A DNA stretch of 64,000 bases. It comes from Desulfolutivibrio sulfoxidireducens. GTDB lineage: Bacteria; Desulfobacterota; Desulfovibrionia; Desulfovibrionales; Desulfovibrionaceae. Under the pieces are notes generated by a model. The model saw only the letters and a list, made by a program, of their open reading frames with translations. It did no database searches and was not told the DNA's origin. Made by a program: the position numbers and the translations under genes. The DNA lies in assembly GCF_013376475.1 (NCBI RefSeq), contig NZ_CP045508.1, forward strand, positions 1,981,501 to 2,045,500, given 5' to 3'. This document shows positions 1 to 64,000 of the stretch, piece after piece; positions within the stretch are counted from its first letter, which is position 1; each line of letters opens with the position of its first letter.

Positions 1-90
1 TGGCCCGAAACCGTCTTGCAATCCCCGTCGGAGTCGGCCACATTCCCAGGCGGCCCTCACGCGGCCCAAACCACATTCAGGCGGCGATCC

Positions 91-1215
91 ATGACCATTC
101 CCTTCAATTCCCTGCGCGCCCGCATCCGGGTCCCAAATATCGTGTCCAACTACCGGCGGCTGTGTCGTCCCGGCGGCGAGACCATCCCGGTGATCAAGGC
201 CGACGCCTACGGTCACGGCCTGGTTCCCGTGGCCCGGGCCCTGTCCAAGGCCGGGGCGGCCACCTTCGCCGTGGGCTCAGTGGAGGAGGCCGTTGCCCTG
301 CGTGCCTCCGGCGTCCCAGGTCGCATCCTCTCCCTGCTCGGTCCCATCGACGCCGATCAGTGTCAGGCCCTGTGGCGCGGCGATGTCATCCCCTTCGTGC
401 ATCACCCGGATCAACTGCGCCTTCTGGCCGACGTCTCCCGGAACATGGACAGGCCTCTTGGCGTGGCCCTCAAATGCGACACGGGCATGCGTCGCCTGGG
501 ATTCACCCGCGGGGACGCGGCCGAGGCCGCACGGATCATCGCCGCAACTCCGGGTCTGAACCTGGCCATGCTCAGTTCCCACCTGGCCACAGCCGACGAC
601 CCCGGGGATTTCGACTATGTGGAGGCCCAGATCCAGGAATTCACCGCCATCCGGGGGCAACTCCTGGCGCTCGGACTTTCCTTTCAAACCAACCTGGCCA
701 ACTCCGCCGCCGTCCTGGCCCATCCCGAGGCCCACTTCGATTCCCGGCGCGTCGGCATCTCCCTCTACGGCGGCAATCCCTTCCAGGGGACGCCCCTGGC
801 CCACCTGGGACAGGGGCTTGTTCCGGCCATGGAGGTGGCCACGCGTATCGTGTCCGTGCACGACCTGGCCGCCGGACAGTCCGTGAGCTACGGCCGGACC
901 TTCACCGCGCCCACGGATACGCGCATCGCTGTGGTGGCCGCCGGATACGCCGATGCCTACGGGCGAAGCCTCTCCAATTCGGGATTCATGTACCTGCGCG
1001 GCGTCCGCGTTCCCATCCGCGGCCGGGTATGCATGCAGTTGACCGCCGTGGAGGTTTCCGAGGTTCCGGACGTCAGGCCCGGCGAGGAAATCCTGCTTCT
1101 GGGCGGTCAGGGCGAAAACGCCATCACCCCCGACGATCTGGCCGAATGGTGGGGGACCATCTCCTACGAGGTTTTGTGTCTGCTGGGCCTTAATCCCCGC
1201 GAATACGTTGAGTAG
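91..1215 (+). CDS. alr: Alanine racemase
   Basis: A PLP-dependent racemase that interconverts L- and D-alanine in the cytoplasm and supplies D-Ala for peptidoglycan. The PLP lysine lies in VIKADAYGHG near the N-terminus. The second catalytic-face motif is AAGYADAYGR, and the C-terminal barrel domain carries CMQLT. From the ATG at 91 the protein is about 374 aa, usual for Alr. An in-frame start at 16 would add a tail without family resemblance, so 91 is preferred, although the ribosome site there is weak. It is convergent with the acetyltransferase gene downstream. Confidence 0.95.
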   Translation: MTIPFNSLRARIRVPNIVSNYRRLCRPGGETIPVIKADAYGHGLVPVARALSKAGAATFAVGSVEEAVALRASGVPGRILSLLGPIDADQCQALWRGDVIPFVHHPDQLRLLADVSRNMDRPLGVALKCDTGMRRLGFTRGDAAEAARIIAATPGLNLAMLSSHLATADDPGDFDYVEAQIQEFTAIRGQLLALGLSFQTNLANSAAVLAHPEAHFDSRRVGISLYGGNPFQGTPLAHLGQGLVPAMEVATRIVSVHDLAAGQSVSYGRTFTAPTDTRIAVVAAGYADAYGRSLSNSGFMYLRGVRVPIRGRVCMQLTAVEVSEVPDVRPGEEILLLGGQGENAITPDDLAEWWGTISYEVLCLLGLNPREYVE

Positions 1216-1271
1216 CAAGGTTGGGGCGGGGGATGATTTTCGACCGCTTTGCGGTTCGCGGATGATTTCGC

Positions 1272-1760
1272 TTAACGCAGTGTCTGATCGTGCTGCAACG
1301 CAAGGGTAAGTCGCAGCATGTCCTTGAGTTGGATTCCATTCTCGAAAAGGGGTTCCGGGTAGTTCTTGAGAAAAAAATCCGTGTCGATACGCGAGACTCT
1401 GAATCCTTGGCGCTGATAAAAGGCCAGTTGATAACCAAACGTTCCCGTGCCGACATCAAGGCGATGTGCGCCTTCGTGCCTGTAAATCGAAATGACATGC
1501 CTGAGGAGCGCCGTTCCGATGCCTTTGTTTTGGCGGGATGGTTTTACGGCGATATTCATGATCTCATGTGTTTTGTCCGAAACCTGACTGACGATGCATA
1601 TCCCGACAATGGCGTGATCCGAACAGGCGGCGAAGCACCTTGATCGTCCCAGGTAGCTCATAATGTTGTCTTTAGAGGGGTCTGCCAGAAGCAGAAGCTC
1701 GAGAGGGGAATCCAAGGGGGAGATTTCCACGAGTTGCAGAGAGGGGCTCTTTTCGTTCAT
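1272..1760 (-). CDS. GNAT-family N-acetyltransferase
   Basis: A 162-aa protein with the acetyl-CoA-binding motif A of the GNAT fold, QNKGIGTALLRHV, after a beta strand reading IMNIAVKP. A later GYQLAFYQRQGFR matches the usual C-terminal GNAT region (x-FYxxxGF). The substrate cannot be told from sequence. It stands alone, convergent with alr, and is visibly less GC-rich than its neighbours, so it may be a recent acquisition. A small-molecule or protein N-acetyltransferase is the only call supported. Confidence 0.85.
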   Translation of the reverse strand: MNEKSPSLQLVEISPLDSPLELLLLADPSKDNIMSYLGRSRCFAACSDHAIVGICIVSQVSDKTHEIMNIAVKPSRQNKGIGTALLRHVISIYRHEGAHRLDVGTGTFGYQLAFYQRQGFRVSRIDTDFFLKNYPEPLFENGIQLKDMLRLTLALQHDQTLR

Positions 1761-1886
1761 ACCGAATCCGACTTGCTAAGCAGCGCCTTGTGGGCAACCA
1801 GGTACAACTATTACGATTCCAGGCCACATGGCCTGCCGTGGCAGGGAAATCCCAAGTCACTCCCAAGCAGCCAGACGATCCCCAAC

Positions 1887-2468
1887 TCAACTTTTGTCGC
1901 GGTCGATCCACTTGGGGGCCTGGACGGGCGTGTAGGCGCGCATCAGGGCCAGGAGGTCGAAAGGGGTGTCGGCGGCCAGGACGATGCCGGCATGGGCCTG
2001 GCGCACGAAGCGGTCCGCGACCATGCGCCCGACCAGGGCCAGCAGGGGATCGTAAAAACGGGTGACGTTGAGCAGGCCGCAGGGCTTGCGGTGCAGTCCA
2101 AGCTGGGCCCAGGTGACGATCTCGCAGAACTCCTCAAGGGTGCCCATGCCGCCGGGAAGGGCGATGAAGCCGTCCGACAGGTCGGCCATGAGCGCCTTGC
2201 GTTCGTGCATGGTGGGCACCACGTGCAGCCGTGTCAGGCCGGTATGGGCCAGTTCCTTGCGCTCGAGGAAATCCGGCAGGACGCCCACCACCTGGCCTCC
2301 GGCGGACAGGCAGGCCGTGGCCGCCGCGCCCATAAGGCCCACGGACGCGCCGCCGTAGACCATGGTCAGGCCTTCCCGGGCCAGATATTCGCCCAGGGCC
2401 TTGGCCGTATCGAGATAGACCGGATCGCCTCCGGGATTCGAGCCGCAAAAGACGCAGATGCTGCGCAT
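1887..2468 (-). CDS. LOG family protein (TIGR00730-type nucleotide phosphoribohydrolase)
   Basis: A 193-aa Rossmann-like protein. The defining motif PGGMGTLEE is present, with the upstream VYGGASVGLMG. This family, formerly labelled lysine decarboxylase-like, hydrolyses nucleoside 5'-monophosphates to base and ribose 5-phosphate, for example cytokinin ribosides in LONELY GUY. Length and motif order are normal. The start is supported by a GGAG-type site just upstream. It lies just downstream of a hairpin that ends the preceding gene on the same strand, so it probably has its own promoter. Confidence 0.9.
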   Translation of the reverse strand: MRSICVFCGSNPGGDPVYLDTAKALGEYLAREGLTMVYGGASVGLMGAAATACLSAGGQVVGVLPDFLERKELAHTGLTRLHVVPTMHERKALMADLSDGFIALPGGMGTLEEFCEIVTWAQLGLHRKPCGLLNVTRFYDPLLALVGRMVADRFVRQAHAGIVLAADTPFDLLALMRAYTPVQAPKWIDRDKS

Positions 2469-2479
2469 GGGGATGCTCC

Positions 2480-2512
2480 AAAAAGGCGGGGAGCCGCTTG
2501 GGACGGCTCCCC
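2480..2512 (-). terminator. Rho-independent terminator after the 2547-3032 gene
   Basis: On the minus strand a 9-bp perfect stem (GGGGAGCCG / CGGCTCCCC, 7-nt loop) is followed within 3 nt by a run of five T. It sits between the stop of the hypothetical gene and the start of the LOG gene. Confidence 0.6.
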
Positions 2513-2546
2513 GGTTTGCATTGGACGGGTCGCGGACGAGGGGGGT

Positions 2547-3032
2547 TTATTCTGGGCCCTCGATCAGGGGCTTGTGCTGGCTTAAGTCGAAGAATCCGCG
2601 CACGGGAAATGGTAGCGAATAGTTCGGGACCTTGTCGAAGTTGACAAATCCGGCGTCCTTGCCCTCGGAGAGTTCCGAAAGGGCCACCAGCCCGAGCGGG
2701 ATGGGGAAATTCAGACAACAGGAGCGGATGGCCGCCAGGCGGTCCTTGTAGCGTTCCTTGAGGTAGTCCACGAGTTGGTCGCGTTCCTGTTTGGTGAAGG
2801 ATTCAAGGACCACCCGGCGACAGCTTTCCAGGCTCACCTCCAGGTCCGGGACCAGGAGATCGCCAAAAAGGGCGTTCCAGTCGTAAAGCTGGGCCTCGGC
2901 CGGGTCCCATTCGGGCCGAAACAGGTGGACCTCCACGTCTTTGCGGCCCTTGAAGCTCTTGATGACGATGGACAGGGTAAAGGCCCGTTCGATGGGCAGC
3001 TTCACATCCGCCGGGACGATGTCGATCTCCAT
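2547..3032 (-). CDS. Conserved hypothetical protein
   Basis: A 161-aa soluble protein not recognised as a known domain. It begins MEIDIVPADVKLPIE and ends in an acidic LIEGPE. It has no signal peptide and no membrane segment. It is mixed alpha/beta with a charged helix around residues 90-115 (TKQERDQLVDYLKER). The start at 3032 is chosen because a strong site, GGGAGGAAC, lies just upstream; the frame stays open further but without a ribosome site. It is divergent from uvrB. A function cannot be stated. Confidence 0.75.
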   Translation of the reverse strand: MEIDIVPADVKLPIERAFTLSIVIKSFKGRKDVEVHLFRPEWDPAEAQLYDWNALFGDLLVPDLEVSLESCRRVVLESFTKQERDQLVDYLKERYKDRLAAIRSCCLNFPIPLGLVALSELSEGKDAGFVNFDKVPNYSLPFPVRGFFDLSQHKPLIEGPE

Positions 3033-3163
3033 GGTGTTCCTCCCATATGCCGTGTGTGCTGGGTATTTCGTGGGGGAATTCCCCGTTGTGTCCGAAACGG
3101 CTTGGCCGTACATTCGGCATGCGGCGCGGCCGCCAAACCCCGTAAAAACGGATTTTACCGCTC

Positions 3164-5185
3164 ATGTCCAGTCTTTTCCGGCTCAAAAGCCCGTTCGAAC
3201 CCAAGGGGGACCAGCCCCAGGCCATTGCCGAACTGGCCGCCAACCTGGACGCCGGGGTGGCCAACCAGGTGCTTCTGGGGGCCACGGGTACGGGCAAGAC
3301 CTTCACCATGGCCCAGGTTGTGGCCCGGTGCGGGTGTCCGGCCCTGGTCATGGCCCCGAACAAGACCCTGGCCGCCCAGCTTTACAACGAGTTCAAGTCC
3401 CTTTTCCCGGACAACGCCGTGGAGTATTTCGTCAGCTATTACGACTATTACCAGCCCGAGGCGTATCTGCCCCGGACCGACACCTACATCGAGAAGGACT
3501 CGTCCATAAACGACGACATCGATAAATTGCGCCACGCCGCCACCCATTCCCTGCTCACCCGGCGCGACGTGCTCATCGTGGCCTCGGTGTCCTGCATCTA
3601 CGGCCTGGGATCAAGGGACTACTACGAGAGGATGGTCCTGCCGCTCGCGGCCGGGGAGGAAGTCTCCATGGACCGGGTGCTGTCCCGGCTGGTGGAGATC
3701 CAGTACGAGCGCAACGAGATCGATTTCCACCGGGGCACGTTCCGGGTGCGCGGCGACGTGGTGGAGATCATTCCCGCGTATAGCCGGGATACGGCCCTGC
3801 GCCTGGAATTTTTCGGGGACGAACTGGAGAGCATCCTGGAGACCGATCCCCTGACCGGGGAGGTCCTGGGTTCGTTGCGGCGGACCATTATTTTCCCGGC
3901 CAGTCATTACGTCTCGGACCGCGACAATCTGCATCGCGCCGCCTCGGACATCCGGGAGGAACTGCGGCTGCGGCTTGTGGAGTTCAAGGCCGGAAACCGG
4001 CTTGTCGAGGCCCAGCGCCTGGAGCAGAGGACCCTCCAGGACCTGGAGATGATCGAGGAACTGGGCTACTGCACCGGCATCGAAAACTATTCGCGGCACC
4101 TGGACGGCCGGGCCGCCGGCCAGCCGCCGTACACCCTGCTGGACTATTTTCCGAACGATTTCATCACGTTCATCGACGAATCCCATATCACCGTGCCCCA
4201 GATCGGGGGCATGTACAGCGGCGACCGCTCGCGCAAGCAGACCCTGGTGGACTACGGCTTCCGGCTGCCCTCGGCCCTGGACAACCGGCCGCTCAATTTC
4301 GAGGAATTTCTGACCCGGGTGGGGCGGATGGTGTTCGTCTCGGCCACCCCCGGACCGTGGGAGATCGAGCGCTCCCAGGGCGTGGTGGTGGAGCAGATCA
4401 TCCGGCCCACGGGCCTGGTGGACCCCCAGGTGGAGGTCCGGCCCACCAAGGGACAGGTGGACGATCTTTTGGCCGAATGCCGGGCGCGCATGCTGGCCGG
4501 CGAGCGCGTCCTGGTGACCACCCTGACCAAACGCATGGCCGAGGACCTGACCGATTATCTGAACGCCATGGGGGCCACGGCCCGCTACCTGCATTCGGAT
4601 ATCGACACCCTGGAGCGGATGGCCATCATCCAGGCCCTGCGCCAGGGGGAATTCGCGGTGCTTGTGGGCATAAACCTCCTGCGCGAGGGCCTGGACATTC
4701 CCGAGGTGTCCCTGGTGGCCGTCCTGGACGCGGACAAGGAGGGGTTTTTACGCTCCGCGCGGTCATTGGTGCAGACCTTCGGCCGGGCGGCCAGAAACGT
4801 CTCGGGTCGGGTGATCCTGTACGCCGACGCGGTGACCGGCTCCATGACCGCGGCCATGGAGGAGACCCGCCGCCGCCGGGAGAGGCAGGAGGCGCATAAT
4901 CTGGCCATGGGCATCACCCCCGCGACCGTGCGCAAGGACCTGGAAAACGTCCTGGATTCCCTGTACAGCCAGATTCGCGAGGAGACGGCCCAGGCGGCCA
5001 GGCTTGTGGCCGCCGAGGACCCGGACGACTACGGCGTGACCCCGGCGTCCATGAAAAAGACCATCCGCCGCCTGGAACGGGAGATGCGCGAGGCGGCCAA
5101 GGAACTGGCCTTCGAGCGGGCCGCCTTGCTTCGCGACCGCATCGCGGCCCTTCGGGAAAAGCTTTTGAGCCTGGGAGAGGCATGA
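3164..5185 (+). CDS. uvrB: Excinuclease ABC subunit B
   Basis: The damage-verifying helicase-like subunit of UvrABC nucleotide excision repair. The 673-aa length is normal. Visible landmarks are Walker A GATGTGKT near residues 42-49, the beta-hairpin region around [10 protein letters not shown], the DEAD-like box FIDESH, motif VSATPGPWE, motif [11 protein letters not shown], and the C-terminal UVR domain with [10 protein letters not shown] that binds UvrC. The stop codon overlaps the start of the K+-channel gene (ATGA), so the two are probably translated from one message. Confidence 0.98.
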
Positions 5186-6222
5186 ACGCCATCAAGCTGC
5201 ACGGTCGTTTTTTGAGCCTGCAACATCGCCTTGGGGGATTCTGGCCGATCGTCATCGGTTTTGTGATCATGTTCGGGGTCATGGTCATGGGCGTGGCCGC
5301 GTACATGACCATCGAGGGCTGGCCATTTTTCGACAGTCTCTATCAGGTGATCATCACCCTCTCCACAGTGGGTTTCCAGGAGGTCAACCCGCTCTCCGAA
5401 CAGGGCCGGGCGGCCACCATGCTGCTGATCGTCTGCGGGGTGGGCAGCTTCGCCTATCTGGTGGGGTCGTTCACCCAGGTGCTCATCGAGGGACGGCTGC
5501 AAAAAATTTTCGGGAGGCGGCGGGTGCAAAAGGCCATCGACAAATTGTCCGGGCACATCATCGTCTGCGGCTGCGGCCGTATCGGGGCCATCGTGACCGA
5601 AAAGATCATGGCCGAGGGCCAGCGCGTGGTGGTCATCGAAAAAGATCTCGAGGTGGTGAGGGAGTTGGAGGAAAAGGGCATCCTGCATCTGGCCGGGGAC
5701 GCCACGGACGACGAGATGCTTCTCGGGGCCGGAATCGAACGGGCCAAATCCCTGGTGGCCGCCCTGCACCAGGAGGCGGCCAACGTCTATGTGACCCTGA
5801 CGGCAAGGCAGATCAACGCTGGGCTTTTTATCGTGGCCCGGGCGGATTCGCCTCCGCACATCCCCAAGCTCAAGCGGGCCGGGGCCGATCAGGTGCTCAT
5901 CCCGCACCTGTTCGGCGGGGTGCGCATGGCCCAATCCGTGCTTCGGCCCACGGTGACCAGCTTTCTGGAGTTGGCCCTGAGCCGGAGCGACATCGACCTG
6001 CAGATGGAGGAACTGAGGATCGAGGCCGACTCGGAGGTCGTGAACCAGAATCTTATTGAATCGAAGATTCGGCCCCGCTTCGATCTCATTGTTATCGGCA
6101 TCAAGAAATCCAGCGGGGAGATGGTCTTCAATCCCCAGCCCCAGGCCGTGCTGGAGGCCGGGGACACCATGATCCTGGTGGGCAAGAGGGATGATCTGGA
6201 CCGGCTGCGGGCCATTTTGTAG
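5182..6222 (+). CDS. Two-TM potassium channel with RCK (TrkA-N/TrkA-C) domains
   Basis: A 346-aa MthK-like channel. Helix 1 is at about residues 21-42 and helix 2 at about 78-102, with the pore loop and selectivity filter TVGFQEV (62-68) between them. The filter reads TVGF where the canonical one is TVGYGD. A Rossmann RCK domain follows, with nucleotide motif GCGRIG (130-135) and acidic E/D at the second strand. A TrkA-C domain occupies about 260-346. It should conduct K+ across the inner membrane under nucleotide or ion control. Its start overlaps the uvrB stop by four bases. Confidence 0.9.
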
Positions 6223-6232
6223 GGAACTGGCC

Positions 6233-6901
6233 GTGACGGCGCAGGAGAATTCCCGGATCGAATGCGTGGTGGCCCGCTACACTGAGGATGTGTCCTGGAC
6301 CCGGGCCTTGGCCTGCCCTGTGCTGGTCTATGACAAGTCCGGTGCGCCGGGGCCGCTGGCCCTGCCGAACATCGGCCGGGAAACGCACACCTATCTGACC
6401 CATATTGTTCGACGCTACCCGGAGTTTCCCGATTATACGGTTTTTGTGCAGGCCGATCCCTTCCCCCATCTGCCCGAGGGTATGGATGCGGCCGGGTTGT
6501 GGGAACGCATCGTCCAGAACGTCCGGCTCGGCGTGTCCTTCGCCGGGCTGGCCTGGTTCAAGCTCAGATGCGACCGGCTGGGGCGGCCCCACGACATGGC
6601 TGGCTCGGAGAAAGAGGGCAAATGGGCGGGATTGAGCCGGGACATCCCCGTGGGGGATGTGTACGCCGCGCTTTTCCCCGGCCCCGTGCCCGAGATCTTT
6701 CTGACGCCGGCCCCGGCGGGCCTGTTCATGGTGGCCCGGGAACGCATTCTGGCCAGGCCGTTGGGCTTGTACCGGGCGGCGTTGGCCCTGGTGGAGGCTG
6801 ATCCCGAGGACGCGCGAAACACCGGGCACGCCTTCGAGCGGCTGTGGAACGTGATTTTCAATGGAAACAGGGACCTCAACCGGCCCGAATGGGCCGACTG
6901 A
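6233..6901 (+). CDS. DUF3431-family protein
   Basis: About 222 aa from a GTG start at 6233, which follows an AGGGAA site. The hallmarks of DUF3431 are present: VVARYTED at the start, the conserved PNIGRETHTYLTHI, and VFVQADPF. These proteins resemble glycosyltransferase-like folds, but the reaction is not known to me. There is no signal peptide. It sits 10 bases after the channel gene and 12 bases before ligA on the same strand, so it probably belongs to the uvrB-ligA transcription unit. Confidence 0.7.
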   Translation: MTAQENSRIECVVARYTEDVSWTRALACPVLVYDKSGAPGPLALPNIGRETHTYLTHIVRRYPEFPDYTVFVQADPFPHLPEGMDAAGLWERIVQNVRLGVSFAGLAWFKLRCDRLGRPHDMAGSEKEGKWAGLSRDIPVGDVYAALFPGPVPEIFLTPAPAGLFMVARERILARPLGLYRAALALVEADPEDARNTGHAFERLWNVIFNGNRDLNRPEWAD

Positions 6902-9010
<2,109 letters not shown>

Positions 9011-9265
9011 CGCGGAACGCCGTTGCTGGTGTGTCTTTTAACGGAAAGACAGGGTAGTGCGAAGGGGCCTGGGGAAATGCCGTTGCTTGTCCGGATTTCG
9101 AATGGCACGGGCCTGGGCCGCCGGAGGCCTCAGCCACTGCGCATTTACGCACAAGCCGCATGCGAATTTTCCATGGGGCATTTTTGTCGCTGACTGGCCG
9201 TCCGCCTTCTTTCGCGGCGTGGCCGGCGGTTTTCCATAGACACCTTTTTGAGGAGGGAGAAGGAC

Positions 9266-10051
9266 ATGAGCGTATGCGATGTGGTCATCATGGGCGCCCG
9301 GGGCAGGATGGGGTCGACACTGATCAATCTGATCCGGGCAGGTCAGGACTACCGCCTGGTGGCCGTGGTCGAGCGTCCGGGAAACGAGGAGGGACTTTCG
9401 GCCCTGGGCTGTCTGGTGGACACCGACCTGTCCCGGGTGCTGCCCAAGGTTCCGGGGGCGGTGGTCATCGATTTCACCTCACCGGCCTGTTCCGTGGCCG
9501 TGGCCACCGCCGCCGCCGCGCACGGCAACCCGGTGGTCATCGGCACCACGGGTCTTTCCCCGGATCAGACCGCCGTTCTGGAACGAGTCGCGGTCACGGG
9601 CCGGGTCTTCTGGGCCCCGAACATGAGCGTGGGGATCAATGTCCTGTTGTCCGTGCTGCCTGATCTGGTCCGCAAGCTCGGCCCGGCGTACAATCTGGAG
9701 ATCATGGAGATCCACCACAACAAAAAGGCCGATTCTCCCAGCGGCACGGCCATAAAGCTCGGCCAGTGCCTGGCCCGGGCGGCCGGACGGGATTTCGAGG
9801 CGGCCAAGACCTGCTGCCGGGAGGGAATCATCGGCCCGCGCACTGTGGAGGAGATCGGCATCCAGGCCCTGCGTGGCGGGGACGTGGTGGGGGACCACAC
9901 GGTCTATTTTTTCGGCCCGGGCGAACGCATCGAGGTCACCCACCGGGCCCAGTCCCGGGATACCTTGGCCAGGGGAGCGCTTCGGGCCGCGGCCTGGCTT
10001 CCAGGGCAGGCCCCGGGGCGGCTCTACGGCATGCCGGACATGCTTGGTTAG
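9266..10051 (+). CDS. dapB: 4-hydroxy-tetrahydrodipicolinate reductase
   Basis: Catalyses the NAD(P)H-dependent reduction step of the diaminopimelate/lysine pathway. The 261-aa protein has the nucleotide motif GARGRMGS at the N-terminus and the active-site signature [18 protein letters not shown], with the catalytic His and Lys. The start at ATG 9266 is decided by a strong AGGAGGGAG site at 9251-9259; an in-frame codon at 9248 is too far upstream. The 255 bases between ligA and dapB hold no convincing gene. Confidence 0.97.
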
Positions 10052-10135
10052 GCCGTCGCTTCCTTCGATGCCCGCAGGCGGTTCGGGCGCTTGGGAGCCG
10101 GGCGATTTCAGGAGCGGTCCTTGCCCGGCGGGGCA

Positions 10136-12010
10136 TCAGGCGACCGGGGCCGGATCGGAGTGCCTGGCCAGCTTGGCCTTCATGCGCCTGAGCACGTCCA
10201 CCTGGGCCTTTTCGACCTCACGCAGGGCCTGGGCCGACATGGCCTGGTCGCCCGCGCGGGCGGCCGTGTCCAGGACCCTGGCCGTGGCGCTTAGGGTGTT
10301 GGCTCCCATGGTCGCGGCCGCTCCCTTGAGGGAATGGGCCAGAAATGCCAGCCGGTCCAGGTCCCCTGTGGCCAGGGCCTGGCGCATGTCCCCGAGCATA
10401 CTGGGTTTTTCCTCGACGAAGGCGGAAAACAGTTTGAGCACGAAGGCCGCGTTGCCCCGGGCCTTTTCCAGAAGCCAGGCGTAGTCCAGTATCTCGGGAT
10501 CGTCCTGGTCCGGGACGGCGTCCAGGCGGCCCTTGCGGGCCAACACCCGCAGCAGTGAGGCCGAGATTTCCGGCAGGCCCACGGGTTTTTGTAGGTAGTC
10601 GTCCATGCCGGCCCGAAGGAAGGTCTCCCGGTCGCCCTTGTGGGCGTGGGCGGTCAGGGCGATGATGGGCACGTCCGGGTCGATGTCGCCGCCCTCGGCA
10701 TGCCGGATGATCCGGGTGGCCTCCATGCCGTCCATCTCCGGCATCTGGATGTCCATAAGCACGGCGTCGACACGGCTTTTTTCCAGGACCTTGACCGCCC
10801 GAAGCCCGGTATGGGCGGTAATGACCGTATGTCCGTTCTGTTCCAGAAGCTCCCGGATGAACATCTGGTTGACCGGGTTGTCCTCGGCCAAAAGGATGGT
10901 CAGGGGCGGCAGGACGTCTTCCCGGGCGGGCTGACGGCCCTCCTCGACGGAATCGGCCGGGGCTTTTTCCTGGGGCAAACGCGACTCCACGCAAAAGGAA
11001 AAGACGCTGCCCTTGCCTTCCTCGCTTTCCACCTGGATATGGCCGCCCATCATGGCGACCAGTTCCTTGAAGATGGACAGGCCAAGGCCCGCCCCGCGAT
11101 ATTTGCGGGTGGCCGAGGGATCGGCCTGGGTGAAGCTTTCAAAGATGGCGTCGAGTTTGCCGGCGGGGATGCCGATGCCCGTGTCGCGCACGGCGAACAG
11201 GAGCCTGACGGCCTTTTTTTCCGTGACGTGGTCCTCGACCAGGGAGACCTCCACCTCGACCAATCCCCTGTCCGTGAATTTGACCGCGTTCCCCACCAGA
11301 TTCACGAGAATCTGGCGCAACCTGACGGAGTCCCCCACAATGATCCGGGGCACGGCCTCGTCGATGCGGGCCGTGAGCATCAGTCCTTTTTGCTCGGCCA
11401 GGGGCGTGAACACGGTGATGGCGTTCTCCACGGTTTCGCGCAGATTGAAGGCCGCCTCGGCCAGCTTGAGCCTTCCGGAGCTGATTCGGGCGCTGTCGAG
11501 GATGTCGTTTATGATTTCCAGAAGCGACGTGGCCGAATGTCGGACCATCTCCAGATATTCCCGTTGCTTGCGATTCAAAGAGGTGGCCAGGGTGAGTTCG
11601 GTCATGCCCAGGATGCCGATCATGGGCGTGCGCAACTCATGGCTCATGTTGGTCAAAAAGACGCTCTTGGCCGCCTCGGCGGCCGTGGTGGCCTCACGGG
11701 CCTTGATCATTTCCGCCTCGGTCGCGGCGTCCGGGGAGGGGGGCAGGGCCGCCAAGAGGATCTCCCGACCGTTCTCCCTGAAGGGAAGGACGCGCACGGG
11801 GGCCGTGCCGGGCACGGCGAGAATGGTTCCGTCTTTCACCCGGCCGGGAAAGGGCGTGCCGCTTAAGGCCCCTGGCGCGCTTCCCAAAAGCCCCTCGGCC
11901 CGGGGACCGGCCAGAATGATGGTCCCAGCCGGGTCCACGGCGCACAGGGCCGCCCCGCACAGGTGCTCCAGTTCGGAGAGCGACAGGGGGAAGTGTCTTT
12001 CGGATTTCAT
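10136..12010 (-). CDS. Hybrid sensor histidine kinase (PAS-HisKA-HATPase-REC-HPt)
   Basis: A 624-aa cytoplasmic hybrid kinase with no membrane segments. A short PAS-like N-terminus (about 12-90) is followed by HisKA with the phospho-accepting His124 in NMSHELRTP. The ATPase domain follows with N, G1 (DTGIGIP) and G2 (GAGLGLS) boxes. A receiver domain has the acceptor Asp in VLMDIQMPEMDG, and a C-terminal HPt domain has FLAHSLKGAAATMGA. This is a full internal phosphorelay. The start at 12010 has an AGAGGAAAG site. It lies 19 bases after the rtcB stop on the same strand, so the two are likely co-transcribed. Confidence 0.92.
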   Translation of the reverse strand: MKSERHFPLSLSELEHLCGAALCAVDPAGTIILAGPRAEGLLGSAPGALSGTPFPGRVKDGTILAVPGTAPVRVLPFRENGREILLAALPPSPDAATEAEMIKAREATTAAEAAKSVFLTNMSHELRTPMIGILGMTELTLATSLNRKQREYLEMVRHSATSLLEIINDILDSARISSGRLKLAEAAFNLRETVENAITVFTPLAEQKGLMLTARIDEAVPRIIVGDSVRLRQILVNLVGNAVKFTDRGLVEVEVSLVEDHVTEKKAVRLLFAVRDTGIGIPAGKLDAIFESFTQADPSATRKYRGAGLGLSIFKELVAMMGGHIQVESEEGKGSVFSFCVESRLPQEKAPADSVEEGRQPAREDVLPPLTILLAEDNPVNQMFIRELLEQNGHTVITAHTGLRAVKVLEKSRVDAVLMDIQMPEMDGMEATRIIRHAEGGDIDPDVPIIALTAHAHKGDRETFLRAGMDDYLQKPVGLPEISASLLRVLARKGRLDAVPDQDDPEILDYAWLLEKARGNAAFVLKLFSAFVEEKPSMLGDMRQALATGDLDRLAFLAHSLKGAAATMGANTLSATARVLDTAARAGDQAMSAQALREVEKAQVDVLRRMKAKLARHSDPAPVA

Positions 12011-12029
12011 GCTTTCCTCTGGGTCGTGG

Positions 12030-13457
12030 TCAGCCCTTGACGCAGGCCAGCGGGCGCACCCGGGCGGTTTTCGAGGCCAGGCCGACATGGCGGGTGGTTT
12101 CCACGACGGCCTCGATATTTTTGTATGCCCCCGGGGCCTCCTCGGACAGTCCCCTGAAGTCGTGGACCCGGACGGCCACCCCCAGGCGGGCCATCTCCTC
12201 CATGACCGTTTGCGGCCGGAAGCGCTTGACGGCCTGCTTGCGGCTGAACTGGCGGCCCGCGCCATGGCAGGCTGAGCCGAAGGACAGATGTTCCGATGCG
12301 GCGGCCCCGGAAAGAATGTAGGAACAGGTCCCCATGCTGCCGCCAACGAGCACGGGTTGGCCCGCCTGGCCCAGCCAGGCGGGCAGGGCCGGATGTCCAG
12401 GACCGAAGGAGCGGGTCGCGCCCTTGCGGTGCACGAAAAGGGTTTGCGGCGTCTGGTCCACAAGATGGGTTTCCGCTTTGCATGTGTTGTGGGAGACGTC
12501 GTAGAGCAGGTCCAGGCGTGAGCCGGGGAACAGGTCCCCGAAGACCTCTCGGACCAAATGGGTAAGCACCTGGCGGTTGGCCAAGGCGGCGTTGATGCCC
12601 GCGCGCATGGCCCCCAGATACTGTCTTCCCAGGTCCGAGGCGATGGGCGCATGGGCCAGTTCCTGGTCCGGGAAGGACAGGCCCAGCCTGGCGGCGCGCT
12701 TGCGCATGCGGTCCAGGTAGTCCGTGCCGATCTGGTGCCCCAGACCCCTGGAGCCGCAATGGATGCTGACCAGCACCCGGCCCCGGGAGAGTCCGTATGT
12801 CCGCGCGGTTGTTTCGTCGAATATTTCATCCACCACTTGAACTTCCAGGTAGTGGTTGCCGGCCCCCAGCGTGCCGACCTGGTCCTCCTGGCGCTTTTTG
12901 GCCGCCTCGGAGACCATCTCGGGCAGGGCTCCGTCCATGCGGCCATGCTCTTCCATGTGCTCCAGATCGGCCTTCTCCCCGAACCCTCGGGAGACCGCCC
13001 AGACCGCGCCGCCTTCGAGCATGGCGTCCAGTTCCCTGGCGCCCAGGCGGATGCCGCCGGTGCTGCCCACCCCGGCCGGGATGCGGGAAAAAAGCGCGTC
13101 CGCCAAATGCTCGGCCATCGGCGCCACGTCCGTGGCCTCCAGGTTGGTGACCAGGGTGCGTACCCCGCAGGCGATGTCGAAGCCCACCCCGCCGGCCGAG
13201 ACCACGCCCTCGTCCGGGTCGAAGGCGGCCACCCCGCCGATGGGGAACCCGTAACCGGAATGGGCGTCGGGCATGGCCAGGCTGGCGGTGACGATGCCGG
13301 GCAGGGAGGCCACGTTTTTGACCTGGGTCAGGACCGTGTCCTCCATGTCCTCCAGCAGGCGCCTGTCCGCGAATATACGGCCCGGCACGCGCATGATCCC
13401 CTTGCGGGGGACCTCCCAGGCGTCGTCGGCGATGCGGGTGAGTTCGGAAATACGCAT
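12030..13457 (-). CDS. rtcB: RNA-splicing ligase RtcB
   Basis: A GTP- and Mn2+-dependent ligase that joins RNA 2',3'-cyclic phosphate or 3'-phosphate ends to 5'-hydroxyls. The 475-aa protein carries the metal-binding GVGFDIACGV and VGTLGAGNHYLE, plus SIHCGSRGLGHQ. The guanylylated histidine is in GSACHGAGR. The ATG at 13457 has only a poor ribosome site, but the N-terminus matches the family. It is the first gene of a probable two-gene operon with the hybrid kinase. That suggests RNA damage or stress control, which is an inference. Confidence 0.95.
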   Translation of the reverse strand: MRISELTRIADDAWEVPRKGIMRVPGRIFADRRLLEDMEDTVLTQVKNVASLPGIVTASLAMPDAHSGYGFPIGGVAAFDPDEGVVSAGGVGFDIACGVRTLVTNLEATDVAPMAEHLADALFSRIPAGVGSTGGIRLGARELDAMLEGGAVWAVSRGFGEKADLEHMEEHGRMDGALPEMVSEAAKKRQEDQVGTLGAGNHYLEVQVVDEIFDETTARTYGLSRGRVLVSIHCGSRGLGHQIGTDYLDRMRKRAARLGLSFPDQELAHAPIASDLGRQYLGAMRAGINAALANRQVLTHLVREVFGDLFPGSRLDLLYDVSHNTCKAETHLVDQTPQTLFVHRKGATRSFGPGHPALPAWLGQAGQPVLVGGSMGTCSYILSGAAASEHLSFGSACHGAGRQFSRKQAVKRFRPQTVMEEMARLGVAVRVHDFRGLSEEAPGAYKNIEAVVETTRHVGLASKTARVRPLACVKG

Positions 13458-13517
13458 GAAAAAACCGTCCAGGCGGCGGCAGGTTGGGCATTGCCCGGCA
13501 CGTCGCTATTCTCGCCA

Positions 13518-13548
13518 AGCATAGTTCACGCACGCGGATTTTTGTCAA
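13518..13548 (-). promoter_or_regulatory. Candidate sigma-70 promoter for rtcB-kinase operon
   Basis: Reading the minus strand, a perfect TTGACA is followed after 19 bases by TATGCT, about 60 bases before the rtcB start. The spacer is long, so this is tentative. The rest of the 338-base gap (13458-13795) holds nothing else that I recognise. Confidence 0.4.
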
Positions 13549-13795
13549 GGTATTCTTGGCGGGACGAGTTGCTCGACTATCAAATATAGACAAACTGAAT
13601 TCTTTGTATCCTGTAGAGAGAGGCGGAATCGGCTACCTGGAAACACCGTCGCGGCCGCACCTCCCGCCTTCCTTGATGGGGGGAGGCCAGGCCCTCGGCC
13701 CACGGAGATTCCGCACCAAGCCGGCCGAGGACGGGGACAATGGCCCAGACATCGGCCAGGGTCTCCTGGCGGGACGGCAAGGGAATGTGGGAAGT

Positions 13796-15055
13796 TCAGT
13801 TGTGCGGAAAGGCCGTCAGAATGGCGTCCACGGTCACGGCGTTGCCCAGGGGCGTGAAGTGGGTGTCCATGGGCCAGTACAGAGCGGCCGCGTCGGCACG
13901 ACCGACCAGAAGAGGTTCCATGTCCAGGACCGGGAATCCGGCCGCCTCGGCGGCGGATACGGCAAAGGCCGTCAGTTGGTTGAAGTTTTTGACCACAGTG
14001 GGGGCCTCTTTGGCGAAAAGCGAATTCGGGTCCAGGCGGGTAAAATCGATGCGCGGATAAAGGACCTGAAGCGCGGTGGGGATGACCACGAAGCGCACGT
14101 CCAGCGTCCTCTCGCGCGCCACCCGGGCCATCTCGGCGAAGACCGCCCGCAATTCCTCCTCCTGCTTGGGTCCGAACCAGCCCATGTTCACCACGGTGCG
14201 GTAGAAGGGGTGGAAGGCGAAAGGGGTGTCTTTCGATCCGCCGTCTTTGAGGAAGATCGGATAATAGCCCAGGGTGGAATCCTGTCCCGGTTGGGTCGTC
14301 TGGGCGTTCACGCCGGTGGCAAGCGTCCTGGTCTCTCGAAAAAATGCCGTCAAATTGCGGATGGACTCGATCCACAGGTGCCGGGCGTGTCCCACCATCT
14401 CGTCCATCTGGCGCTGCCGGTAGACGAGGATGTCCGCCGAGAGGTCGTTGCCCACGTACAAAAGGACGTACACGGTCTTTCCCAAAAATCGGTTTTGCGG
14501 CCCAAGCCCGTCCCCGGTCAGGGTTTCGAGCAGTCTGGCGTAGTGGGTCAGGCCGTAGCCGCCCTTGCAGGCGGCGTAGTCGGGCAGGCCGGTCTTTTTC
14601 TCGAAGAGGCGGTAGATGGTGTTGTCCGTGCCGGCTCCGGCCCCGTAGCAGAAGGAGTCGCCCAGAAAAAGGACCTGGGCCTGGGATGGGGAGGTGTCGT
14701 TCCACCAGCCCAGGGCGTCCACGGCCGAGAGTTCCACGCTGGGCGGGTTGTCCAGGGGCACGCCGTAGGCCCGGTAGGTGTCGTCCACACTGACCGTGGT
14801 CGCCGGCTTTCCGGGGGCGTTGACAAAACCCTTGAGCCAGGGCCGGTAGTCGGGATGTCGGAAGGCGGCGAAGACGCCGCGGGAATACAGGAGTTCCTTT
14901 TGGGTGGGGGTGAACACGGGAAGGTTTGCCCCGAAATGGTAGAGGAGAATGTCCGCCGTGACCAGGGTGACGTAGACGATGAGCCCGAAGACAACCAGGG
15001 AACGGATGATCTTTCGGGCCAGGGCAATGCCGGAATGGGAGGCGGGGGTGGTCAT
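13796..15055 (-). CDS. SGNH-hydrolase / AlgX-AlgJ-like membrane-anchored protein
   Basis: A 419-aa protein with one N-terminal membrane helix (about 14-36) and a periplasmic SGNH-type domain. The nucleophile block is FLGDSFCYGAG and the catalytic Asp-His block is MDTHFTPLGN near the C-terminus. That arrangement matches AlgJ/AlgX-like polysaccharide O-acetyltransferases and other SGNH enzymes. The true substrate is unknown and no alginate-type genes lie nearby. No strong ribosome site precedes the ATG. The gene is followed on the same strand by the gap before rtcB. Confidence 0.75.
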   Translation of the reverse strand: MTTPASHSGIALARKIIRSLVVFGLIVYVTLVTADILLYHFGANLPVFTPTQKELLYSRGVFAAFRHPDYRPWLKGFVNAPGKPATTVSVDDTYRAYGVPLDNPPSVELSAVDALGWWNDTSPSQAQVLFLGDSFCYGAGAGTDNTIYRLFEKKTGLPDYAACKGGYGLTHYARLLETLTGDGLGPQNRFLGKTVYVLLYVGNDLSADILVYRQRQMDEMVGHARHLWIESIRNLTAFFRETRTLATGVNAQTTQPGQDSTLGYYPIFLKDGGSKDTPFAFHPFYRTVVNMGWFGPKQEEELRAVFAEMARVARERTLDVRFVVIPTALQVLYPRIDFTRLDPNSLFAKEAPTVVKNFNQLTAFAVSAAEAAGFPVLDMEPLLVGRADAAALYWPMDTHFTPLGNAVTVDAILTAFPHN

Positions 15056-15118
15056 GGAGGGCGTCTTTGCCGTGTCCGGCGCGCCGCATGGTTCACGCGG
15101 CGCGCCGGGGGCCGGGAC

Positions 15119-15550
15119 TTACATGCTGTAGAGCTTTTCGCCGGGGATGATGGTGATGCCGTTTTGCCTGAGCACCTCGATGGCCTGGTCGGTGCGGTCG
15201 AAGCGGAAGATGATGGTGGCCGCCTTGCTGCTTTGCTGGACGAAGGCGTACATGTATTCCACATTGATGCCGTGGGCGCTGAGCATCTTCAGGATGGAGT
15301 GCAGCCCGCCCGGAGTGTCCGGAACCTCGACGGCCACCACGGCGTTGCGGCCCACGGTGAAACCGCCGTCCTTGAGGGTCTTTTTGGCCTTTTCATGGTC
15401 GCTGACGATCAGGCGCAGGATGCCGAAATCCGAGGTGTCGGCCAGAGACAGGGCCCGGATGTTGATGTCCGCCTCGGCCAGCAGTCTGGCGACCTCCTCC
15501 AGGCGGCCGGCGCGGTTCTCCAAAAAGATGGAAATCTGTTCGGCTTTCAT
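15119..15550 (-). CDS. Tandem ACT-domain protein
   Basis: A 143-aa protein made of two ACT domains: residues 1-70 ([19 protein letters not shown]) and about 72-140 ([17 protein letters not shown]). ACT domains bind amino acids as small regulatory modules. The gene has a strong AAGGGGGAAG site and follows a CoA-ligase gene on the same strand by 48 bases. Pairing of such ACT proteins with phenylacetate/aryl-acetate CoA ligases is common in anaerobes. A role in sensing aromatic amino acids for this ligase is plausible but inferred. Confidence 0.88.
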
Positions 15551-15598
15551 TCTGTCTTCCCCCTTGGTCGCATCGGGTGATCACACCCGGTTTGCCGC

Positions 15599-16909
15599 CT
15601 ATCCCTGAGACAGGTGACGCATGTCCACGATGCGCTTGGCCTTGCCTTCGGAACGCTGGATGGAGCGCGGCTCCACGAGTTTCACCGTGGCCGTGACCCC
15701 CAGGAACTCCTTGATATGCTTTTGTATCTTGCCGCCGAGGCGTTGTAAATTCTTGATTTCGTCCGAGAAGAGCTTTTCGTCCACCTCCACCTGCACCTCC
15801 AGGGTGTCCAGGTTGCCCTCGCGCTTGACCAGAAGCTGGTAATGCGGGGTCAGTCCCTGGGTCTCGATCAGGATGCTCTCGATCTGGGAGGGGAAGACGT
15901 TGACTCCCCGGATGATCAGCATGTCGTCGCTACGGCCCATGACCCGGTGCATGCGGGCGAAGGTCCGGCCGCAACGGCAGGGCGTCAGGTTGAGGCTGGT
16001 GATGTCCCGGGTGCGGTAGCGGATCAGCGGCTGGGCCTCCTTGCACAGGGTGGTGATGACCAGTTCGCCGGTCTCGCCCGGGGGCAGGGGCTCCTTGGTC
16101 ACCGGATCGATGATTTCCAAAAGGAAATGATCTTCCTGAAGGTGCGCCCCGGCCTGGGCCTCGATGCATTCGATGCCCACTCCCGGCCCCATGATCTCCG
16201 AGAGGCCGTAGATGTCGATGGCCTTGATGCCGAGCTTGGTCTCGATGTCCCGGCGCATCTCCTCGGTCCACGGTTCGGCCCCGAAGACGCCGATGCGCAG
16301 CGGCAGATTTTTGATGTCGATGCCGGATTCCAGGGCGGTTTCGTACAGGAACAGGCTATAGGACGGGGTACAGCAGATGACCGTGGCCCCGAAGTCGCGC
16401 AGAAGCACCACCTGGCGCTTGGTGCCGCCGCCGGAGACGGGTATGGTGGTCGCGCCCAGGCGTTCGGCCCCGTAATGGGCCCCAAGCCCCCCGGTGAACA
16501 GGCCGTAGCCGTAGGCCACGTGGATGATGTCCTGGCGGGTGGCCCCGGCGGCCACCAGGGACCGGGCCATGAGCGTGGCCCAGTTCTCCACGTCGCGCCT
16601 GGTGTAGCCGGATACCGTGGCCTTGCCCGTGGTGCCCGAAGAGGCGTGGATGCGCACCACGTTGTCCTTGGGCACGGCGAAAAGTCCGAACGGATAATGG
16701 TTGCGCAGATCCTGTTTCTCGGTGAAGGGCAGGTACCTGAGGTCGGCCAGGCTTTGGATGTCCGTGGGCTTGACCCCGGCCGCGTCAAAGGCTTTGCGAT
16801 AGAAAGACACGTTGGCGTAAACCCGGTCCACCAGGCCCTTCAGGCGTCGAAGTTGCAGCGCCTCCAACTCTTCCCTGGGCAATGTCTCCATGTCGTCGTC
16901 GAAAATCAT
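15599..16909 (-). CDS. paaK: Phenylacetate-CoA ligase-type acyl-CoA synthetase
   Basis: A 436-aa AMP-forming ligase that activates an aryl acetate (phenylacetate or indoleacetate) to its CoA thioester. The P-loop-like AMP motif is [12 protein letters not shown], with the adenylation motifs [10 protein letters not shown] and RYRTRD. The C-terminal hinge region has [16 protein letters not shown]. The length is typical of PaaK. In anaerobes such enzymes often act at the end of aromatic amino-acid fermentation; no indolepyruvate oxidoreductase is in view, so the substrate is open. The start has GGAGAC upstream. The ACT protein follows. Confidence 0.88.
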
Positions 16910-17141
16910 GGGCTTGTCTCCTTGCGAATGAAACCGTAGCCGGAATCGGTCCTACCTGCCCGAACTGGCGAGCCCGCGTCAAGACGGGGACGGAAAAAAA
17001 CAGGCAGGTTTCCATGGCCAAACGCCCTTGCCTGCTGGCCGCATCACCAGGGATTTGCAGGATCGCCGCAAATCCGGTACATCTTCCTTGTTTTCCTCGC
17101 CACATCATTTTGGAACATGCGGCCTCGGGGTGCCGCCACAC

Positions 17142-17570
17142 ATGCCCACGGATACCCAAGACAAAAAGCCCAACCGGGCGCGAAAGAAAAAAATTCTTCT
17201 GACGACCGTGCAAAAGGCGGTTCTGGTGGCCGGGTGGCTTCGCGAGAAAAAGGGCCGGGAAATCGTGGCCCTGGACGTGACGGGCCTAAGCCCCATCTGC
17301 GAGGCCATGGTGGCCGTCTCCGCCGCCAGCGCCCGCCAGGCCAAGGCCCTGGCCGATCATGTCCTGGCCATGTGCGCCGAAAGGGGCATCCCGTATCTGG
17401 GCATGGAGGGCTACCGCCATGGCCAGTGGGTTCTCGTGGACTTAAACGACGTGCTTGTTCATGTGTTTCTTGAGGAACTGCGGGGGTTCTACAATATCGA
17501 GGGCCTGTGGTCCGAGGCCAGGCCCATCCCCCTGCCTCCGGTCGAAGATGCGGTCAAGGAGCCCGAATGA
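17142..17570 (+). CDS. rsfS: Ribosomal silencing factor RsfS
   Basis: A 142-aa RsfS/Iojap/YbeB protein that binds ribosomal protein uL14 and blocks subunit joining when nutrients are low. The family core is visible: ALDVTGLSPICEAM, VSAASARQAKALAD, GYRHGQWVLVDLNDVLVHVF and FYNIEGLW. A basic extension (KKPNRARKKK) precedes it. The start at 17142 is chosen because resemblance begins after it, though no clear ribosome site is visible and an in-frame start at 17028 cannot be fully excluded. The stop overlaps gpmI (ATGA). Confidence 0.92.
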   Translation: MPTDTQDKKPNRARKKKILLTTVQKAVLVAGWLREKKGREIVALDVTGLSPICEAMVAVSAASARQAKALADHVLAMCAERGIPYLGMEGYRHGQWVLVDLNDVLVHVFLEELRGFYNIEGLWSEARPIPLPPVEDAVKEPE

Positions 17571-19105
17571 GCCCCGGGCCGCTGGTCCTGCTCATCCTCG
17601 ACGGCTGGGGCCTGGCCCCGGCCGGTCCGGGAAACGCCATCGCCCTGGCCGATACCCCGAACTTCGACCGTCTGCGGCGGGAATTTCCCCAGACCCGATT
17701 GCGCTGTTCGGGCCGGGCCGTGGGCCTGCCCGAGGGCTTCATGGGCAATTCCGAGGTGGGGCACATGAATATCGGCGCGGGTCGCGTGGTCTACCAGGAC
17801 ATGACCCGCATCGACATGGCCGTGGAGAACGGCTCCCTGGCCGCCAATCCGGCCCTGACGGAACTGGCCGGAAAGGTGAAACGAAGCGGCGGCCGGCTCC
17901 ATTTCATGGGCCTGGTCTCGGACGGCGGGGTGCACAGCCACATGAGCCACTTAAAGGCCCTGCTGGCGGCTGTGGCCCTTCTCGGGCCGCCCGTGCTGGT
18001 GCACGCCTTCCTGGACGGCCGGGACACCCCGCCCGCCTCCGGCCAGGGATTCGTGCGCGATCTGGCGGCTTATTTACGGGAGAACGACCGCGGCGAGATC
18101 GCCACCATCACCGGCCGGTTTTACGCCATGGACCGGGACAAGCGCTGGGACCGGGTGGCCCGGGCCTATGCCGGCCTGACTCTGGGGCGGGGCGCGATCG
18201 TGACCGATCCCGAGGCCGCCGTGGCCCAGGCCTACGCCGCAGGCGAGACGGACGAGTTTGTTTCGCCGCGCATTCTGGTTGACCCCACGGGCGAGCCCGT
18301 GGGCCGCATCCGCGACGGCGACGGCGTGTTTTTTTTCAATTTCCGGGCGGATCGGGCCCGGGAGATCACCATGGCCTTCATCCGGCCCGATTTCGACGGG
18401 TTCGCCCGCGAGGCGGTCCCGACCCTGGCCGGGTTCGCGTCCATGACCGAATACGACGCCTCCTTCGGCATTCCGGTGGCCTTTGCCCCGGAGAGCTATT
18501 CGGGCGTCCTGGGCGAGGTGTTTTCCGGGGCTGGTCGTGAGCAGTTGCGGCTGGCCGAGACGGAAAAATACGCCCATGTGACCTATTTTTTCAATTGCGG
18601 CCGGGAGGACCCGTTCCCCGGAGAGAACCGCATCCTGATCCCGTCCCCGCGCGAGGTCGCGACCTACGACCTCAAGCCCGAAATGAGCGCCAGGGAGGTC
18701 ACCGAGACCTTTTTGCGGGAGTGGAAAAAAGGCTATGGCCTGTATGTGGTCAACCTGGCCAACCCGGACATGGTGGGGCACACCGGGGACCTGGCCGCCG
18801 CCGTCACCGCCTGCGGCGTGGTGGATCAATGCGCCGGGCGCATGGTCGAGGCCGTCCTGTCCTCGGGGGGACGCCTGTGCCTGACCGCGGACCATGGCAA
18901 CGCCGAGGAGATGGTCGACGCCTCGGGCGGCAAAATGACCGCCCATACCTTAAACGAGGTGCCGTTTGTCCTGGTCGATCCGTCCCGGCGCGGGGCCTGC
19001 TTGTCGCCCGGGGTGCTCGGGGACATCGCGCCGACCCTGCTTGAACTTGCCGGCCTGGACAAACCCGTTCAAATGACCGGAAAAAGCCTTCTTGCGACGT
19101 CCTGA
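17567..19105 (+). CDS. gpmI: 2,3-bisphosphoglycerate-independent phosphoglycerate mutase
   Basis: A glycolytic enzyme that interconverts 3- and 2-phosphoglycerate and needs Mn2+. The 512-aa length is normal. Metal and catalytic residues are in LLILDGWG (Asp) and MGNSEVGHMNIGAGR (the phosphoserine). Substrate motifs HAFLDGRDTPP and FNFRADRARE follow, and C-terminal metal ligands are in NPDMVGHTGD and TADHGNAEEM. The ATG overlaps the rsfS stop by four bases, so expression is probably coupled. Confidence 0.96.
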   Translation: MSPGPLVLLILDGWGLAPAGPGNAIALADTPNFDRLRREFPQTRLRCSGRAVGLPEGFMGNSEVGHMNIGAGRVVYQDMTRIDMAVENGSLAANPALTELAGKVKRSGGRLHFMGLVSDGGVHSHMSHLKALLAAVALLGPPVLVHAFLDGRDTPPASGQGFVRDLAAYLRENDRGEIATITGRFYAMDRDKRWDRVARAYAGLTLGRGAIVTDPEAAVAQAYAAGETDEFVSPRILVDPTGEPVGRIRDGDGVFFFNFRADRAREITMAFIRPDFDGFAREAVPTLAGFASMTEYDASFGIPVAFAPESYSGVLGEVFSGAGREQLRLAETEKYAHVTYFFNCGREDPFPGENRILIPSPREVATYDLKPEMSAREVTETFLREWKKGYGLYVVNLANPDMVGHTGDLAAAVTACGVVDQCAGRMVEAVLSSGGRLCLTADHGNAEEMVDASGGKMTAHTLNEVPFVLVDPSRRGACLSPGVLGDIAPTLLELAGLDKPVQMTGKSLLATS

Positions 19106-19123
19106 AGGCACGGAGTCTCGCCC

Positions 19124-19363
19124 ATGCCCGCCAAAAAGCCCCTGACGCCGGTCAAGCCGTCCGGGATGGAACTGGTCTTTTTGTATCCCTGTCCGTTTTG
19201 CGGCCAGACCGTGCCCATGGCCTCGCCGGCCAAACCGGTCCTGGCCCAGTGCGGCAACTGCCGCGGCAGGTTTCCCATAGTGCCTGTGGACGAGCGCACG
19301 GTGAATTTCGTCAAGCTTATGACCGCATGCGGCAAGGCCGCCGTGGACCCGGATTTCGTCTAG
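19124..19363 (+). CDS. Small zinc-ribbon protein
   Basis: A 79-aa protein with two CxxC knuckles, CPFC and CGNC, 20-some residues apart, typical of a single zinc ribbon. The N-terminus is lysine-rich. It lies 18 bases after gpmI on the same strand and is probably in the same operon. It may bind nucleic acid or protein; no specific function is supported. Gene-like codon use and position argue it is real. Confidence 0.7.
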   Translation: MPAKKPLTPVKPSGMELVFLYPCPFCGQTVPMASPAKPVLAQCGNCRGRFPIVPVDERTVNFVKLMTACGKAAVDPDFV

Positions 19364-19494
19364 AGCCGTGTTTGTAACGATGGAGGAGCGTCCTTGCGGT
19401 AGGCGTCGGCATTCCTGGATTTTTTTGCCGCGGCTTGTGGAGAGCCGATGGCCTCCGCCGCCACATCCTTTGTTGCCAAAGCCCCCGGGACGTT

Positions 19495-20394
19495 TCATCG
19501 CCCCAACAGTTCCATGTAGTCCAGTTCCATTTCGATCATTTCCCCATCCCCCTGGCGCAGCCATTCGGCAAGCCAGCCCAGCCGGCCGGCGATGACCGCC
19601 GGGCGCAGCCAGCGCGGATTGTCCGCGCCCAGGACGCCCCGATCGCGCAAGACCCCGATCATGGCCGCCCCCGCCCCCTTTTGGAAGGTGACCGGGTCCT
19701 CGATGCCCATGCAGCCCAGGGCCGTGGCCGCGTCGTAAAGCTCGTGTTTGCGGCCGGAAAATTCCCAGTCGATGACCGAGGCCGGGGAATATCCGTCCCA
19801 TACGACGTTAAGCGGGTGCAGGTCGCCGTGGCACAGGGCCCGGGGAAGCAGGGGTTCGGCGTCGAGGAACTCCCGAATGCCCCGGACGCACCCGGCGAGT
19901 CGGGCGTGGACGGCCGGGTTCGAGGTTTCCAGGGCGCGAAGAAGGTCCGCGGCGTACCCGGTAAGACTGAAGTCGGGCAGGTCGTGGGGCAGGGCGGCCC
20001 TGGCCGCGCATTCGCGCATGTCGGCCAGGAAATGGCCCAGTTCCCGGCCCGGCTCCTCGCGTCGCGCATACTCCGGGCGAGGCAGGGGGGCGCCGGCCAC
20101 ATACCGCGACAATTGTCCGTGCACCGAACCCTCCGAGACCACGAACCCGCCGTCGCGAGCAGGCAGGCAGTCCCATGCCCGGGCAAGGCCGGCCGCGCGC
20201 AGGGCGGTGGTGAGCGCGGCCATGCGGCGTCGGGCGGGGACCTGGGCCGGGGCCAGGAGCTCCAGGACGTACAGGACGCCGGCCTCATCCTCCACCACCC
20301 GGCGGGACAGGCACCGCTCCGGGCTTCCGGGGATGGGGATGTCCGGCCTTTCGCGGCGAAACGCAAGGCCCCACGGCCACAGCGGATTGTTCAT
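19495..20394 (-). CDS. APH-type phosphotransferase / kinase-like protein
   Basis: A 299-aa member of the aminoglycoside phosphotransferase/choline kinase fold. The catalytic loop is ALCHGDLHPLNVVWDG and the metal-binding Asp follows in VIDWEFSG. An N-terminal lobe with CLSRRVVEDEAGVLYVLEL fits the ATP site. The substrate is unknown: sugars, homoserine or antibiotics are all possible. The frame remains open upstream through the tmRNA gene, but that part is non-coding RNA, so the start at 20394 is chosen. It is divergent from ssrA. Confidence 0.82.
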   Translation of the reverse strand: MNNPLWPWGLAFRRERPDIPIPGSPERCLSRRVVEDEAGVLYVLELLAPAQVPARRRMAALTTALRAAGLARAWDCLPARDGGFVVSEGSVHGQLSRYVAGAPLPRPEYARREEPGRELGHFLADMRECAARAALPHDLPDFSLTGYAADLLRALETSNPAVHARLAGCVRGIREFLDAEPLLPRALCHGDLHPLNVVWDGYSPASVIDWEFSGRKHELYDAATALGCMGIEDPVTFQKGAGAAMIGVLRDRGVLGADNPRWLRPAVIAGRLGWLAEWLRQGDGEMIEMELDYMELLGR

Positions 20395-20576
20395 GCGGGC
20401 ATGCTCCCTGGCAGGTCGATTCGCGGCCGTGGGCCAAAAGTCCGATGACGGCGCGGGATCGGCCGAGGATACCCGGGGCGGGCGCGGTTCGCAACGCGGC
20501 GTCCGACCGGGACGGTGGTCCCCCGGTTTGGTTTGGGGAGGGGGTCGCGGCGACGCGCAAAATAACGTGAAGCCCC

Positions 20577-20607
20577 TTGCTTGCCGCGAGTTCGGCATTA
20601 GTATAAA
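20577..20607 (+). promoter_or_regulatory. Candidate promoter of ssrA
   Basis: TATAAA at 20602-20607 lies 12 bases before the mature tmRNA 5' end. A TTGC-containing -35-like stretch (20577-20586) lies 15-19 bases upstream of it. Confidence 0.5.
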
Positions 20608-20619
20608 GAGGTCACGTTT

Positions 20620-20977
20620 GGGGGCGCCCCGGTTTCGACGGGGATGAAGATGCCCAGGTTGCAGGCCGAGGTGCCGCGAGGCCTCGTAAAACACGCGGCA
20701 ACCGGTATAATTGCCAACGACTACGACTACGCCCTGGCTGCTTAAAGACAGCCAGCGTCCCTTTGGCCGACGCCTGATACGCTGAAGTAGGACGCCAACC
20801 CCCATCAGGCTGGCGAATGCCCGTGTCCGCCGGGGCAGACGCGAGACGCAGGTGGACTGGTCCCCTTCCGCCCGGCCGGAAGGCGTGTCGGGGACAAGAA
20901 CAAATCCCGGTCTAAGCCTGTAGACGCCTGGACAAACACGTTCTCGGACGGGGGTTCGACTCCCCCCGCCTCCACCA
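20620..20977 (+). ncRNA. ssrA: Transfer-messenger RNA (tmRNA)
   Basis: A 358-nt tmRNA that rescues stalled ribosomes. The tRNA-like ends are clear: 5' GGGGGCG pairs with 3' CGCCTCC with one G-U pair, followed by A-CCA. The 5' region has GGTTTCGACGGGG, and the T arm is GGGGGTTCGACTCCCCC. The tag reading frame starts at GCC 20713 and encodes ANDYDYALAA, then TAA at 20743-20745. Its 3' end is a classic integration site for mobile islands, and an integrase arm domain lies 165 bases downstream. Confidence 0.97.
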
Positions 20978-20991
20978 ACCAACAATTTCAA

Positions 20992-21035
20992 CAAGTCCCG
21001 CAAGGTCCCAAAAGCCTTGCGGGACTTGGCTTTTT
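20992..21035 (+). terminator. Rho-independent terminator of ssrA
   Basis: A 14-bp perfect stem (CAAGTCCCGCAAGG / CCTTGCGGGACTTG, 9-nt loop) is followed by GCTTTTTG. It begins 15 bases after the tmRNA CCA end. Confidence 0.88.
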
Positions 21036-21141
21036 GTGTCGCAAGGCGCCCCGTGGAATCCCGCAAAGTCTATTGACAGCCCGCGCATGTCGGGGGCAAA
21101 AATGGGGCAAAATTGAACGGTGAGGCCCAAGAGGTGGAATT

Positions 21142-24100
21142 TTGCCCCAACTGACCGAAGTGAAGCTCCGCGCGATCAAGGCCAGCGGCCGCATTGAGCG
21201 TTTCCACGACAGCGCGGGTCTGTATCTGGAACTCAGTGCGGCGGGGGGGAAGTACTGGCGTTGGAAGTATAAATTCGAAGGTAAGGAAAAACGGTTGAGC
21301 TTTGGGGCCTGGCCCCACGTGTCAATAAAGGAGGCCCGGCAACGACGGGACGAGGCACGGAAACTTCTCGCCAACGGAATCGACCCCGGTAAGGCGCGAA
21401 AGGAAGAAAAAGCCGAGATTGCCGCAACCTCTGAAACTTTCGAGAACAATGCCAACAAGTTGTGGACGAATTTCGAGACTGGCCCCATTGAGCTGTCTTC
21501 GACACAGCGACAAGTCATCGAGATTCTTAGAACTGCCAAATCGCAGAAATATTCTTTGGACGACTGGTACCTTGGAGCTATTTATGCGGCAAAGAATACC
21601 TACAACCCCGATCGCTACTCGCAGGCGGCCCAGTCTTTGAGAGAACTTCTGGAAAAACTACCCCGTGTATTTGTTGAGTGTGAGGTTCAAGATACAAAGC
21701 CTTCAAATTTCCAAAACATGAGAGACAAGCTGTGTTCTAGACTGTGTTCTGATAAAGAACGCTATGAAGGAGAATGGAAAGGAAAGATTATTGATTCCGA
21801 TCTGGATGAAACCATCCAGACCGTGGAGGGTTATCTTGATCCGAAACAGACACCCACAAAAAACGGTCAGATACACTCCCTGATGAACAAGCTTGATCCG
21901 ATGCACGACACTTTGGATCAGAGAATTATGCTTGAGAAGTCAAATTATTTCAAAAAATTATGGCAAACATTTAATAAGCTTGCTCATCACAAATCCATCC
22001 CCGATGAGAAGTTCTTTTGGGATCAACTCACTCAGGTCGAACGTCTGATTTTTGATCTGCTGGCCCCGATCACCGCACAGGATCATGGCGCTATTCGAGC
22101 CATTATTTCCAAGCCACATCCTGAACGTGATGATGTTGAAAAACTGCTTGAGTTAATCAAACGTCGTGGGGCAAATTACGCTTTTTTCTTCAAAACGGTA
22201 GACAGTCCAGCCTGGATTCCTCCACTTGCCGAGAAAGGCTTTTTCAAGAATTCATCCACTGGTAAACCTGCAGAAGACGGCCGCCTCATCACACCGCTCT
22301 TGTGGCCTATTTTATACTTGAAGAGAGTTGCCCCGCAATCGCCAGAGCAGGTCGTTGAGATTCTCCTCGGTTTGGGAAAAATGAATAATCCGCGTATCCT
22401 ACATGAAATTTTTTCAATTGCCTGTGATTTGTCGGACGTCGGTCTTTCACTTCGTCTCAAGCCTTTAATTACAAAGTATCTCCAATCTCAATATGGGTGG
22501 GGCGAAGAAGAGCTCATTGTAAACATCCTTCAGAAATGGGGTCGCGAGGCTGGGCCGTCACGTAGTGCTGCGTACCAGATTATTAAGTATGTAATCGCAT
22601 TTCAGCCCGACGCCAAAAAGAACGAAAAACAGCTTCGTCGCAAGGAGAATCCAGGAGCTTGGAACACAGCCCTTGAACCGGCTCCGCGTTTTGAGCAATG
22701 GGAATATCAGCAAATCCTTGAAAAAGGCGTTCGCCCCTTAGCCGAGCGAGAACCCTATCAGGTTGCCCGCATCTTGATTGCCGCAGTTGCAAGCATGATT
22801 CGACTGGGGATGCACCAAGAGGACTTCGATAAAAGGAGAGACGAGGACTATTCTGAAATCTGGTGCCGGAGGTTGGATAAGCCGGATCGCGACTATCAGG
22901 ATGTAAAGGAAACCTTGGTGCAGACACTCGCCCATGCCTGCGAACAGGTTTATGACAAGGCCCCGAAATCCATTGAAGCTCTGGATCAGGCATTACGAAA
23001 CCAACGCTGGAAGGTGTTCAGCCGTTTGCGTCAACAACTTTACGCGGAGCATCCGAATGAACAGACCATGCCGTGGATTCGCGAGCTAATCCTTGGATAT
23101 GATGACTATCCAAATTATAAGTACCACTACGAATTCCAATTGATGATCCGCAAGGCTTGCGAACATTTTGGCCCTCGTTTGCTCAGCCATGATGAACAAA
23201 AACAAATTTTTAATGCCATCCTCAGAGGGCCTTCGAAGGAGATTTTTCTTGAAAGGATGGGTGACAGTTACAGCGAAGAGGCCTTTCAACAACGCCAACG
23301 TTATTTCCACCGAATACAGCTATGTCCATTTTCAAATCTGCTGAGCGGAAGAGTTCAACGTTATTTTAATGAGCTCGACGGAGAAGCACAGAAAGAAGTC
23401 GTTTCCGATGACAGCTATTTTCCCTATGGCGGGGTGACCAGCGGTTATGTCAGCTATCGCAGTCCGAAATCTCCAGAAAAACTTGAAGGCTTTACGGACG
23501 AGGAGCTTCTGAACTATCTGAATGATTGGACCGATGTGCACCGGGACAGGGACAATTGGCTGGTTGAAATCAATTTCTCCGCGCTTGCGGATGCTTTTCA
23601 ATCTTTGTTTAAAGAAAGGATAGTTTCAGACGGCGAGCGTCTGATTTTCTGGATGGCGAACCGTGATAGGATTGTACGGCCGATCTACGTGGCCGCCATG
23701 CTCAAAGCCATGCAGGCACACGTCAAGGACAAGATTTCTGACAACCTGGACCAATGGATTGATTTTTGCGCGTGGGTTTTGTCGCATCCGGACCCGAAGC
23801 GAATTGAAGGACAGCCCGAACCGCGAGAAGAATCACATGAGCATCCGGACTGGGGAAGCTCACGCCGGGCCGTGGTTGATTTTATTGACGCATGTGTGAG
23901 CAAGGACACGGAAGCGCCTGCTTGCGCAAGGGATGGACTCGCCAATCTTCTTCAACAGGTGTGCAATCAGTTTGACTGGCGGCTGGATCACGACCGCCCC
24001 GTACTGCTCAACCGGGATGATCCCATTACCGAGGCCATCAATAATACCCGTAGCAGGGCGCTTGAATCCCTTGTCAATTTTGGTTTCTGGATTCGCCGCC

Positions 24101-25023
24101 ATCTGCCCGAAGATTCCGTTTCGGAAGTAACCGACATCCTTTCACAGCGCGTGGCTGGCAATGCTGAAATCCAGTTAACCCGGCCAGAACATGCGCTATT
24201 GGGGATGCACTTCGGAAATCTCTGTGCGCTCAATCGAGATTGGGCCGTTGAGCACCGAGCACTTCTTTTCCCACAAGGAAATACGCCTGTTTGGCAGGCT
24301 GCTTTTGGCAGCTATATCCGCTACAATCGGTCGTTCAAGGTAACATTTGAAATTTTGCGGGGGGAGTTCGAATACGCGCTTGAGAACCTAGACAAACTGA
24401 CGGCCGCCACAGACGACAGGGGGGAACTTGTTGGCAGGCTGGGCCAGCACCTTTTCACCTACTACCTTTGGGAAGTATATCCTCTGACAGGAGAAGAAAG
24501 CCTGCTTGAGCGCTTTTATGACAAGACCAACGACGATCGGAAATGTTGGGCTCAGCTCTTCGACCATGTTGGTCGCTCACTGAGAATGAGCGGTAAACAT
24601 CTAGAAAAGCCATTGGTTGATCGCGCCATCGCTTATTTCGATTGGCGTTTTAAAGCCGCAGAGCCGCTAGAGCTTCAAGAATTTACTTTTTGGCTGGAAG
24701 CGGAATGCCTCGAACCGGAGTGGCGTTTGCGATCTTACGCAAGGATTCTCGATTTTGAGCGCTGGAAGATTGAGAGGATTTCCATGCAGATGACTACCTT
24801 AACAATGCTACTTTCGGATCACTTGGCATTAGTCGTAGAATGCTTTGCGAAAATTACGGATGCTATGGATCAAGGTGCCAAGATGTACATTTTAGCCAGC
24901 AAGGCCAAGCCTATTTTAAAGGCTGGATTGACTGCCGAAGATCCCCAGGTCCACAAAAATGCTGAACGCGCGCGGGAAAAACTATTGCGGCTCGGTTTCT
25001 TTGAATATCTGGACATGGGATGA
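21142..25023 (+). CDS. Integrase arm-binding domain (DUF4102) fused to large uncharacterised helical protein
   Basis: A 1,293-aa protein from a TTG start with GAGGTGG just upstream. Residues 1-100 match the N-terminal arm-binding domain of P4-type tyrosine integrases (RFHDSAGLYLEL, WRWKYKFEGKEKRLSFG, ARQRRDEARKLLANGIDP, EKAEIAATSETF). No catalytic R-H-R-Y domain follows. Near residue 100-110 (about 21445) GC content drops and an unrelated, mostly helical protein begins. It has an LAHH-containing helix near residue 280, long repeat-like helices, and a C-terminus (LKAGLTAEDPQVHKNAERAREKLL) of the kind seen at the ends of large defence NTPases. No Walker A motif was found. The frame is uninterrupted over 3.9 kb. 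The function is unknown; an anti-phage role is only inferred. It overlaps the next reading frame by four bases. Confidence 0.8.
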   Translation: MPQLTEVKLRAIKASGRIERFHDSAGLYLELSAAGGKYWRWKYKFEGKEKRLSFGAWPHVSIKEARQRRDEARKLLANGIDPGKARKEEKAEIAATSETFENNANKLWTNFETGPIELSSTQRQVIEILRTAKSQKYSLDDWYLGAIYAAKNTYNPDRYSQAAQSLRELLEKLPRVFVECEVQDTKPSNFQNMRDKLCSRLCSDKERYEGEWKGKIIDSDLDETIQTVEGYLDPKQTPTKNGQIHSLMNKLDPMHDTLDQRIMLEKSNYFKKLWQTFNKLAHHKSIPDEKFFWDQLTQVERLIFDLLAPITAQDHGAIRAIISKPHPERDDVEKLLELIKRRGANYAFFFKTVDSPAWIPPLAEKGFFKNSSTGKPAEDGRLITPLLWPILYLKRVAPQSPEQVVEILLGLGKMNNPRILHEIFSIACDLSDVGLSLRLKPLITKYLQSQYGWGEEELIVNILQKWGREAGPSRSAAYQIIKYVIAFQPDAKKNEKQLRRKENPGAWNTALEPAPRFEQWEYQQILEKGVRPLAEREPYQVARILIAAVASMIRLGMHQEDFDKRRDEDYSEIWCRRLDKPDRDYQDVKETLVQTLAHACEQVYDKAPKSIEALDQALRNQRWKVFSRLRQQLYAEHPNEQTMPWIRELILGYDDYPNYKYHYEFQLMIRKACEHFGPRLLSHDEQKQIFNAILRGPSKEIFLERMGDSYSEEAFQQRQRYFHRIQLCPFSNLLSGRVQRYFNELDGEAQKEVVSDDSYFPYGGVTSGYVSYRSPKSPEKLEGFTDEELLNYLNDWTDVHRDRDNWLVEINFSALADAFQSLFKERIVSDGERLIFWMANRDRIVRPIYVAAMLKAMQAHVKDKISDNLDQWIDFCAWVLSHPDPKRIEGQPEPREESHEHPDWGSSRRAVVDFIDACVSKDTEAPACARDGLANLLQQVCNQFDWRLDHDRPVLLNRDDPITEAINNTRSRALESLVNFGFWIRRHLPEDSVSEVTDILSQRVAGNAEIQLTRPEHALLGMHFGNLCALNRDWAVEHRALLFPQGNTPVWQAAFGSYIRYNRSFKVTFEILRGEFEYALENLDKLTAATDDRGELVGRLGQHLFTYYLWEVYPLTGEESLLERFYDKTNDDRKCWAQLFDHVGRSLRMSGKHLEKPLVDRAIAYFDWRFKAAEPLELQEFTFWLEAECLEPEWRLRSYARILDFERWKIERISMQMTTLTMLLSDHLALVVECFAKITDAMDQGAKMYILASKAKPILKAGLTAEDPQVHKNAERAREKLLRLGFFEYLDMG

Positions 25024-25160
25024 AGGGACTTTCACTAAAGTTAAAAAAGTCAGGAATTTCAACGAAGAATCCGGGCCGGATGGTCCGGTTTCCTCCGTTT
25101 TGGTCCAATGATGTCCATCCAGGAAACCGGGCGCGATACACTAAAAAAAAGGAAACGAAA

Positions 25161-26249
25161 GTGGCTTTGAACTTTCCGACCATTACCTACCATCAAGATA
25201 TTTTTTGTCACATTATTAGCGTCGACCCGCTTATTATTGTTGGATTTGGATCTCTTGGCCCAATGCAGCCTGCTATTACATTAAGTGAGGCATTAAAAGA
25301 CAAAAAAGTATATTATATAATGGGATCCTGGTGGACGCTTCAAGACCCTACGGAATTCACAGATGCTATCTATAACTATAAACAACTTACCGAAAGATAC
25401 CCCAACCACAATATCACATACATTGTTTGTGATGAAATAGAAAAAATAATGCTGGATGAATTTAAGATTCCTTGTATATTTTGTCATCAGAATGCATTTA
25501 TAGATGACAAGTTATTCAAAATATACCCTAATACTGAAAAAAAATTTAATGCTATCTATAATGCCAGGGTCGACCCATTCAAGCGGCATCTACTTGCAAA
25601 AAAAATTGACAAAGTTGCATTTATTTACTATAATTGTTCTTACGGTAAAGGTGAGCGCTACTCAAAATTAATCCATCGACTTCTAAAAAATGGAATATTT
25701 CTAAATGACAATCCTCATACAAGTTCGTACAAATATCTTAGTACTTATGAGGTTTGTAGACATTATAATGAATCAAGAGTTGGTTTGTGTCTTTCTGAAA
25801 AGGAAGGCGGCATGTATGTCAGTACTGAATACTTATTATCTGGCTTGCCCGTCGTAACGACTCCTAACATTGGAGGTCGAAACTTTTTTTTTGAAGATGA
25901 ATATTGCCAAATAGCGAAACCAAATTCCTGTGCCATTCGGGATGCTGTGTTAGAATTATCTGCGCGGGATATTTCGCCTGAAAAAATAAGAAAAAAAACT
26001 TTAATTAAGATGCTACACCAGAGAAAAATTTTTTGCAATCTTATACAATCTATTTATGACAAAGAAAATGTTGATCGTAAATTTACAGATGAATGGGACA
26101 CCGTATTCACTCACAGACTTTGTCATTGGATACCAAATTGGCAAGTCATATCATATATTCGAGAGCATGAAGGCTACAAAGGAGCTATAAAAAAAATGTT
26201 AGTTCGAGACGTTAATACTCCATTACCAGACAACTTTGTCTGGATTTAA
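25161..26249 (+). CDS. Glycosyltransferase-like protein, AT-rich
   Basis: About 362 aa from a GTG at 25161 with AAGGAAACG upstream. The frame is also open from ATG 25020, which overlaps the previous stop and would add 47 less convincing residues. The segment EKEGGMYVSTEYLLSGLPVVTTPNIGGR resembles the nucleotide-sugar-binding region of GT-B (family 4-type) glycosyltransferases. The N-terminal half lacks recognisable motifs. Composition is far more AT-rich than anything around it, indicating transfer. Donor and acceptor are unknown. Confidence 0.65.
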   Translation: MALNFPTITYHQDIFCHIISVDPLIIVGFGSLGPMQPAITLSEALKDKKVYYIMGSWWTLQDPTEFTDAIYNYKQLTERYPNHNITYIVCDEIEKIMLDEFKIPCIFCHQNAFIDDKLFKIYPNTEKKFNAIYNARVDPFKRHLLAKKIDKVAFIYYNCSYGKGERYSKLIHRLLKNGIFLNDNPHTSSYKYLSTYEVCRHYNESRVGLCLSEKEGGMYVSTEYLLSGLPVVTTPNIGGRNFFFEDEYCQIAKPNSCAIRDAVLELSARDISPEKIRKKTLIKMLHQRKIFCNLIQSIYDKENVDRKFTDEWDTVFTHRLCHWIPNWQVISYIREHEGYKGAIKKMLVRDVNTPLPDNFVWI

Positions 26250-26367
26250 TTTGGGAAAGGCTCTGTTCCCTTTCGGGGTTGAATTTGGTATCATTTGGTT
26301 CTTCGACGTTCCATGTGGAGAAACTTGGTGATTGATTACGCATGCCTTTCGCTCCTCGCGGGACGGC

Positions 26368-27129
26368 CTAGTCGTTGCCGGCGCTCTTGGGACGCATAAA
26401 CATCCATGTCATGAATTCGGGGCGGAATTCGCATACGGCCAGCCAGCGGTTAAGGCTTGGCATGCCGCGCAGCAGCGCGAAGCGATTTGGGTCGCGCGGC
26501 CCCTCGGGAATGACGTCTATGCGGTGGGATGCCTTGAAGCGTTCGATGAGGGTGTGGCTGATGGAGCGGTTTACGAAGTCGTGGCATTCCACGAGGATGT
26601 TGCAGCGACGAAGGTCTGGGATCGCCGCCGGATTAAGAAGTTCAAGTTCGCAGCCCTCGCAGTCGCAGACCACGGCCGTGCGGCCCGAAGTCGCCAGGAT
26701 TTCGCGCAGGGCCTCCTGGGTGCATAGGCCGCCGACGACCACTCGATCCTGTACCTGATTCAGGGCCGCGTTGCGGCGGCAGAGGTCCTGAGCAGCCTGG
26801 GAGATGTCGAAGGCGCGCGTCACAGCCCCGGGAATGAGCCTGGTCAGGCCCACGGCGTAATAGCCCTCGGCGCATCCGACGTTAACCACCGTCTCGGGCT
26901 GCGCCTTGGACCAAATGTTCAGGCAAGAATGCAGTTCGGCCTCGTAGGTGCCCAGAATCTTGGGGCAGAGATCCCCATCGCCCCAGGAGGAGGCCTGAAG
27001 GATGCGCATGCCTTTAAACGGACCGGTCTGTACCTTGCCTCTTGCCCAGGAGTAGACAGCGGCGGTAATGTCCCCTCTTTTTGCCCCCAGAGCGGCCTTG
27101 AAGAGGGTGGAGATGCTCAATTCGTTCAT
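26368..27129 (-). CDS. SAM-dependent methyltransferase (FkbM-like)
   Basis: A 253-aa protein. Motif I for S-adenosylmethionine is VVNVGCAEGYYAVGL, followed by an acidic strand-2 end (AFDIS) and VVCDCEGCELELL, the FkbM-type motif with DxEG. There is no signal or membrane segment. The substrate is not predictable; FkbM-like enzymes methylate sugars, lipids or peptides. It is convergent with the AT-rich glycosyltransferase gene and has intermediate composition, so it may or may not belong to the island. A 144-base gap separates it from glpK. Confidence 0.8.
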   Translation of the reverse strand: MNELSISTLFKAALGAKRGDITAAVYSWARGKVQTGPFKGMRILQASSWGDGDLCPKILGTYEAELHSCLNIWSKAQPETVVNVGCAEGYYAVGLTRLIPGAVTRAFDISQAAQDLCRRNAALNQVQDRVVVGGLCTQEALREILATSGRTAVVCDCEGCELELLNPAAIPDLRRCNILVECHDFVNRSISHTLIERFKASHRIDVIPEGPRDPNRFALLRGMPSLNRWLAVCEFRPEFMTWMFMRPKSAGND

Positions 27130-27273
27130 GAAAACAACTCCTTGGAATGACGAACGTTTCGATCGCGGAATACGTTTACAATTTTATGCAAGATATGATC
27201 CATTTTATGGTAGGGGTGGGGTCCTCGATTGAGGACCATAGCTTGACCGACTGTCCAATTTTTCGCGACCACC

Positions 27274-28785
27274 TCACTCCACCCAGTTGAGAGTGCGCTC
27301 CACGGCCTTTTTCCAGCCCCGATAGCCCGCCTCCCTGGTCTCGGCGGTCATTCTCGGCTCAAAGATCCGGTCCACCGCCCAGTTCTTGCAAAGCTCCCGG
27401 GTGTCCCGCCAAAAACCCACGGCCAACCCGGCGGCATAGGCCGCGCCAAGGCAGGTGGTTTCCGAAACCATGGGCCGAATGACCGGCACGTCCAGAATGT
27501 CGGCCTGGAACTGCATGAGCAGCTCGTTGTGCACCATCCCGCCATCCACCTTGAGCTTTGTCAGCTCCACCCCGGAATCCTTGTTCATGGCCTCCACGAT
27601 GTCCTTGGTCTGGTAGGCGCAGGCCTCGAGCACCGCCCGGGCGATATGGTTCCTTGTGGCGTAGCGGGTCAGGCCCACGATGGCCCCCCGGGCGTCCGAA
27701 CGCCAATAGGGCGCGAAAAGCCCGGAAAAGGCCGGCACGATGTACACCCCGCCGTTGTCCTCGGCGTGCAGGGCCAGGCGTTCGATCTCCGGGGCGGCCT
27801 TGATCAGGCCCAGATTGTCGCGCACCCACTGCACCAATGCCCCGGCAATGGCCACCGAGCCCTCCAGGCAGTAGACCGGATCGTTGTTCCCGAGCTTGTA
27901 GGCCAGGGTGGTGATCAGGCCGTGGCGGGAGGGAATGGGGGTGGTCCCGGTGTTGAGCAACAGGAAGCAGCCCGTGCCGTAGGTGTTTTTGGCCTCGCCG
28001 GGCTCGAAGCAGGTCTGGCCCACCAGGGCCGCCTGCTGGTCGCCAAGGGCCCCGCACACCGGCACCCTGGCCCCAAGCGGCCCGTCCTCCATGGTCGGCC
28101 CCCAGGATGCGGCGTCGCTCGAAGGCACGATGCGCGGCAGGCCCTGGCGCGGAATGTCCAGCACGTCCAGGATGTCGGCGTCCCATTGCAGGGTGGCCAG
28201 GTCCATGAGCATGGTCCGGCTGGCGTTGGTCACGTCGGTGACGTGGGCCCCTCCCCGGGGACCGCCGGTCAACCACCAGATGATCCAGGACTCCATGGTC
28301 CCGAAAAGGGCCTCTCCGGCCTCGGCGGCCCGCCGGGCCTCGGGGACGTGGGTAAGAATCCATGTGATCTTGGGGCCGCTGAAATAGGTGGCCACGGGCA
28401 ACCCGGTCTTGGCCCGGAAGCGGTCCGGACCGCCGTCCGCGATGAGCGCCTCGCAGATGTCCCGGGTCCGGGCGCACTGCCAGACGATGGCGTTATAATA
28501 GGGGCGGCCCGTGCGCCGGTCCCAGACCACCACGGTCTCGCGCTGGTTGGTGATGCCCAGGGCGGAAAGATCCGCGCCGGTGATCCCGGCCTTGCGCAGG
28601 GCCCCGGCGATGACCTCCTGGGTGTTTTCCCAGATCTCCATGGGGTCGTGCTCCACATGGCCCGGCTGGGGAAAAATCTGGCGGTGTTCCTTCTGGTCCA
28701 TGGCCACGATGCGTCCGGCGGCGTCGAAGATGATGAACCGGGACGAGGTCGTGCCCTGGTCCACGGCGCCGATGTATCCGCCCAT
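27274..28785 (-). CDS. glpK: Glycerol kinase
   Basis: Phosphorylates glycerol to sn-glycerol 3-phosphate using ATP. The 503-aa FGGY-family protein starts [11 protein letters not shown] (phosphate loop), with the substrate strand [17 protein letters not shown]. The second signature is [24 protein letters not shown] precedes the ATG. It is the last gene of the glpAB-hdr-glpK run on this strand and lies 105 bases after the HdrB-like gene. It feeds the dehydrogenase encoded upstream. Confidence 0.97.
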
Positions 28786-28890
28786 AGTGCGCTCCTTTTG
28801 CGGTGTGTCCGCCCGTATGGCGTTTGTTTTATTTCTCCGATCCGCGCCCCCGAGGCAAGCCGTATCCGATCATGTCCGCGACGGGCCGGG

Positions 28891-29769
28891 TCAGTCCCCG
28901 GGTGACGGAAGCGAAAAATCCCTTTCCAGGGCCCAAAGCCCCATGGCCGCGCCCATAAGCCGGGATACGGTGGCCACCGGAAGCGGGGGGGCCGGAAGCG
29001 GGGAAGGACGAAGGGCCGGTTCCGGGCCGCCCGGCGTGGGCATCTCGCAGGCCAGTCCCGCCTGGCCGAGCTGCATCTGACAGTACGTGCAGGCCGTAGC
29101 CATGACCCGCGCTCCCGCCTCCATGGCCGAGGCGTATTTGCTTTGGGCCAGGGCGGCGGCCAGCCGGTCGTTTTTTCCGGAAAGGGGCTGGCCGCAGCAC
29201 TCCAGACGCAGGGTCCAGGATACGGGAGAGGCGCCCAGGGCCGAGAGCAGATTTTCGAAGATGGTTGGGGATTGGGGATCGTCGAAGCGGGTCACCTTCG
29301 AGGGCCGCAGGGCATGGCAGCCGTAGTGGGCCGCGACCCGAAGCCCGGCAAGCGGCCGGACCACGGCCTTGCGGATGGCGGGCAGGCCCACCCCCCGGAC
29401 CAGGGCCGCAAGCAGGTGGGTCACGGTCACCAGCGGGTCATAGCGCAGGCCCTCGGGGGCCAGGGCCGCATCGACCAGCCCGCGCAGGTCGGGCCTGGCG
29501 GCCAGGGTGGCCTGTGCGAAGCGCAACTGGCCGAAGCAGCATTTGCAGGGGGTCAGGATGCCGCATCCGGCCCGGGCGGCCACGGCCAGGCCCCGGGCCG
29601 CCGAGAGTACCGAGGCGAAAAGGCTCTGGTGGCGCAGGGGATAGCCGCAGCAGGGAAATTCCAGGACGGCCGGGGCGAGGCCCAGGACCCCGAGCACAGC
29701 CAGGGACTCGCGGCCATAGTCGGGCAGATGGTAGGGGATGCGGCAGCCGGGAAACCAGGCGTAGGTCAT
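28891..29769 (-). CDS. HdrB-like protein with two CCG domains
   Basis: A 292-aa protein of the heterodisulfide reductase subunit B / GlpC C-terminal type. Two cysteine-rich CCG domains are visible. The first has FPGC, FPCCGYPL and TPCKCCFGQL. The second has YGCH, LECCGQPL and ACTYCQMQL. Such domains hold noncubane [4Fe-4S] clusters that pass electrons to quinone or disulfide acceptors. The protein starts inside the end of the membrane Fe-S gene (4-base overlap), so the two form a unit. A proline-rich linker precedes the C-terminal helix. Confidence 0.85.
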   Translation of the reverse strand: MTYAWFPGCRIPYHLPDYGRESLAVLGVLGLAPAVLEFPCCGYPLRHQSLFASVLSAARGLAVAARAGCGILTPCKCCFGQLRFAQATLAARPDLRGLVDAALAPEGLRYDPLVTVTHLLAALVRGVGLPAIRKAVVRPLAGLRVAAHYGCHALRPSKVTRFDDPQSPTIFENLLSALGASPVSWTLRLECCGQPLSGKNDRLAAALAQSKYASAMEAGARVMATACTYCQMQLGQAGLACEMPTPGGPEPALRPSPLPAPPLPVATVSRLMGAAMGLWALERDFSLPSPGD

Positions 29770-31481
29770 GGATGTTCCCCGCGTGCGCCTTCGTCGTCCA
29801 ACAGGCCGTCCATATCCGCCGCCTCCACCCGGGCATGGGCCAGGTTGCGCAGCTCAAAGAGCACGTCGGCCACTGGAATGCCCCGGGGACAGTGTTCCTG
29901 GCATTTGTAGCAGGTGACGCAGTTCCATAAAAAATTGGTCGAAAGGGCCAGGTCGGCCAGGCCCATGCGGGCCAGATTCATGAGCTGGTGCGGGGAGACG
30001 TCCAGGTCGGCGGCCGGGACGTCCGGCAGGCGAAACAGCGGGCAGACCGAGGTGCACACCGAACACTGCGCGCACGGGGCGAAGGTGTCCGGATTGTCCA
30101 GAAGGGAAGGGGAACGGACCCGGGTCTTCGCGGGATGGCCGCCACGTCCGGCAAGCCTCTCCCAGACCTCGGGACCAAGGTTGCGCAGCCGCACGTACAG
30201 TTCCGGATAGCCCAGGCGGGAGGCCTCGCGTTTGGAGACCAGCCACAGGTCCTGGAGGTTGATGCGCGAGGGACAGACCACGGTGCAGCGCATGCACTCG
30301 GTGCAGATAAATCCGCCCCTGGAAAAGGCGGCCAGGGCGGCCGGGGTGATATGTCCCGCTTTGCCGGCGAGTTTGCGCATGGACAGAAGTTTTTCCGAGG
30401 GCAGGATCTCGCGGGTGCCGAGGGCCAGAAAGGCCGGGAGCACGCTGCAGTGGCGGCTGCAGATGCCGCAGTTGGTGCAGGCGTCCAGGCCCACGGCCCG
30501 TTTCATGGGGGCGACCGGCCGGGGCCGCAAGGCCTCCTGGCCGGGGTCCAGGCCCCTGAGCAGGATGCCCGCTGGCGTGGACAGGATGTGGAAGAGCTTG
30601 CCGAAGGGGAGCCAGGCCAGGGCGAACAGGCAGGACAGGACGTGGGTCCACCACAACAAGGCGTCCCGGCCGGCGCTTGACGGGGCCAGGGCCCGGGACA
30701 GGGGCGCGGACACGAAGGCCGAGCGGGGCGGGGAATGGCAGGGGGCGCAGGCGGTTTCGGACAGTTCGCGGCCTTTTTCGAGACGTTCGGGCGAGGGCGC
30801 GGCGTTGTCCCCGGCCGTCTCCGGAAAGACCATGCCGTGGCGCTTTGCCCAAAAGGCCCGCAGGGCGGCCATGTCCGCCTCGTCCGGGGCGGGCAGATAG
30901 TCGGCGGTCATGCGCGTGAATACCGCCGGGGAGACCATCTTGGCCGCCTCCAGGAAAAAACCCGAGGCGATGATCAGGCCGATGAGCCCCAGGGTGAAGA
31001 GGTCCTCGAACCGGGTGGTGCGGCGCATGTCGCGCACGAACAGGCGGCGGAAAAGGGCGATGCCAAGCCCGCAGGCCACCAAAACCCCGAAGAGGTTGCG
31101 CAGGAATTGCCAGGGATCGAGGGTCGGTTCGTAGCCCGGAAACAGGGGCCGGGAGACGAAGGCCTCGAGCGCGTGAAAGAGAAGCAGTCCCGAGAAACCG
31201 GCGAACAGGCAGAAATGCATGATCCAGCGCCACAGGCTGCCTTTTTGCAGCAGATGCCCTTGAAGCAGGATGTCCCGGACAAAGGTGACGATGACCCGGG
31301 GGGCGGCGTGGATCGTGTCCCGCCAGGACAGGGAGCCTAGCAACACGCCCAGGGCCGGGGCCGGGGGCAGGCCGGGAACGGCCAGGGAGCGGTCCGGGGC
31401 CAGCCAGCGGGCCACGCGCCAGACCGTGCCCGCAAGGCACACGATCAGACAGGCCCACAGGATCATGGCGAAAAGGCTCAT
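29766..31481 (-). CDS. Membrane cytochrome/[4Fe-4S] protein, HdrE-HdrC/DsrMK-like (GlpC replacement)
   Basis: A 571-aa protein. Residues 1-310 hold about five membrane helices with histidines at 89, 103, 280 and 298 suited to b hemes, as in NarI/DsrM/HdrE. A loop carries a c-type heme motif CAPCH (245-249). Residues 330-571 carry four complete CxxCxxCxxxC sets (335-345, 393-403, 470-480, 521-531), twice the usual HdrC number. The start at 31481 has GGGAG upstream; the open frame before it overlaps glpB and is rejected. Lying between glpB and the HdrB-like gene, it most likely moves electrons from GlpAB to or through the membrane. Confidence 0.85.
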   Translation of the reverse strand: MSLFAMILWACLIVCLAGTVWRVARWLAPDRSLAVPGLPPAPALGVLLGSLSWRDTIHAAPRVIVTFVRDILLQGHLLQKGSLWRWIMHFCLFAGFSGLLLFHALEAFVSRPLFPGYEPTLDPWQFLRNLFGVLVACGLGIALFRRLFVRDMRRTTRFEDLFTLGLIGLIIASGFFLEAAKMVSPAVFTRMTADYLPAPDEADMAALRAFWAKRHGMVFPETAGDNAAPSPERLEKGRELSETACAPCHSPPRSAFVSAPLSRALAPSSAGRDALLWWTHVLSCLFALAWLPFGKLFHILSTPAGILLRGLDPGQEALRPRPVAPMKRAVGLDACTNCGICSRHCSVLPAFLALGTREILPSEKLLSMRKLAGKAGHITPAALAAFSRGGFICTECMRCTVVCPSRINLQDLWLVSKREASRLGYPELYVRLRNLGPEVWERLAGRGGHPAKTRVRSPSLLDNPDTFAPCAQCSVCTSVCPLFRLPDVPAADLDVSPHQLMNLARMGLADLALSTNFLWNCVTCYKCQEHCPRGIPVADVLFELRNLAHARVEAADMDGLLDDEGARGEHP

Positions 31482-31557
31482 GAAAGCTCCCGTGAAACGG
31501 CCCGCCCAAACCACCGCGCCGGCCTCGTGGGCATTGCCGCCTCCTTGCGTTTTCCCC

Positions 31558-32838
31558 TTACTTTCGGGCGGCGAAATCCTCCACGGCGGCATGGGCCGTG
31601 ACAATGGCCAGCCCGGCGCCGCATTTCTGGCGGGTCCAGTCGTGTCCGGCCAGGATGGACCCCACGGCGTACAGGGTTTCGAAGGCCGGTTCCCCGTCCG
31701 GGCCAAGGGGCCGGAACCGGACGTCCGTGGCCAATCCGGCGCGGTTTATGCCGTGTCCGGCCGGGTCGAACATGCTCTGGCCGTGCCAGTCCGCGCGCGA
31801 GGCGGGCTGGACCACGGGCAGCCCGAACAGGGGCTCCCCGACGCCCTTGCGATGCGCGACGAGCCCTTTGCCGAAAAAACGTCCTGTGGCCAGGACCGCC
31901 CCCCGGGCCGCCACCTCGGCCTCGGGTTCGCTCCCGCCCACGGTGAAGGTGTAGCCCCGGGCGCGCGCCGTGACCCCAAGCGCCAGCTTGCCGAAAAATG
32001 TGGCCGCCCCACGTCGGGGCATGGCCTCCTCGAAGGCGGCCTTCAGGCGCAGGCCCGTGACCGCCGGCGGAATGGTGGGGATCTCGAAGACGGGAAGGCC
32101 CAAAAGCTCCCGCAGGGCCGAAAGCGTCTCCCGGGTGCGGTAGATGCCGAGCATGGCCGGAAAGCCGGCCATCTCCACGCCGCGCAGGTGCGGGGCCAGG
32201 GCTTTCGCCAGGGACTCCCGGACGCGGGGCGACTCCATGGCCAGGGCCATGGGTTCGGGATAGGGGGCCGGCAGGCCGCCGGGGAAGGGCAGGCGCACAT
32301 GCCGCAGACAGGGCCACACCGGGCCGAGGGTCTGAGCCGCCTGGGCCGCGCTGAAGCCCTTAAGCCCCTCGAAATCGACGAGCAGGGTCGGCGCGGCGCG
32401 GCGCAGGCCGGCGTCGGCCGGCCACATGCCGGCCGGGACCCGGTAGGTGTGCTTGATGGTGCCCACCGGGGTCGGGATCATGGCGTTTTTGCCGTCGTGG
32501 CCGTGGTAGTCCAGTCCGATCCCGGCCAGAAAATCCACGAAGGAGGCGAAGGCCGCCTCCATTTCCGGACGGGACACCCTGGCGTAGGGGTGGTTGGGTT
32601 CGTCGGCGGTCAGGGCGGCCACGGCCGCGAAGGGGTCATCCCATATCCGGCCATCGGCCACGGGATGCACGGCCAGAAGGTCCAGAAGGCCGCTGGCGAA
32701 AAGGCTTTCTCCCGGAGTCCCGGCCAGGGCCACGGACAACCCGCGTTTCAGGGCGAAGGCCGCGGCGGCCATGCCGGCCAGGCCCGTTCCCAGGACCATG
32801 AGATCGACGTCGTGGCGGGGGAGGGATGCGGGCGTCAT
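31558..32838 (-). CDS. glpB: Anaerobic glycerol-3-phosphate dehydrogenase subunit B
   Basis: A 426-aa flavoprotein subunit that binds FMN and joins GlpA to the Fe-S partner. The N-terminal dinucleotide motif is VLGTGLAGMAAAAFALKRG. GTIKHTYRVPAGMWP and the C-terminal GSILAGHDWTRQKCGAGLA match GlpB. The start codon overlaps the glpA stop (ATGA). A 76-base gap precedes the membrane Fe-S gene. Confidence 0.9.
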   Translation of the reverse strand: MTPASLPRHDVDLMVLGTGLAGMAAAAFALKRGLSVALAGTPGESLFASGLLDLLAVHPVADGRIWDDPFAAVAALTADEPNHPYARVSRPEMEAAFASFVDFLAGIGLDYHGHDGKNAMIPTPVGTIKHTYRVPAGMWPADAGLRRAAPTLLVDFEGLKGFSAAQAAQTLGPVWPCLRHVRLPFPGGLPAPYPEPMALAMESPRVRESLAKALAPHLRGVEMAGFPAMLGIYRTRETLSALRELLGLPVFEIPTIPPAVTGLRLKAAFEEAMPRRGAATFFGKLALGVTARARGYTFTVGGSEPEAEVAARGAVLATGRFFGKGLVAHRKGVGEPLFGLPVVQPASRADWHGQSMFDPAGHGINRAGLATDVRFRPLGPDGEPAFETLYAVGSILAGHDWTRQKCGAGLAIVTAHAAVEDFAARK

Positions 32839-34409
32839 GCGTGGTTCCCCCCGTTTCCGCCGTTTCGGACCAGTTCCAGTCCGAAGAGCCCGCAGTGCAG
32901 GGCCTCCTGGAATTCGGCCTGCATCTGGGGAAAATCGAAAAGGATGGGCTGTACCCCGCGCCAGCGTTCCTCGAGGAAGCGGCGCATCTCGGCAAGTCCC
33001 TGGTCCGCCTCGAAGACCCCCGTGTCGTAGAGATGGCCCGTGACCCGGATGGCGCACAATCCGCCCTGGCAGGGTCCCTTGCCGATGCGGCTGCGCAGGC
33101 CGATGGACAAAAGTGTGGCCCCGGGGGCCATGTCCGGCATGGTGCGCACGATGTCGTCCACCACGCTTTTGGACACCATCTCGCATTCGCACAGGATGGT
33201 GTCCGTGGGGTCAGTGGATGTGAGCCACTGACGCGGGGCCAGGCCCGGCTCGGTCCAGCGTCCGCCCTCATAGGGCGGCAGGGGGGTTGTGGCTGTGAGG
33301 CAGGGCGCGTCCACCCCGAGCTTGGCGCAGACCAGATCGGCGGTCTTCTCGGCCATGATCCGGAAGGTGGTCAGTTTGCCGCCGGTGATGGTCACGAGAT
33401 TGTCCACGCCGTCGCGGGCGTGATCCAAAAGGGCGAATCCCCGGCTGACGGCCCGGTCCCCGGCCGAGGAGGACTTGCCGAACAGGGGGCGCACCCCGGC
33501 ATAGGCCCGGATGTAGCGGGTGGCGTTGAGTTCCGGGACCATGGCCGCGCCCTCGTCGATGATCCGGTCCACCTCGGGGATGCTGGGACGACAGTCGTCG
33601 GGGTCGGGGATGCGCACCGAGGTGGTGCCCAGGATGGACACCGTGCCGCCGGGGACCAGGATGTCCGCGTCCGTGGCCGGGCGCAGGCGGTTTACGACCC
33701 GGTCGGTGATGCGGCTTTGGGTCACCAGCAGGGTGCCCTTGGAAAAGACCAGATCCACGGCCAGGCCGGCCAGGGCCGCCACCCGCCCGGCCCAGGCCCC
33801 GGCCGCGTTGACCACCAGGGAAACCGCGATTTCGTATTCGCGGCCGCTGGGATCTTCCCTCACGCGCACGGCCCGGATGCGGCCCTTGTCCAGACGAAAG
33901 CCCACCACCCCGGTCCAAGGCAGGAATCGCGCGCCATGGGCCACGGCCTGGCCGATATTGTCCAGGGAGAGCTTGAAGGGGTCCACGGAGGCGTCGTTCA
34001 CCGCATAGGCGGCGATGAGCCGGTCGGACAGGGCGGGTTCCATCTCCCTGGCGGTCTTGACGTCCAGGGGCGTGGCCATGATGCCGCATTTTCGGCACAG
34101 ACCGGGGAAATCAGCCAGATAGTGTTCATCGTCACCGGAGACGGCCACGAAAAGGCCGCCCGTGTCCTCGACGCAGTGCGGGGCCAGCCTTTTTAAGGTC
34201 GTGTTTTCCTCACGGCATTCAACGGCGGCCAGGGGGTCCGACCCCACGTAGCGCGCGCCGCTGTGGAGCAGCCCGTGGTTTCCGCCCGAGGCCCCGGCAT
34301 TGACGTCCCGCTTGTCCACAAGGACGCAGGAAACGCCGCGCAGGGTCAGGTCCCGGGCCAGTCCCGCGCCGGTCACCCCGCCTCCGATGATGAGCACGGT
34401 GGTCCGCAC
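32835..34409 (-). CDS. glpA: Anaerobic glycerol-3-phosphate dehydrogenase subunit A
   Basis: Oxidises sn-glycerol 3-phosphate to dihydroxyacetone phosphate. The 524-aa protein begins VLIIGGGVTGAGLARDL (FAD site), with GASGGNHGLLHSGARY and a later VTITGGKLTTFR typical of the family. A C-terminal BFD-like [2Fe-2S] domain has CECEMVS and CQGGLC. The start is GTG with AAGGAGAT upstream. It is the first gene of the leftward operon glpA-glpB-membrane Fe-S-hdrB-glpK and is divergent from glpR. Confidence 0.95.
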   Translation of the reverse strand: MRTTVLIIGGGVTGAGLARDLTLRGVSCVLVDKRDVNAGASGGNHGLLHSGARYVGSDPLAAVECREENTTLKRLAPHCVEDTGGLFVAVSGDDEHYLADFPGLCRKCGIMATPLDVKTAREMEPALSDRLIAAYAVNDASVDPFKLSLDNIGQAVAHGARFLPWTGVVGFRLDKGRIRAVRVREDPSGREYEIAVSLVVNAAGAWAGRVAALAGLAVDLVFSKGTLLVTQSRITDRVVNRLRPATDADILVPGGTVSILGTTSVRIPDPDDCRPSIPEVDRIIDEGAAMVPELNATRYIRAYAGVRPLFGKSSSAGDRAVSRGFALLDHARDGVDNLVTITGGKLTTFRIMAEKTADLVCAKLGVDAPCLTATTPLPPYEGGRWTEPGLAPRQWLTSTDPTDTILCECEMVSKSVVDDIVRTMPDMAPGATLLSIGLRSRIGKGPCQGGLCAIRVTGHLYDTGVFEADQGLAEMRRFLEERWRGVQPILFDFPQMQAEFQEALHCGLFGLELVRNGGNGGNHA

Positions 34410-34749
34410 CCGGGTATCTCCTTGAATCTGTCGTTATTCGGCGACCCCCGTCGCGGCCGGAGTCCGGCCGCGACGGTTCTTGGGGGGATGGGCCGCCGTC
34501 CGAAGCGGGGATGCCGCCGGGGGGTCCGGCTTGGGAGGGTCCCCGATTTCAGTTTGCCCTTGTGAAAAGAGAAACACAGTGATACGAATATGTTGAAAGA
34601 CACCTTGCCATCACACGCGAAAAGCTGTCACAATATAACCGACAAGCCGCTTTTTGTCATTATTTTTTTCTAAAAACAACAGACTCGAAATAATTTTTTT
34701 CAAAAACGAAAACAGATCGAGGGATTTGATCTTTCCGGAGAACGCGAAC
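34410..34749. promoter_or_regulatory. Divergent glpA / glpR control region
   Basis: A 340-base gap between the divergent starts of glpA and glpR. The glpA half is GC-rich, and the stretch 34560-34740 is AT-rich and should hold the promoters. CGAAA at 34686 and CGAAAA at 34707 resemble the TTTTCG-type motifs repeated in the other glp control region, so they are candidate GlpR half-sites. No clear -35/-10 pair stood out. Confidence 0.45.
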
Positions 34750-35607
34750 ATGACACAGCGGGAACGGGAACAGGCCGATCCGGAGATTCCCGGAGGCGAG
34801 GGGCAGGAGGGCGGTTTCGGAGACGCGTCGGGAAAATCCGCCTCGGTGAAAAAGCGCCAGGAAAAAATTCTCATCGTGGTGCGGGAAAAGGGTTTCGCCA
34901 CCATCGAGGCCCTGGCCAGGGAGTTCCACGTCACCCCCCAGACCATCCGGCGGGACATCAACATGCTCTCCCGGGAAGGGCTCCTGCACCGCTACCACGG
35001 TGGAGCGGGTCTGGAGTCGAGCACCGAGAATCTGGCCTATTCCGACCGCAAGATCCTGTGCCGCCAGGAAAAACGCCGCATCGCGGCCATGGTCGCCCGG
35101 CACATCCCGGATCATGCCTCGCTTTTCATCAATATCGGCACCACCACCGAGGAGGTGGCCCGGGCGCTTTGCAACCATCAGCGTCTGCGGGTCATCACCA
35201 ACAACCTCAATGTGGCCGGAATCATGGCCGGCTACGACAACGTCGAGGTGATCATCGCCGGAGGCCTCATCCGCCACCGCGACTGCGGCATCATCGGCGA
35301 GGCCACCATCGACTTCATCCAGCAGTTCAAGGTGGATTACGGCATCATCGGCATCTCCGGCATCGATCTGGACGGGACCCTGCTCGACTTCGACTTCCGC
35401 GAGGTGCGGGCCGCCCGGGCCATTATCGACAATTCCCGAAAGACCTTCCTGGTGGCCGATCACACCAAGTTCGGCCGCAACGCCATGGTCCGCCTGGCGG
35501 ACATCACCGAGATCGACGCCCTGTTCACCGACGCCCTGCCGCCTTTGACCCTGCGGGAAAAGCTCGAGGCCGCCGACGTGGAATACCACGTGGCCGATCA
35601 GGAGTGA
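34750..35607 (+). CDS. glpR: DeoR-family regulator, GlpR-type
   Basis: A 285-aa repressor, probably released by glycerol 3-phosphate. The DeoR helix-turn-helix is FATIEALAREFHVTPQTIRRDINML, preceded by an unusual acidic, glycine-rich leader (residues 1-35). The sugar-phosphate domain has FINIGTTTEEVARAL, GGLIRHRDCGIIGE and VADHTKFGRNAM. The ATG at 34750 is chosen by GGAGAAC upstream; the frame is open earlier but AT-rich and not protein-like. It sits between the two glp operons it should control. Confidence 0.9.
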   Translation: MTQREREQADPEIPGGEGQEGGFGDASGKSASVKKRQEKILIVVREKGFATIEALAREFHVTPQTIRRDINMLSREGLLHRYHGGAGLESSTENLAYSDRKILCRQEKRRIAAMVARHIPDHASLFINIGTTTEEVARALCNHQRLRVITNNLNVAGIMAGYDNVEVIIAGGLIRHRDCGIIGEATIDFIQQFKVDYGIIGISGIDLDGTLLDFDFREVRAARAIIDNSRKTFLVADHTKFGRNAMVRLADITEIDALFTDALPPLTLREKLEAADVEYHVADQE

Positions 35608-35688
35608 TCCCGGGCGGGCCAGATCCTTCATCCCGTGTTCGTGGCCAAACGCCTTCGACGCGTCGTGGCATCCCCTTCGATGGATAGC

Positions 35689-35764
35689 TTTTTTTCGATT
35701 TGTTACAAAAACATTTCTTTTTTCGCTTGAGAAAAAGCCCTGAAGCTGGTACTCCTCCTTTTCG
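35689..35764 (+). promoter_or_regulatory. Candidate GlpR-binding and promoter region upstream of glpS
   Basis: Three TTTTCG motifs occur here: TTTTTTTCG ending 35697, TTTTTTCG ending 35725 and TTTTCG at 35759-35764. They match in reverse orientation the CGAAA(A) motifs before glpR. A weak TTGAGA-17-TACTCC pair lies at about 35726-35755. Confidence 0.35.
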
Positions 35765-35843
35765 AGACCTAGTCTTCTGTCCTTAAATCCTGAATTATTT
35801 CCAGGGAGTCGCTCGGGCGCCGGGCGCAGGCGGGGAGCCGGGG

Positions 35844-36929
<1,086 letters not shown>

Positions 36930-36949
36930 TCTCGACGAGGTATCCGCTT

Positions 36950-38044
<1,095 letters not shown>

Positions 38045-38110
38045 CGAGGCTTCCGGGGCGCCTGTCCCGGGGGCGGCCGGCCCGGATTTCGCAACGAGGA
38101 GAGGGGCGAC

Positions 38111-38982
<872 letters not shown>

Positions 38983-38986
<4 letters not shown>

Positions 38987-39786
38987 GGTTAAGCGCCCGC
39001 CAAGTCATTTTACTCGTGTATCTGGCATTTTTGCTGCTGCCCATCTACTGGCTGGTGAACATGTCCTTCAAGACCACCGACGAAATTCTCGGCGGTTTCA
39101 GCCTTGTTCCGAACGAATTCACCATTGCCAACTACACAATGATCTTTACCGACAAGTCCTGGTACATGGGCTATATCAACTCCATAAAATACGTGGTGTT
39201 AAACACCATCATCTCCCTTTCCGTGGCCCTTCCGGCGGCCTACGCCTTCTCCCGCTTCCGGTTTCTGGGGGACAAGCACATGTTTTTCTGGCTGTTGACC
39301 AACCGCATGTCCCCTCCGGCCGTTTTTCTGCTTCCCTTTTTCAACTTCTACCAGACCGTGGGGCTTTTCGACACCCACATCGCCGTGGCCCTGGCCCACT
39401 GCCTGTTCAACGTGCCGTTGGCCGTGTGGATTCTCGAAGGATTCATGTCCGGCATCCCCCGGGAGATCGACGAGACGGCCTTCATCGACGGGTACAGCTT
39501 TCCCCGCTTTTTCTTCGCCATCTTCATCCCTCTGGTGAAGGCCGGCATCGGCGTCACGGCCTTTTTCTGCTTCATGTTTTCCTGGGTGGAACTGCTTCTG
39601 GCCCGGACCCTGACCACGGTCAACGCCAAGCCCATCGCCGCCACCATGACCAGGACCATAAGCGCCGCGGGCATGGACTGGGGCGGCCTGGCCGCCGCCG
39701 GGGTCCTGACCATGATTCCCGGGGCCATCGTCATCTGGTTCGTGCGCAACTACATGGCCAAGGGCTTCGCCCTGGGCCGGGTGTGA
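38983..39786 (+). CDS. glpQ: Glycerol ABC transporter permease GlpQ
   Basis: A 267-aa MalG-like permease with six predicted helices. The coupling loop is REIDETAFIDGYSFPRFFFAIFIPL. The ATG at 38983 overlaps the glpP stop and is preceded by AAAGGAG; a longer in-frame opening overlaps glpP and is not used. The name refers to the ABC system, not the phosphodiesterase. Confidence 0.92.
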
Positions 39787-39907
39787 TGCGCGGCCGGGGT
39801 GGCCTTCCGATCCAGGGAGAGGGTGGTTGATAGGGAATTCGTTGACATTCTTTGTTACTGTGCTTGTTCAGCTTTTTTTCTGAGCGCGTCATGAAGGAGG
39901 ACGGGGC

Positions 39908-40186
39908 ATGGATCTGACCTGGATGGAATGGACCCCGATCACGGCCTATTTCTTCATCTTCATCGGCTGCGTCCTGGCCGCCATGACCGTGTGGCAGGTC
40001 CTGTCGCCCGGAATCGAGACCAAGGGATTTCTGCCCATGGCCACCACCCGGGGCGACCGGCTTTTCGTCGGCCTTCTTGGCGGCTGTTACATCCTTTTGG
40101 CCTTCATCGGCCTGACCGAACTCAGTCTCTGGTATGCCCTGGCCCTGGCCCTGGCGTTTCTCGGGGGCGTCATGCGTTTCGGCTGA
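39908..40186 (+). CDS. glpU: Small membrane protein, DUF2160 (GlpU)
   Basis: A 92-aa protein with three hydrophobic segments (about 10-32, 50-70, 72-90), matching DUF2160 proteins found with glycerol ABC transporters. Its exact part in transport is not known. It lies between the permease and the binding-protein genes, after a 121-base gap and a GGAGGACGGGGC site. That gap contains an isolated TTGACA (39842) but no good -10. Confidence 0.8.
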   Translation: MDLTWMEWTPITAYFFIFIGCVLAAMTVWQVLSPGIETKGFLPMATTRGDRLFVGLLGGCYILLAFIGLTELSLWYALALALAFLGGVMRFG

Positions 40187-40264
40187 TCTCCCCCCAGGCG
40201 CGGGCCCGGACCCGGGATTTCGACGAGTAAGCGGCATGGAAACGTTTAACCGGAGGTACGGCAG

Positions 40265-42028
<1,764 letters not shown>

Positions 42029-42058
42029 GCGCGACCCCGCCCCGGCGATCCGAAAGCG

Positions 42059-42094
42059 AAACGGCGCGTCCTTTGTGGGCGCGCCGTTTGTTTT
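42059..42094 (+). terminator. Rho-independent terminator of the glpS-V operon
   Basis: A 13-bp stem (AAACGGCGCGTCC / GGGCGCGCCGTTT, one G-U pair, 5-nt loop) is followed by GTTTT, 31 bases after the glpV stop. Confidence 0.85.
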
Positions 42095-42162
42095 GGGTGC
42101 GCCCGGCAGGGCGCACACACTTGGAGGTGGAAGTCCTCTCTGGCGACAGTGGAAACGCCCCT

Positions 42163-42981
42163 TTACACTCGTCCAACTAACCTTTTCCACGACGGGAGTT
42201 GGAAAACACAGTCGTCGGCCTCCTGCTCCATCCGAAAGAAGAGGGGGGCGGGCAGAGTAAGCGTCATGATATCGTCCCGGAAACGTCTGCGCATAACCTC
42301 TCGACCATCGCTCCCCAGCATGCCCAGCACCGCCCTGGGGGCCGCCGATTCCGCCTCGGCATAGGCAAAAGCCGCGATGCTACAACAATCTGTACCTTGG
42401 GGAGCCCGGAGTGGGTCGGCTCCTTGCATAACCGACCCCGCGAGCGTCACAAGACCTGAAAACTCAACCGGATTGACCGGGAAAATGACGGCACGGATAT
42501 TCTCATCACCAGAGGTGCGGCTCAGCGGCTTGAACAGAACGTACTTGTGCTGAATGTCGTATCGCGGAAATTCATGAAGAATCCACTCCCTGGCCAATTC
42601 CGCATTACAGTGCCTACGTTCACCATACTCGTACAGAGAACGCCAGTTTTTGGGCGCAGCCTCTATTTCGGCTTGATAAGCCGCCAGGTTGCTTGTGGAT
42701 TGAAGCCCTTTACTGAACAAGGCGGCATGCAGATCCAACTGCTCGTCCGATATATCGAAATCGGTCCCAAAACCCAAAGCCGCGCGACCTCCTGTGCAGA
42801 TGATGCTCTCACGGCTACCTCCGGCAATTTTGCCGCGTACGCTTGCCTCTGCGAATAAATAGAGAACACACCCGAATTTACCTTTTTTAAACTGGAATGC
42901 ATCTTCTGGGATGTTGTCGTTCCAAACAACTGCCACCGGATCGAATTCCGGACGCAAATTTTTAACAATGATGCTTTCCAT
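42163..42981 (-). CDS. DUF169 family protein
   Basis: A 272-aa soluble protein. The family core is visible: a cysteine before a hydrophobic YLFAEASVRGK, then SIICTGGRAALGFG, and later PVNPVEFSGL. DUF169 proteins are uncharacterised and common in anaerobes; conserved cysteines (CxGG and DCC) suggest metal or cofactor binding. It follows the SMR pump gene by 58 bases on the same strand and is probably co-transcribed. Composition differs from the glp genes. It is part of the inserted segment. Confidence 0.82.
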   Translation of the reverse strand: MESIIVKNLRPEFDPVAVVWNDNIPEDAFQFKKGKFGCVLYLFAEASVRGKIAGGSRESIICTGGRAALGFGTDFDISDEQLDLHAALFSKGLQSTSNLAAYQAEIEAAPKNWRSLYEYGERRHCNAELAREWILHEFPRYDIQHKYVLFKPLSRTSGDENIRAVIFPVNPVEFSGLVTLAGSVMQGADPLRAPQGTDCCSIAAFAYAEAESAAPRAVLGMLGSDGREVMRRRFRDDIMTLTLPAPLFFRMEQEADDCVFQLPSWKRLVGRV

Positions 42982-43039
42982 GATATACTCCTCATATTTT
43001 GCAATGCTTATCTATTCTGATAAAATTATATATTAACGT

Positions 43040-43369
43040 TCAATGAACAACAATTTTTGAGAATATATTTATGACTACAACACCGGAGATTATCATTACC
43101 ATGCCTATTATTGCTGGAGTGTCAGGAATCTGCTTAAATAAAATGGAACCTATCATGGTGACGAGCAATATTCCTACTCCTGACCATATTGCATATGCAA
43201 TGCCTACGGGTATCGTTTTCAACACGAGCGATAATAAATATAGCGATGCACCATAAGCTACAATTGCAATAAGGCCTGGGCATAACTTTGTGAATCCTTG
43301 TGACGCATTCAAGGCACTGGTTCCAACCACTTCTGCAATTATTGCTATGGAAAGATACAGATATCCCAT
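43040..43369 (-). CDS. Small multidrug resistance (SMR/EmrE-type) efflux protein
   Basis: A 109-aa four-helix proton-coupled exporter. The essential glutamate is in helix 1 (AEVVGTSAL) and the conserved Trp is in YAIWSGVGI. The helices fall at about 4-21, 33-52, 58-80 and 85-105. It acts as a dimer in the inner membrane and exports cationic or guanidinium-like compounds; the substrate is unknown. The gene is AT-rich. It is divergent from the MocR-type regulator. Confidence 0.92.
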   Translation of the reverse strand: MGYLYLSIAIIAEVVGTSALNASQGFTKLCPGLIAIVAYGASLYLLSLVLKTIPVGIAYAIWSGVGILLVTMIGSILFKQIPDTPAIIGMVMIISGVVVINIFSKIVVH

Positions 43370-43391
43370 GCCTTCTCCTGCTCAACGATTG

Positions 43392-43420
43392 TGTACTGAG
43401 GATATCGATGATATGGTACA
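43392..43420. promoter_or_regulatory. Candidate operator between SMR gene and mocR-type gene
   Basis: The 79-base divergent gap holds an inverted TGTAC ... GTACA pair (43392-43396, 43416-43420) around an AT-rich core, with TACAAT at 43417-43422 as a possible -10 for the regulator gene. Confidence 0.3.
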
Positions 43421-43472
43421 ATAAATAGATCCATAAACGAAAATTTTATTGGGCCATTATGAGGCGCAGCGT

Positions 43473-44981
43473 ATGCGACAAGCCGCTGACATCGAGATCG
43501 CCTTGACGCCAAGGCCGGACGGGGTGACGCTTCAACGGTGGCTGTATGATGAGATCCACACAGCCATACTCTCGGGCAGGCTTACGCCGGGTTCCCGTCT
43601 GCCTGCCACCCGTGACCTGGCGCTACGATTGAAAATATCCCGTGGCACGGTGCTGGCGGTGTATGACCAGTTGGGCGCGGAAGGATATCTCCGGGGCGCA
43701 ACGGGAAAGGGCAGCTTTGTTGCCCCGGAATTGCCGGACCTGCCTCCCAGACCGCTCGCTCCAGGCGGCGGGGCGGCGGAACCAATGAACAGGAACGCCA
43801 CCGGTATCACGTACGAGGCGCCGGCCGTGGTCTTGCCCGCCCGGGGCAAGAAGCTATCCATGACGCCGTTCAGCGTCGCTGGACGCTCTTTTCCGGCAAA
43901 AGCATTCCGCACCAACCAACCGGATGTCACAGCATTTCCCCTTGAACTGTGGACGCGCATTGCCTCAAGCAGATCACGTCGGCTGCGGCCGGAACTCCTT
44001 ATGGATGGTGACGCTTGCGGTTACAAACCGTTGCGCGCGGCGATCGCTGGTTACCTCCGTTCCAGCCGTGGGATCACCTGCTCCGCCGAGCAGGTGGTGT
44101 TGGTGGGTAGCGTCCAGCGGATACTTGATATCAGCGCCCGGCTATTGCTCGATCCGGGAGGCGAAGTATGGGTCGAGGATCCCGGATATCCCGGCGCCCA
44201 CTTGATATTCGCCGCCGCAGGCGCAAAAATCGTGGACATCCCGGTGGATTCAAATGGCATGGATGTGGTTTTCGCTCGCAATCAGGCTCCCAATGCGCGA
44301 TTGGCATATGTCACGGCCGGAAGGCAATCGCCCATGGGCTCCGTGCTGGCGCTGGATCGGCGCCTTGCCCTGCTGCACTGGGCCCGTCGGCACGATGCCA
44401 TTGTGATTGAAGACGACTACGACAGCGAATACCGCTATGAGGGCGCGCCGCTATCCGCCATGAAGAGCCTGGATGAAGCGGGCCAAGTGATCTATTGTGG
44501 GACCTTCAGCAAACTGCTCTTCCCATCTCTCCGTATTTCCTATGCCGTGTTGCCCGATCAATTGATTGCCCCGTTCACTGCGGCCTTGTCCCTGACCTCT
44601 CGTCACGTCGCCCTCATGGCCCAGACCACGTTGCACGAATTCATTTCCGAGGGCCATTTTGGCCGCCACGTGCGACGGATGCGGCTGCTCTATGCCGAAC
44701 GCGCCCAGGCCCTGCGGCAAGCTGCCGATGTGTATCTGGCAGGGCTGCTTGAAATTCCAGAAATCACCATGGGGTTGGACACGCCGGCATTTCTTCCTGG
44801 CGATAGGGATGACAAGAGTGTTGCCCACTTGGCGGCCCAGGCAGGAATCGAAAGCCTCCCACTGTCGATTTATGCCAGAACGCGCCCTGTGAAACCGGGA
44901 TTGCTGCTCGGATTTGCCGCTGTTGGCCCAGAGGCGATTGCATCCGGCGTGCGTACGCTCGCCCGGGTGTTGGATGCCTGA
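43473..44981 (+). CDS. MocR/PdxR-type GntR regulator with aminotransferase domain
   Basis: About 502 aa. An N-terminal winged helix (LYDEIHTAILSGRLTPGSRLPATRDLA, RGTVLAVYDQL) is joined to a class I aminotransferase-like domain with EDPGYPGAH, EDDYDSEYRY and the PLP lysine in GTFSKLLFPSLR. Such proteins use PLP or an amino compound as effector. ATG 43473 is preferred over an upstream TTG at 43449; neither has a strong ribosome site. It faces away from the SMR-DUF169 pair and probably controls it. Confidence 0.9.
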   Translation: MRQAADIEIALTPRPDGVTLQRWLYDEIHTAILSGRLTPGSRLPATRDLALRLKISRGTVLAVYDQLGAEGYLRGATGKGSFVAPELPDLPPRPLAPGGGAAEPMNRNATGITYEAPAVVLPARGKKLSMTPFSVAGRSFPAKAFRTNQPDVTAFPLELWTRIASSRSRRLRPELLMDGDACGYKPLRAAIAGYLRSSRGITCSAEQVVLVGSVQRILDISARLLLDPGGEVWVEDPGYPGAHLIFAAAGAKIVDIPVDSNGMDVVFARNQAPNARLAYVTAGRQSPMGSVLALDRRLALLHWARRHDAIVIEDDYDSEYRYEGAPLSAMKSLDEAGQVIYCGTFSKLLFPSLRISYAVLPDQLIAPFTAALSLTSRHVALMAQTTLHEFISEGHFGRHVRRMRLLYAERAQALRQAADVYLAGLLEIPEITMGLDTPAFLPGDRDDKSVAHLAAQAGIESLPLSIYARTRPVKPGLLLGFAAVGPEAIASGVRTLARVLDA

Positions 44982-44992
44982 AAACACCGCCT

Positions 44993-45063
44993 CCGGCCGG
45001 GTGCTTCTGCTCGACGACCGGACCCCGGACGACGACGAGCGTTTTGCCCTGCAAGGGTGGTTG
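44993..45063 (+). repeat. 71-bp fragment of the ABC ATPase gene at 50176-50246
   Basis: Bases 44993-45063 match 50176-50246 (inside the ABC ATPase gene, same orientation) with three substitutions. The fragment abuts copy 2 of the glpV-tail repeat. The gap 44982-45468 thus contains this fragment, the glpV-tail copy and about 180 bases of cyuA leader. Confidence 0.9.
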
Positions 45064-45287
45064 CGCCCCCAAGCTGAACCCCGAAAAGGGCGCGGACTAC
45101 TGGTTCGCCCAGCCCGGGGCCCCCAAGCCCAAGCTGGCCAACGAAAAGCCCAAGGGCGAGACCGTGGACTACGATCAGTTGATCAAGGCCTGGCGTGAAG
45201 GCCGCGTGAAGTAAGCGCGACCCCGCCCCGGCGATCCGAATGCGAAACGGCGCGTCCTTTGTGGGCGCGCCGTTTGCTTTGGGTGCG
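45062..45287 (+). repeat. 226-bp direct repeat, copy 2 (glpV-tail pseudogene and terminator)
   Basis: A near-identical copy of 41876-42101. It includes the last 51 codons of glpV with its stop and the terminator hairpin (45245-45280), but no start, so the coding part is a fragment. Confidence 0.93.
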
Positions 45288-45468
45288 TCAGGCCTCCGGG
45301 GAGGTCTGTTTCAGGCCTTTGGCGTGGGTCATTTCCTTCAGGGCGCTTGACCTGCAACATGTTGTTGTCTCTCGGGTTGTTGGGGTACATATCCGCCCGG
45401 GGCGAGTCTCCGGAGACGGCGGCCCGCTGTGTATTGATTCCGCACCTCACCAATTCCAAGGAGCCAGT

Positions 45469-46797
45469 ATGGGTTTCAGCCTCAAGGACATCCTGCACGA
45501 CAAGGCCTGGCAGCTTCTGCGCCTGGAAACCGACCCCGGGCTTGGCTGCACCGAGCCCGCCGCCATAGGCCTTTGCGCCGCCGTGGCCGCCTCCATTTTG
45601 CAATCCCGCGATCCGGAATCCATTGTCGTGGAGACCGATCCCAATATCTATAAAAATGCCATGGGCGTGAGCATCCCCAACGCCGCCTCCGAGGCGGGCA
45701 TTCCCCTGGCCGCCGCCCTGGGCGCCGTGGCCGGGGAACCGGCCCGCAAGCTTCAAATTTTCTCCACCGTGACCCCGGACGATCTGGGCAAGGCCCAGTC
45801 CCTGGTGCGCCAGGGCAGGGTCACGGCCGGCATCGCCCCGGACACCACGGGCCTTTTCGTCAAGGTGACCATCACCGCCGGGGAGCATACGGCCTGGGCC
45901 GTGGTATCGGGCCGTCATGACCATGTGTCTTCCCGGGGCCTGGACGGCAGGGAAATGGGCTGCGATGGGGAATCCGGCCCGTCGGCCTCGGATTCGGGCC
46001 TGGTGGCCCTGGAGGAGTGGCTCCTTGGCATGCGGGTGGCCGATCTGGCGAGCCTGGTGGACGAGATGGACGCCGCCGACCTGGGCTACGTGCGCGAAGG
46101 CCTGGACCTCAACGAGGCCCTGGTGGATTACGGCCTGGCCCACGGTCCGGGCATCGCCGTGGGCCGCACCCAGCTTGGGCTTATCCGCCAGGGCCTGCTC
46201 AAAAAGGACATGGCGGTCTGGGCCGGGGTGCGCACGGCCGCGGGCATCGATTCGCGCATGGGCGGGGTGCCCTTGCCGGCCATGACCCTGGCCGGATCCG
46301 GCAACCAATGCATCGCCGCCGGCATTCCGGTGGTCACCGTGGCCCAGTATGTGGCCGTGGAGGATGCGAACCTGCCGGTGCGGGCGGTGATGCTAAGCTA
46401 CCTCATCACCTGTTCCATCAAGGCCGGGGTGGGGCGGCTGTCGGCGTTGTGCGGCAGCGGCATGGCCGGCGGCGCGGGCGTGGCGGCGGCCACGGCCTAC
46501 CTTTTCGGGGGCACTGTGGAGAAGATCGGCGGGGCCATCAAGAATCATATCGCGGCCTTTTGTCCCGTGGCCTGCGACGGGGCCAAGACCAGTTGCGCCC
46601 TGAAGGTCGGGGAGATTGCCGCCGCCGCCGTGAAAAACGGGCTTCTGGCCCTGTCCGGCTGCATCGTGCGGGCCACGGACGGGGTGGTGGACGCGTCCCC
46701 GGAGCAGACCATGCGCAACCTGGGGATCATCGCCAAAAAAGGACTAGCCGGCCTGGACCCCGTGATCCTGGACATCATGCTGCGCAAGCAGCCGTAG
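45469..46797 (+). CDS. cyuA: L-cysteine desulfidase (CyuA / UPF0597 family)
   Basis: A 442-aa member of the serine-dehydratase-alpha-like family that breaks L-cysteine to pyruvate, ammonia and sulfide using a [4Fe-4S] cluster. Visible motifs are ETDPGLGCTEPAAIGL at the N-terminus, LAGSGNQCIAAGIPV, LCGSGMAGGAGVAAA and CPVACDGAKTSCALK with the cluster cysteines. AAGGAG at 45458 sets the ATG at 45469. The next gene encodes an amino-acid permease, the same pairing as cyuA/cyuP in enterobacteria. Confidence 0.88.
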   Translation: MGFSLKDILHDKAWQLLRLETDPGLGCTEPAAIGLCAAVAASILQSRDPESIVVETDPNIYKNAMGVSIPNAASEAGIPLAAALGAVAGEPARKLQIFSTVTPDDLGKAQSLVRQGRVTAGIAPDTTGLFVKVTITAGEHTAWAVVSGRHDHVSSRGLDGREMGCDGESGPSASDSGLVALEEWLLGMRVADLASLVDEMDAADLGYVREGLDLNEALVDYGLAHGPGIAVGRTQLGLIRQGLLKKDMAVWAGVRTAAGIDSRMGGVPLPAMTLAGSGNQCIAAGIPVVTVAQYVAVEDANLPVRAVMLSYLITCSIKAGVGRLSALCGSGMAGGAGVAAATAYLFGGTVEKIGGAIKNHIAAFCPVACDGAKTSCALKVGEIAAAAVKNGLLALSGCIVRATDGVVDASPEQTMRNLGIIAKKGLAGLDPVILDIMLRKQP

Positions 46798-46889
46798 GTC
46801 GCCGTGGGTCGGAAAGTGACGGCTTTGTCGTCCCAGAACTTCATGTGAAACGACAGCGCTCTTGTGGGCGTGGCGCGAGGAAAGGTTTT

Positions 46890-48119
46890 ATGGTCTGCGA
46901 TGCGAAATCCACGGGGGCACCCGTTTTCACCATGTCGCTCCTGGTCACCGGGAACCTGCTTGGGGCGGGGATATTGGCCCTGCCCATCAATTTCGGCCCG
47001 GCCGGGCTTTTGCCCTCGCTTTTCGGGATCGTCCTGGTCTGGGCCTTGATGCTTTTTTCCGCCAATGTCCTGGCCGGACAGCCCGATCTGGCCTGCGGCG
47101 AAACCGGCGGCCTGCCGAGCTTTTTCGGGAACAAGCTCGGTCGGGGCGCCAAATGGCTGGCCGTGGCGGCCGATCTGGTTATTTTCTACGGCGTTCTGAC
47201 CGCCTATCTGACCGGCACCACGACCATATTGGTCAACCTGTTCCACCTCCCCATCGGCCGTACGGCCGTGACCCTGTGCTATTTCGCCGTGGCCGCCGGA
47301 TTGGCCAGCTTCGGCATGGGGCTTTTGCGCCGGTGCAACGCGGCCATTCTTCTGGGCATGGCCCTGACGTTTCTGACGCTTGTGGTCATGCTGGCCGGGC
47401 ATGTGGACATGTCCCGGGCCGGGCATATGCGTCCGTGGTTTCTGCCCGCGGCGCTGCCCGTGGCGCTTACGGCCTTTTTGTTCCACAACCTGATCCCCAC
47501 CCTGTGCCGGGAGATGCGCGGCGACGTGGCGGCCATGCGTCGGGCCATTCTGTACGGCTCCCTGATCGGGCTGGCCATGAATCTGATCTGGATGGTCACG
47601 GTGTTCTGCTCCCTGCCCATGGAAGGCCCGCCGGACACGTCGATTCTGGGGGCATTCGACAGGAATCTGCCAGCCACGGTCCCCTTGAGCATCCTGCTCG
47701 GTTCCCGGACGTTCCAGGATGTGGGGCTTATCTTCGCCATCCTGGCCATGACCGCCGCCTTTCTGGCCAACGGCGTGGCGTTGCGCGGATTTCTCATCGA
47801 TCTGATGGACAGCGGGTTTGGCCTGCGCAATAGGGCCGTCATCTGGATATTGGCCTTCATGCCGCCGCTTGTGGTGTCCGTTCTCTATCCGGACATCTTT
47901 TTGGTGGTCATGAACCTGGTGGGGGGCGTGGGCATTTGTCTCCTGTTCGGCATCCTGCCCGCCCTCCTGGCCCGCCGTCAGGCCACGGGCGGCAGGCGGA
48001 TTCTGGCCGTGGCCGTTTTCTGCCTGTTCGGGCTTATCCTGTGTTTTGAGGCGTTCCAGGAGGTTGGCCTGACCCATATCCATCCCGACACGGAATACTG
48101 GCATCAGTTCATGGACTAA
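46890..48119 (+). CDS. cyuP: HAAAP-family amino-acid permease, probably cysteine importer
   Basis: A 409-aa inner-membrane protein with about eleven helices. The N-terminal GNLLGAGILALPINFG is the hallmark of the hydroxy/aromatic amino-acid permease family (TnaB, SdaC, YhaO). GAGGAAAGG precedes the ATG at 46890. The substrate is inferred from its partner: it follows cyuA by 92 bases, so cysteine is more likely than tryptophan or tyrosine. A longer in-frame opening overlaps cyuA and is rejected. Confidence 0.85.
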   Translation: MVCDAKSTGAPVFTMSLLVTGNLLGAGILALPINFGPAGLLPSLFGIVLVWALMLFSANVLAGQPDLACGETGGLPSFFGNKLGRGAKWLAVAADLVIFYGVLTAYLTGTTTILVNLFHLPIGRTAVTLCYFAVAAGLASFGMGLLRRCNAAILLGMALTFLTLVVMLAGHVDMSRAGHMRPWFLPAALPVALTAFLFHNLIPTLCREMRGDVAAMRRAILYGSLIGLAMNLIWMVTVFCSLPMEGPPDTSILGAFDRNLPATVPLSILLGSRTFQDVGLIFAILAMTAAFLANGVALRGFLIDLMDSGFGLRNRAVIWILAFMPPLVVSVLYPDIFLVVMNLVGGVGICLLFGILPALLARRQATGGRRILAVAVFCLFGLILCFEAFQEVGLTHIHPDTEYWHQFMD

Positions 48120-48204
48120 CGGCGGCCCCCGGCACGTGCTGGCATGGCGGTTGCTCAAGGGGCTTCGGGAGGAGTGCGAAGGGGCCTTTTTACCTAAAAA
48201 CCAA

Positions 48205-48233
48205 CGAAAATGTAGCATGCGGCGACATTTTCG
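48205..48233. promoter_or_regulatory. Perfect 9-bp inverted repeat before the binding-protein gene
   Basis: CGAAAATGT (48205-48213) and ACATTTTCG (48225-48233) are separated by 11 bases, ending 33 bases before the ATG at 48267. There is no T-run after it, so an operator or a leader hairpin is more likely than a terminator. Confidence 0.5.
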
Positions 48234-48266
48234 CATGACCGGACGCCCTGGAGGTTTACCCCACAT

Positions 48267-49295
48267 ATGAAGGCCCTGGACGAACTGATGCGATCCGTGC
48301 GCGGCATGGCTGTCGAGGAGCCCTGTCAGGTCCCGGAAAAACCCGTGGACCTGCTCCTGTACGCCCCGTGTCCGGTGAAGCTGGTGGTGAAGGACGGCAT
48401 CGACCGCATCATCGCGGACCACGCCGCGCGCGGCGAGGAGCTTTGCGCCCACATCCCCATGGGCTGCACCTCCGTGGACCCCTACGACCCCATCTCCCGC
48501 GAACCCGATCCGGACCGCCTGCCCGGGGTCATCGGCTCCATCGGGTTCGGGGATTTCTGGCGGCGCGAGTTCGTTTCCCGTCACGTGCGCCCCGGGCTTT
48601 TCGCCGCCGCGCCGGCCAAAAACCTCCATCCCCTGCACGAGCGGGCCGGCCTGCTCGATCCGCGCGGCCGCTACACCGTCTACGGGGTCACGCCCTACCT
48701 GTTTCTGGCCGACACCCGCCGTCTGGGGGACAAACCCGTGCCGCACACCTGGGAGGACGTCCTGCACCCGCGCTACCAGGGGGAACTTGTCATGTGCGGG
48801 GACGGCGACGACATGGCCGACGCCGTGATCTTAAACGTCCACAAGGAGTTCGGCATGGACGGGCTGCGCGCCCTGGCCGGCAACTGCAAGGGGTTCATGC
48901 ATTCCTCGTCCATGGTCAAATCCGCTGGCTCAGGGGACGAGGAGGCCGGGGCGGTGTACATCATCCCGGCCTTTTTCGCCGAGACCATCACCCGGCCGGC
49001 GCATCTGCGGGTGGTCTGGCCCCGCGACGGCGCGGCATCGAGCCCCTTGTACTTCCTGGCAAAGAAGAGCGAACACGCCCGCCTGGCCGACGTCATCGCC
49101 TTTTTTTCGGCTGGTTTCGCGGCCATCGACAGCGCGGCCTGGTTCGTGCCCATGGACGCGGCCGCCTCCTCCAGACTGCCCCCAGAGGCCGGGCTTAAGT
49201 GGGTGGGCTGGGACTACATCGAGAACACCGACATCACCGAGCGCCGCGACACCCTGAATGTCCTGTTCCGGGACATGGTCCGGAAAAAATCGTGA
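48267..49295 (+). CDS. Periplasmic-binding-protein-like protein without signal peptide
   Basis: A 342-aa protein resembling the iron(III)/spermidine-type ABC binding proteins (YTVYGVTPYLFLADTRRLGDKPVPHTWEDVLHPRYQGEL is the recognisable block, spanning about residues 131-171). It has no signal peptide: the N-terminus is MKALDELMRSVRGMAVEEP, so it should be cytoplasmic. GGAGG at 48251 sets the start. The stop overlaps the GTPase start. Cysteine-bearing PMGCTSVDPYDPI may be a ligand site. The ligand is unknown; context suggests a metal or cofactor, which is inference. Confidence 0.75.
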   Translation: MKALDELMRSVRGMAVEEPCQVPEKPVDLLLYAPCPVKLVVKDGIDRIIADHAARGEELCAHIPMGCTSVDPYDPISREPDPDRLPGVIGSIGFGDFWRREFVSRHVRPGLFAAAPAKNLHPLHERAGLLDPRGRYTVYGVTPYLFLADTRRLGDKPVPHTWEDVLHPRYQGELVMCGDGDDMADAVILNVHKEFGMDGLRALAGNCKGFMHSSSMVKSAGSGDEEAGAVYIIPAFFAETITRPAHLRVVWPRDGAASSPLYFLAKKSEHARLADVIAFFSAGFAAIDSAAWFVPMDAAASSRLPPEAGLKWVGWDYIENTDITERRDTLNVLFRDMVRKKS

Positions 49296-49996
49296 GACTG
49301 GTCACCGTGGCCGGGCCGCCCTCGTGCGGCAAGACCGCCGTCGTGTCCAAGGCCTGCCGGGCGCTCATGGACGCCGGCACGCCGTGCGCCGTGGCCAAGT
49401 TCGACTGCCTGCAAAGCCGCGACGACGAGCTGTACCGGGATGTCGGGGTGCCCGTGTCCGTGGTCTTTTCCGGCGGCCTGTGCCCGGATCACTTCTACGC
49501 CTCCAACCTGGAGGAGGCCTTTGCCTGGGCCGGTGGGACCGGGGCCGGCTGCTTCGTCGTCGAGACCGCCGGGCTGTGCAACCGCTGCTCCCCGCATGTC
49601 CGGGGAGCGCTTGGCCTGTGCGTCATCGACAACCTCATGGGCATCGACGCCCCGGCCAAGATCGGCCCCATGCTGCGCCTGGCCGACATCGTGGTGGTCA
49701 CCAAGGGGGACCTGGTGTCCCAGGCCGAACGCGAGGTCTACCGCCACCGCATCCGCCAGATGAACAGCCGGGCCGTGATCCGGCACATAAACGGCCTGAC
49801 CGGACAGGGCTGCGCCGAACTTGCGGCCATCATGGCCCAGGCCCCGGACATCGCCTCGGTCACGGATCTCAAGTTGCGGTTTCCCATGCCCGCCGCCGTG
49901 TGCTCCTATTGTCTGAGCGAGATCCGGATCGGCGCGCGCTACCAGAAAGGCAACGTGAAAAAGGCCCGTTTCGGAGACCACGATGCCGCGAGTTGA
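49292..49996 (+). CDS. P-loop GTPase (HypB/CobW-like)
   Basis: A 234-aa protein from GTG 49292, overlapping the preceding stop. Walker A is AGPPSCGKTAV, the Asp switch lies near KFDCLQSRDDE, and the guanine motif is TKGD. Cysteine pairs GLCNRCSPH (about 90-98) and VCSYCLSEI (near the C-terminus) look like metal sites. HypB- and CobW-type enzymes use GTP to load metals into enzymes, so metal delivery is a reasonable guess. It overlaps the ABC ATPase gene by 14 bases. Confidence 0.78.
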   Translation: MRLVTVAGPPSCGKTAVVSKACRALMDAGTPCAVAKFDCLQSRDDELYRDVGVPVSVVFSGGLCPDHFYASNLEEAFAWAGGTGAGCFVVETAGLCNRCSPHVRGALGLCVIDNLMGIDAPAKIGPMLRLADIVVVTKGDLVSQAEREVYRHRIRQMNSRAVIRHINGLTGQGCAELAAIMAQAPDIASVTDLKLRFPMPAAVCSYCLSEIRIGARYQKGNVKKARFGDHDAAS

Positions 49997-50756
49997 CGAG
50001 ATGTACGTTCCCCGGACCATTTCCCTGACCGCCGGCCGGGACAAGTCCGGACGTCCGGAGCCGGGCGGGGTGGACTTCGCCCCCGGACAGGTCACGGCCC
50101 TGCTCGGCCCCACGGGGTCGGGCAAGAGCCGGTTTCTCTCGGACATCGAGTCCATGGCCCGGGGCGACACCCCGACCGGCCGGGTGCTTCTGCTCGACGG
50201 CCGGACCCCGGACGACGACGAGCGTTTCGCCCTGCAAGGGCGGTTGGTGGCCCAATTGACCCAGAACATGAATTTCGTCCTGGACATGGGGACCAGGGAC
50301 TTCGTGGCCGCTCACGCCGAAAGCCGCATGGCCGCCGACCCCCTGGCCGTGGCCGACCGGGTCCTTCAGGCGGCCAACGCCCTGGCCGGCGAGCCGTTCG
50401 GGCCGGACGTCCAGCTCACCCAGCTCTCGGGCGGGCAGTCGAGGGCGCTTATGATCGCGGACACGGCGCTTTTAAGCTGGTCGCCGGTCCTGCTTATCGA
50501 CGAGATCGAAAACGCCGGGGTGGACAAGAAAAAGGCCCTGGAGCTTCTGGTGCGTAGCGACAAGATCGTGGTCATCGCCACCCATGACCCGGTCCTGGCC
50601 TTGTCCGCCCACCGGCGGCTGGTGTTCGAGCACGGCGCGGTGCGCTTTCGTCAGGAGCGTACCGGGGACGAGGAGGGCGTACTGACCCGGCTTTCGGCCA
50701 TGGAAACGGAAATATCCCGGGTGCGGGAGCTCTTGCGGCGGGGTGGGGCGCTGTGA
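49983..50756 (+). CDS. Soluble ABC-type ATPase
   Basis: A 257-aa ATPase. Walker A is GPTGSGKS, the signature LSGGQSRAL, Walker B VLLIDEIENAGVD, and the switch His is in ATHDPV. IENAG instead of the transporter-type PxxxLD is unusual and is more like non-transport ABC enzymes. No permease gene adjoins. It is the last gene of the three-gene set and overlaps the GTPase gene. Its 3' end is tandemly duplicated, and a 71-bp internal piece is copied at 44993. Confidence 0.82.
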   Translation: MPRVDEMYVPRTISLTAGRDKSGRPEPGGVDFAPGQVTALLGPTGSGKSRFLSDIESMARGDTPTGRVLLLDGRTPDDDERFALQGRLVAQLTQNMNFVLDMGTRDFVAAHAESRMAADPLAVADRVLQAANALAGEPFGPDVQLTQLSGGQSRALMIADTALLSWSPVLLIDEIENAGVDKKKALELLVRSDKIVVIATHDPVLALSAHRRLVFEHGAVRFRQERTGDEEGVLTRLSAMETEISRVRELLRRGGAL

Positions 50757-50813
50757 GGGAGACGGAAATATCCCGGGTGCGGGAGCTCTTGCGGCGGGGT
50801 GGGACGCTGCGAG
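50702..50813 (+). repeat. 56-bp tandem duplication at the ATPase gene 3' end
   Basis: 50702-50757 and 50758-50813 are near-identical (three differences). Copy 1 holds the last codons and TGA of the ATPase gene; copy 2 is outside it. In copy 2 the TGA has become CGA. Confidence 0.93.
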
Positions 50814-50941
50814 GGGAGGACGCCCGGGGCTCGTTTTGTTTCAGATGGAGGCCGCATGCGAGGCGGCGACGGGGAAGGCGGTTTGGTGGCGCCCCCTGGC
50901 GCAATTGGCGCAAGGAGTCCGGCGGAAAAGCCCGGAACGCG

Positions 50942-52429
50942 TCAAAAGTAATAGGTGATTCGAAACTCTCCGCGTATGGCGTTCACCTTTTCACCGAATT
51001 CGCTTTGCGGCGGACCGATCGGAATGATCAGTCGCGGCTTGAGCTCCAGGTTGGGGATGACCATGTAGGAGATTTCCGGGTTGAGTGAGCAGCTCAAGTC
51101 TCCGAGGTTCGTGATCAACGTTACCGTCGGCGTGAGGTAGAGGATGTCGAAAGGCTCTTTTTGGGAGATTCTCAGGTAGAGATAGTCCTGGCCTGCCGTG
51201 CTTTTGTTGTATGTGCTCGCCACCTGAGCGCTATCTTTCAATAAGCTTGAATTGTTGCTGTTTTGACTGTTGTTTCCTGATTTTCCTTGCGAATTTCCAT
51301 TCAGTATTTTCAAGTTTGCCTGAATGTTGCTCGTTATCGTATTCTCAATATATTCAGAATAACCGTTGTCAATCAAATTGTAGTAGTCACGAAGCTCTCC
51401 AGGGCTGTAGCCTTCTCCGTTGTGGTAATATTCAGCGATTATTGTGGTATCGTACGAATTCAGATAGCGAAAACCAACCAGGAAATTCAAAGCGTCGTAT
51501 TTCTTGCTCCTGATTTCTCCGCCCGCATCGATAATATTTTTATTGTATCCGAATCGAAGCGCTGATTCTCCATGGATTTCCAGATTACTCGTCAGGTTTG
51601 TGGAAAAATCGAATCCGACCCTGGTGTCATACTTGTTTCCAGCCATGAACATGAGGTCGAGGTCGATGTCGTAGAGAAGGGCATAAACCTTGCCGCCAAC
51701 AAGCAGGGAGTCCCCGCTGGCGAGTTCGGCGTTGAGGCGGTCGGCCACCGGAAGAACCAAAGGGGTGACGGCCAGGGTCTTCAGGGGCCCGGCAAAGCTT
51801 CGAATGTAATCCAGATAGGACATGACGTATCCCTCGCGGGCGTGATCCGGATCGTCCACGTCCTTGGGCCGGCTGGCGAAGGCCACCGGATTCCAGGCGT
51901 AGCCCTTGCCCCAGGTGAGCACCTTCTTTCCGGCCTCGGCCGTAAGCGTGGGCGAGGGGCGCCAGGTCACGAAGGCCTCTTCCAACATGATCGAGCCCCC
52001 CCAGTGCTTCTCCTCGGTCCAAAACTCCTCCGACGGTTCATCCAGGACGAGGGTTGCCCCTTTCACCTCGCTCCAGTCCACTTCCAGACGTGGCCGGGCG
52101 TACATGCCAAACTGACCGTAATCTATGGATATTTCCGGTCGAAGGTTCAGGAGGTAATCCGTTTGGGTGTCGTTTTGAGGATCTTTGTAATATTTCTGCT
52201 TGTAGAGCGCGGAATTTTTGTCCAGGAGACGGATGAAGGGGCGAAATTCGGAATACCCCCAAATCTTGAATATATCTTTGGAGTTGGCCTCGGGTATCTC
52301 GAAATCCAGATCATAGGTCGTTTCTTCGGCAGCGCCGACCACGCTTGCCGCCGGCAGGATTCCCATCACGATCAGGCCGACAATGCCGAGGGAAATCACA
52401 ACGCGCGAATATCTTCCAGCTCTTCGCAT
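50942..52429 (-). CDS. Outer-membrane beta-barrel protein of an export operon
   Basis: About 495 aa. A signal peptide (residues 1-34, MRRAGRYSRVV... to VGAAEE) is followed by alternating amphipathic strands and a C-terminal aromatic end ITYYF, the usual BAM signal. A Ser/Asn-rich loop lies around 415-435. It resembles DUF1302-like barrels (FKIWGYSEFR). The start at 52429 is preferred for its GGAG site; ATGs at 52441 and 52459 are also in frame. It is the last gene of the ABC-FtsX-LolA-barrel run and may be the outer-membrane part of that system. Confidence 0.75.
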   Translation of the reverse strand: MRRAGRYSRVVISLGIVGLIVMGILPAASVVGAAEETTYDLDFEIPEANSKDIFKIWGYSEFRPFIRLLDKNSALYKQKYYKDPQNDTQTDYLLNLRPEISIDYGQFGMYARPRLEVDWSEVKGATLVLDEPSEEFWTEEKHWGGSIMLEEAFVTWRPSPTLTAEAGKKVLTWGKGYAWNPVAFASRPKDVDDPDHAREGYVMSYLDYIRSFAGPLKTLAVTPLVLPVADRLNAELASGDSLLVGGKVYALLYDIDLDLMFMAGNKYDTRVGFDFSTNLTSNLEIHGESALRFGYNKNIIDAGGEIRSKKYDALNFLVGFRYLNSYDTTIIAEYYHNGEGYSPGELRDYYNLIDNGYSEYIENTITSNIQANLKILNGNSQGKSGNNSQNSNNSSLLKDSAQVASTYNKSTAGQDYLYLRISQKEPFDILYLTPTVTLITNLGDLSCSLNPEISYMVIPNLELKPRLIIPIGPPQSEFGEKVNAIRGEFRITYYF

Positions 52430-52521
52430 GGAACGCTCCATACTCGGTCCACAGCGCATCAGGTCCGCGCTTTTGGGTGTCTTGTCGCCGCAATGCGCGT
52501 GCGGGCGCTCTCGGTATGCCG

Positions 52522-53265
52522 TTACTGGCGCAGGGATTCGGCCCGGGGGAGATAGTTCAGGGTGAAGATTTCGTCCGGGAATTCACGTTTTTTGACTTTC
52601 GCAAAGACCATCACCGACTTGTACCCCTTGTTCAGGGGACTGTCGGTCTCGATGACCGCCGGGCGCACGAGGCCCTCCCCAAAATCGGTGATTTCCTTGA
52701 AATAAAGGGTCTTGATAAGCATTCCTGAGGCGGCCAGACACTTGATCTCCACCGGAACCATGCTCTTTTTGTCCACGCGCATTTCCAGGCGATCATAGGC
52801 GACCACATCCGATTTGGCCTTGAGAAACAGCATGTGCGCGTCGCCAGCGTCTTCCATCCGTTCCACGTTGTATTCCACGCTGAAATCAAGGCCCATGATG
52901 TCGGAGTTGTTGAATATGCCGCCGATCACGGATTGCAGGCTGGTAATGCGCACGGGTTTCCCCACGTTGGGGATGTGCAGCCACATGTTCTCGGCCAGAC
53001 GCAACGTGGAACGCCCCTTTTCACTGGCCGGGGCGAGAAAGATGGAGATGATCTTGTCCTGGTCCTTCTTGACCGTATACAGGGTATATTCACGTTTCGA
53101 TCCGTCAGGCTCGATGTTGATCAACTTGCGAAACATCTCGTAGCTGACCGGGGCCAGATTGCGATCCACCTTCTCCAGCAGCTCGTTTCCATCCAAGGCG
53201 AGAGCGGAGTGGACGGAAAGGACCGCAAGACACAACCCCATGGCCAGTGTTTTCATTGTACGCAT
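52522..53265 (-). CDS. Outer-membrane lipoprotein-sorting (LolA-like) periplasmic protein
   Basis: A 247-aa secreted protein with signal peptide cleavage near ALA-LD (residue 24). The body matches the LolA/LolB-like half-barrel family (COG2834 type): KREYTLYTVKKDQDKIISIFLAP, ENMWLHIPNVGKPVRI, and DLEMRVDKKSMVPVEIKCL-like strands. It should carry a lipid or lipoprotein through the periplasm between the inner-membrane ABC part and the barrel. It lies 15 bases after the permease gene. Confidence 0.82.
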   Translation of the reverse strand: MRTMKTLAMGLCLAVLSVHSALALDGNELLEKVDRNLAPVSYEMFRKLINIEPDGSKREYTLYTVKKDQDKIISIFLAPASEKGRSTLRLAENMWLHIPNVGKPVRITSLQSVIGGIFNNSDIMGLDFSVEYNVERMEDAGDAHMLFLKAKSDVVAYDRLEMRVDKKSMVPVEIKCLAASGMLIKTLYFKEITDFGEGLVRPAVIETDSPLNKGYKSVMVFAKVKKREFPDEIFTLNYLPRAESLRQ

Positions 53266-53280
53266 GATTGTTTCCTATGA

Positions 53281-54534
53281 TTAAACGTGTCCCAACGCGT
53301 CCACCGGCTCCATGCGACTGGCCTTCCAGGCCGGCTGCAGGGCGGCCAGGGCCGAGGCGGCCAACACCATGGCGGCGATGAGCGCAAGCTCCGTCACGTT
53401 GATCTCCGGGCGCAAGATCAGATTGTCCATGCGACCGAAGGAAAAGGTCACATGCGAGGTCTTGATGGCCAACAGTCCGGCGATTCCCAGAAAAATTCCC
53501 GCAACGGACCCGAGCAGGCCCAGACAGAAACCCTCGGCCACGAACAGGGCCAGGATCTTTCCCGGCGGGGTACCCATGGCCGCGATCGTGCCGATCTCCC
53601 GGATGCGTTCGAGGACCGACATGAGCATGACGTTGAGCACGCTGATGAGCACGATGGCGATCATGACGATCTTGACGGTAATGATCAGCACATCGATCAT
53701 GTTGGCGATGCTGGCGAAGGGAGACAGGTCCGCCCAGGTGTGGACCTCGAAGGCGGGCTTGCCCCGCGTGTTCTTGAATCCGCCGAATGCGGCCGCAAGG
53801 TCTTTCGAAGCCTGATCCAAATCCGCGCAGGACCTGAGCCTGACGACGATTTCCGAAACCTCCCCTTTTTCCGTGCGCAGCAGGGACCGGGCGTCGTCGA
53901 TATGCATGTAGGCGTCTTTTCCGGACGGCCCCATGATGTCCTCGATGAGACGCGATACGGTGAATTGCATCCCGTTCACCGATCCGTCCCGGTTGGTGGC
54001 CACCAGAACGACCGTGTCGCCCGGTTTGATGCCGATGCCGTTGGCCACCTTTTGGGGAATGATGATCTGGCCTTGTTCGAGCAAGGGACCTTGGATCGCT
54101 TCCGATGCGCCGAGCAGTCGCGAGGCGAGCCCGGGACAGACAACAGGCTCCTTGGCCGGATCCACGGCCGTCAGACGAACGTTGGTGGATTCCGCGAAGT
54201 TGCTGAGCACCGCCCCCAGCTTGAGGCGCGGCGCATGGGACTCGATCCCCGGATCGCGGTCCAAAACGGCGGCGGCGTTTTGGTAGGCCTCCCCGTTCAT
54301 GTTCAGATTCAACGGAAGGGTATCGATGGAGGAGACATAGCCGCGCTTGTGAATTTGCAGATGACCGAGGTTGGAATCGGTGATGATGCCGATCATCATG
54401 GATTTGACCGACCCGGCCAGTCCGGAGAAGAGCACCACCATGGTCACCCCGAGGATGATGAGCATGGAGGTCAGGATGGTCCGGCGCTTATACCGCGTCA
54501 TGTTTCGGAGGGCGATTTTGAAGATGTTACGCAT
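53281..54534 (-). CDS. FtsX/LolC-type ABC transporter permease
   Basis: A 417-aa protein with one N-terminal helix (about 20-40), a large periplasmic MacB-PCD-like domain (about 45-255) and three C-terminal helices (about 280-310, 330-360, 380-405). The motif MSVLERIREIGTIAAMGTPP is the typical coupling helix of this family. The start at 54534 overlaps the ATPase gene by 8 bases. LolCE and MacB relatives pull substrates out of the inner membrane rather than through it. Confidence 0.9.
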   Translation of the reverse strand: MRNIFKIALRNMTRYKRRTILTSMLIILGVTMVVLFSGLAGSVKSMMIGIITDSNLGHLQIHKRGYVSSIDTLPLNLNMNGEAYQNAAAVLDRDPGIESHAPRLKLGAVLSNFAESTNVRLTAVDPAKEPVVCPGLASRLLGASEAIQGPLLEQGQIIIPQKVANGIGIKPGDTVVLVATNRDGSVNGMQFTVSRLIEDIMGPSGKDAYMHIDDARSLLRTEKGEVSEIVVRLRSCADLDQASKDLAAAFGGFKNTRGKPAFEVHTWADLSPFASIANMIDVLIITVKIVMIAIVLISVLNVMLMSVLERIREIGTIAAMGTPPGKILALFVAEGFCLGLLGSVAGIFLGIAGLLAIKTSHVTFSFGRMDNLILRPEINVTELALIAAMVLAASALAALQPAWKASRMEPVDALGHV

Positions 54535-55237
54535 GTGCCCGACCTCCCTGGATGGCGTGGATTCCCGGGATGAGACGTCCATCCTCCAGGGTGTGGATTT
54601 CATCGGCGTGTTCGACGATCCTGGGGTCGTGGGTGGAGAAAACGAAGGTCGTCCCAAAGGCGTCCCGCATCCGCCGCATGAGGGAGATGATCTTGTGCGC
54701 GGTCTGCTGGTCGAGGTTCGCGGTGGGTTCATCGGCCAAAACAACCTGCGGATTGGTCACCAGGGCGCGGGCCACGGCAACCCGCTGCTTCTGCCCCCCG
54801 GAAACCTGATCCGGACGCTTGTCCCTGTGCTCGGCCATGCCCACGGCCTCAAGGGCCCTTAGAACACGCTCTTTTCTCTCCGGAGCCGGGGTGGGGTTGA
54901 TCATGATCAGCGGATATTCCACGTTTTCATAGACGGAGAGCACGGGAATGAGGTTGAAGGACTGGAAAATAAATCCCAGATGCCCGCCTCGAAAAGCGGC
55001 GGCCTGACGGCGATCCAGGGTGTCCGTGCGGGTTCCCGCCACTCGGGCTTCCCCTGAGGTGGGCTTGTCCATACAGCCGATGATGTTGAGCAGCGTGGTT
55101 TTGCCGCTGCCCGAGGGGCCGACGAAGGTGACCAGCCGGGCCGGATCGATGGCGATGGTGATGCCCTGAAGGGCCAAATGGGAAACCTGGCCGATATGAT
55201 ACGACTTTGAAATATTTGTAAGTTCTATGAGAGGCAT
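54527..55237 (-). CDS. LolD/MacB-type ABC transporter ATPase
   Basis: A 236-aa ATPase. Walker A is GPSGSGKTT, the signature VSGGQKQRVAVARAL, and Walker B VVLADEPTANLD, followed by STHDPRIV. The ADEPTANLD form is characteristic of the LolD/MacB/FtsE branch. The start at 55237 has AAGGG upstream; a longer open frame to 55327 lacks family resemblance. It is the first gene of the four-gene envelope operon. Confidence 0.93.
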   Translation of the reverse strand: MPLIELTNISKSYHIGQVSHLALQGITIAIDPARLVTFVGPSGSGKTTLLNIIGCMDKPTSGEARVAGTRTDTLDRRQAAAFRGGHLGFIFQSFNLIPVLSVYENVEYPLIMINPTPAPERKERVLRALEAVGMAEHRDKRPDQVSGGQKQRVAVARALVTNPQVVLADEPTANLDQQTAHKIISLMRRMRDAFGTTFVFSTHDPRIVEHADEIHTLEDGRLIPGIHAIQGGRAHA

Positions 55238-55420
55238 GCTGAACCCTTCTCGAAATGAGATTACAATGAACTCCATGGCTACATACTCATACAGATTTCG
55301 ATCCGAAGTGGAATCCATCAAATGCATCGGGAGCGATATTTCTTTGCCGCAATGACCACGGAATCCGACATCTGTTCTCCGGTCACCTCCTCAAGATGGT
55401 TCCAATGGTGCCATACTTAT

Positions 55421-55436
55421 TTCGTAGGAATACGAA
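55421..55436. promoter_or_regulatory. 16-bp palindrome, candidate operator
   Basis: TTCGTA-GGAA-TACGAA is a perfect 6-bp inverted repeat about 185 bases upstream of the ABC ATPase start, of the size bound by dimeric repressors. Confidence 0.4.
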
Positions 55437-55668
55437 TTCAGAACTTAAAAAAGCAAAGTGTGTGCCAAAAGTAATTCATTGTAATACTTGATACTATTTA
55501 TGACGAGTGCGGTGGGAGAAAATGTATGTATGTTTATAAAATATGCAATGGTCATAAAATATACAATAACATGGCAAAGAACTATGAATTGCGGATTGGA
55601 CAGGGCGAGGACAGGGTTCCTTTACACTGTCAGTGATGAATGCGGGATCGAAGGGTGTACTCAACAGG

Positions 55669-55701
55669 AAAGCCCCCGGGCAGACCTGCCGGAGGGCTTT
55701 T
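55669..55701 (-). terminator. Hairpin terminator after cheV
   Basis: AAAGCCC and GGGCTTT arms enclose a second pairing of CGGGCA/TGCCGG, 43 bases beyond the cheV stop. T-rich flanks occur on both strands, so it may work in either direction. Confidence 0.6.
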
Positions 55702-55743
55702 GAGGCGATGTGGGTGTGAACGAAGAGAGCTGAACGGATCGAT

Positions 55744-56730
55744 TTATTCGGTCAAGACCCGCTTGGGAATGCCTTCAAGGTCTCCCTCGATAAGCTTTTT
55801 GGCCCGGTCGGCCAGGGTGGCGATCTCGGGCTTGGTCACCTGGTCGTCGGCGCCCACGGAAATGCCCTTGTGGTAGAGCTGATGGTTGATGAGCGAGGAG
55901 AAAAGCATCACCGGGATGGATTTGAGCACCGGGTCTTCCTTGATCCTCTTGCACAGGGTGTGGCCGTCCATGGACGGCATCTCCAGGTCCGTGACGATCA
56001 AATCCACGAAGTGCGACATGCCGGTCCCCTGGTCGGCGGCCTGTCGTTTCCAATCAAGCAATCTGTTCCAGGCGTTCTGGCCGTTGATGTCCTGCTCGAC
56101 GGAAAAGCCGTCCTTTTCCAGATAGGTGGCGATGAGCCTGCGGATGGAGTTGGAGTCGTCCACCACCAGGGTCTTGTAGCCCTTGTGGTCGACGATGCCG
56201 TCCTTGCGCCCGGTGCGGTCCATGCGGATGGCCAGGGCCGGGTTCAGGTCCCAGATGATCTGCTCCATGTCGAGCAATAGCACGATGTGGTCCTCAAACT
56301 TGACCACGCCGGTGAAGTTGCGGGCCGCGAACTTGGCCGTATATCCGCTTGGCGGCTCCACCTCGTCCCAGCTTTTGCGGTGGATGCGGGTCACCCCGGA
56401 GACCATGAAGGCGTTTATCACCTTGTTGAATTCGGCCACGATGACCTTGGTCGACTCGGTGCGGGCCATGGGCTTGCCCAGCCACAGGCTCAGGTCGATC
56501 AGGGGGATGACCTTGGAGCGCAGGTTGAAGGTGCCGATGATGCTTGGGTGCGGCATGTGCGGCATCTCCGTGACCGTGGGAAGTCGGATGATCTCCAGGA
56601 CCTTGGCCACGTTGACCCCGTAGTAGGCCCGATAGGGCTTTACATCGCCCTCGGCCTGCTCGTCGATGAAGAATTCAATGATTTCGAATTCGTTCGTTCC
56701 GGCCTCAAGCAAAATATTGGTTTGCGACAT
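55744..56730 (-). CDS. cheV: Chemotaxis coupling protein CheV
   Basis: A 328-aa protein with an N-terminal CheW-like domain (about 12-170; YRAYYGVNVAKVLEIIR, FNLRSKVIPLIDLSLWLG) and a C-terminal receiver domain (about 195-320). The acceptor Asp is in IVTDLEMPSMDG and the early acidic pair in LVVDDS. It links chemoreceptors to CheA and may tune signalling by phosphorylation. The start at 56730 is chosen where CheW resemblance begins. It stands alone, between the export operon and cooS, all on this strand. Confidence 0.93.
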   Translation of the reverse strand: MSQTNILLEAGTNEFEIIEFFIDEQAEGDVKPYRAYYGVNVAKVLEIIRLPTVTEMPHMPHPSIIGTFNLRSKVIPLIDLSLWLGKPMARTESTKVIVAEFNKVINAFMVSGVTRIHRKSWDEVEPPSGYTAKFAARNFTGVVKFEDHIVLLLDMEQIIWDLNPALAIRMDRTGRKDGIVDHKGYKTLVVDDSNSIRRLIATYLEKDGFSVEQDINGQNAWNRLLDWKRQAADQGTGMSHFVDLIVTDLEMPSMDGHTLCKRIKEDPVLKSIPVMLFSSLINHQLYHKGISVGADDQVTKPEIATLADRAKKLIEGDLEGIPKRVLTE

Positions 56731-56903
56731 CGGAATCCCGCTCCCTGTCGGTGTGGTGGCATTCGCGGCTCTTCTCTTCACCCGGAAGTACCCTTGGCGC
56801 GGAAGAAAATCTAGTCCTCGACGGAAACAATCTTATGCGGGACGAAAGGCTGTTTTGCCGTCCGGGGCTTAGGGAGGGAAAGCTTTCCGAGGCCGAAACG
56901 TCA

Positions 56904-56927
56904 GGACCCCGCCCAGAGGCGGGGTCC
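56904..56927 (-). terminator. Hairpin at the end of the coo operon
   Basis: A 10-bp perfect GC-rich stem (GGACCCCGCC / GGCGGGGTCC, 4-nt loop) lies 27 bases beyond the cooS stop. There is no T-run, so termination by this hairpin alone is uncertain. Confidence 0.45.
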
Positions 56928-56953
56928 GAGAGCGGCAAGGGGATGGAGGGCGG

Positions 56954-58834
56954 TCAGGGCACAAGCCCCAACGCCGCCCGCTTGGCCTTGATGCGGGCGT
57001 CGATGAGCTCGGCGGCCTTGACCGGGTCGCCCTCAACGGCAAAGCTCGCGCCGATCACGCCCTCAAGGCCGGACACGGCCAGATCGGTCACGGTCTTGCT
57101 GCCCAGGATCGGCGGGGCCAGCCCAAGGACCGTGAAGATGCCGCTGGACACGGCGTAGAGACCGATGGTGGCGGCCTTTTCCGAATACCATTCCGGCGCG
57201 GCCGCGGCCACGGGCAGATCCGAGATGTCCACGCCCAGGGCGCTGGCCAGCATGCCGCACAACTGGATGATCCGGGAGTTGTCCACGCAGCTTCCCATGT
57301 GCAGGACAGGCGGGATGCCCAGGGCCTTGCACACCTCCGAGAGCCCGGGACCGGCCAGGTCGGCGGCCTTTGGCACGAGCAGGCCCTGCTTGCCGGCGGA
57401 CACGGTCACGCAGCCCGTGACCAGGACCAGCAGGTCGCGCTTGATGCATTCCCGGATCAGGTTGGAATTCTGGTAGTCGTGTTTCACCTTGGGGTTGTTG
57501 CAGCCCACGATGCCCACGGCCCCGCGAATCTTCCCGGCCTTTATGGCGTCGAGAAGCGGACCGGCCGTGCCGCCCAGGGCCGTAAGTATCGCCTCGTTGG
57601 AAAAGCCGGACATGATGTCCACCGGGGCCCCGGGGATATCCACCCGGGACTGGTCCCGGGCCGTGAAGCGCTCGATGGCCAGTTCCACCACCTCCACGGC
57701 CTTTTGCCGGGCATTGTGCACGTCGAATTCGATGTGCGTGGCCCCGGTGAACTTGGCCTTGGGCGAGGTGCTGACGATGCGGCTGTGGTAGCAGGCGGCC
57801 ACGGTGACCAGGCTGGGCATGATGCACTGGTAGTCCACCACCACGACCTCCACGGCCCCGGTGACCAGGGCCAGTTCGGTCATGAGGTGGTTCCCGGCCA
57901 TGGGGATGCCCTGGCGCATGAGCAGTTCGTTGCCCGTGCAGCACAGCCCGGCCAGGTTGATCCCGGCGGCCCCGGCGGCCTTGGCCTTGGCGATCAACCC
58001 CGGATCGCGCACGGCGGCCAGGATCATCTCCGAGACGATGGGGCTGTGGCCGTGCACCAGGATGTTGATGTGATCGGCCCGAAGCACGCCCAGGTTGATC
58101 TTGGAGGTCCGGGGCGAGGGGGTGCCGAAGAGGATGTCCGAAAGCTCCGTGGCGATCATGGACCCGCCCCAGCCGTCGGCAAGAGACAGCCTGGCCGCGT
58201 GCAGGCACAGGTTCACGGCGTCGTTGTCCACGCCCATGTGGGTGCGGTGCATCATTTCCACGATGTCCCGGTCGATGCCCCGGGGGGTGATGCCGACTTT
58301 TTGCCACAGTTCCCGGCGTTTGGCCGGGACCCGGCCGATGAACGACACCGAGCCGCGCCGGAAACCGTAATCCTCGAAGAACTGGTCGGCCAGGGCCTTG
58401 GCCACGGCCTTGACGTCCTTTCCGGCCGTATCGAGGCCCACTTCCTCGGCCACGCGGCGCAGTTTGGCCTCGTCGCGGATGCCGTAGTCCGTGGTTTCAC
58501 CCTCGGCCACGGCGTGCAGGGTTTCCAGCAAATCGCGGCCGTGGTCCGAATGGGCGGCCGCCCCGGCGGCCACCATGCGGCCGAAGTTGCGGGCCACGAT
58601 GACGTCGGCGTCGGCCCCGCAGACCCCGCGCTTGGGGCCGTGGCCGAAGGGGTCGATGCGGCAGGGGCCCATGACGCAGTTGCGGCAGGACAGGCCCAGT
58701 TCGCAGAAGCCGCAGTGGGGCTGTTGTTCCTCCAGGCGGTCCCAGACGGTCTCGACGCCGTCCTCCCGGGCCTTGGCGATCATGGCCCGGGCGTCGCTAC
58801 AGATGGAATAGTCGTTCAGATCTTTCTTGGCCAT
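56954..58834 (-). CDS. cooS: Anaerobic Ni-CO dehydrogenase catalytic subunit
   Basis: A 626-aa homodimeric enzyme that interconverts CO and CO2 at a Ni-Fe-S C-cluster. N-terminal cysteines for the D and B clusters are in CGFCELGLSCRNCVMGPC (41-58). Further motifs are HGHSPIVSEM (C-cluster histidine), LCCTGNELL, IVGCNN, TGCVTVSAGK and MGSCVDNSR. It is a monofunctional CooS, not the acetyl-CoA synthase type. GGAGGAACC precedes the ATG. It is the last gene of the coo operon, after cooF. Confidence 0.96.
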   Translation of the reverse strand: MAKKDLNDYSICSDARAMIAKAREDGVETVWDRLEEQQPHCGFCELGLSCRNCVMGPCRIDPFGHGPKRGVCGADADVIVARNFGRMVAAGAAAHSDHGRDLLETLHAVAEGETTDYGIRDEAKLRRVAEEVGLDTAGKDVKAVAKALADQFFEDYGFRRGSVSFIGRVPAKRRELWQKVGITPRGIDRDIVEMMHRTHMGVDNDAVNLCLHAARLSLADGWGGSMIATELSDILFGTPSPRTSKINLGVLRADHINILVHGHSPIVSEMILAAVRDPGLIAKAKAAGAAGINLAGLCCTGNELLMRQGIPMAGNHLMTELALVTGAVEVVVVDYQCIMPSLVTVAACYHSRIVSTSPKAKFTGATHIEFDVHNARQKAVEVVELAIERFTARDQSRVDIPGAPVDIMSGFSNEAILTALGGTAGPLLDAIKAGKIRGAVGIVGCNNPKVKHDYQNSNLIRECIKRDLLVLVTGCVTVSAGKQGLLVPKAADLAGPGLSEVCKALGIPPVLHMGSCVDNSRIIQLCGMLASALGVDISDLPVAAAAPEWYSEKAATIGLYAVSSGIFTVLGLAPPILGSKTVTDLAVSGLEGVIGASFAVEGDPVKAAELIDARIKAKRAALGLVP

Positions 58835-58852
58835 GGTTCCTCCGGTATCGGT

Positions 58853-59386
58853 TCAGGCCCGCACGCCGTATGCGGCGTTGGCCAGCCGGTTGGTGCCTTC
58901 CTTGAGGTACAGGTTGACGTCCTCGAACGTGAGCGCCCCGGTCTTGCAGGCCTCGACGCAGGCCGGGACCTTCCCGGCCGCCACCCGTTCGAAGCAGCCG
59001 TCGCATTTGACGGCCACGGCCGGTCGTTCGGGGGCGTTCGCATCACGGTAGAAGCGGATGACGTAGTAGGGGCAGGCCATGGCGCACATGCCGCAGCCGA
59101 TGCACCGGGCCGGGTCCACGATTTTGAGTCCCTCGGCGATGTCCGAACGGATGGCCCAGGGCATGCAGGCCTCCTGGCAGGGGGCGGGCTCGCAGTGACG
59201 ACACTTGTTGGGAAAGGGCGCAAGCCCCGGCCCCACGCCGATGTGGATGCGCGGCTTGGCCAGGATGTCCTCGCGGATGGCCGAGGCCAGGGCCTTGGTT
59301 TGGGAGTGGGCCTGGGCGCAGCGGATCATGCACTGCATGCAGCCCACGCACAGCTCCGGCCGGACGATCACGGTTTTTTTCAGCAT
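58853..59386 (-). CDS. cooF: CooF-like 4Fe-4S ferredoxin subunit
   Basis: A 177-aa electron-transfer protein of the CooF/HycB type. Four cysteine sets are visible: CVGCMQCMIRC, CRHCEPAPCQEAC, CIGCGMCAMACP and CDGCFERVAAGKVPACVEAC, giving up to four [4Fe-4S] clusters. AAGGAGGATC sets the start at 59386. It would accept electrons from CooS. Its neighbour is an FAD oxidoreductase rather than a hydrogenase, so electrons probably go to NAD(P) or a quinone pool. Confidence 0.92.
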   Translation of the reverse strand: MLKKTVIVRPELCVGCMQCMIRCAQAHSQTKALASAIREDILAKPRIHIGVGPGLAPFPNKCRHCEPAPCQEACMPWAIRSDIAEGLKIVDPARCIGCGMCAMACPYYVIRFYRDANAPERPAVAVKCDGCFERVAAGKVPACVEACKTGALTFEDVNLYLKEGTNRLANAAYGVRA

Positions 59387-59431
59387 AGATCCTCCTTCTT
59401 GTGCCCACGGCCGCCGAAATGGCGGCGGCAT

Positions 59432-60697
59432 TCACCATATTCTCGCGTTTTGACCCAGATACGCGCCCGGCGCGGCAAGCGGCCCGGCGTTTTTGGGGTT
59501 GTCGAGCCACCAGTCGGGGACATGCCGGCGGCGCAGGCCCCGGCGTATGGCAAAGGCCAGTTCCCCGAGCCGCGGCGGCGCGTCCAGGCCCACCGCGCCC
59601 ACCAGCCGGCTTTCGCGAAAGACCAGTTTCAGATAGGAGCCCCGGGGGCCGCCCGCGGTCAGGACGTCGCAGTCCCGGGTCAGGGCCGGATTCACCGCGC
59701 CCACGGAAATCATCCGGGACCCGAAGACCGGGATGGCGTTCTGGGCCAGGGTTCCGGCATAGGGCGCCTTTTCCCCGGCCATGTTCAACGCCGCCACCCG
59801 GCCCTGTTCCATGGCCACGGGCCACACGGCGTTGATCCGGCGGTCTTCCCACACCGCGTCCGGGGCCTGGGCCATGTCCCCGGCGGCAAAGATCCGTTCA
59901 TCAGAGGTCCGAAGCCATTCGTCCACCAGGATGCCGTCGTCGCGGGCCAGGCCGCTGTCCGCGAGCCACCCGGTCTCGGGGATGACGCCCTTGCCGGCCG
60001 CGACCAGATCCACCCCCAGAGATCCGCCCGTGGAAAGGACCAGTTTCAGGGGGCGCGTCGCGCCCGGCTCCACAGCGGTGACCGAGGTGGAGGTGAGAAG
60101 GGTGACCCCGGGGGTGTCCTTCAGGCGTTCGCCCACCCAGGCGCCCACGTATTCGTCCACGTTGAGCGACAAGGGCCGGGGCGAGGTCACGAGAAGATGG
60201 ACGGCCATGCCGCGCCGCAAAAGCCCCATGGTCAGTTTGAAGCCCACCAGGCCGCCGCCGAGAACCGCGGCCACGCCGCCCGTCCTGACGCGGGCCAGGA
60301 TTCGGGACAGGTCTCGCCTGCCCCGGAACAAACAGATTTCCCCGGCCATGCTCCCGCCGACACCGGCTGGCCGGGCCCTGGCCCCGCAGGACAGGAGCAG
60401 GCGGTCATAGGAAAGCTCCCCGCCCGAGGCCAGGGTCAGCCGGGTCCGGCCCGGATCAAGGCGGACGGCCTTTTCGCGGACCAGGGTCACGCCAAGTCCG
60501 GTCCAGAAATTCTCTCCGGCCACGGTCATGGCCTCGGGGGACATCTCGCCGGAGAGGGCGTAGCTGATAAGCGGCCGGGAATAGACAGGTACGGGGGACG
60601 GGTCCACGCCGATGATCTCGGCCGACGGGTCCGCCTTGCGCAGCCAGGCGCAGGCGCTTCGTCCGGCCGCGTGCAATCCCACGACGACGTATCGCAT
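59432..60697 (-). CDS. FAD-dependent pyridine nucleotide oxidoreductase of the coo operon
   Basis: A 421-aa protein of the NADH oxidase/rubredoxin reductase fold. The N-terminal FAD motif is VVVGLHAAGRSA (GxHAAG variant), the NAD motif AAVLGGGLVGFKLTMGL, and the second FAD motif RIFAAGDMAQAP. It starts 3 bases after cooC ends and is followed by cooF. Such flavoproteins occur in other cooS operons and are thought to pass electrons from CO to NAD(P)+ or oxygen. The acceptor here is unknown. Confidence 0.88.
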   Translation of the reverse strand: MRYVVVGLHAAGRSACAWLRKADPSAEIIGVDPSPVPVYSRPLISYALSGEMSPEAMTVAGENFWTGLGVTLVREKAVRLDPGRTRLTLASGGELSYDRLLLSCGARARPAGVGGSMAGEICLFRGRRDLSRILARVRTGGVAAVLGGGLVGFKLTMGLLRRGMAVHLLVTSPRPLSLNVDEYVGAWVGERLKDTPGVTLLTSTSVTAVEPGATRPLKLVLSTGGSLGVDLVAAGKGVIPETGWLADSGLARDDGILVDEWLRTSDERIFAAGDMAQAPDAVWEDRRINAVWPVAMEQGRVAALNMAGEKAPYAGTLAQNAIPVFGSRMISVGAVNPALTRDCDVLTAGGPRGSYLKLVFRESRLVGAVGLDAPPRLGELAFAIRRGLRRRHVPDWWLDNPKNAGPLAAPGAYLGQNARIW

Positions 60698-60700
60698 GGC

Positions 60701-61462
60701 TTACCTCGACGGTTGCGGTTCCTGATCGGCCAGGGCGGCCAGAATGGCGGCGCAAGCCAGGTCCAGGGCGGGGCGTTCGGGCAGGTCCAGCACGGAAGGG
60801 GAGGTCAACTGGCGTTCGGTCAGACCTGTCAGGGCCGGGATGGCCGCCGTCAGGGGCGGCAGGCCGGGAATGTCCGGCAGGGTCGATCCGTTTTCGGCCC
60901 GGTTGAGGACCAACGCCTGGCGGGTCAGTCCCAGTTCGGCGGCCATGCCCGCGATCCGGGCGGCCACGGACAGGCTGCGCCAACTCGGTTCACTGACCAC
61001 GACAAGCCCGTCCACGGCGGAAACCGTGCCCCGTCCCAGGTGTTCCACGCCGGCCTCCAGGTCCACCACCACCCACTGGTCCCTCTCCACGATGAGATGG
61101 GCCAGAAGGGCCTTGAGCAGGGCGTTGGCCTCGCAGGCGCACCCGCCTCCGGCCCCGGCCACCGAGCCCATGACCACAAGATCCAGGCCGCCGGTCCGTA
61201 CCCGAAGCCGCTCGGGCAGGTCCGCCACCTGGGGATTGAGATTGATGAAGCCGCTGCCGACCCGTTCCCGGATAAGGGCTTCGTCCTGGATCAGGGGAAT
61301 GGGGACGTCTTGCGGGGACAGGCCCAGGGCGGAGCCCAGGGAAAGGGCCGTGTCCGCGTCCACGAGCCAGGTGTCGCGGCCCTGGCGGGAGAGGTAGTCG
61401 CCGATCCAGGCGGTGAGGGAGGTTTTGCCCACGCCGCCTTTTCCAGCTACGGCCAGCTTCAT
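60701..61462 (-). CDS. cooC: CO dehydrogenase maturation ATPase CooC
   Basis: A 253-aa MinD/NifH-like ATPase that helps insert nickel into CooS. The deviant Walker A is AGKGGVGKTSL, with DADTALSLGSALG following. A GCACEANALL segment carries the metal-binding CxC pair. The start at 61462 is where the family begins. It is the first gene of cooC-FAD oxidoreductase-cooF-cooS. Confidence 0.93.
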   Translation of the reverse strand: MKLAVAGKGGVGKTSLTAWIGDYLSRQGRDTWLVDADTALSLGSALGLSPQDVPIPLIQDEALIRERVGSGFINLNPQVADLPERLRVRTGGLDLVVMGSVAGAGGGCACEANALLKALLAHLIVERDQWVVVDLEAGVEHLGRGTVSAVDGLVVVSEPSWRSLSVAARIAGMAAELGLTRQALVLNRAENGSTLPDIPGLPPLTAAIPALTGLTERQLTSPSVLDLPERPALDLACAAILAALADQEPQPSR

Positions 61463-61496
61463 GACAGCCTCCAGGCGCACGAAAAGAAAATTCTCT

Positions 61497-61512
61497 AACT
61501 AGAAGATTAGTT
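61497..61512. promoter_or_regulatory. Candidate operator upstream of cooC
   Basis: AACTA-N6-TAGTT, an inverted repeat of the size bound by CRP/FNR-family dimers, lies 35 bases upstream of the cooC start. The exact regulator cannot be named. Confidence 0.35.
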
Positions 61513-61566
61513 CACGGCGATGGGCGGGTCAATGAAAGATATGCGCTATGGAGACTACAATAATAT

Positions 61567-61620
61567 TTGTATGCAGGCCATGTCATCGATTGATGAGTCG
61601 AACATGTAAACCGCATACAA
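61567..61620. repeat. Nested inverted repeats
   Basis: TTGTATGC (61567-61574) pairs with GCATACAA (61613-61620). Inside lie a CATG...CATG pair and CATC-N4-GATG, so the stretch could fold into a cruciform or RNA hairpin. Its role is unknown. Confidence 0.4.
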
Positions 61621-62061
61621 CAGTGGGTTGTATTGCCTCAGGACCTGGGATTCGCAGTCCATCGCAAGAGAGAATCACTATCATTTCCATGTGATTAAAA
61701 TCCCTGCGGACGGTACGTGCCGGATACGCAAAAAGACGGGGCGATTCCACCTGGATGGATCGGGAAAGGATGTCGGAAAGGGCATCTCGTCCGTGCGCCG
61801 CGACCGTGATCCACCACGTTCCCCGGTTCCCGGGCGAGAGACTGGAGCACCGGGACAAGCCCTGTCGCCAGACACGATATTTCGGCACCATGGTGAAATA
61901 TCGATGATTCGGTGGCAGGAATGCTCTAGGACGGATGCGGCTATTGAACAACAAGAAAAACAGCTTTTCTATCAGAGGGATCCATGGCCCATGGACTGGT
62001 ACGATCCCTGCTTTCCCCCTGGCGACGGCGGATGCCGAACAACCCGAAAGGAGATACGACC

Positions 62062-62349
62062 ATGAACGCCATCCGGATGCTGATACTCGCCCTGACCCTC
62101 TGCATCGGTTTCTGCCTGGCCACCCAGGCTCATGCCTTCGACCTGTTCCGTTTTCTGGATGCGGACGATGCGCAGACCATGGGCAACCCCCTGGCCATCA
62201 GCAACGAGCCGACCTACCGGGGAGGCAACCCCCTGGCCATCAGCAACGAGCCGGTCTACCGGGGCGGCAACCCCCTGGCCATCAGCAACGAGCCGACCTA
62301 CCTGGGAGGCGTGCGGAAGTCGGTTCCGGCTGCCCCCACACTTCGCTAA
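62062..62349 (+). CDS. Small secreted protein with three tandem 14-residue repeats
   Basis: A 95-aa protein not matched to any family I know. Residues 1-26 form a clear signal peptide (hydrophobic core LILALTLCIGFCLA, cleavage near AHA-FD). After FDLFRFLDADDAQTM come three near-identical units GNPLAISNEPTYRG (unit 2 has V for T; unit 3 has L for R), then a short basic tail KSVPAAPTLR. AAAGGAGATACG sets the ATG. It has its own strong terminator. The product is probably exported; function unknown. Confidence 0.75.
   Translation: MNAIRMLILALTLCIGFCLATQAHAFDLFRFLDADDAQTMGNPLAISNEPTYRGGNPLAISNEPVYRGGNPLAISNEPTYLGGVRKSVPAAPTLR
62182..62307 (+). repeat. Three 42-bp tandem coding repeats
   Basis: Units 62182-62223, 62224-62265 and 62266-62307 are nearly identical at the DNA level, differing at only a few bases each. 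They encode the 14-residue units of the secreted peptide. Confidence 0.95.
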
Positions 62350-62369
62350 CCGCCCATCAGGACGTCACC

Positions 62370-62408
62370 AAAGAAAGGGAACGGGGAAAATCCCCGTTCC
62401 CTTTCTTT
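62370..62408. terminator. Strong symmetric terminator after the repeat-peptide gene
   Basis: An 18-bp perfect stem (AAAGAAAGGGAACGGGGA and its complement, 3-nt loop), 21 bases after the stop. The purine/pyrimidine arms end in TTTCTTT, so it can act as a terminator. Confidence 0.8.
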
Positions 62409-62439
62409 GCCGGGTGCCCTTTCGGGCAGACAAATAAAA

Positions 62440-62462
62440 AACCCCTTTGAGTCAAAGGGGTT
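62440..62462 (-). terminator. Terminator of tRNA-Ser
   Basis: On the minus strand AACCCCTTTG-act-CAAAGGGGTT is followed by a T-rich run, 11 bases beyond the tRNA 3' end. Confidence 0.85.
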
Positions 62463-62472
62463 ATACACTCTT

Positions 62473-62566
62473 TGGCGGAGAGGGTGGGATTCGAACCCAC
62501 GTGCAGGTTACTCACCCGCAACCCGATTTCGAGTCGGGCCCGTTACGGCCGCTTCGGTACCTCTCC
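62473..62566 (-). tRNA. tRNA-Ser (anticodon CGA)
   Basis: Type II tRNA of 94 nt including an encoded CCA. The acceptor stem GGAGAGG / CCTCTCC is perfect. The anticodon loop CTCGAAA gives CGA, reading UCG. The T arm is GTGGGTTCGAATCCCAC. A long variable arm (GGTTGCGGGTGAGTAACCTGC region) is present, as expected for serine. Confidence 0.97.
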
Positions 62567-62692
62567 GCAAGACGAACGTGATGCAAACGAATTTGGAAGT
62601 ATATCCGTTTGAACGCAGAGAGGCAAGAACTTCCTCGCAAAACGACCTCGCGGGTCTGCCTTGACGGGAAGGTCCGGCACGGCGCGCCGGCC

Positions 62693-63259
62693 TCACGCCT
62701 CTCGCCCGTTCTCCCGGCGACCGCGCCTGGCCTGAAAAAACGCCTTGAGCATCTCGCCGCATTCCGTTGCCCGGACTCCGCCGAAAACCTTCATCCGATG
62801 GTTTAAGAAAGGCAGATCCATGGCCGCGATCCGGCTTCCGGCCGCGCCGGACTTGGGATCGGCCGCGCCGTAGACCAGAAGCCCCACCCGGGCGTGGACC
62901 ATGGCCCCCAGGCACATCAGGCACGGCTCCAGGGTGGCCACCAGGATCGATCCGGTCAAGCGGTAGTTCCCGGCCGCCTCGGCCGCCCGGCGCAGGGCCA
63001 GGACCTCGGCGTGGGCCGTGGGATCGCCGGAGCGCAGGGGGGAATTCCCGGCCTGGGCCAAAAGCCGCCCCTCGGCGGAAAAAACCACCGCGCCCACGGG
63101 CACGTCCCCGAAGGCCGCCGCCGCCTCGGCCTCGGCCAGGGCCACGTCCATGGCCGATTCCCAGGAGTCGAGGCCGGGGGGGAGGGGCGGTGGATCGGTC
63201 AGCGCCAGGGAAGGGGGGGCGGGTATATCCATGGAATCACCACAAGAGGAACACTCCAT
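62693..63259 (-). CDS. tadA: tRNA-specific adenosine deaminase
   Basis: Deaminates A34 to inosine in tRNA-Arg(ACG). The zinc motifs are TAHAEVLALR (His and the proton-shuttling Glu) and EPCLMCLGAM (two Cys). FGDVPVGAVV and RVGLLVYGAADPKSGA are also typical. The 188-aa form carries an N-terminal extension; in-frame ATG 63232 is an alternative start, and neither has a good ribosome site. It lies between tRNA-Ser and purQ on the same strand. Confidence 0.92.
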   Translation of the reverse strand: MECSSCGDSMDIPAPPSLALTDPPPLPPGLDSWESAMDVALAEAEAAAAFGDVPVGAVVFSAEGRLLAQAGNSPLRSGDPTAHAEVLALRRAAEAAGNYRLTGSILVATLEPCLMCLGAMVHARVGLLVYGAADPKSGAAGSRIAAMDLPFLNHRMKVFGGVRATECGEMLKAFFQARRGRRENGREA

Positions 63260-63338
63260 GCCCCGTCAAAGACGCCTTGATCGAAAGACATGGGAGCGGC
63301 CTGCCGCGCGGCCGTCCTCCAGAGCCGGGAGCCCCGGT

Positions 63339-64000
63339 TCAGGTCGAGGATTTGAGGTACCTGACGCCGTTTTCCAGAAGCGCGGTGCCCAGGATGGATT
63401 TCTCTCCCCGGGTCCAGCCGGGATGGTTGGTCGGGTGGTTGAAGGCCTCCGGGTGGGGCATAAGCCCCAGGATGCGGCCTGTGGGATCGGTCAGCCCGGC
63501 GATGCCCATGGGAGAACCGTTGGGGTTCTGGGGATAGGCCTCGGTCGGCCGGCCCGTGGCCGGATCGGCGTATTGCAGGGCCACCAGGTTTTCGGACCAC
63601 AGGGCCGCCAGCACGGCCTCGTCTCTGGGCACCAGCTTGCCCTCGCCGTGACGCACGGGCAGGTCGATACGCGCGATGCCCCTGGTGAAGACGCAACGGC
63701 AATCCGGGTTGGCCATAAGCGTCACCCAACGGTCCTCGAAGCGGGCCGAGTCGTTGTTGGACAGGGAAAGCTCCCGGACGAGGGCGTTGCCGCCACGGCC
63801 CGGCAGAAGCCCGATCTTCACCAGCAGTTGAAAGCCGTTGCAGATGCCCAGGATGATGCCGCCGTTGGCCAGGAAGGTCAGAAGCTGGTCGATGACCGGC
63901 TCGCCGGACACGGTTTTGGCGTGGGTCCAGCGAAGCGCCGCGGCCTGGGCCGCGCCCAGGTCGTCGCCGTCCAGGAATCCGCCGGGAAAGATGAGGAAGT
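63339..64000 (-). CDS. purQ: Phosphoribosylformylglycinamidine synthase glutaminase subunit (5' end outside window)
   Basis: Class I glutamine amidotransferase domain that supplies ammonia for the FGAM step of purine synthesis. The start is outside the window: reading continues to base 64000 with IFPGGFLDGDDLGAAQ, so about 220 residues are visible. The nucleophile Cys is in GICNGFQLL and the His-Glu pair in MPHPEAF. The size and motif context favour a separate PurQ, though the C-terminal domain of a large PurL cannot be excluded from this part alone. It is upstream of tadA on the same strand. Confidence 0.9.
   Translation of the reverse strand, partial: FLIFPGGFLDGDDLGAAQAAALRWTHAKTVSGEPVIDQLLTFLANGGIILGICNGFQLLVKIGLLPGRGGNALVRELSLSNNDSARFEDRWVTLMANPDCRCVFTRGIARIDLPVRHGEGKLVPRDEAVLAALWSENLVALQYADPATGRPTEAYPQNPNGSPMGIAGLTDPTGRILGLMPHPEAFNHPTNHPGWTRGEKSILGTALLENGVRYLKSST

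Follow-up and report, generated by a model that had tools for sequence, protein, structure and literature searches.

The locus downstream of ssrA

The stretch of Desulfolutivibrio sulfoxidireducens DNA analysed here (64 kb, hereafter the window) carries an intact tmRNA gene, ssrA, identified with ARAGORN on the plus strand (20620..20977). It is followed on the same strand by an open reading frame at 21142-25023 that starts with TTG and codes for 1,293 residues without any internal stop. The end of the tmRNA and the TTG start codon are separated by 164 bases. The preliminary description of this DNA had reported an ORF open for its whole length beside the tmRNA, in which a helical protein of lower GC content follows an integrase start in frame, and this is confirmed: the GC content falls from 0.577 in the arm-domain part to 0.483 in the remainder. 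A chance ORF is ruled out by an 80-bit domain match and by 60-74% identity to close relatives.

The last 23 bases of the tmRNA (20955-20977, plus strand) are the expected attachment core. No second copy that could represent attR was found: with as many as three mismatches allowed, the genome has a single copy of the tmRNA 3' end, the window likewise holds no other copy, and a repeat search across 20500-27400 gave nothing convincing. Immediately 3' of the tmRNA lies a terminator-like hairpin followed by a T run (20992..21028, plus strand); the whole window contains two such sites vs 1.1 expected. By eye, similar hairpins precede several related integrases, and one is also present in the viral contig L092. 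In two sister species the site is occupied by other large genes (NACHT-like, NERD).

An integrase start without its catalytic domain

The integrase-derived N-terminus (21142..21444, plus strand) comprises the TTG start and an arm-binding domain at residues 4-89, and extends to residue 101. The domain is recognized as PF13356, Arm-DNA-bind_3 (E 1.2e-22, 80.3 bits, Pfam cut-off 27), its nearest solved structures (3ju0 and 3jtz) are integrase arm domains, and it is intact, a single one of 28 conserved columns being altered. Similarity to integrases is clear up to residue 101 ('TFE', residues 99-101) and reaches residue 111 at most; Pfam and NCBIfam gave no integrase match past residue 109. An arm-binding (DUF4102) start deprived of the catalytic domain, as read from the letters in the preliminary description, is thus what the profiles find. 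Five viral contigs (L094-L098) encode integrases that use an identical TTG start and whose arm domains are 76-83% identical to that of the window protein. The first 118 residues have at least 149 other family matches, and those listed all lie in frames of 96-563 aa; long frames as the usual state of arm domains were rejected on that ground. Three short arm frames (L018, L030 and L037) considered as additional fusions proved by eye to be broken integrases, in which integrase similarity continues past the break.

Upstream of the ORF are two direct repeats GGGGCAAAA (21093-21101 and 21104-21112, plus strand), and an inverted copy on the minus strand (21140..21148, TTTTGCCCC on the plus strand) overlaps the start codon. 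They are probably integrase arm-type sites, or an operator. Of 29 other integrase loci fetched, all but L030 were examined for the repeat trio (two direct, one inverted): besides the window, 19 of these 28 carry it and, under the rule applied, nine lack it, vs 51 of 2,900 single-base shuffles (1.8%) with a trio. Within the genome the GGGGCAAAA pair is unique to 21093..21112, and the exact 21-mer that holds it is present in four viral contigs. The pair also occurs in four of the five loci with the arm domains closest to that of the window (58.9-78.6%), L013 being the exception, and in none of the 23 remaining ones, among which L026 has a single copy. A tmRNA adjoins nine of the 29 other integrase loci. 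In the viral contig L092, arm sites, a tmRNA-end core and the same repeat trio stand in attP-like order. A TTGACA at 21073..21078 (plus strand) is a possible -35 element of the integrase promoter; its position is kept in related loci, with TTGACA in L009, L010 and L014 (-69 or -70 relative to the start codon) and TTGATA in L011. A consensus scan detected no sigma-70 promoter and no good -10. Judged from the sequence, the locus is more than debris, in that related integrases have a matching arm domain, a matching start codon and matching GGGGCAAAA repeats.

A complete defence-type protein

The remainder of the ORF was divided into an N-terminal helical module, the presumed effector (21475..22104, plus strand, residues ~112-321), and an alpha-solenoid of about 970 residues, the presumed sensor (22105..25023, plus strand). 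The solenoid is DSR1-like: the PADLOC Dsr1 profile PDLC04166 matches residues 511-1128 with an E of 1.4e-20, over positions 498-1060 of its 1,227. An AlphaFold2 model of the solenoid has a pLDDT mostly of 60-94, and its structure matches in the PDB include HEAT-type solenoids and Avs4 (8dgf, Z 10.2, rmsd 8.4 over 583 residues), helical solenoids in general scoring alike. DSR2 is absent among the best 50 structure matches, which carries no weight for or against. Searched by sequence, solved structures gave four matches with E up to 1, of which the best two are designed repeat proteins and none is a DSR2 or Avs chain. No SIR2 was detected in the window protein by Pfam at E up to 1, nor any ATPase domain in Pfam. 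The C-terminus had initially been likened to the end of large anti-phage NTPases, with no Walker A motif visible. The absence of the motif stands (no match to G....GK[ST] in 1,293 residues) but the profile matched is that of DSR1, which is not known to be a Walker-type NTPase.

The helical module is less readily assigned. The pPIWI-associated nuclease family PF18165 (pP_pnuc_1) scores 22.1 bits in it, under the curated Pfam cut-off of 26.3, and the best score among relatives, 23.9 bits in L066, is also below this value. HEPN_Swt1 reaches 15.1 bits in the window protein vs a Pfam cut-off of 27.5. The HEPN protein 4nqf was retrieved at Z 6.2 among unrelated bundles, the query being a low-confidence model whose mean pLDDT of 62 is too poor to name a fold. 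In an alignment of the module, HH is invariant in all six rows, without an R just before it. By eye, a possible R-x4-H motif ('PTRKEQIH' and like) is present in four of the six rows, the window having K-x4-H and L066 R-x4-K. Because K stands in place of R in this possible motif, the helical module of the window protein may be weakened.

This long part can be aligned over its full length with relatives 1,207-1,286 aa long, the close ones sharing 60-74% identity with the window protein, including one whose record is labelled Synergistaceae. The 'remains of a defence gene' first proposed are therefore a complete defence-type part. Compared with L062 and L063, the body shows dN values of 0.17 and 0.20 for dS values of 1.20 and 1.05, indicating purifying selection that mostly predates the fusion, dS being near saturation. 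In rate of evolution the body does not exceed L063 and L064, two of the three relatives tested; it is faster than L062 (115 vs 76 unique changes, chi-square 7.96).

Relatives and distribution

What precedes the solenoid varies among the relatives: it is the same helical module, a PIN domain or a SIR2 encoded by a gene of its own. The same front module is found in L003, L004, L062 and L063, where the alignable part begins at about window residue 112. It is a separate gene of 220 aa in L066, and PIN_12 takes its place in L064 and L088. In L067 and L068 a similar solenoid (20-23% identical) is paired with a SIR2 gene and matches the DSR1 profile with E values of 1.2e-53 and 5.4e-55. DSR1-type solenoid proteins would thus have an exchangeable front.

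None of the nine relatives scanned has an arm domain. The fusion protein was found in one of 288 family genomes, its own, and 15 of 395 phylum genomes have matches; seven others were fetched and none has the fusion, G528 among them being a fragment without its front. Further matches in G884 and G915 are C-terminal fragments. Beyond cellular genomes, the body had no match in phages at E 1e-5, just four weak haloarchaeal matches in plasmids (20.4-26.9%), and none in viral contigs, a search by single-protein query with peptide patterns that detects close relatives only. A different fusion, in which an integrase arm is joined to HSDR_N (HsdR), was found in Klebsiella plasmids, 16 records holding at least 80% of it; that protein is truncated. 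Searches of open-licence papers, judged by title and the beginning of the abstract, turned up no DUF4102 or integrase arm domain fused to a defence protein.

Origin of the fusion and possible working

The two parts meet between 21442 and 21474 (plus strand, residues 101-111). The integrase codons stop at or after the first TTCGAGA, and the DNA from GAGACTGGCCCCAT (21475) onward matches the relative L063. The join lies at the extreme edge of the defence-type protein, nearly all of which is retained. When the same junction was looked for elsewhere, as had been suggested at the outset, the four relatives with the same front module were alignable from about residue 112 and the fusion was absent. 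By the test proposed in the preliminary description the junction is thus a one-off, which speaks against a selected, widespread architecture, since the relatives scanned lack the arm domain and the fusion has been seen in this genome only.

The anatomy of the fusion, the integrity of both halves, the arm-less relatives and the matching arm repeats are observations. We consider it fairly probable that they reflect a complete DSR1-like gene put under an autoregulated integrase promoter by loss of the remaining prophage or island, and that the product is a defence protein that senses through its solenoid and represses its own gene. An integrated phage or island would have contributed its left end, i.e. 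the ssrA attachment core, the arm sites, the integrase promoter and the first ~100-110 integrase codons. With the remainder of the element lost, this integrase start would have come to be joined in frame to almost the first codon of the DSR1-like gene. Translation of the fused protein would begin at the integrase start. On recognizing a phage component, the C-terminal solenoid would turn on the helical module, and this module would stop the phage from multiplying, whether or not the cell is lost. Binding of the arm domain to the GGGGCAAAA repeats, which span the promoter and the start codon of the fusion gene, would persist and keep expression of the gene low, by analogy with integrases of the same layout. 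Autorepression is proposed because integrases linked to a tRNA are self-repressed when their promoter overlaps attL (excerpt of PMC2951348). The fusion would be a scar by origin and perhaps a working gene. The deletion envisaged in the preliminary description fits such a junction, given the arm-less relatives, but what it joined was an intact arm and a complete defence part. If this is true, one deletion lets a decaying prophage end give a defence gene a promoter, a ribosome-binding site, an operator and a matching DNA-binding domain.

Alternatively, a recent deletion could have left the frame open by chance, the protein being useless and decaying. The confinement of the fusion to this genome, the missing attR, the faster evolution relative to L062 and the K in the possible R-x4-H motif would all fit such a functionless scar, and the truncated Klebsiella fusion illustrates that such joins arise as debris. 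We nevertheless hold this to be rather unlikely, as 1,293 codons are free of stops and frameshifts, the arm domain is intact, the body has not outpaced L063 or L064 and the defence protein was cut at its very edge with nearly all of it kept. Translation of the defence protein could also begin internally, close to the junction, leaving the arm domain irrelevant to function. An in-frame TTG at 21460-21462 (residue 107) does lie near where the relatives begin, but no clear ribosome-binding site was seen by eye ahead of it and the start regions of the relatives are not preserved in the window sequence, which makes this improbable.

A stable architecture, with an att-site-reading domain as a standard part of the defence protein, had also been put forward. 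The arm/HsdR fusion is one other case of an arm joined to a defence gene; it concerns a different, truncated protein. With the arm domain in none of the nine relatives and the 149 other family matches listed confined to frames of at most 563 aa, a recurrent architecture is largely refuted for the family of the window protein and hardly credible as an explanation. Finally, through its arm domain the defence gene might sense competing mobile elements, an idea raised by the four viral contigs with the identical 21-base pair and the five with 76-83% identical arms. The GGGGCAAAA sites of an incoming phage might draw the fusion off its operator, raising expression as the phage replicates, or the fusion might sit on the incoming attP, blocking the integrase promoter and lysogeny. 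This reading of the sequence is distinctly unlikely.

Relation to known systems

The fusion shares with the P4-type and IntSXT tyrosine integrases that carry DUF4102 (excerpt of PMC8138268) the arm domain, the TTG start, the arm-site trio and the ssrA position; unlike them it has no catalytic domain and cannot recombine. As at KplE1 intS (excerpt of PMC2951348), the RNA gene and the integrase start are codirectional and arm-type repeats lie over the promoter region, whereas the gene in the window encodes a defence-type protein whose binding is putative. The likeness to DSR1 (defense-associated sirtuin 1) lies in the profile match of the solenoid and in the SIR2 pairing in L067 and L068; the window protein differs by the lack of SIR2, another helical module in front and an integrase arm at its N-terminus. 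Defence-type genes also flank ssrA at the cDHS2 hotspot of Pseudomonas aeruginosa, in a different bacterium and with different genes as far as the excerpt goes (PMC10250203).

PrrC is genetically linked to a type I restriction enzyme (excerpt of PMC2610378). The genes of relatives lie within type I restriction operons in three loci (L004, L062 and L066), which suggests that DSR1-type solenoid proteins are guards of type I restriction. The window protein departs from PrrC-type guards in having no Pfam ATPase domain and in lying outside such an operon. The open-licence papers searched gave no case of a sirtuin together with type I restriction. Three HsdM-type genes are located about 1.4 Mb from the window copy in the same genome.

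A one-off junction in frame

The open reading frame at 21142-25023 (+) is a one-off in-frame junction between the end of a phage-type integrase and a complete DSR1-like protein, and is probably functional. The frame starts with TTG, 164 bases after the intact tmRNA on the same strand, and stays open for 1,293 codons; the preliminary description had likewise read it without a stop. That description had also placed an integrase DUF4102 domain at the N-terminus, noted that the catalytic domain is absent and seen no Walker A motif. Residues 4-89 indeed correspond to PF13356 (80.3 bits, Pfam) and also match 3ju0 and 3jtz, two arm domains of known structure, the catalytic domain is absent after them (Pfam, NCBIfam), and a motif search of the protein returned no Walker A. 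The arm domain is the single PF13356 match of the 4.16-Mb genome.

Compared with 29 family integrase loci, integrase similarity is clear up to residue 101 and reaches residue 111 at most. DNA agreement with L063, a solenoid relative, begins at GAGACTGGCCCCAT (21475 on), where the protein reads ...LLETGPIEL in L063 and ...NFETGPIEL in the fusion. The native protein is thus retained almost entire, and the junction is in frame. Upstream of the match point, the first residues of the relatives' own proteins disagree among themselves; the L063 open frame reaches further upstream, with no arm domain in that extension (Pfam).

PF13356 was found in none of nine relatives (L003, the L004 fragment, L062, L063, L064, L088, L066, L067 and L068; Pfam); the front parts encoded as genes of their own in L066, L067 and L068 lack it too. 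Among the 150 family matches listed for the first 118 residues, the 149 others have frames of 96-563 aa. The join is therefore unique in what was searched. Two origins had been offered, a deletion joining an integrase start to the remains of a defence gene and a stable architecture in which a defence or island-control protein reads att sites. The deletion-type, one-off in-frame join fits; the remnant of a defence gene does not, since the defence-type part is complete.

The long part was compared with L062 (dN 0.17, dS 1.20), L063 (dN 0.20, dS 1.05) and L003 (dN 0.28, dS 2.2), dS being near or at saturation in all three. In relative-rate tests with L003 as outgroup, the fusion evolved faster than L062 (115:76 changes, chi-square 7.96); the ratios were 100:119 against L063 (chi-square 1.65) and 87:106 against L064, body only (chi-square 1.87). 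The arm domain carries one change in 28 conserved columns, the 29 integrase loci carrying 0-4. Rates and arm integrity fit a working protein and a recent fusion alike.

Origin of the integrase end

Direct repeats GGGGCAAAA lie at 21093 and 21104, upstream of the fusion start, and their inverse at 21140 covers the start codon. Such a trio of two direct and one inverted repeat was found in 19 of 28 other integrase loci (L009-L037, L030 left out) as well as here, while 2,900 single-base shuffles gave 51 hits. The repeat sequence varies from integrase to integrase, and these trios constitute a ready set for matching arm domains to DNA sites. Of the five loci with the closest arm domains, L009, L010, L011 and L014 carry the GGGGCAAAA pair itself and L013 does not; the pair is absent from the other 23 loci and is found at one place in the own genome. 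TTGACA is equally spaced in the window, L009, L010 and L014, with TTGATA in L011; no consensus promoter scored upstream of the fusion in a consensus scan.

The exact 21-mer of the pair is present in four viral contigs. In L092 (2690-3012), a GGGGCAAA-type pair is followed by a copy of the tmRNA-end core, by the GGGGCAAAA pair, here within a second arm-site trio, and by the start of the same integrase, about 16 codons long, after which similarity and frame both stop. The order is attP-like; the integrase start is broken, or the contig has an assembly join. The DNA analysed of the other three contigs (L090, L091, L093) gave no arm-domain match. Eight viral loci matched the arm domain of the fusion: five (contigs of 40-61 kb) begin with an integrase of 396-401 aa whose arm is 76-83% identical, and the other three are 46-53% identical in the arm. 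Given the shared repeats and these viral arms, the most likely source of the N-terminus is an integrase of the ssrA/tRNA class, phage or phage-like. A search with the tmRNA-end core detected no attR in the genome or the window.

The site after tmRNA and a second arm fusion

In two other species of the genus (G033, G034), the tmRNA is common (93%) and the sequence after it is not. The site holds in G034 a protein of 722 aa whose NERD and SEC-C domains each score above cut-off (L075:15223-17391, Pfam) and for which PADLOC returned weak C-terminal matches only (best E 5e-6), and in G033 a protein of 1,541 aa whose matches to NACHT and AAA_16 stay below cut-offs (L076:12179-16804, Pfam) and which has no PADLOC match. 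A different large gene thus follows the tmRNA, in its direction, in all three species, and the site may be a hotspot at which large defence-type genes turn over. A defence hotspot flanking tmRNA is described in Pseudomonas aeruginosa (PMC10250203).

On Klebsiella pneumoniae plasmids, a 250-aa ORF with the annotation EcoR124II R protein (L084:4878-5630, plasmid OW970024.1) joins PF13356 (70.7 bits) in frame to HSDR_N, of which it has the latter part, profile positions 105-197 out of 198. The gene that follows is, as we take it from its appearance by eye, of the IS110 transposase type. Of the 40 matches listed, 16 plasmid records cover 80% or more of the 214-residue query and 24 further ones its first 156 residues. 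This ORF is a truncated HsdR and looks like a single lineage; it exemplifies the process but is no precedent for the architecture. It turned up when 60 of the 503 plasmid records and 60 of the 288 phage records were sampled, so further arm-domain fusions may exist.

The solenoid and its exchangeable front modules

In an AlphaFold2 model of the long part (11 sequences, mean pLDDT 71, pTM 0.44), the first 200 residues are of low confidence; beyond about model residue 200 the chain folds into a long alpha-solenoid. Its PDB matches are HEAT-type solenoids. For Avs4 (8dgf), 583 residues superpose at 8.4 A, against 25-31 A in the three rows with longer alignments, but its Z of 10.2 is within the range common to helical solenoids. 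PADLOC assigns the solenoid to Dsr1 in the window (E 1.4e-20), L003 (7.6e-27), L062 (4.5e-17), L064 (1.8e-25), L067 (1.2e-53) and L068 (5.4e-55).

The long part is 60% identical to L003 (record titled Synergistaceae), 66 and 74% to the two pieces of L004 (Desulfobulbaceae) and 74% to the fragment L005 (Deltaproteobacteria). It matches in 15 of 395 genomes of the phylum, own genome counted (fetched: G444, G314, G505, G528, G655, G590 and G337; G528 and L005, with contigs of equal length at 6,042 bases, are probably one and the same record), and within the family in the own genome only (1/288). The order of G314 has one genome with a match out of 24, G314 itself, and that of G444 has four of 291 including G444, two holding C-terminal fragments only.

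Ahead of the solenoid, a helical module of about 200 residues with sub-threshold PF18165 (Pfam) occurs in the window, L003, L004, L062 and L063. In L066 its counterpart (31% identical) is a separate 220-aa gene directly 5' of the solenoid gene, in L064 and L088 the front part is a PIN_12 domain, and in L067 and L068 SIR2_2 forms a gene of its own. The module was found in four of the 395 phylum genomes (own, G314, G444, G655) and precedes this solenoid in all four. Effector-plus-sensor defence proteins show such exchange of front parts; here the front part would be the effector, with the solenoid as sensor.

Expected expression and output

Self-repression is predicted, and shown in tested cases, for integrase genes co-directional with a preceding tRNA, where attL lies over the promoter (PMC2951348). 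The fusion has the same layout, but before a defence-type protein with a matching binding domain, so that low, self-limited expression would be expected. Upon infection, a DSR1-like response is envisaged. DSR1 and DSR2 are described as working via SIR2 NADase activity, DSR1 stopping phage without cell death, unlike DSR2 (PMC10952713). The fusion, in contrast to DSR1, has no SIR2, so its output must differ from both; a nuclease in the helical module would be the most likely candidate.

Neighbourhoods

Three of nine flanked loci have a type I restriction operon around the solenoid relative, near hsdS. L004 has hsdM, a PDDEXK-nuclease-like gene (by eye) and hsdS before it; L062 the hsdR end, hsdM, YhcG/DUF1016, hsdS and an AAA ATPase; L066 hsdR, hsdM, a gene that matches nothing in Pfam and hsdS, then the module and solenoid genes. 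This is a possible guard arrangement. No such operon was seen around L003, L064, L067, L068 and L088 (ORF lists, by eye; genes scanned in part). In L063, a ResIII-type helicase and an M48 peptidase precede the relative and a RhuM-family gene (12397-13494, Pfam) follows it. A RhuM-family gene (by eye) also follows a C-terminal solenoid fragment at L086:1919 onwards. The own genome carries three HsdM-type genes at G000:C1:3420445-3451426, so it probably encodes type I restriction outside the window. Directly downstream of the fusion, a glycosyltransferase-like ORF of low GC (0.36; 25020-26249), with Pfam matches under cut-offs, overlaps the fusion stop codon with its ATG.
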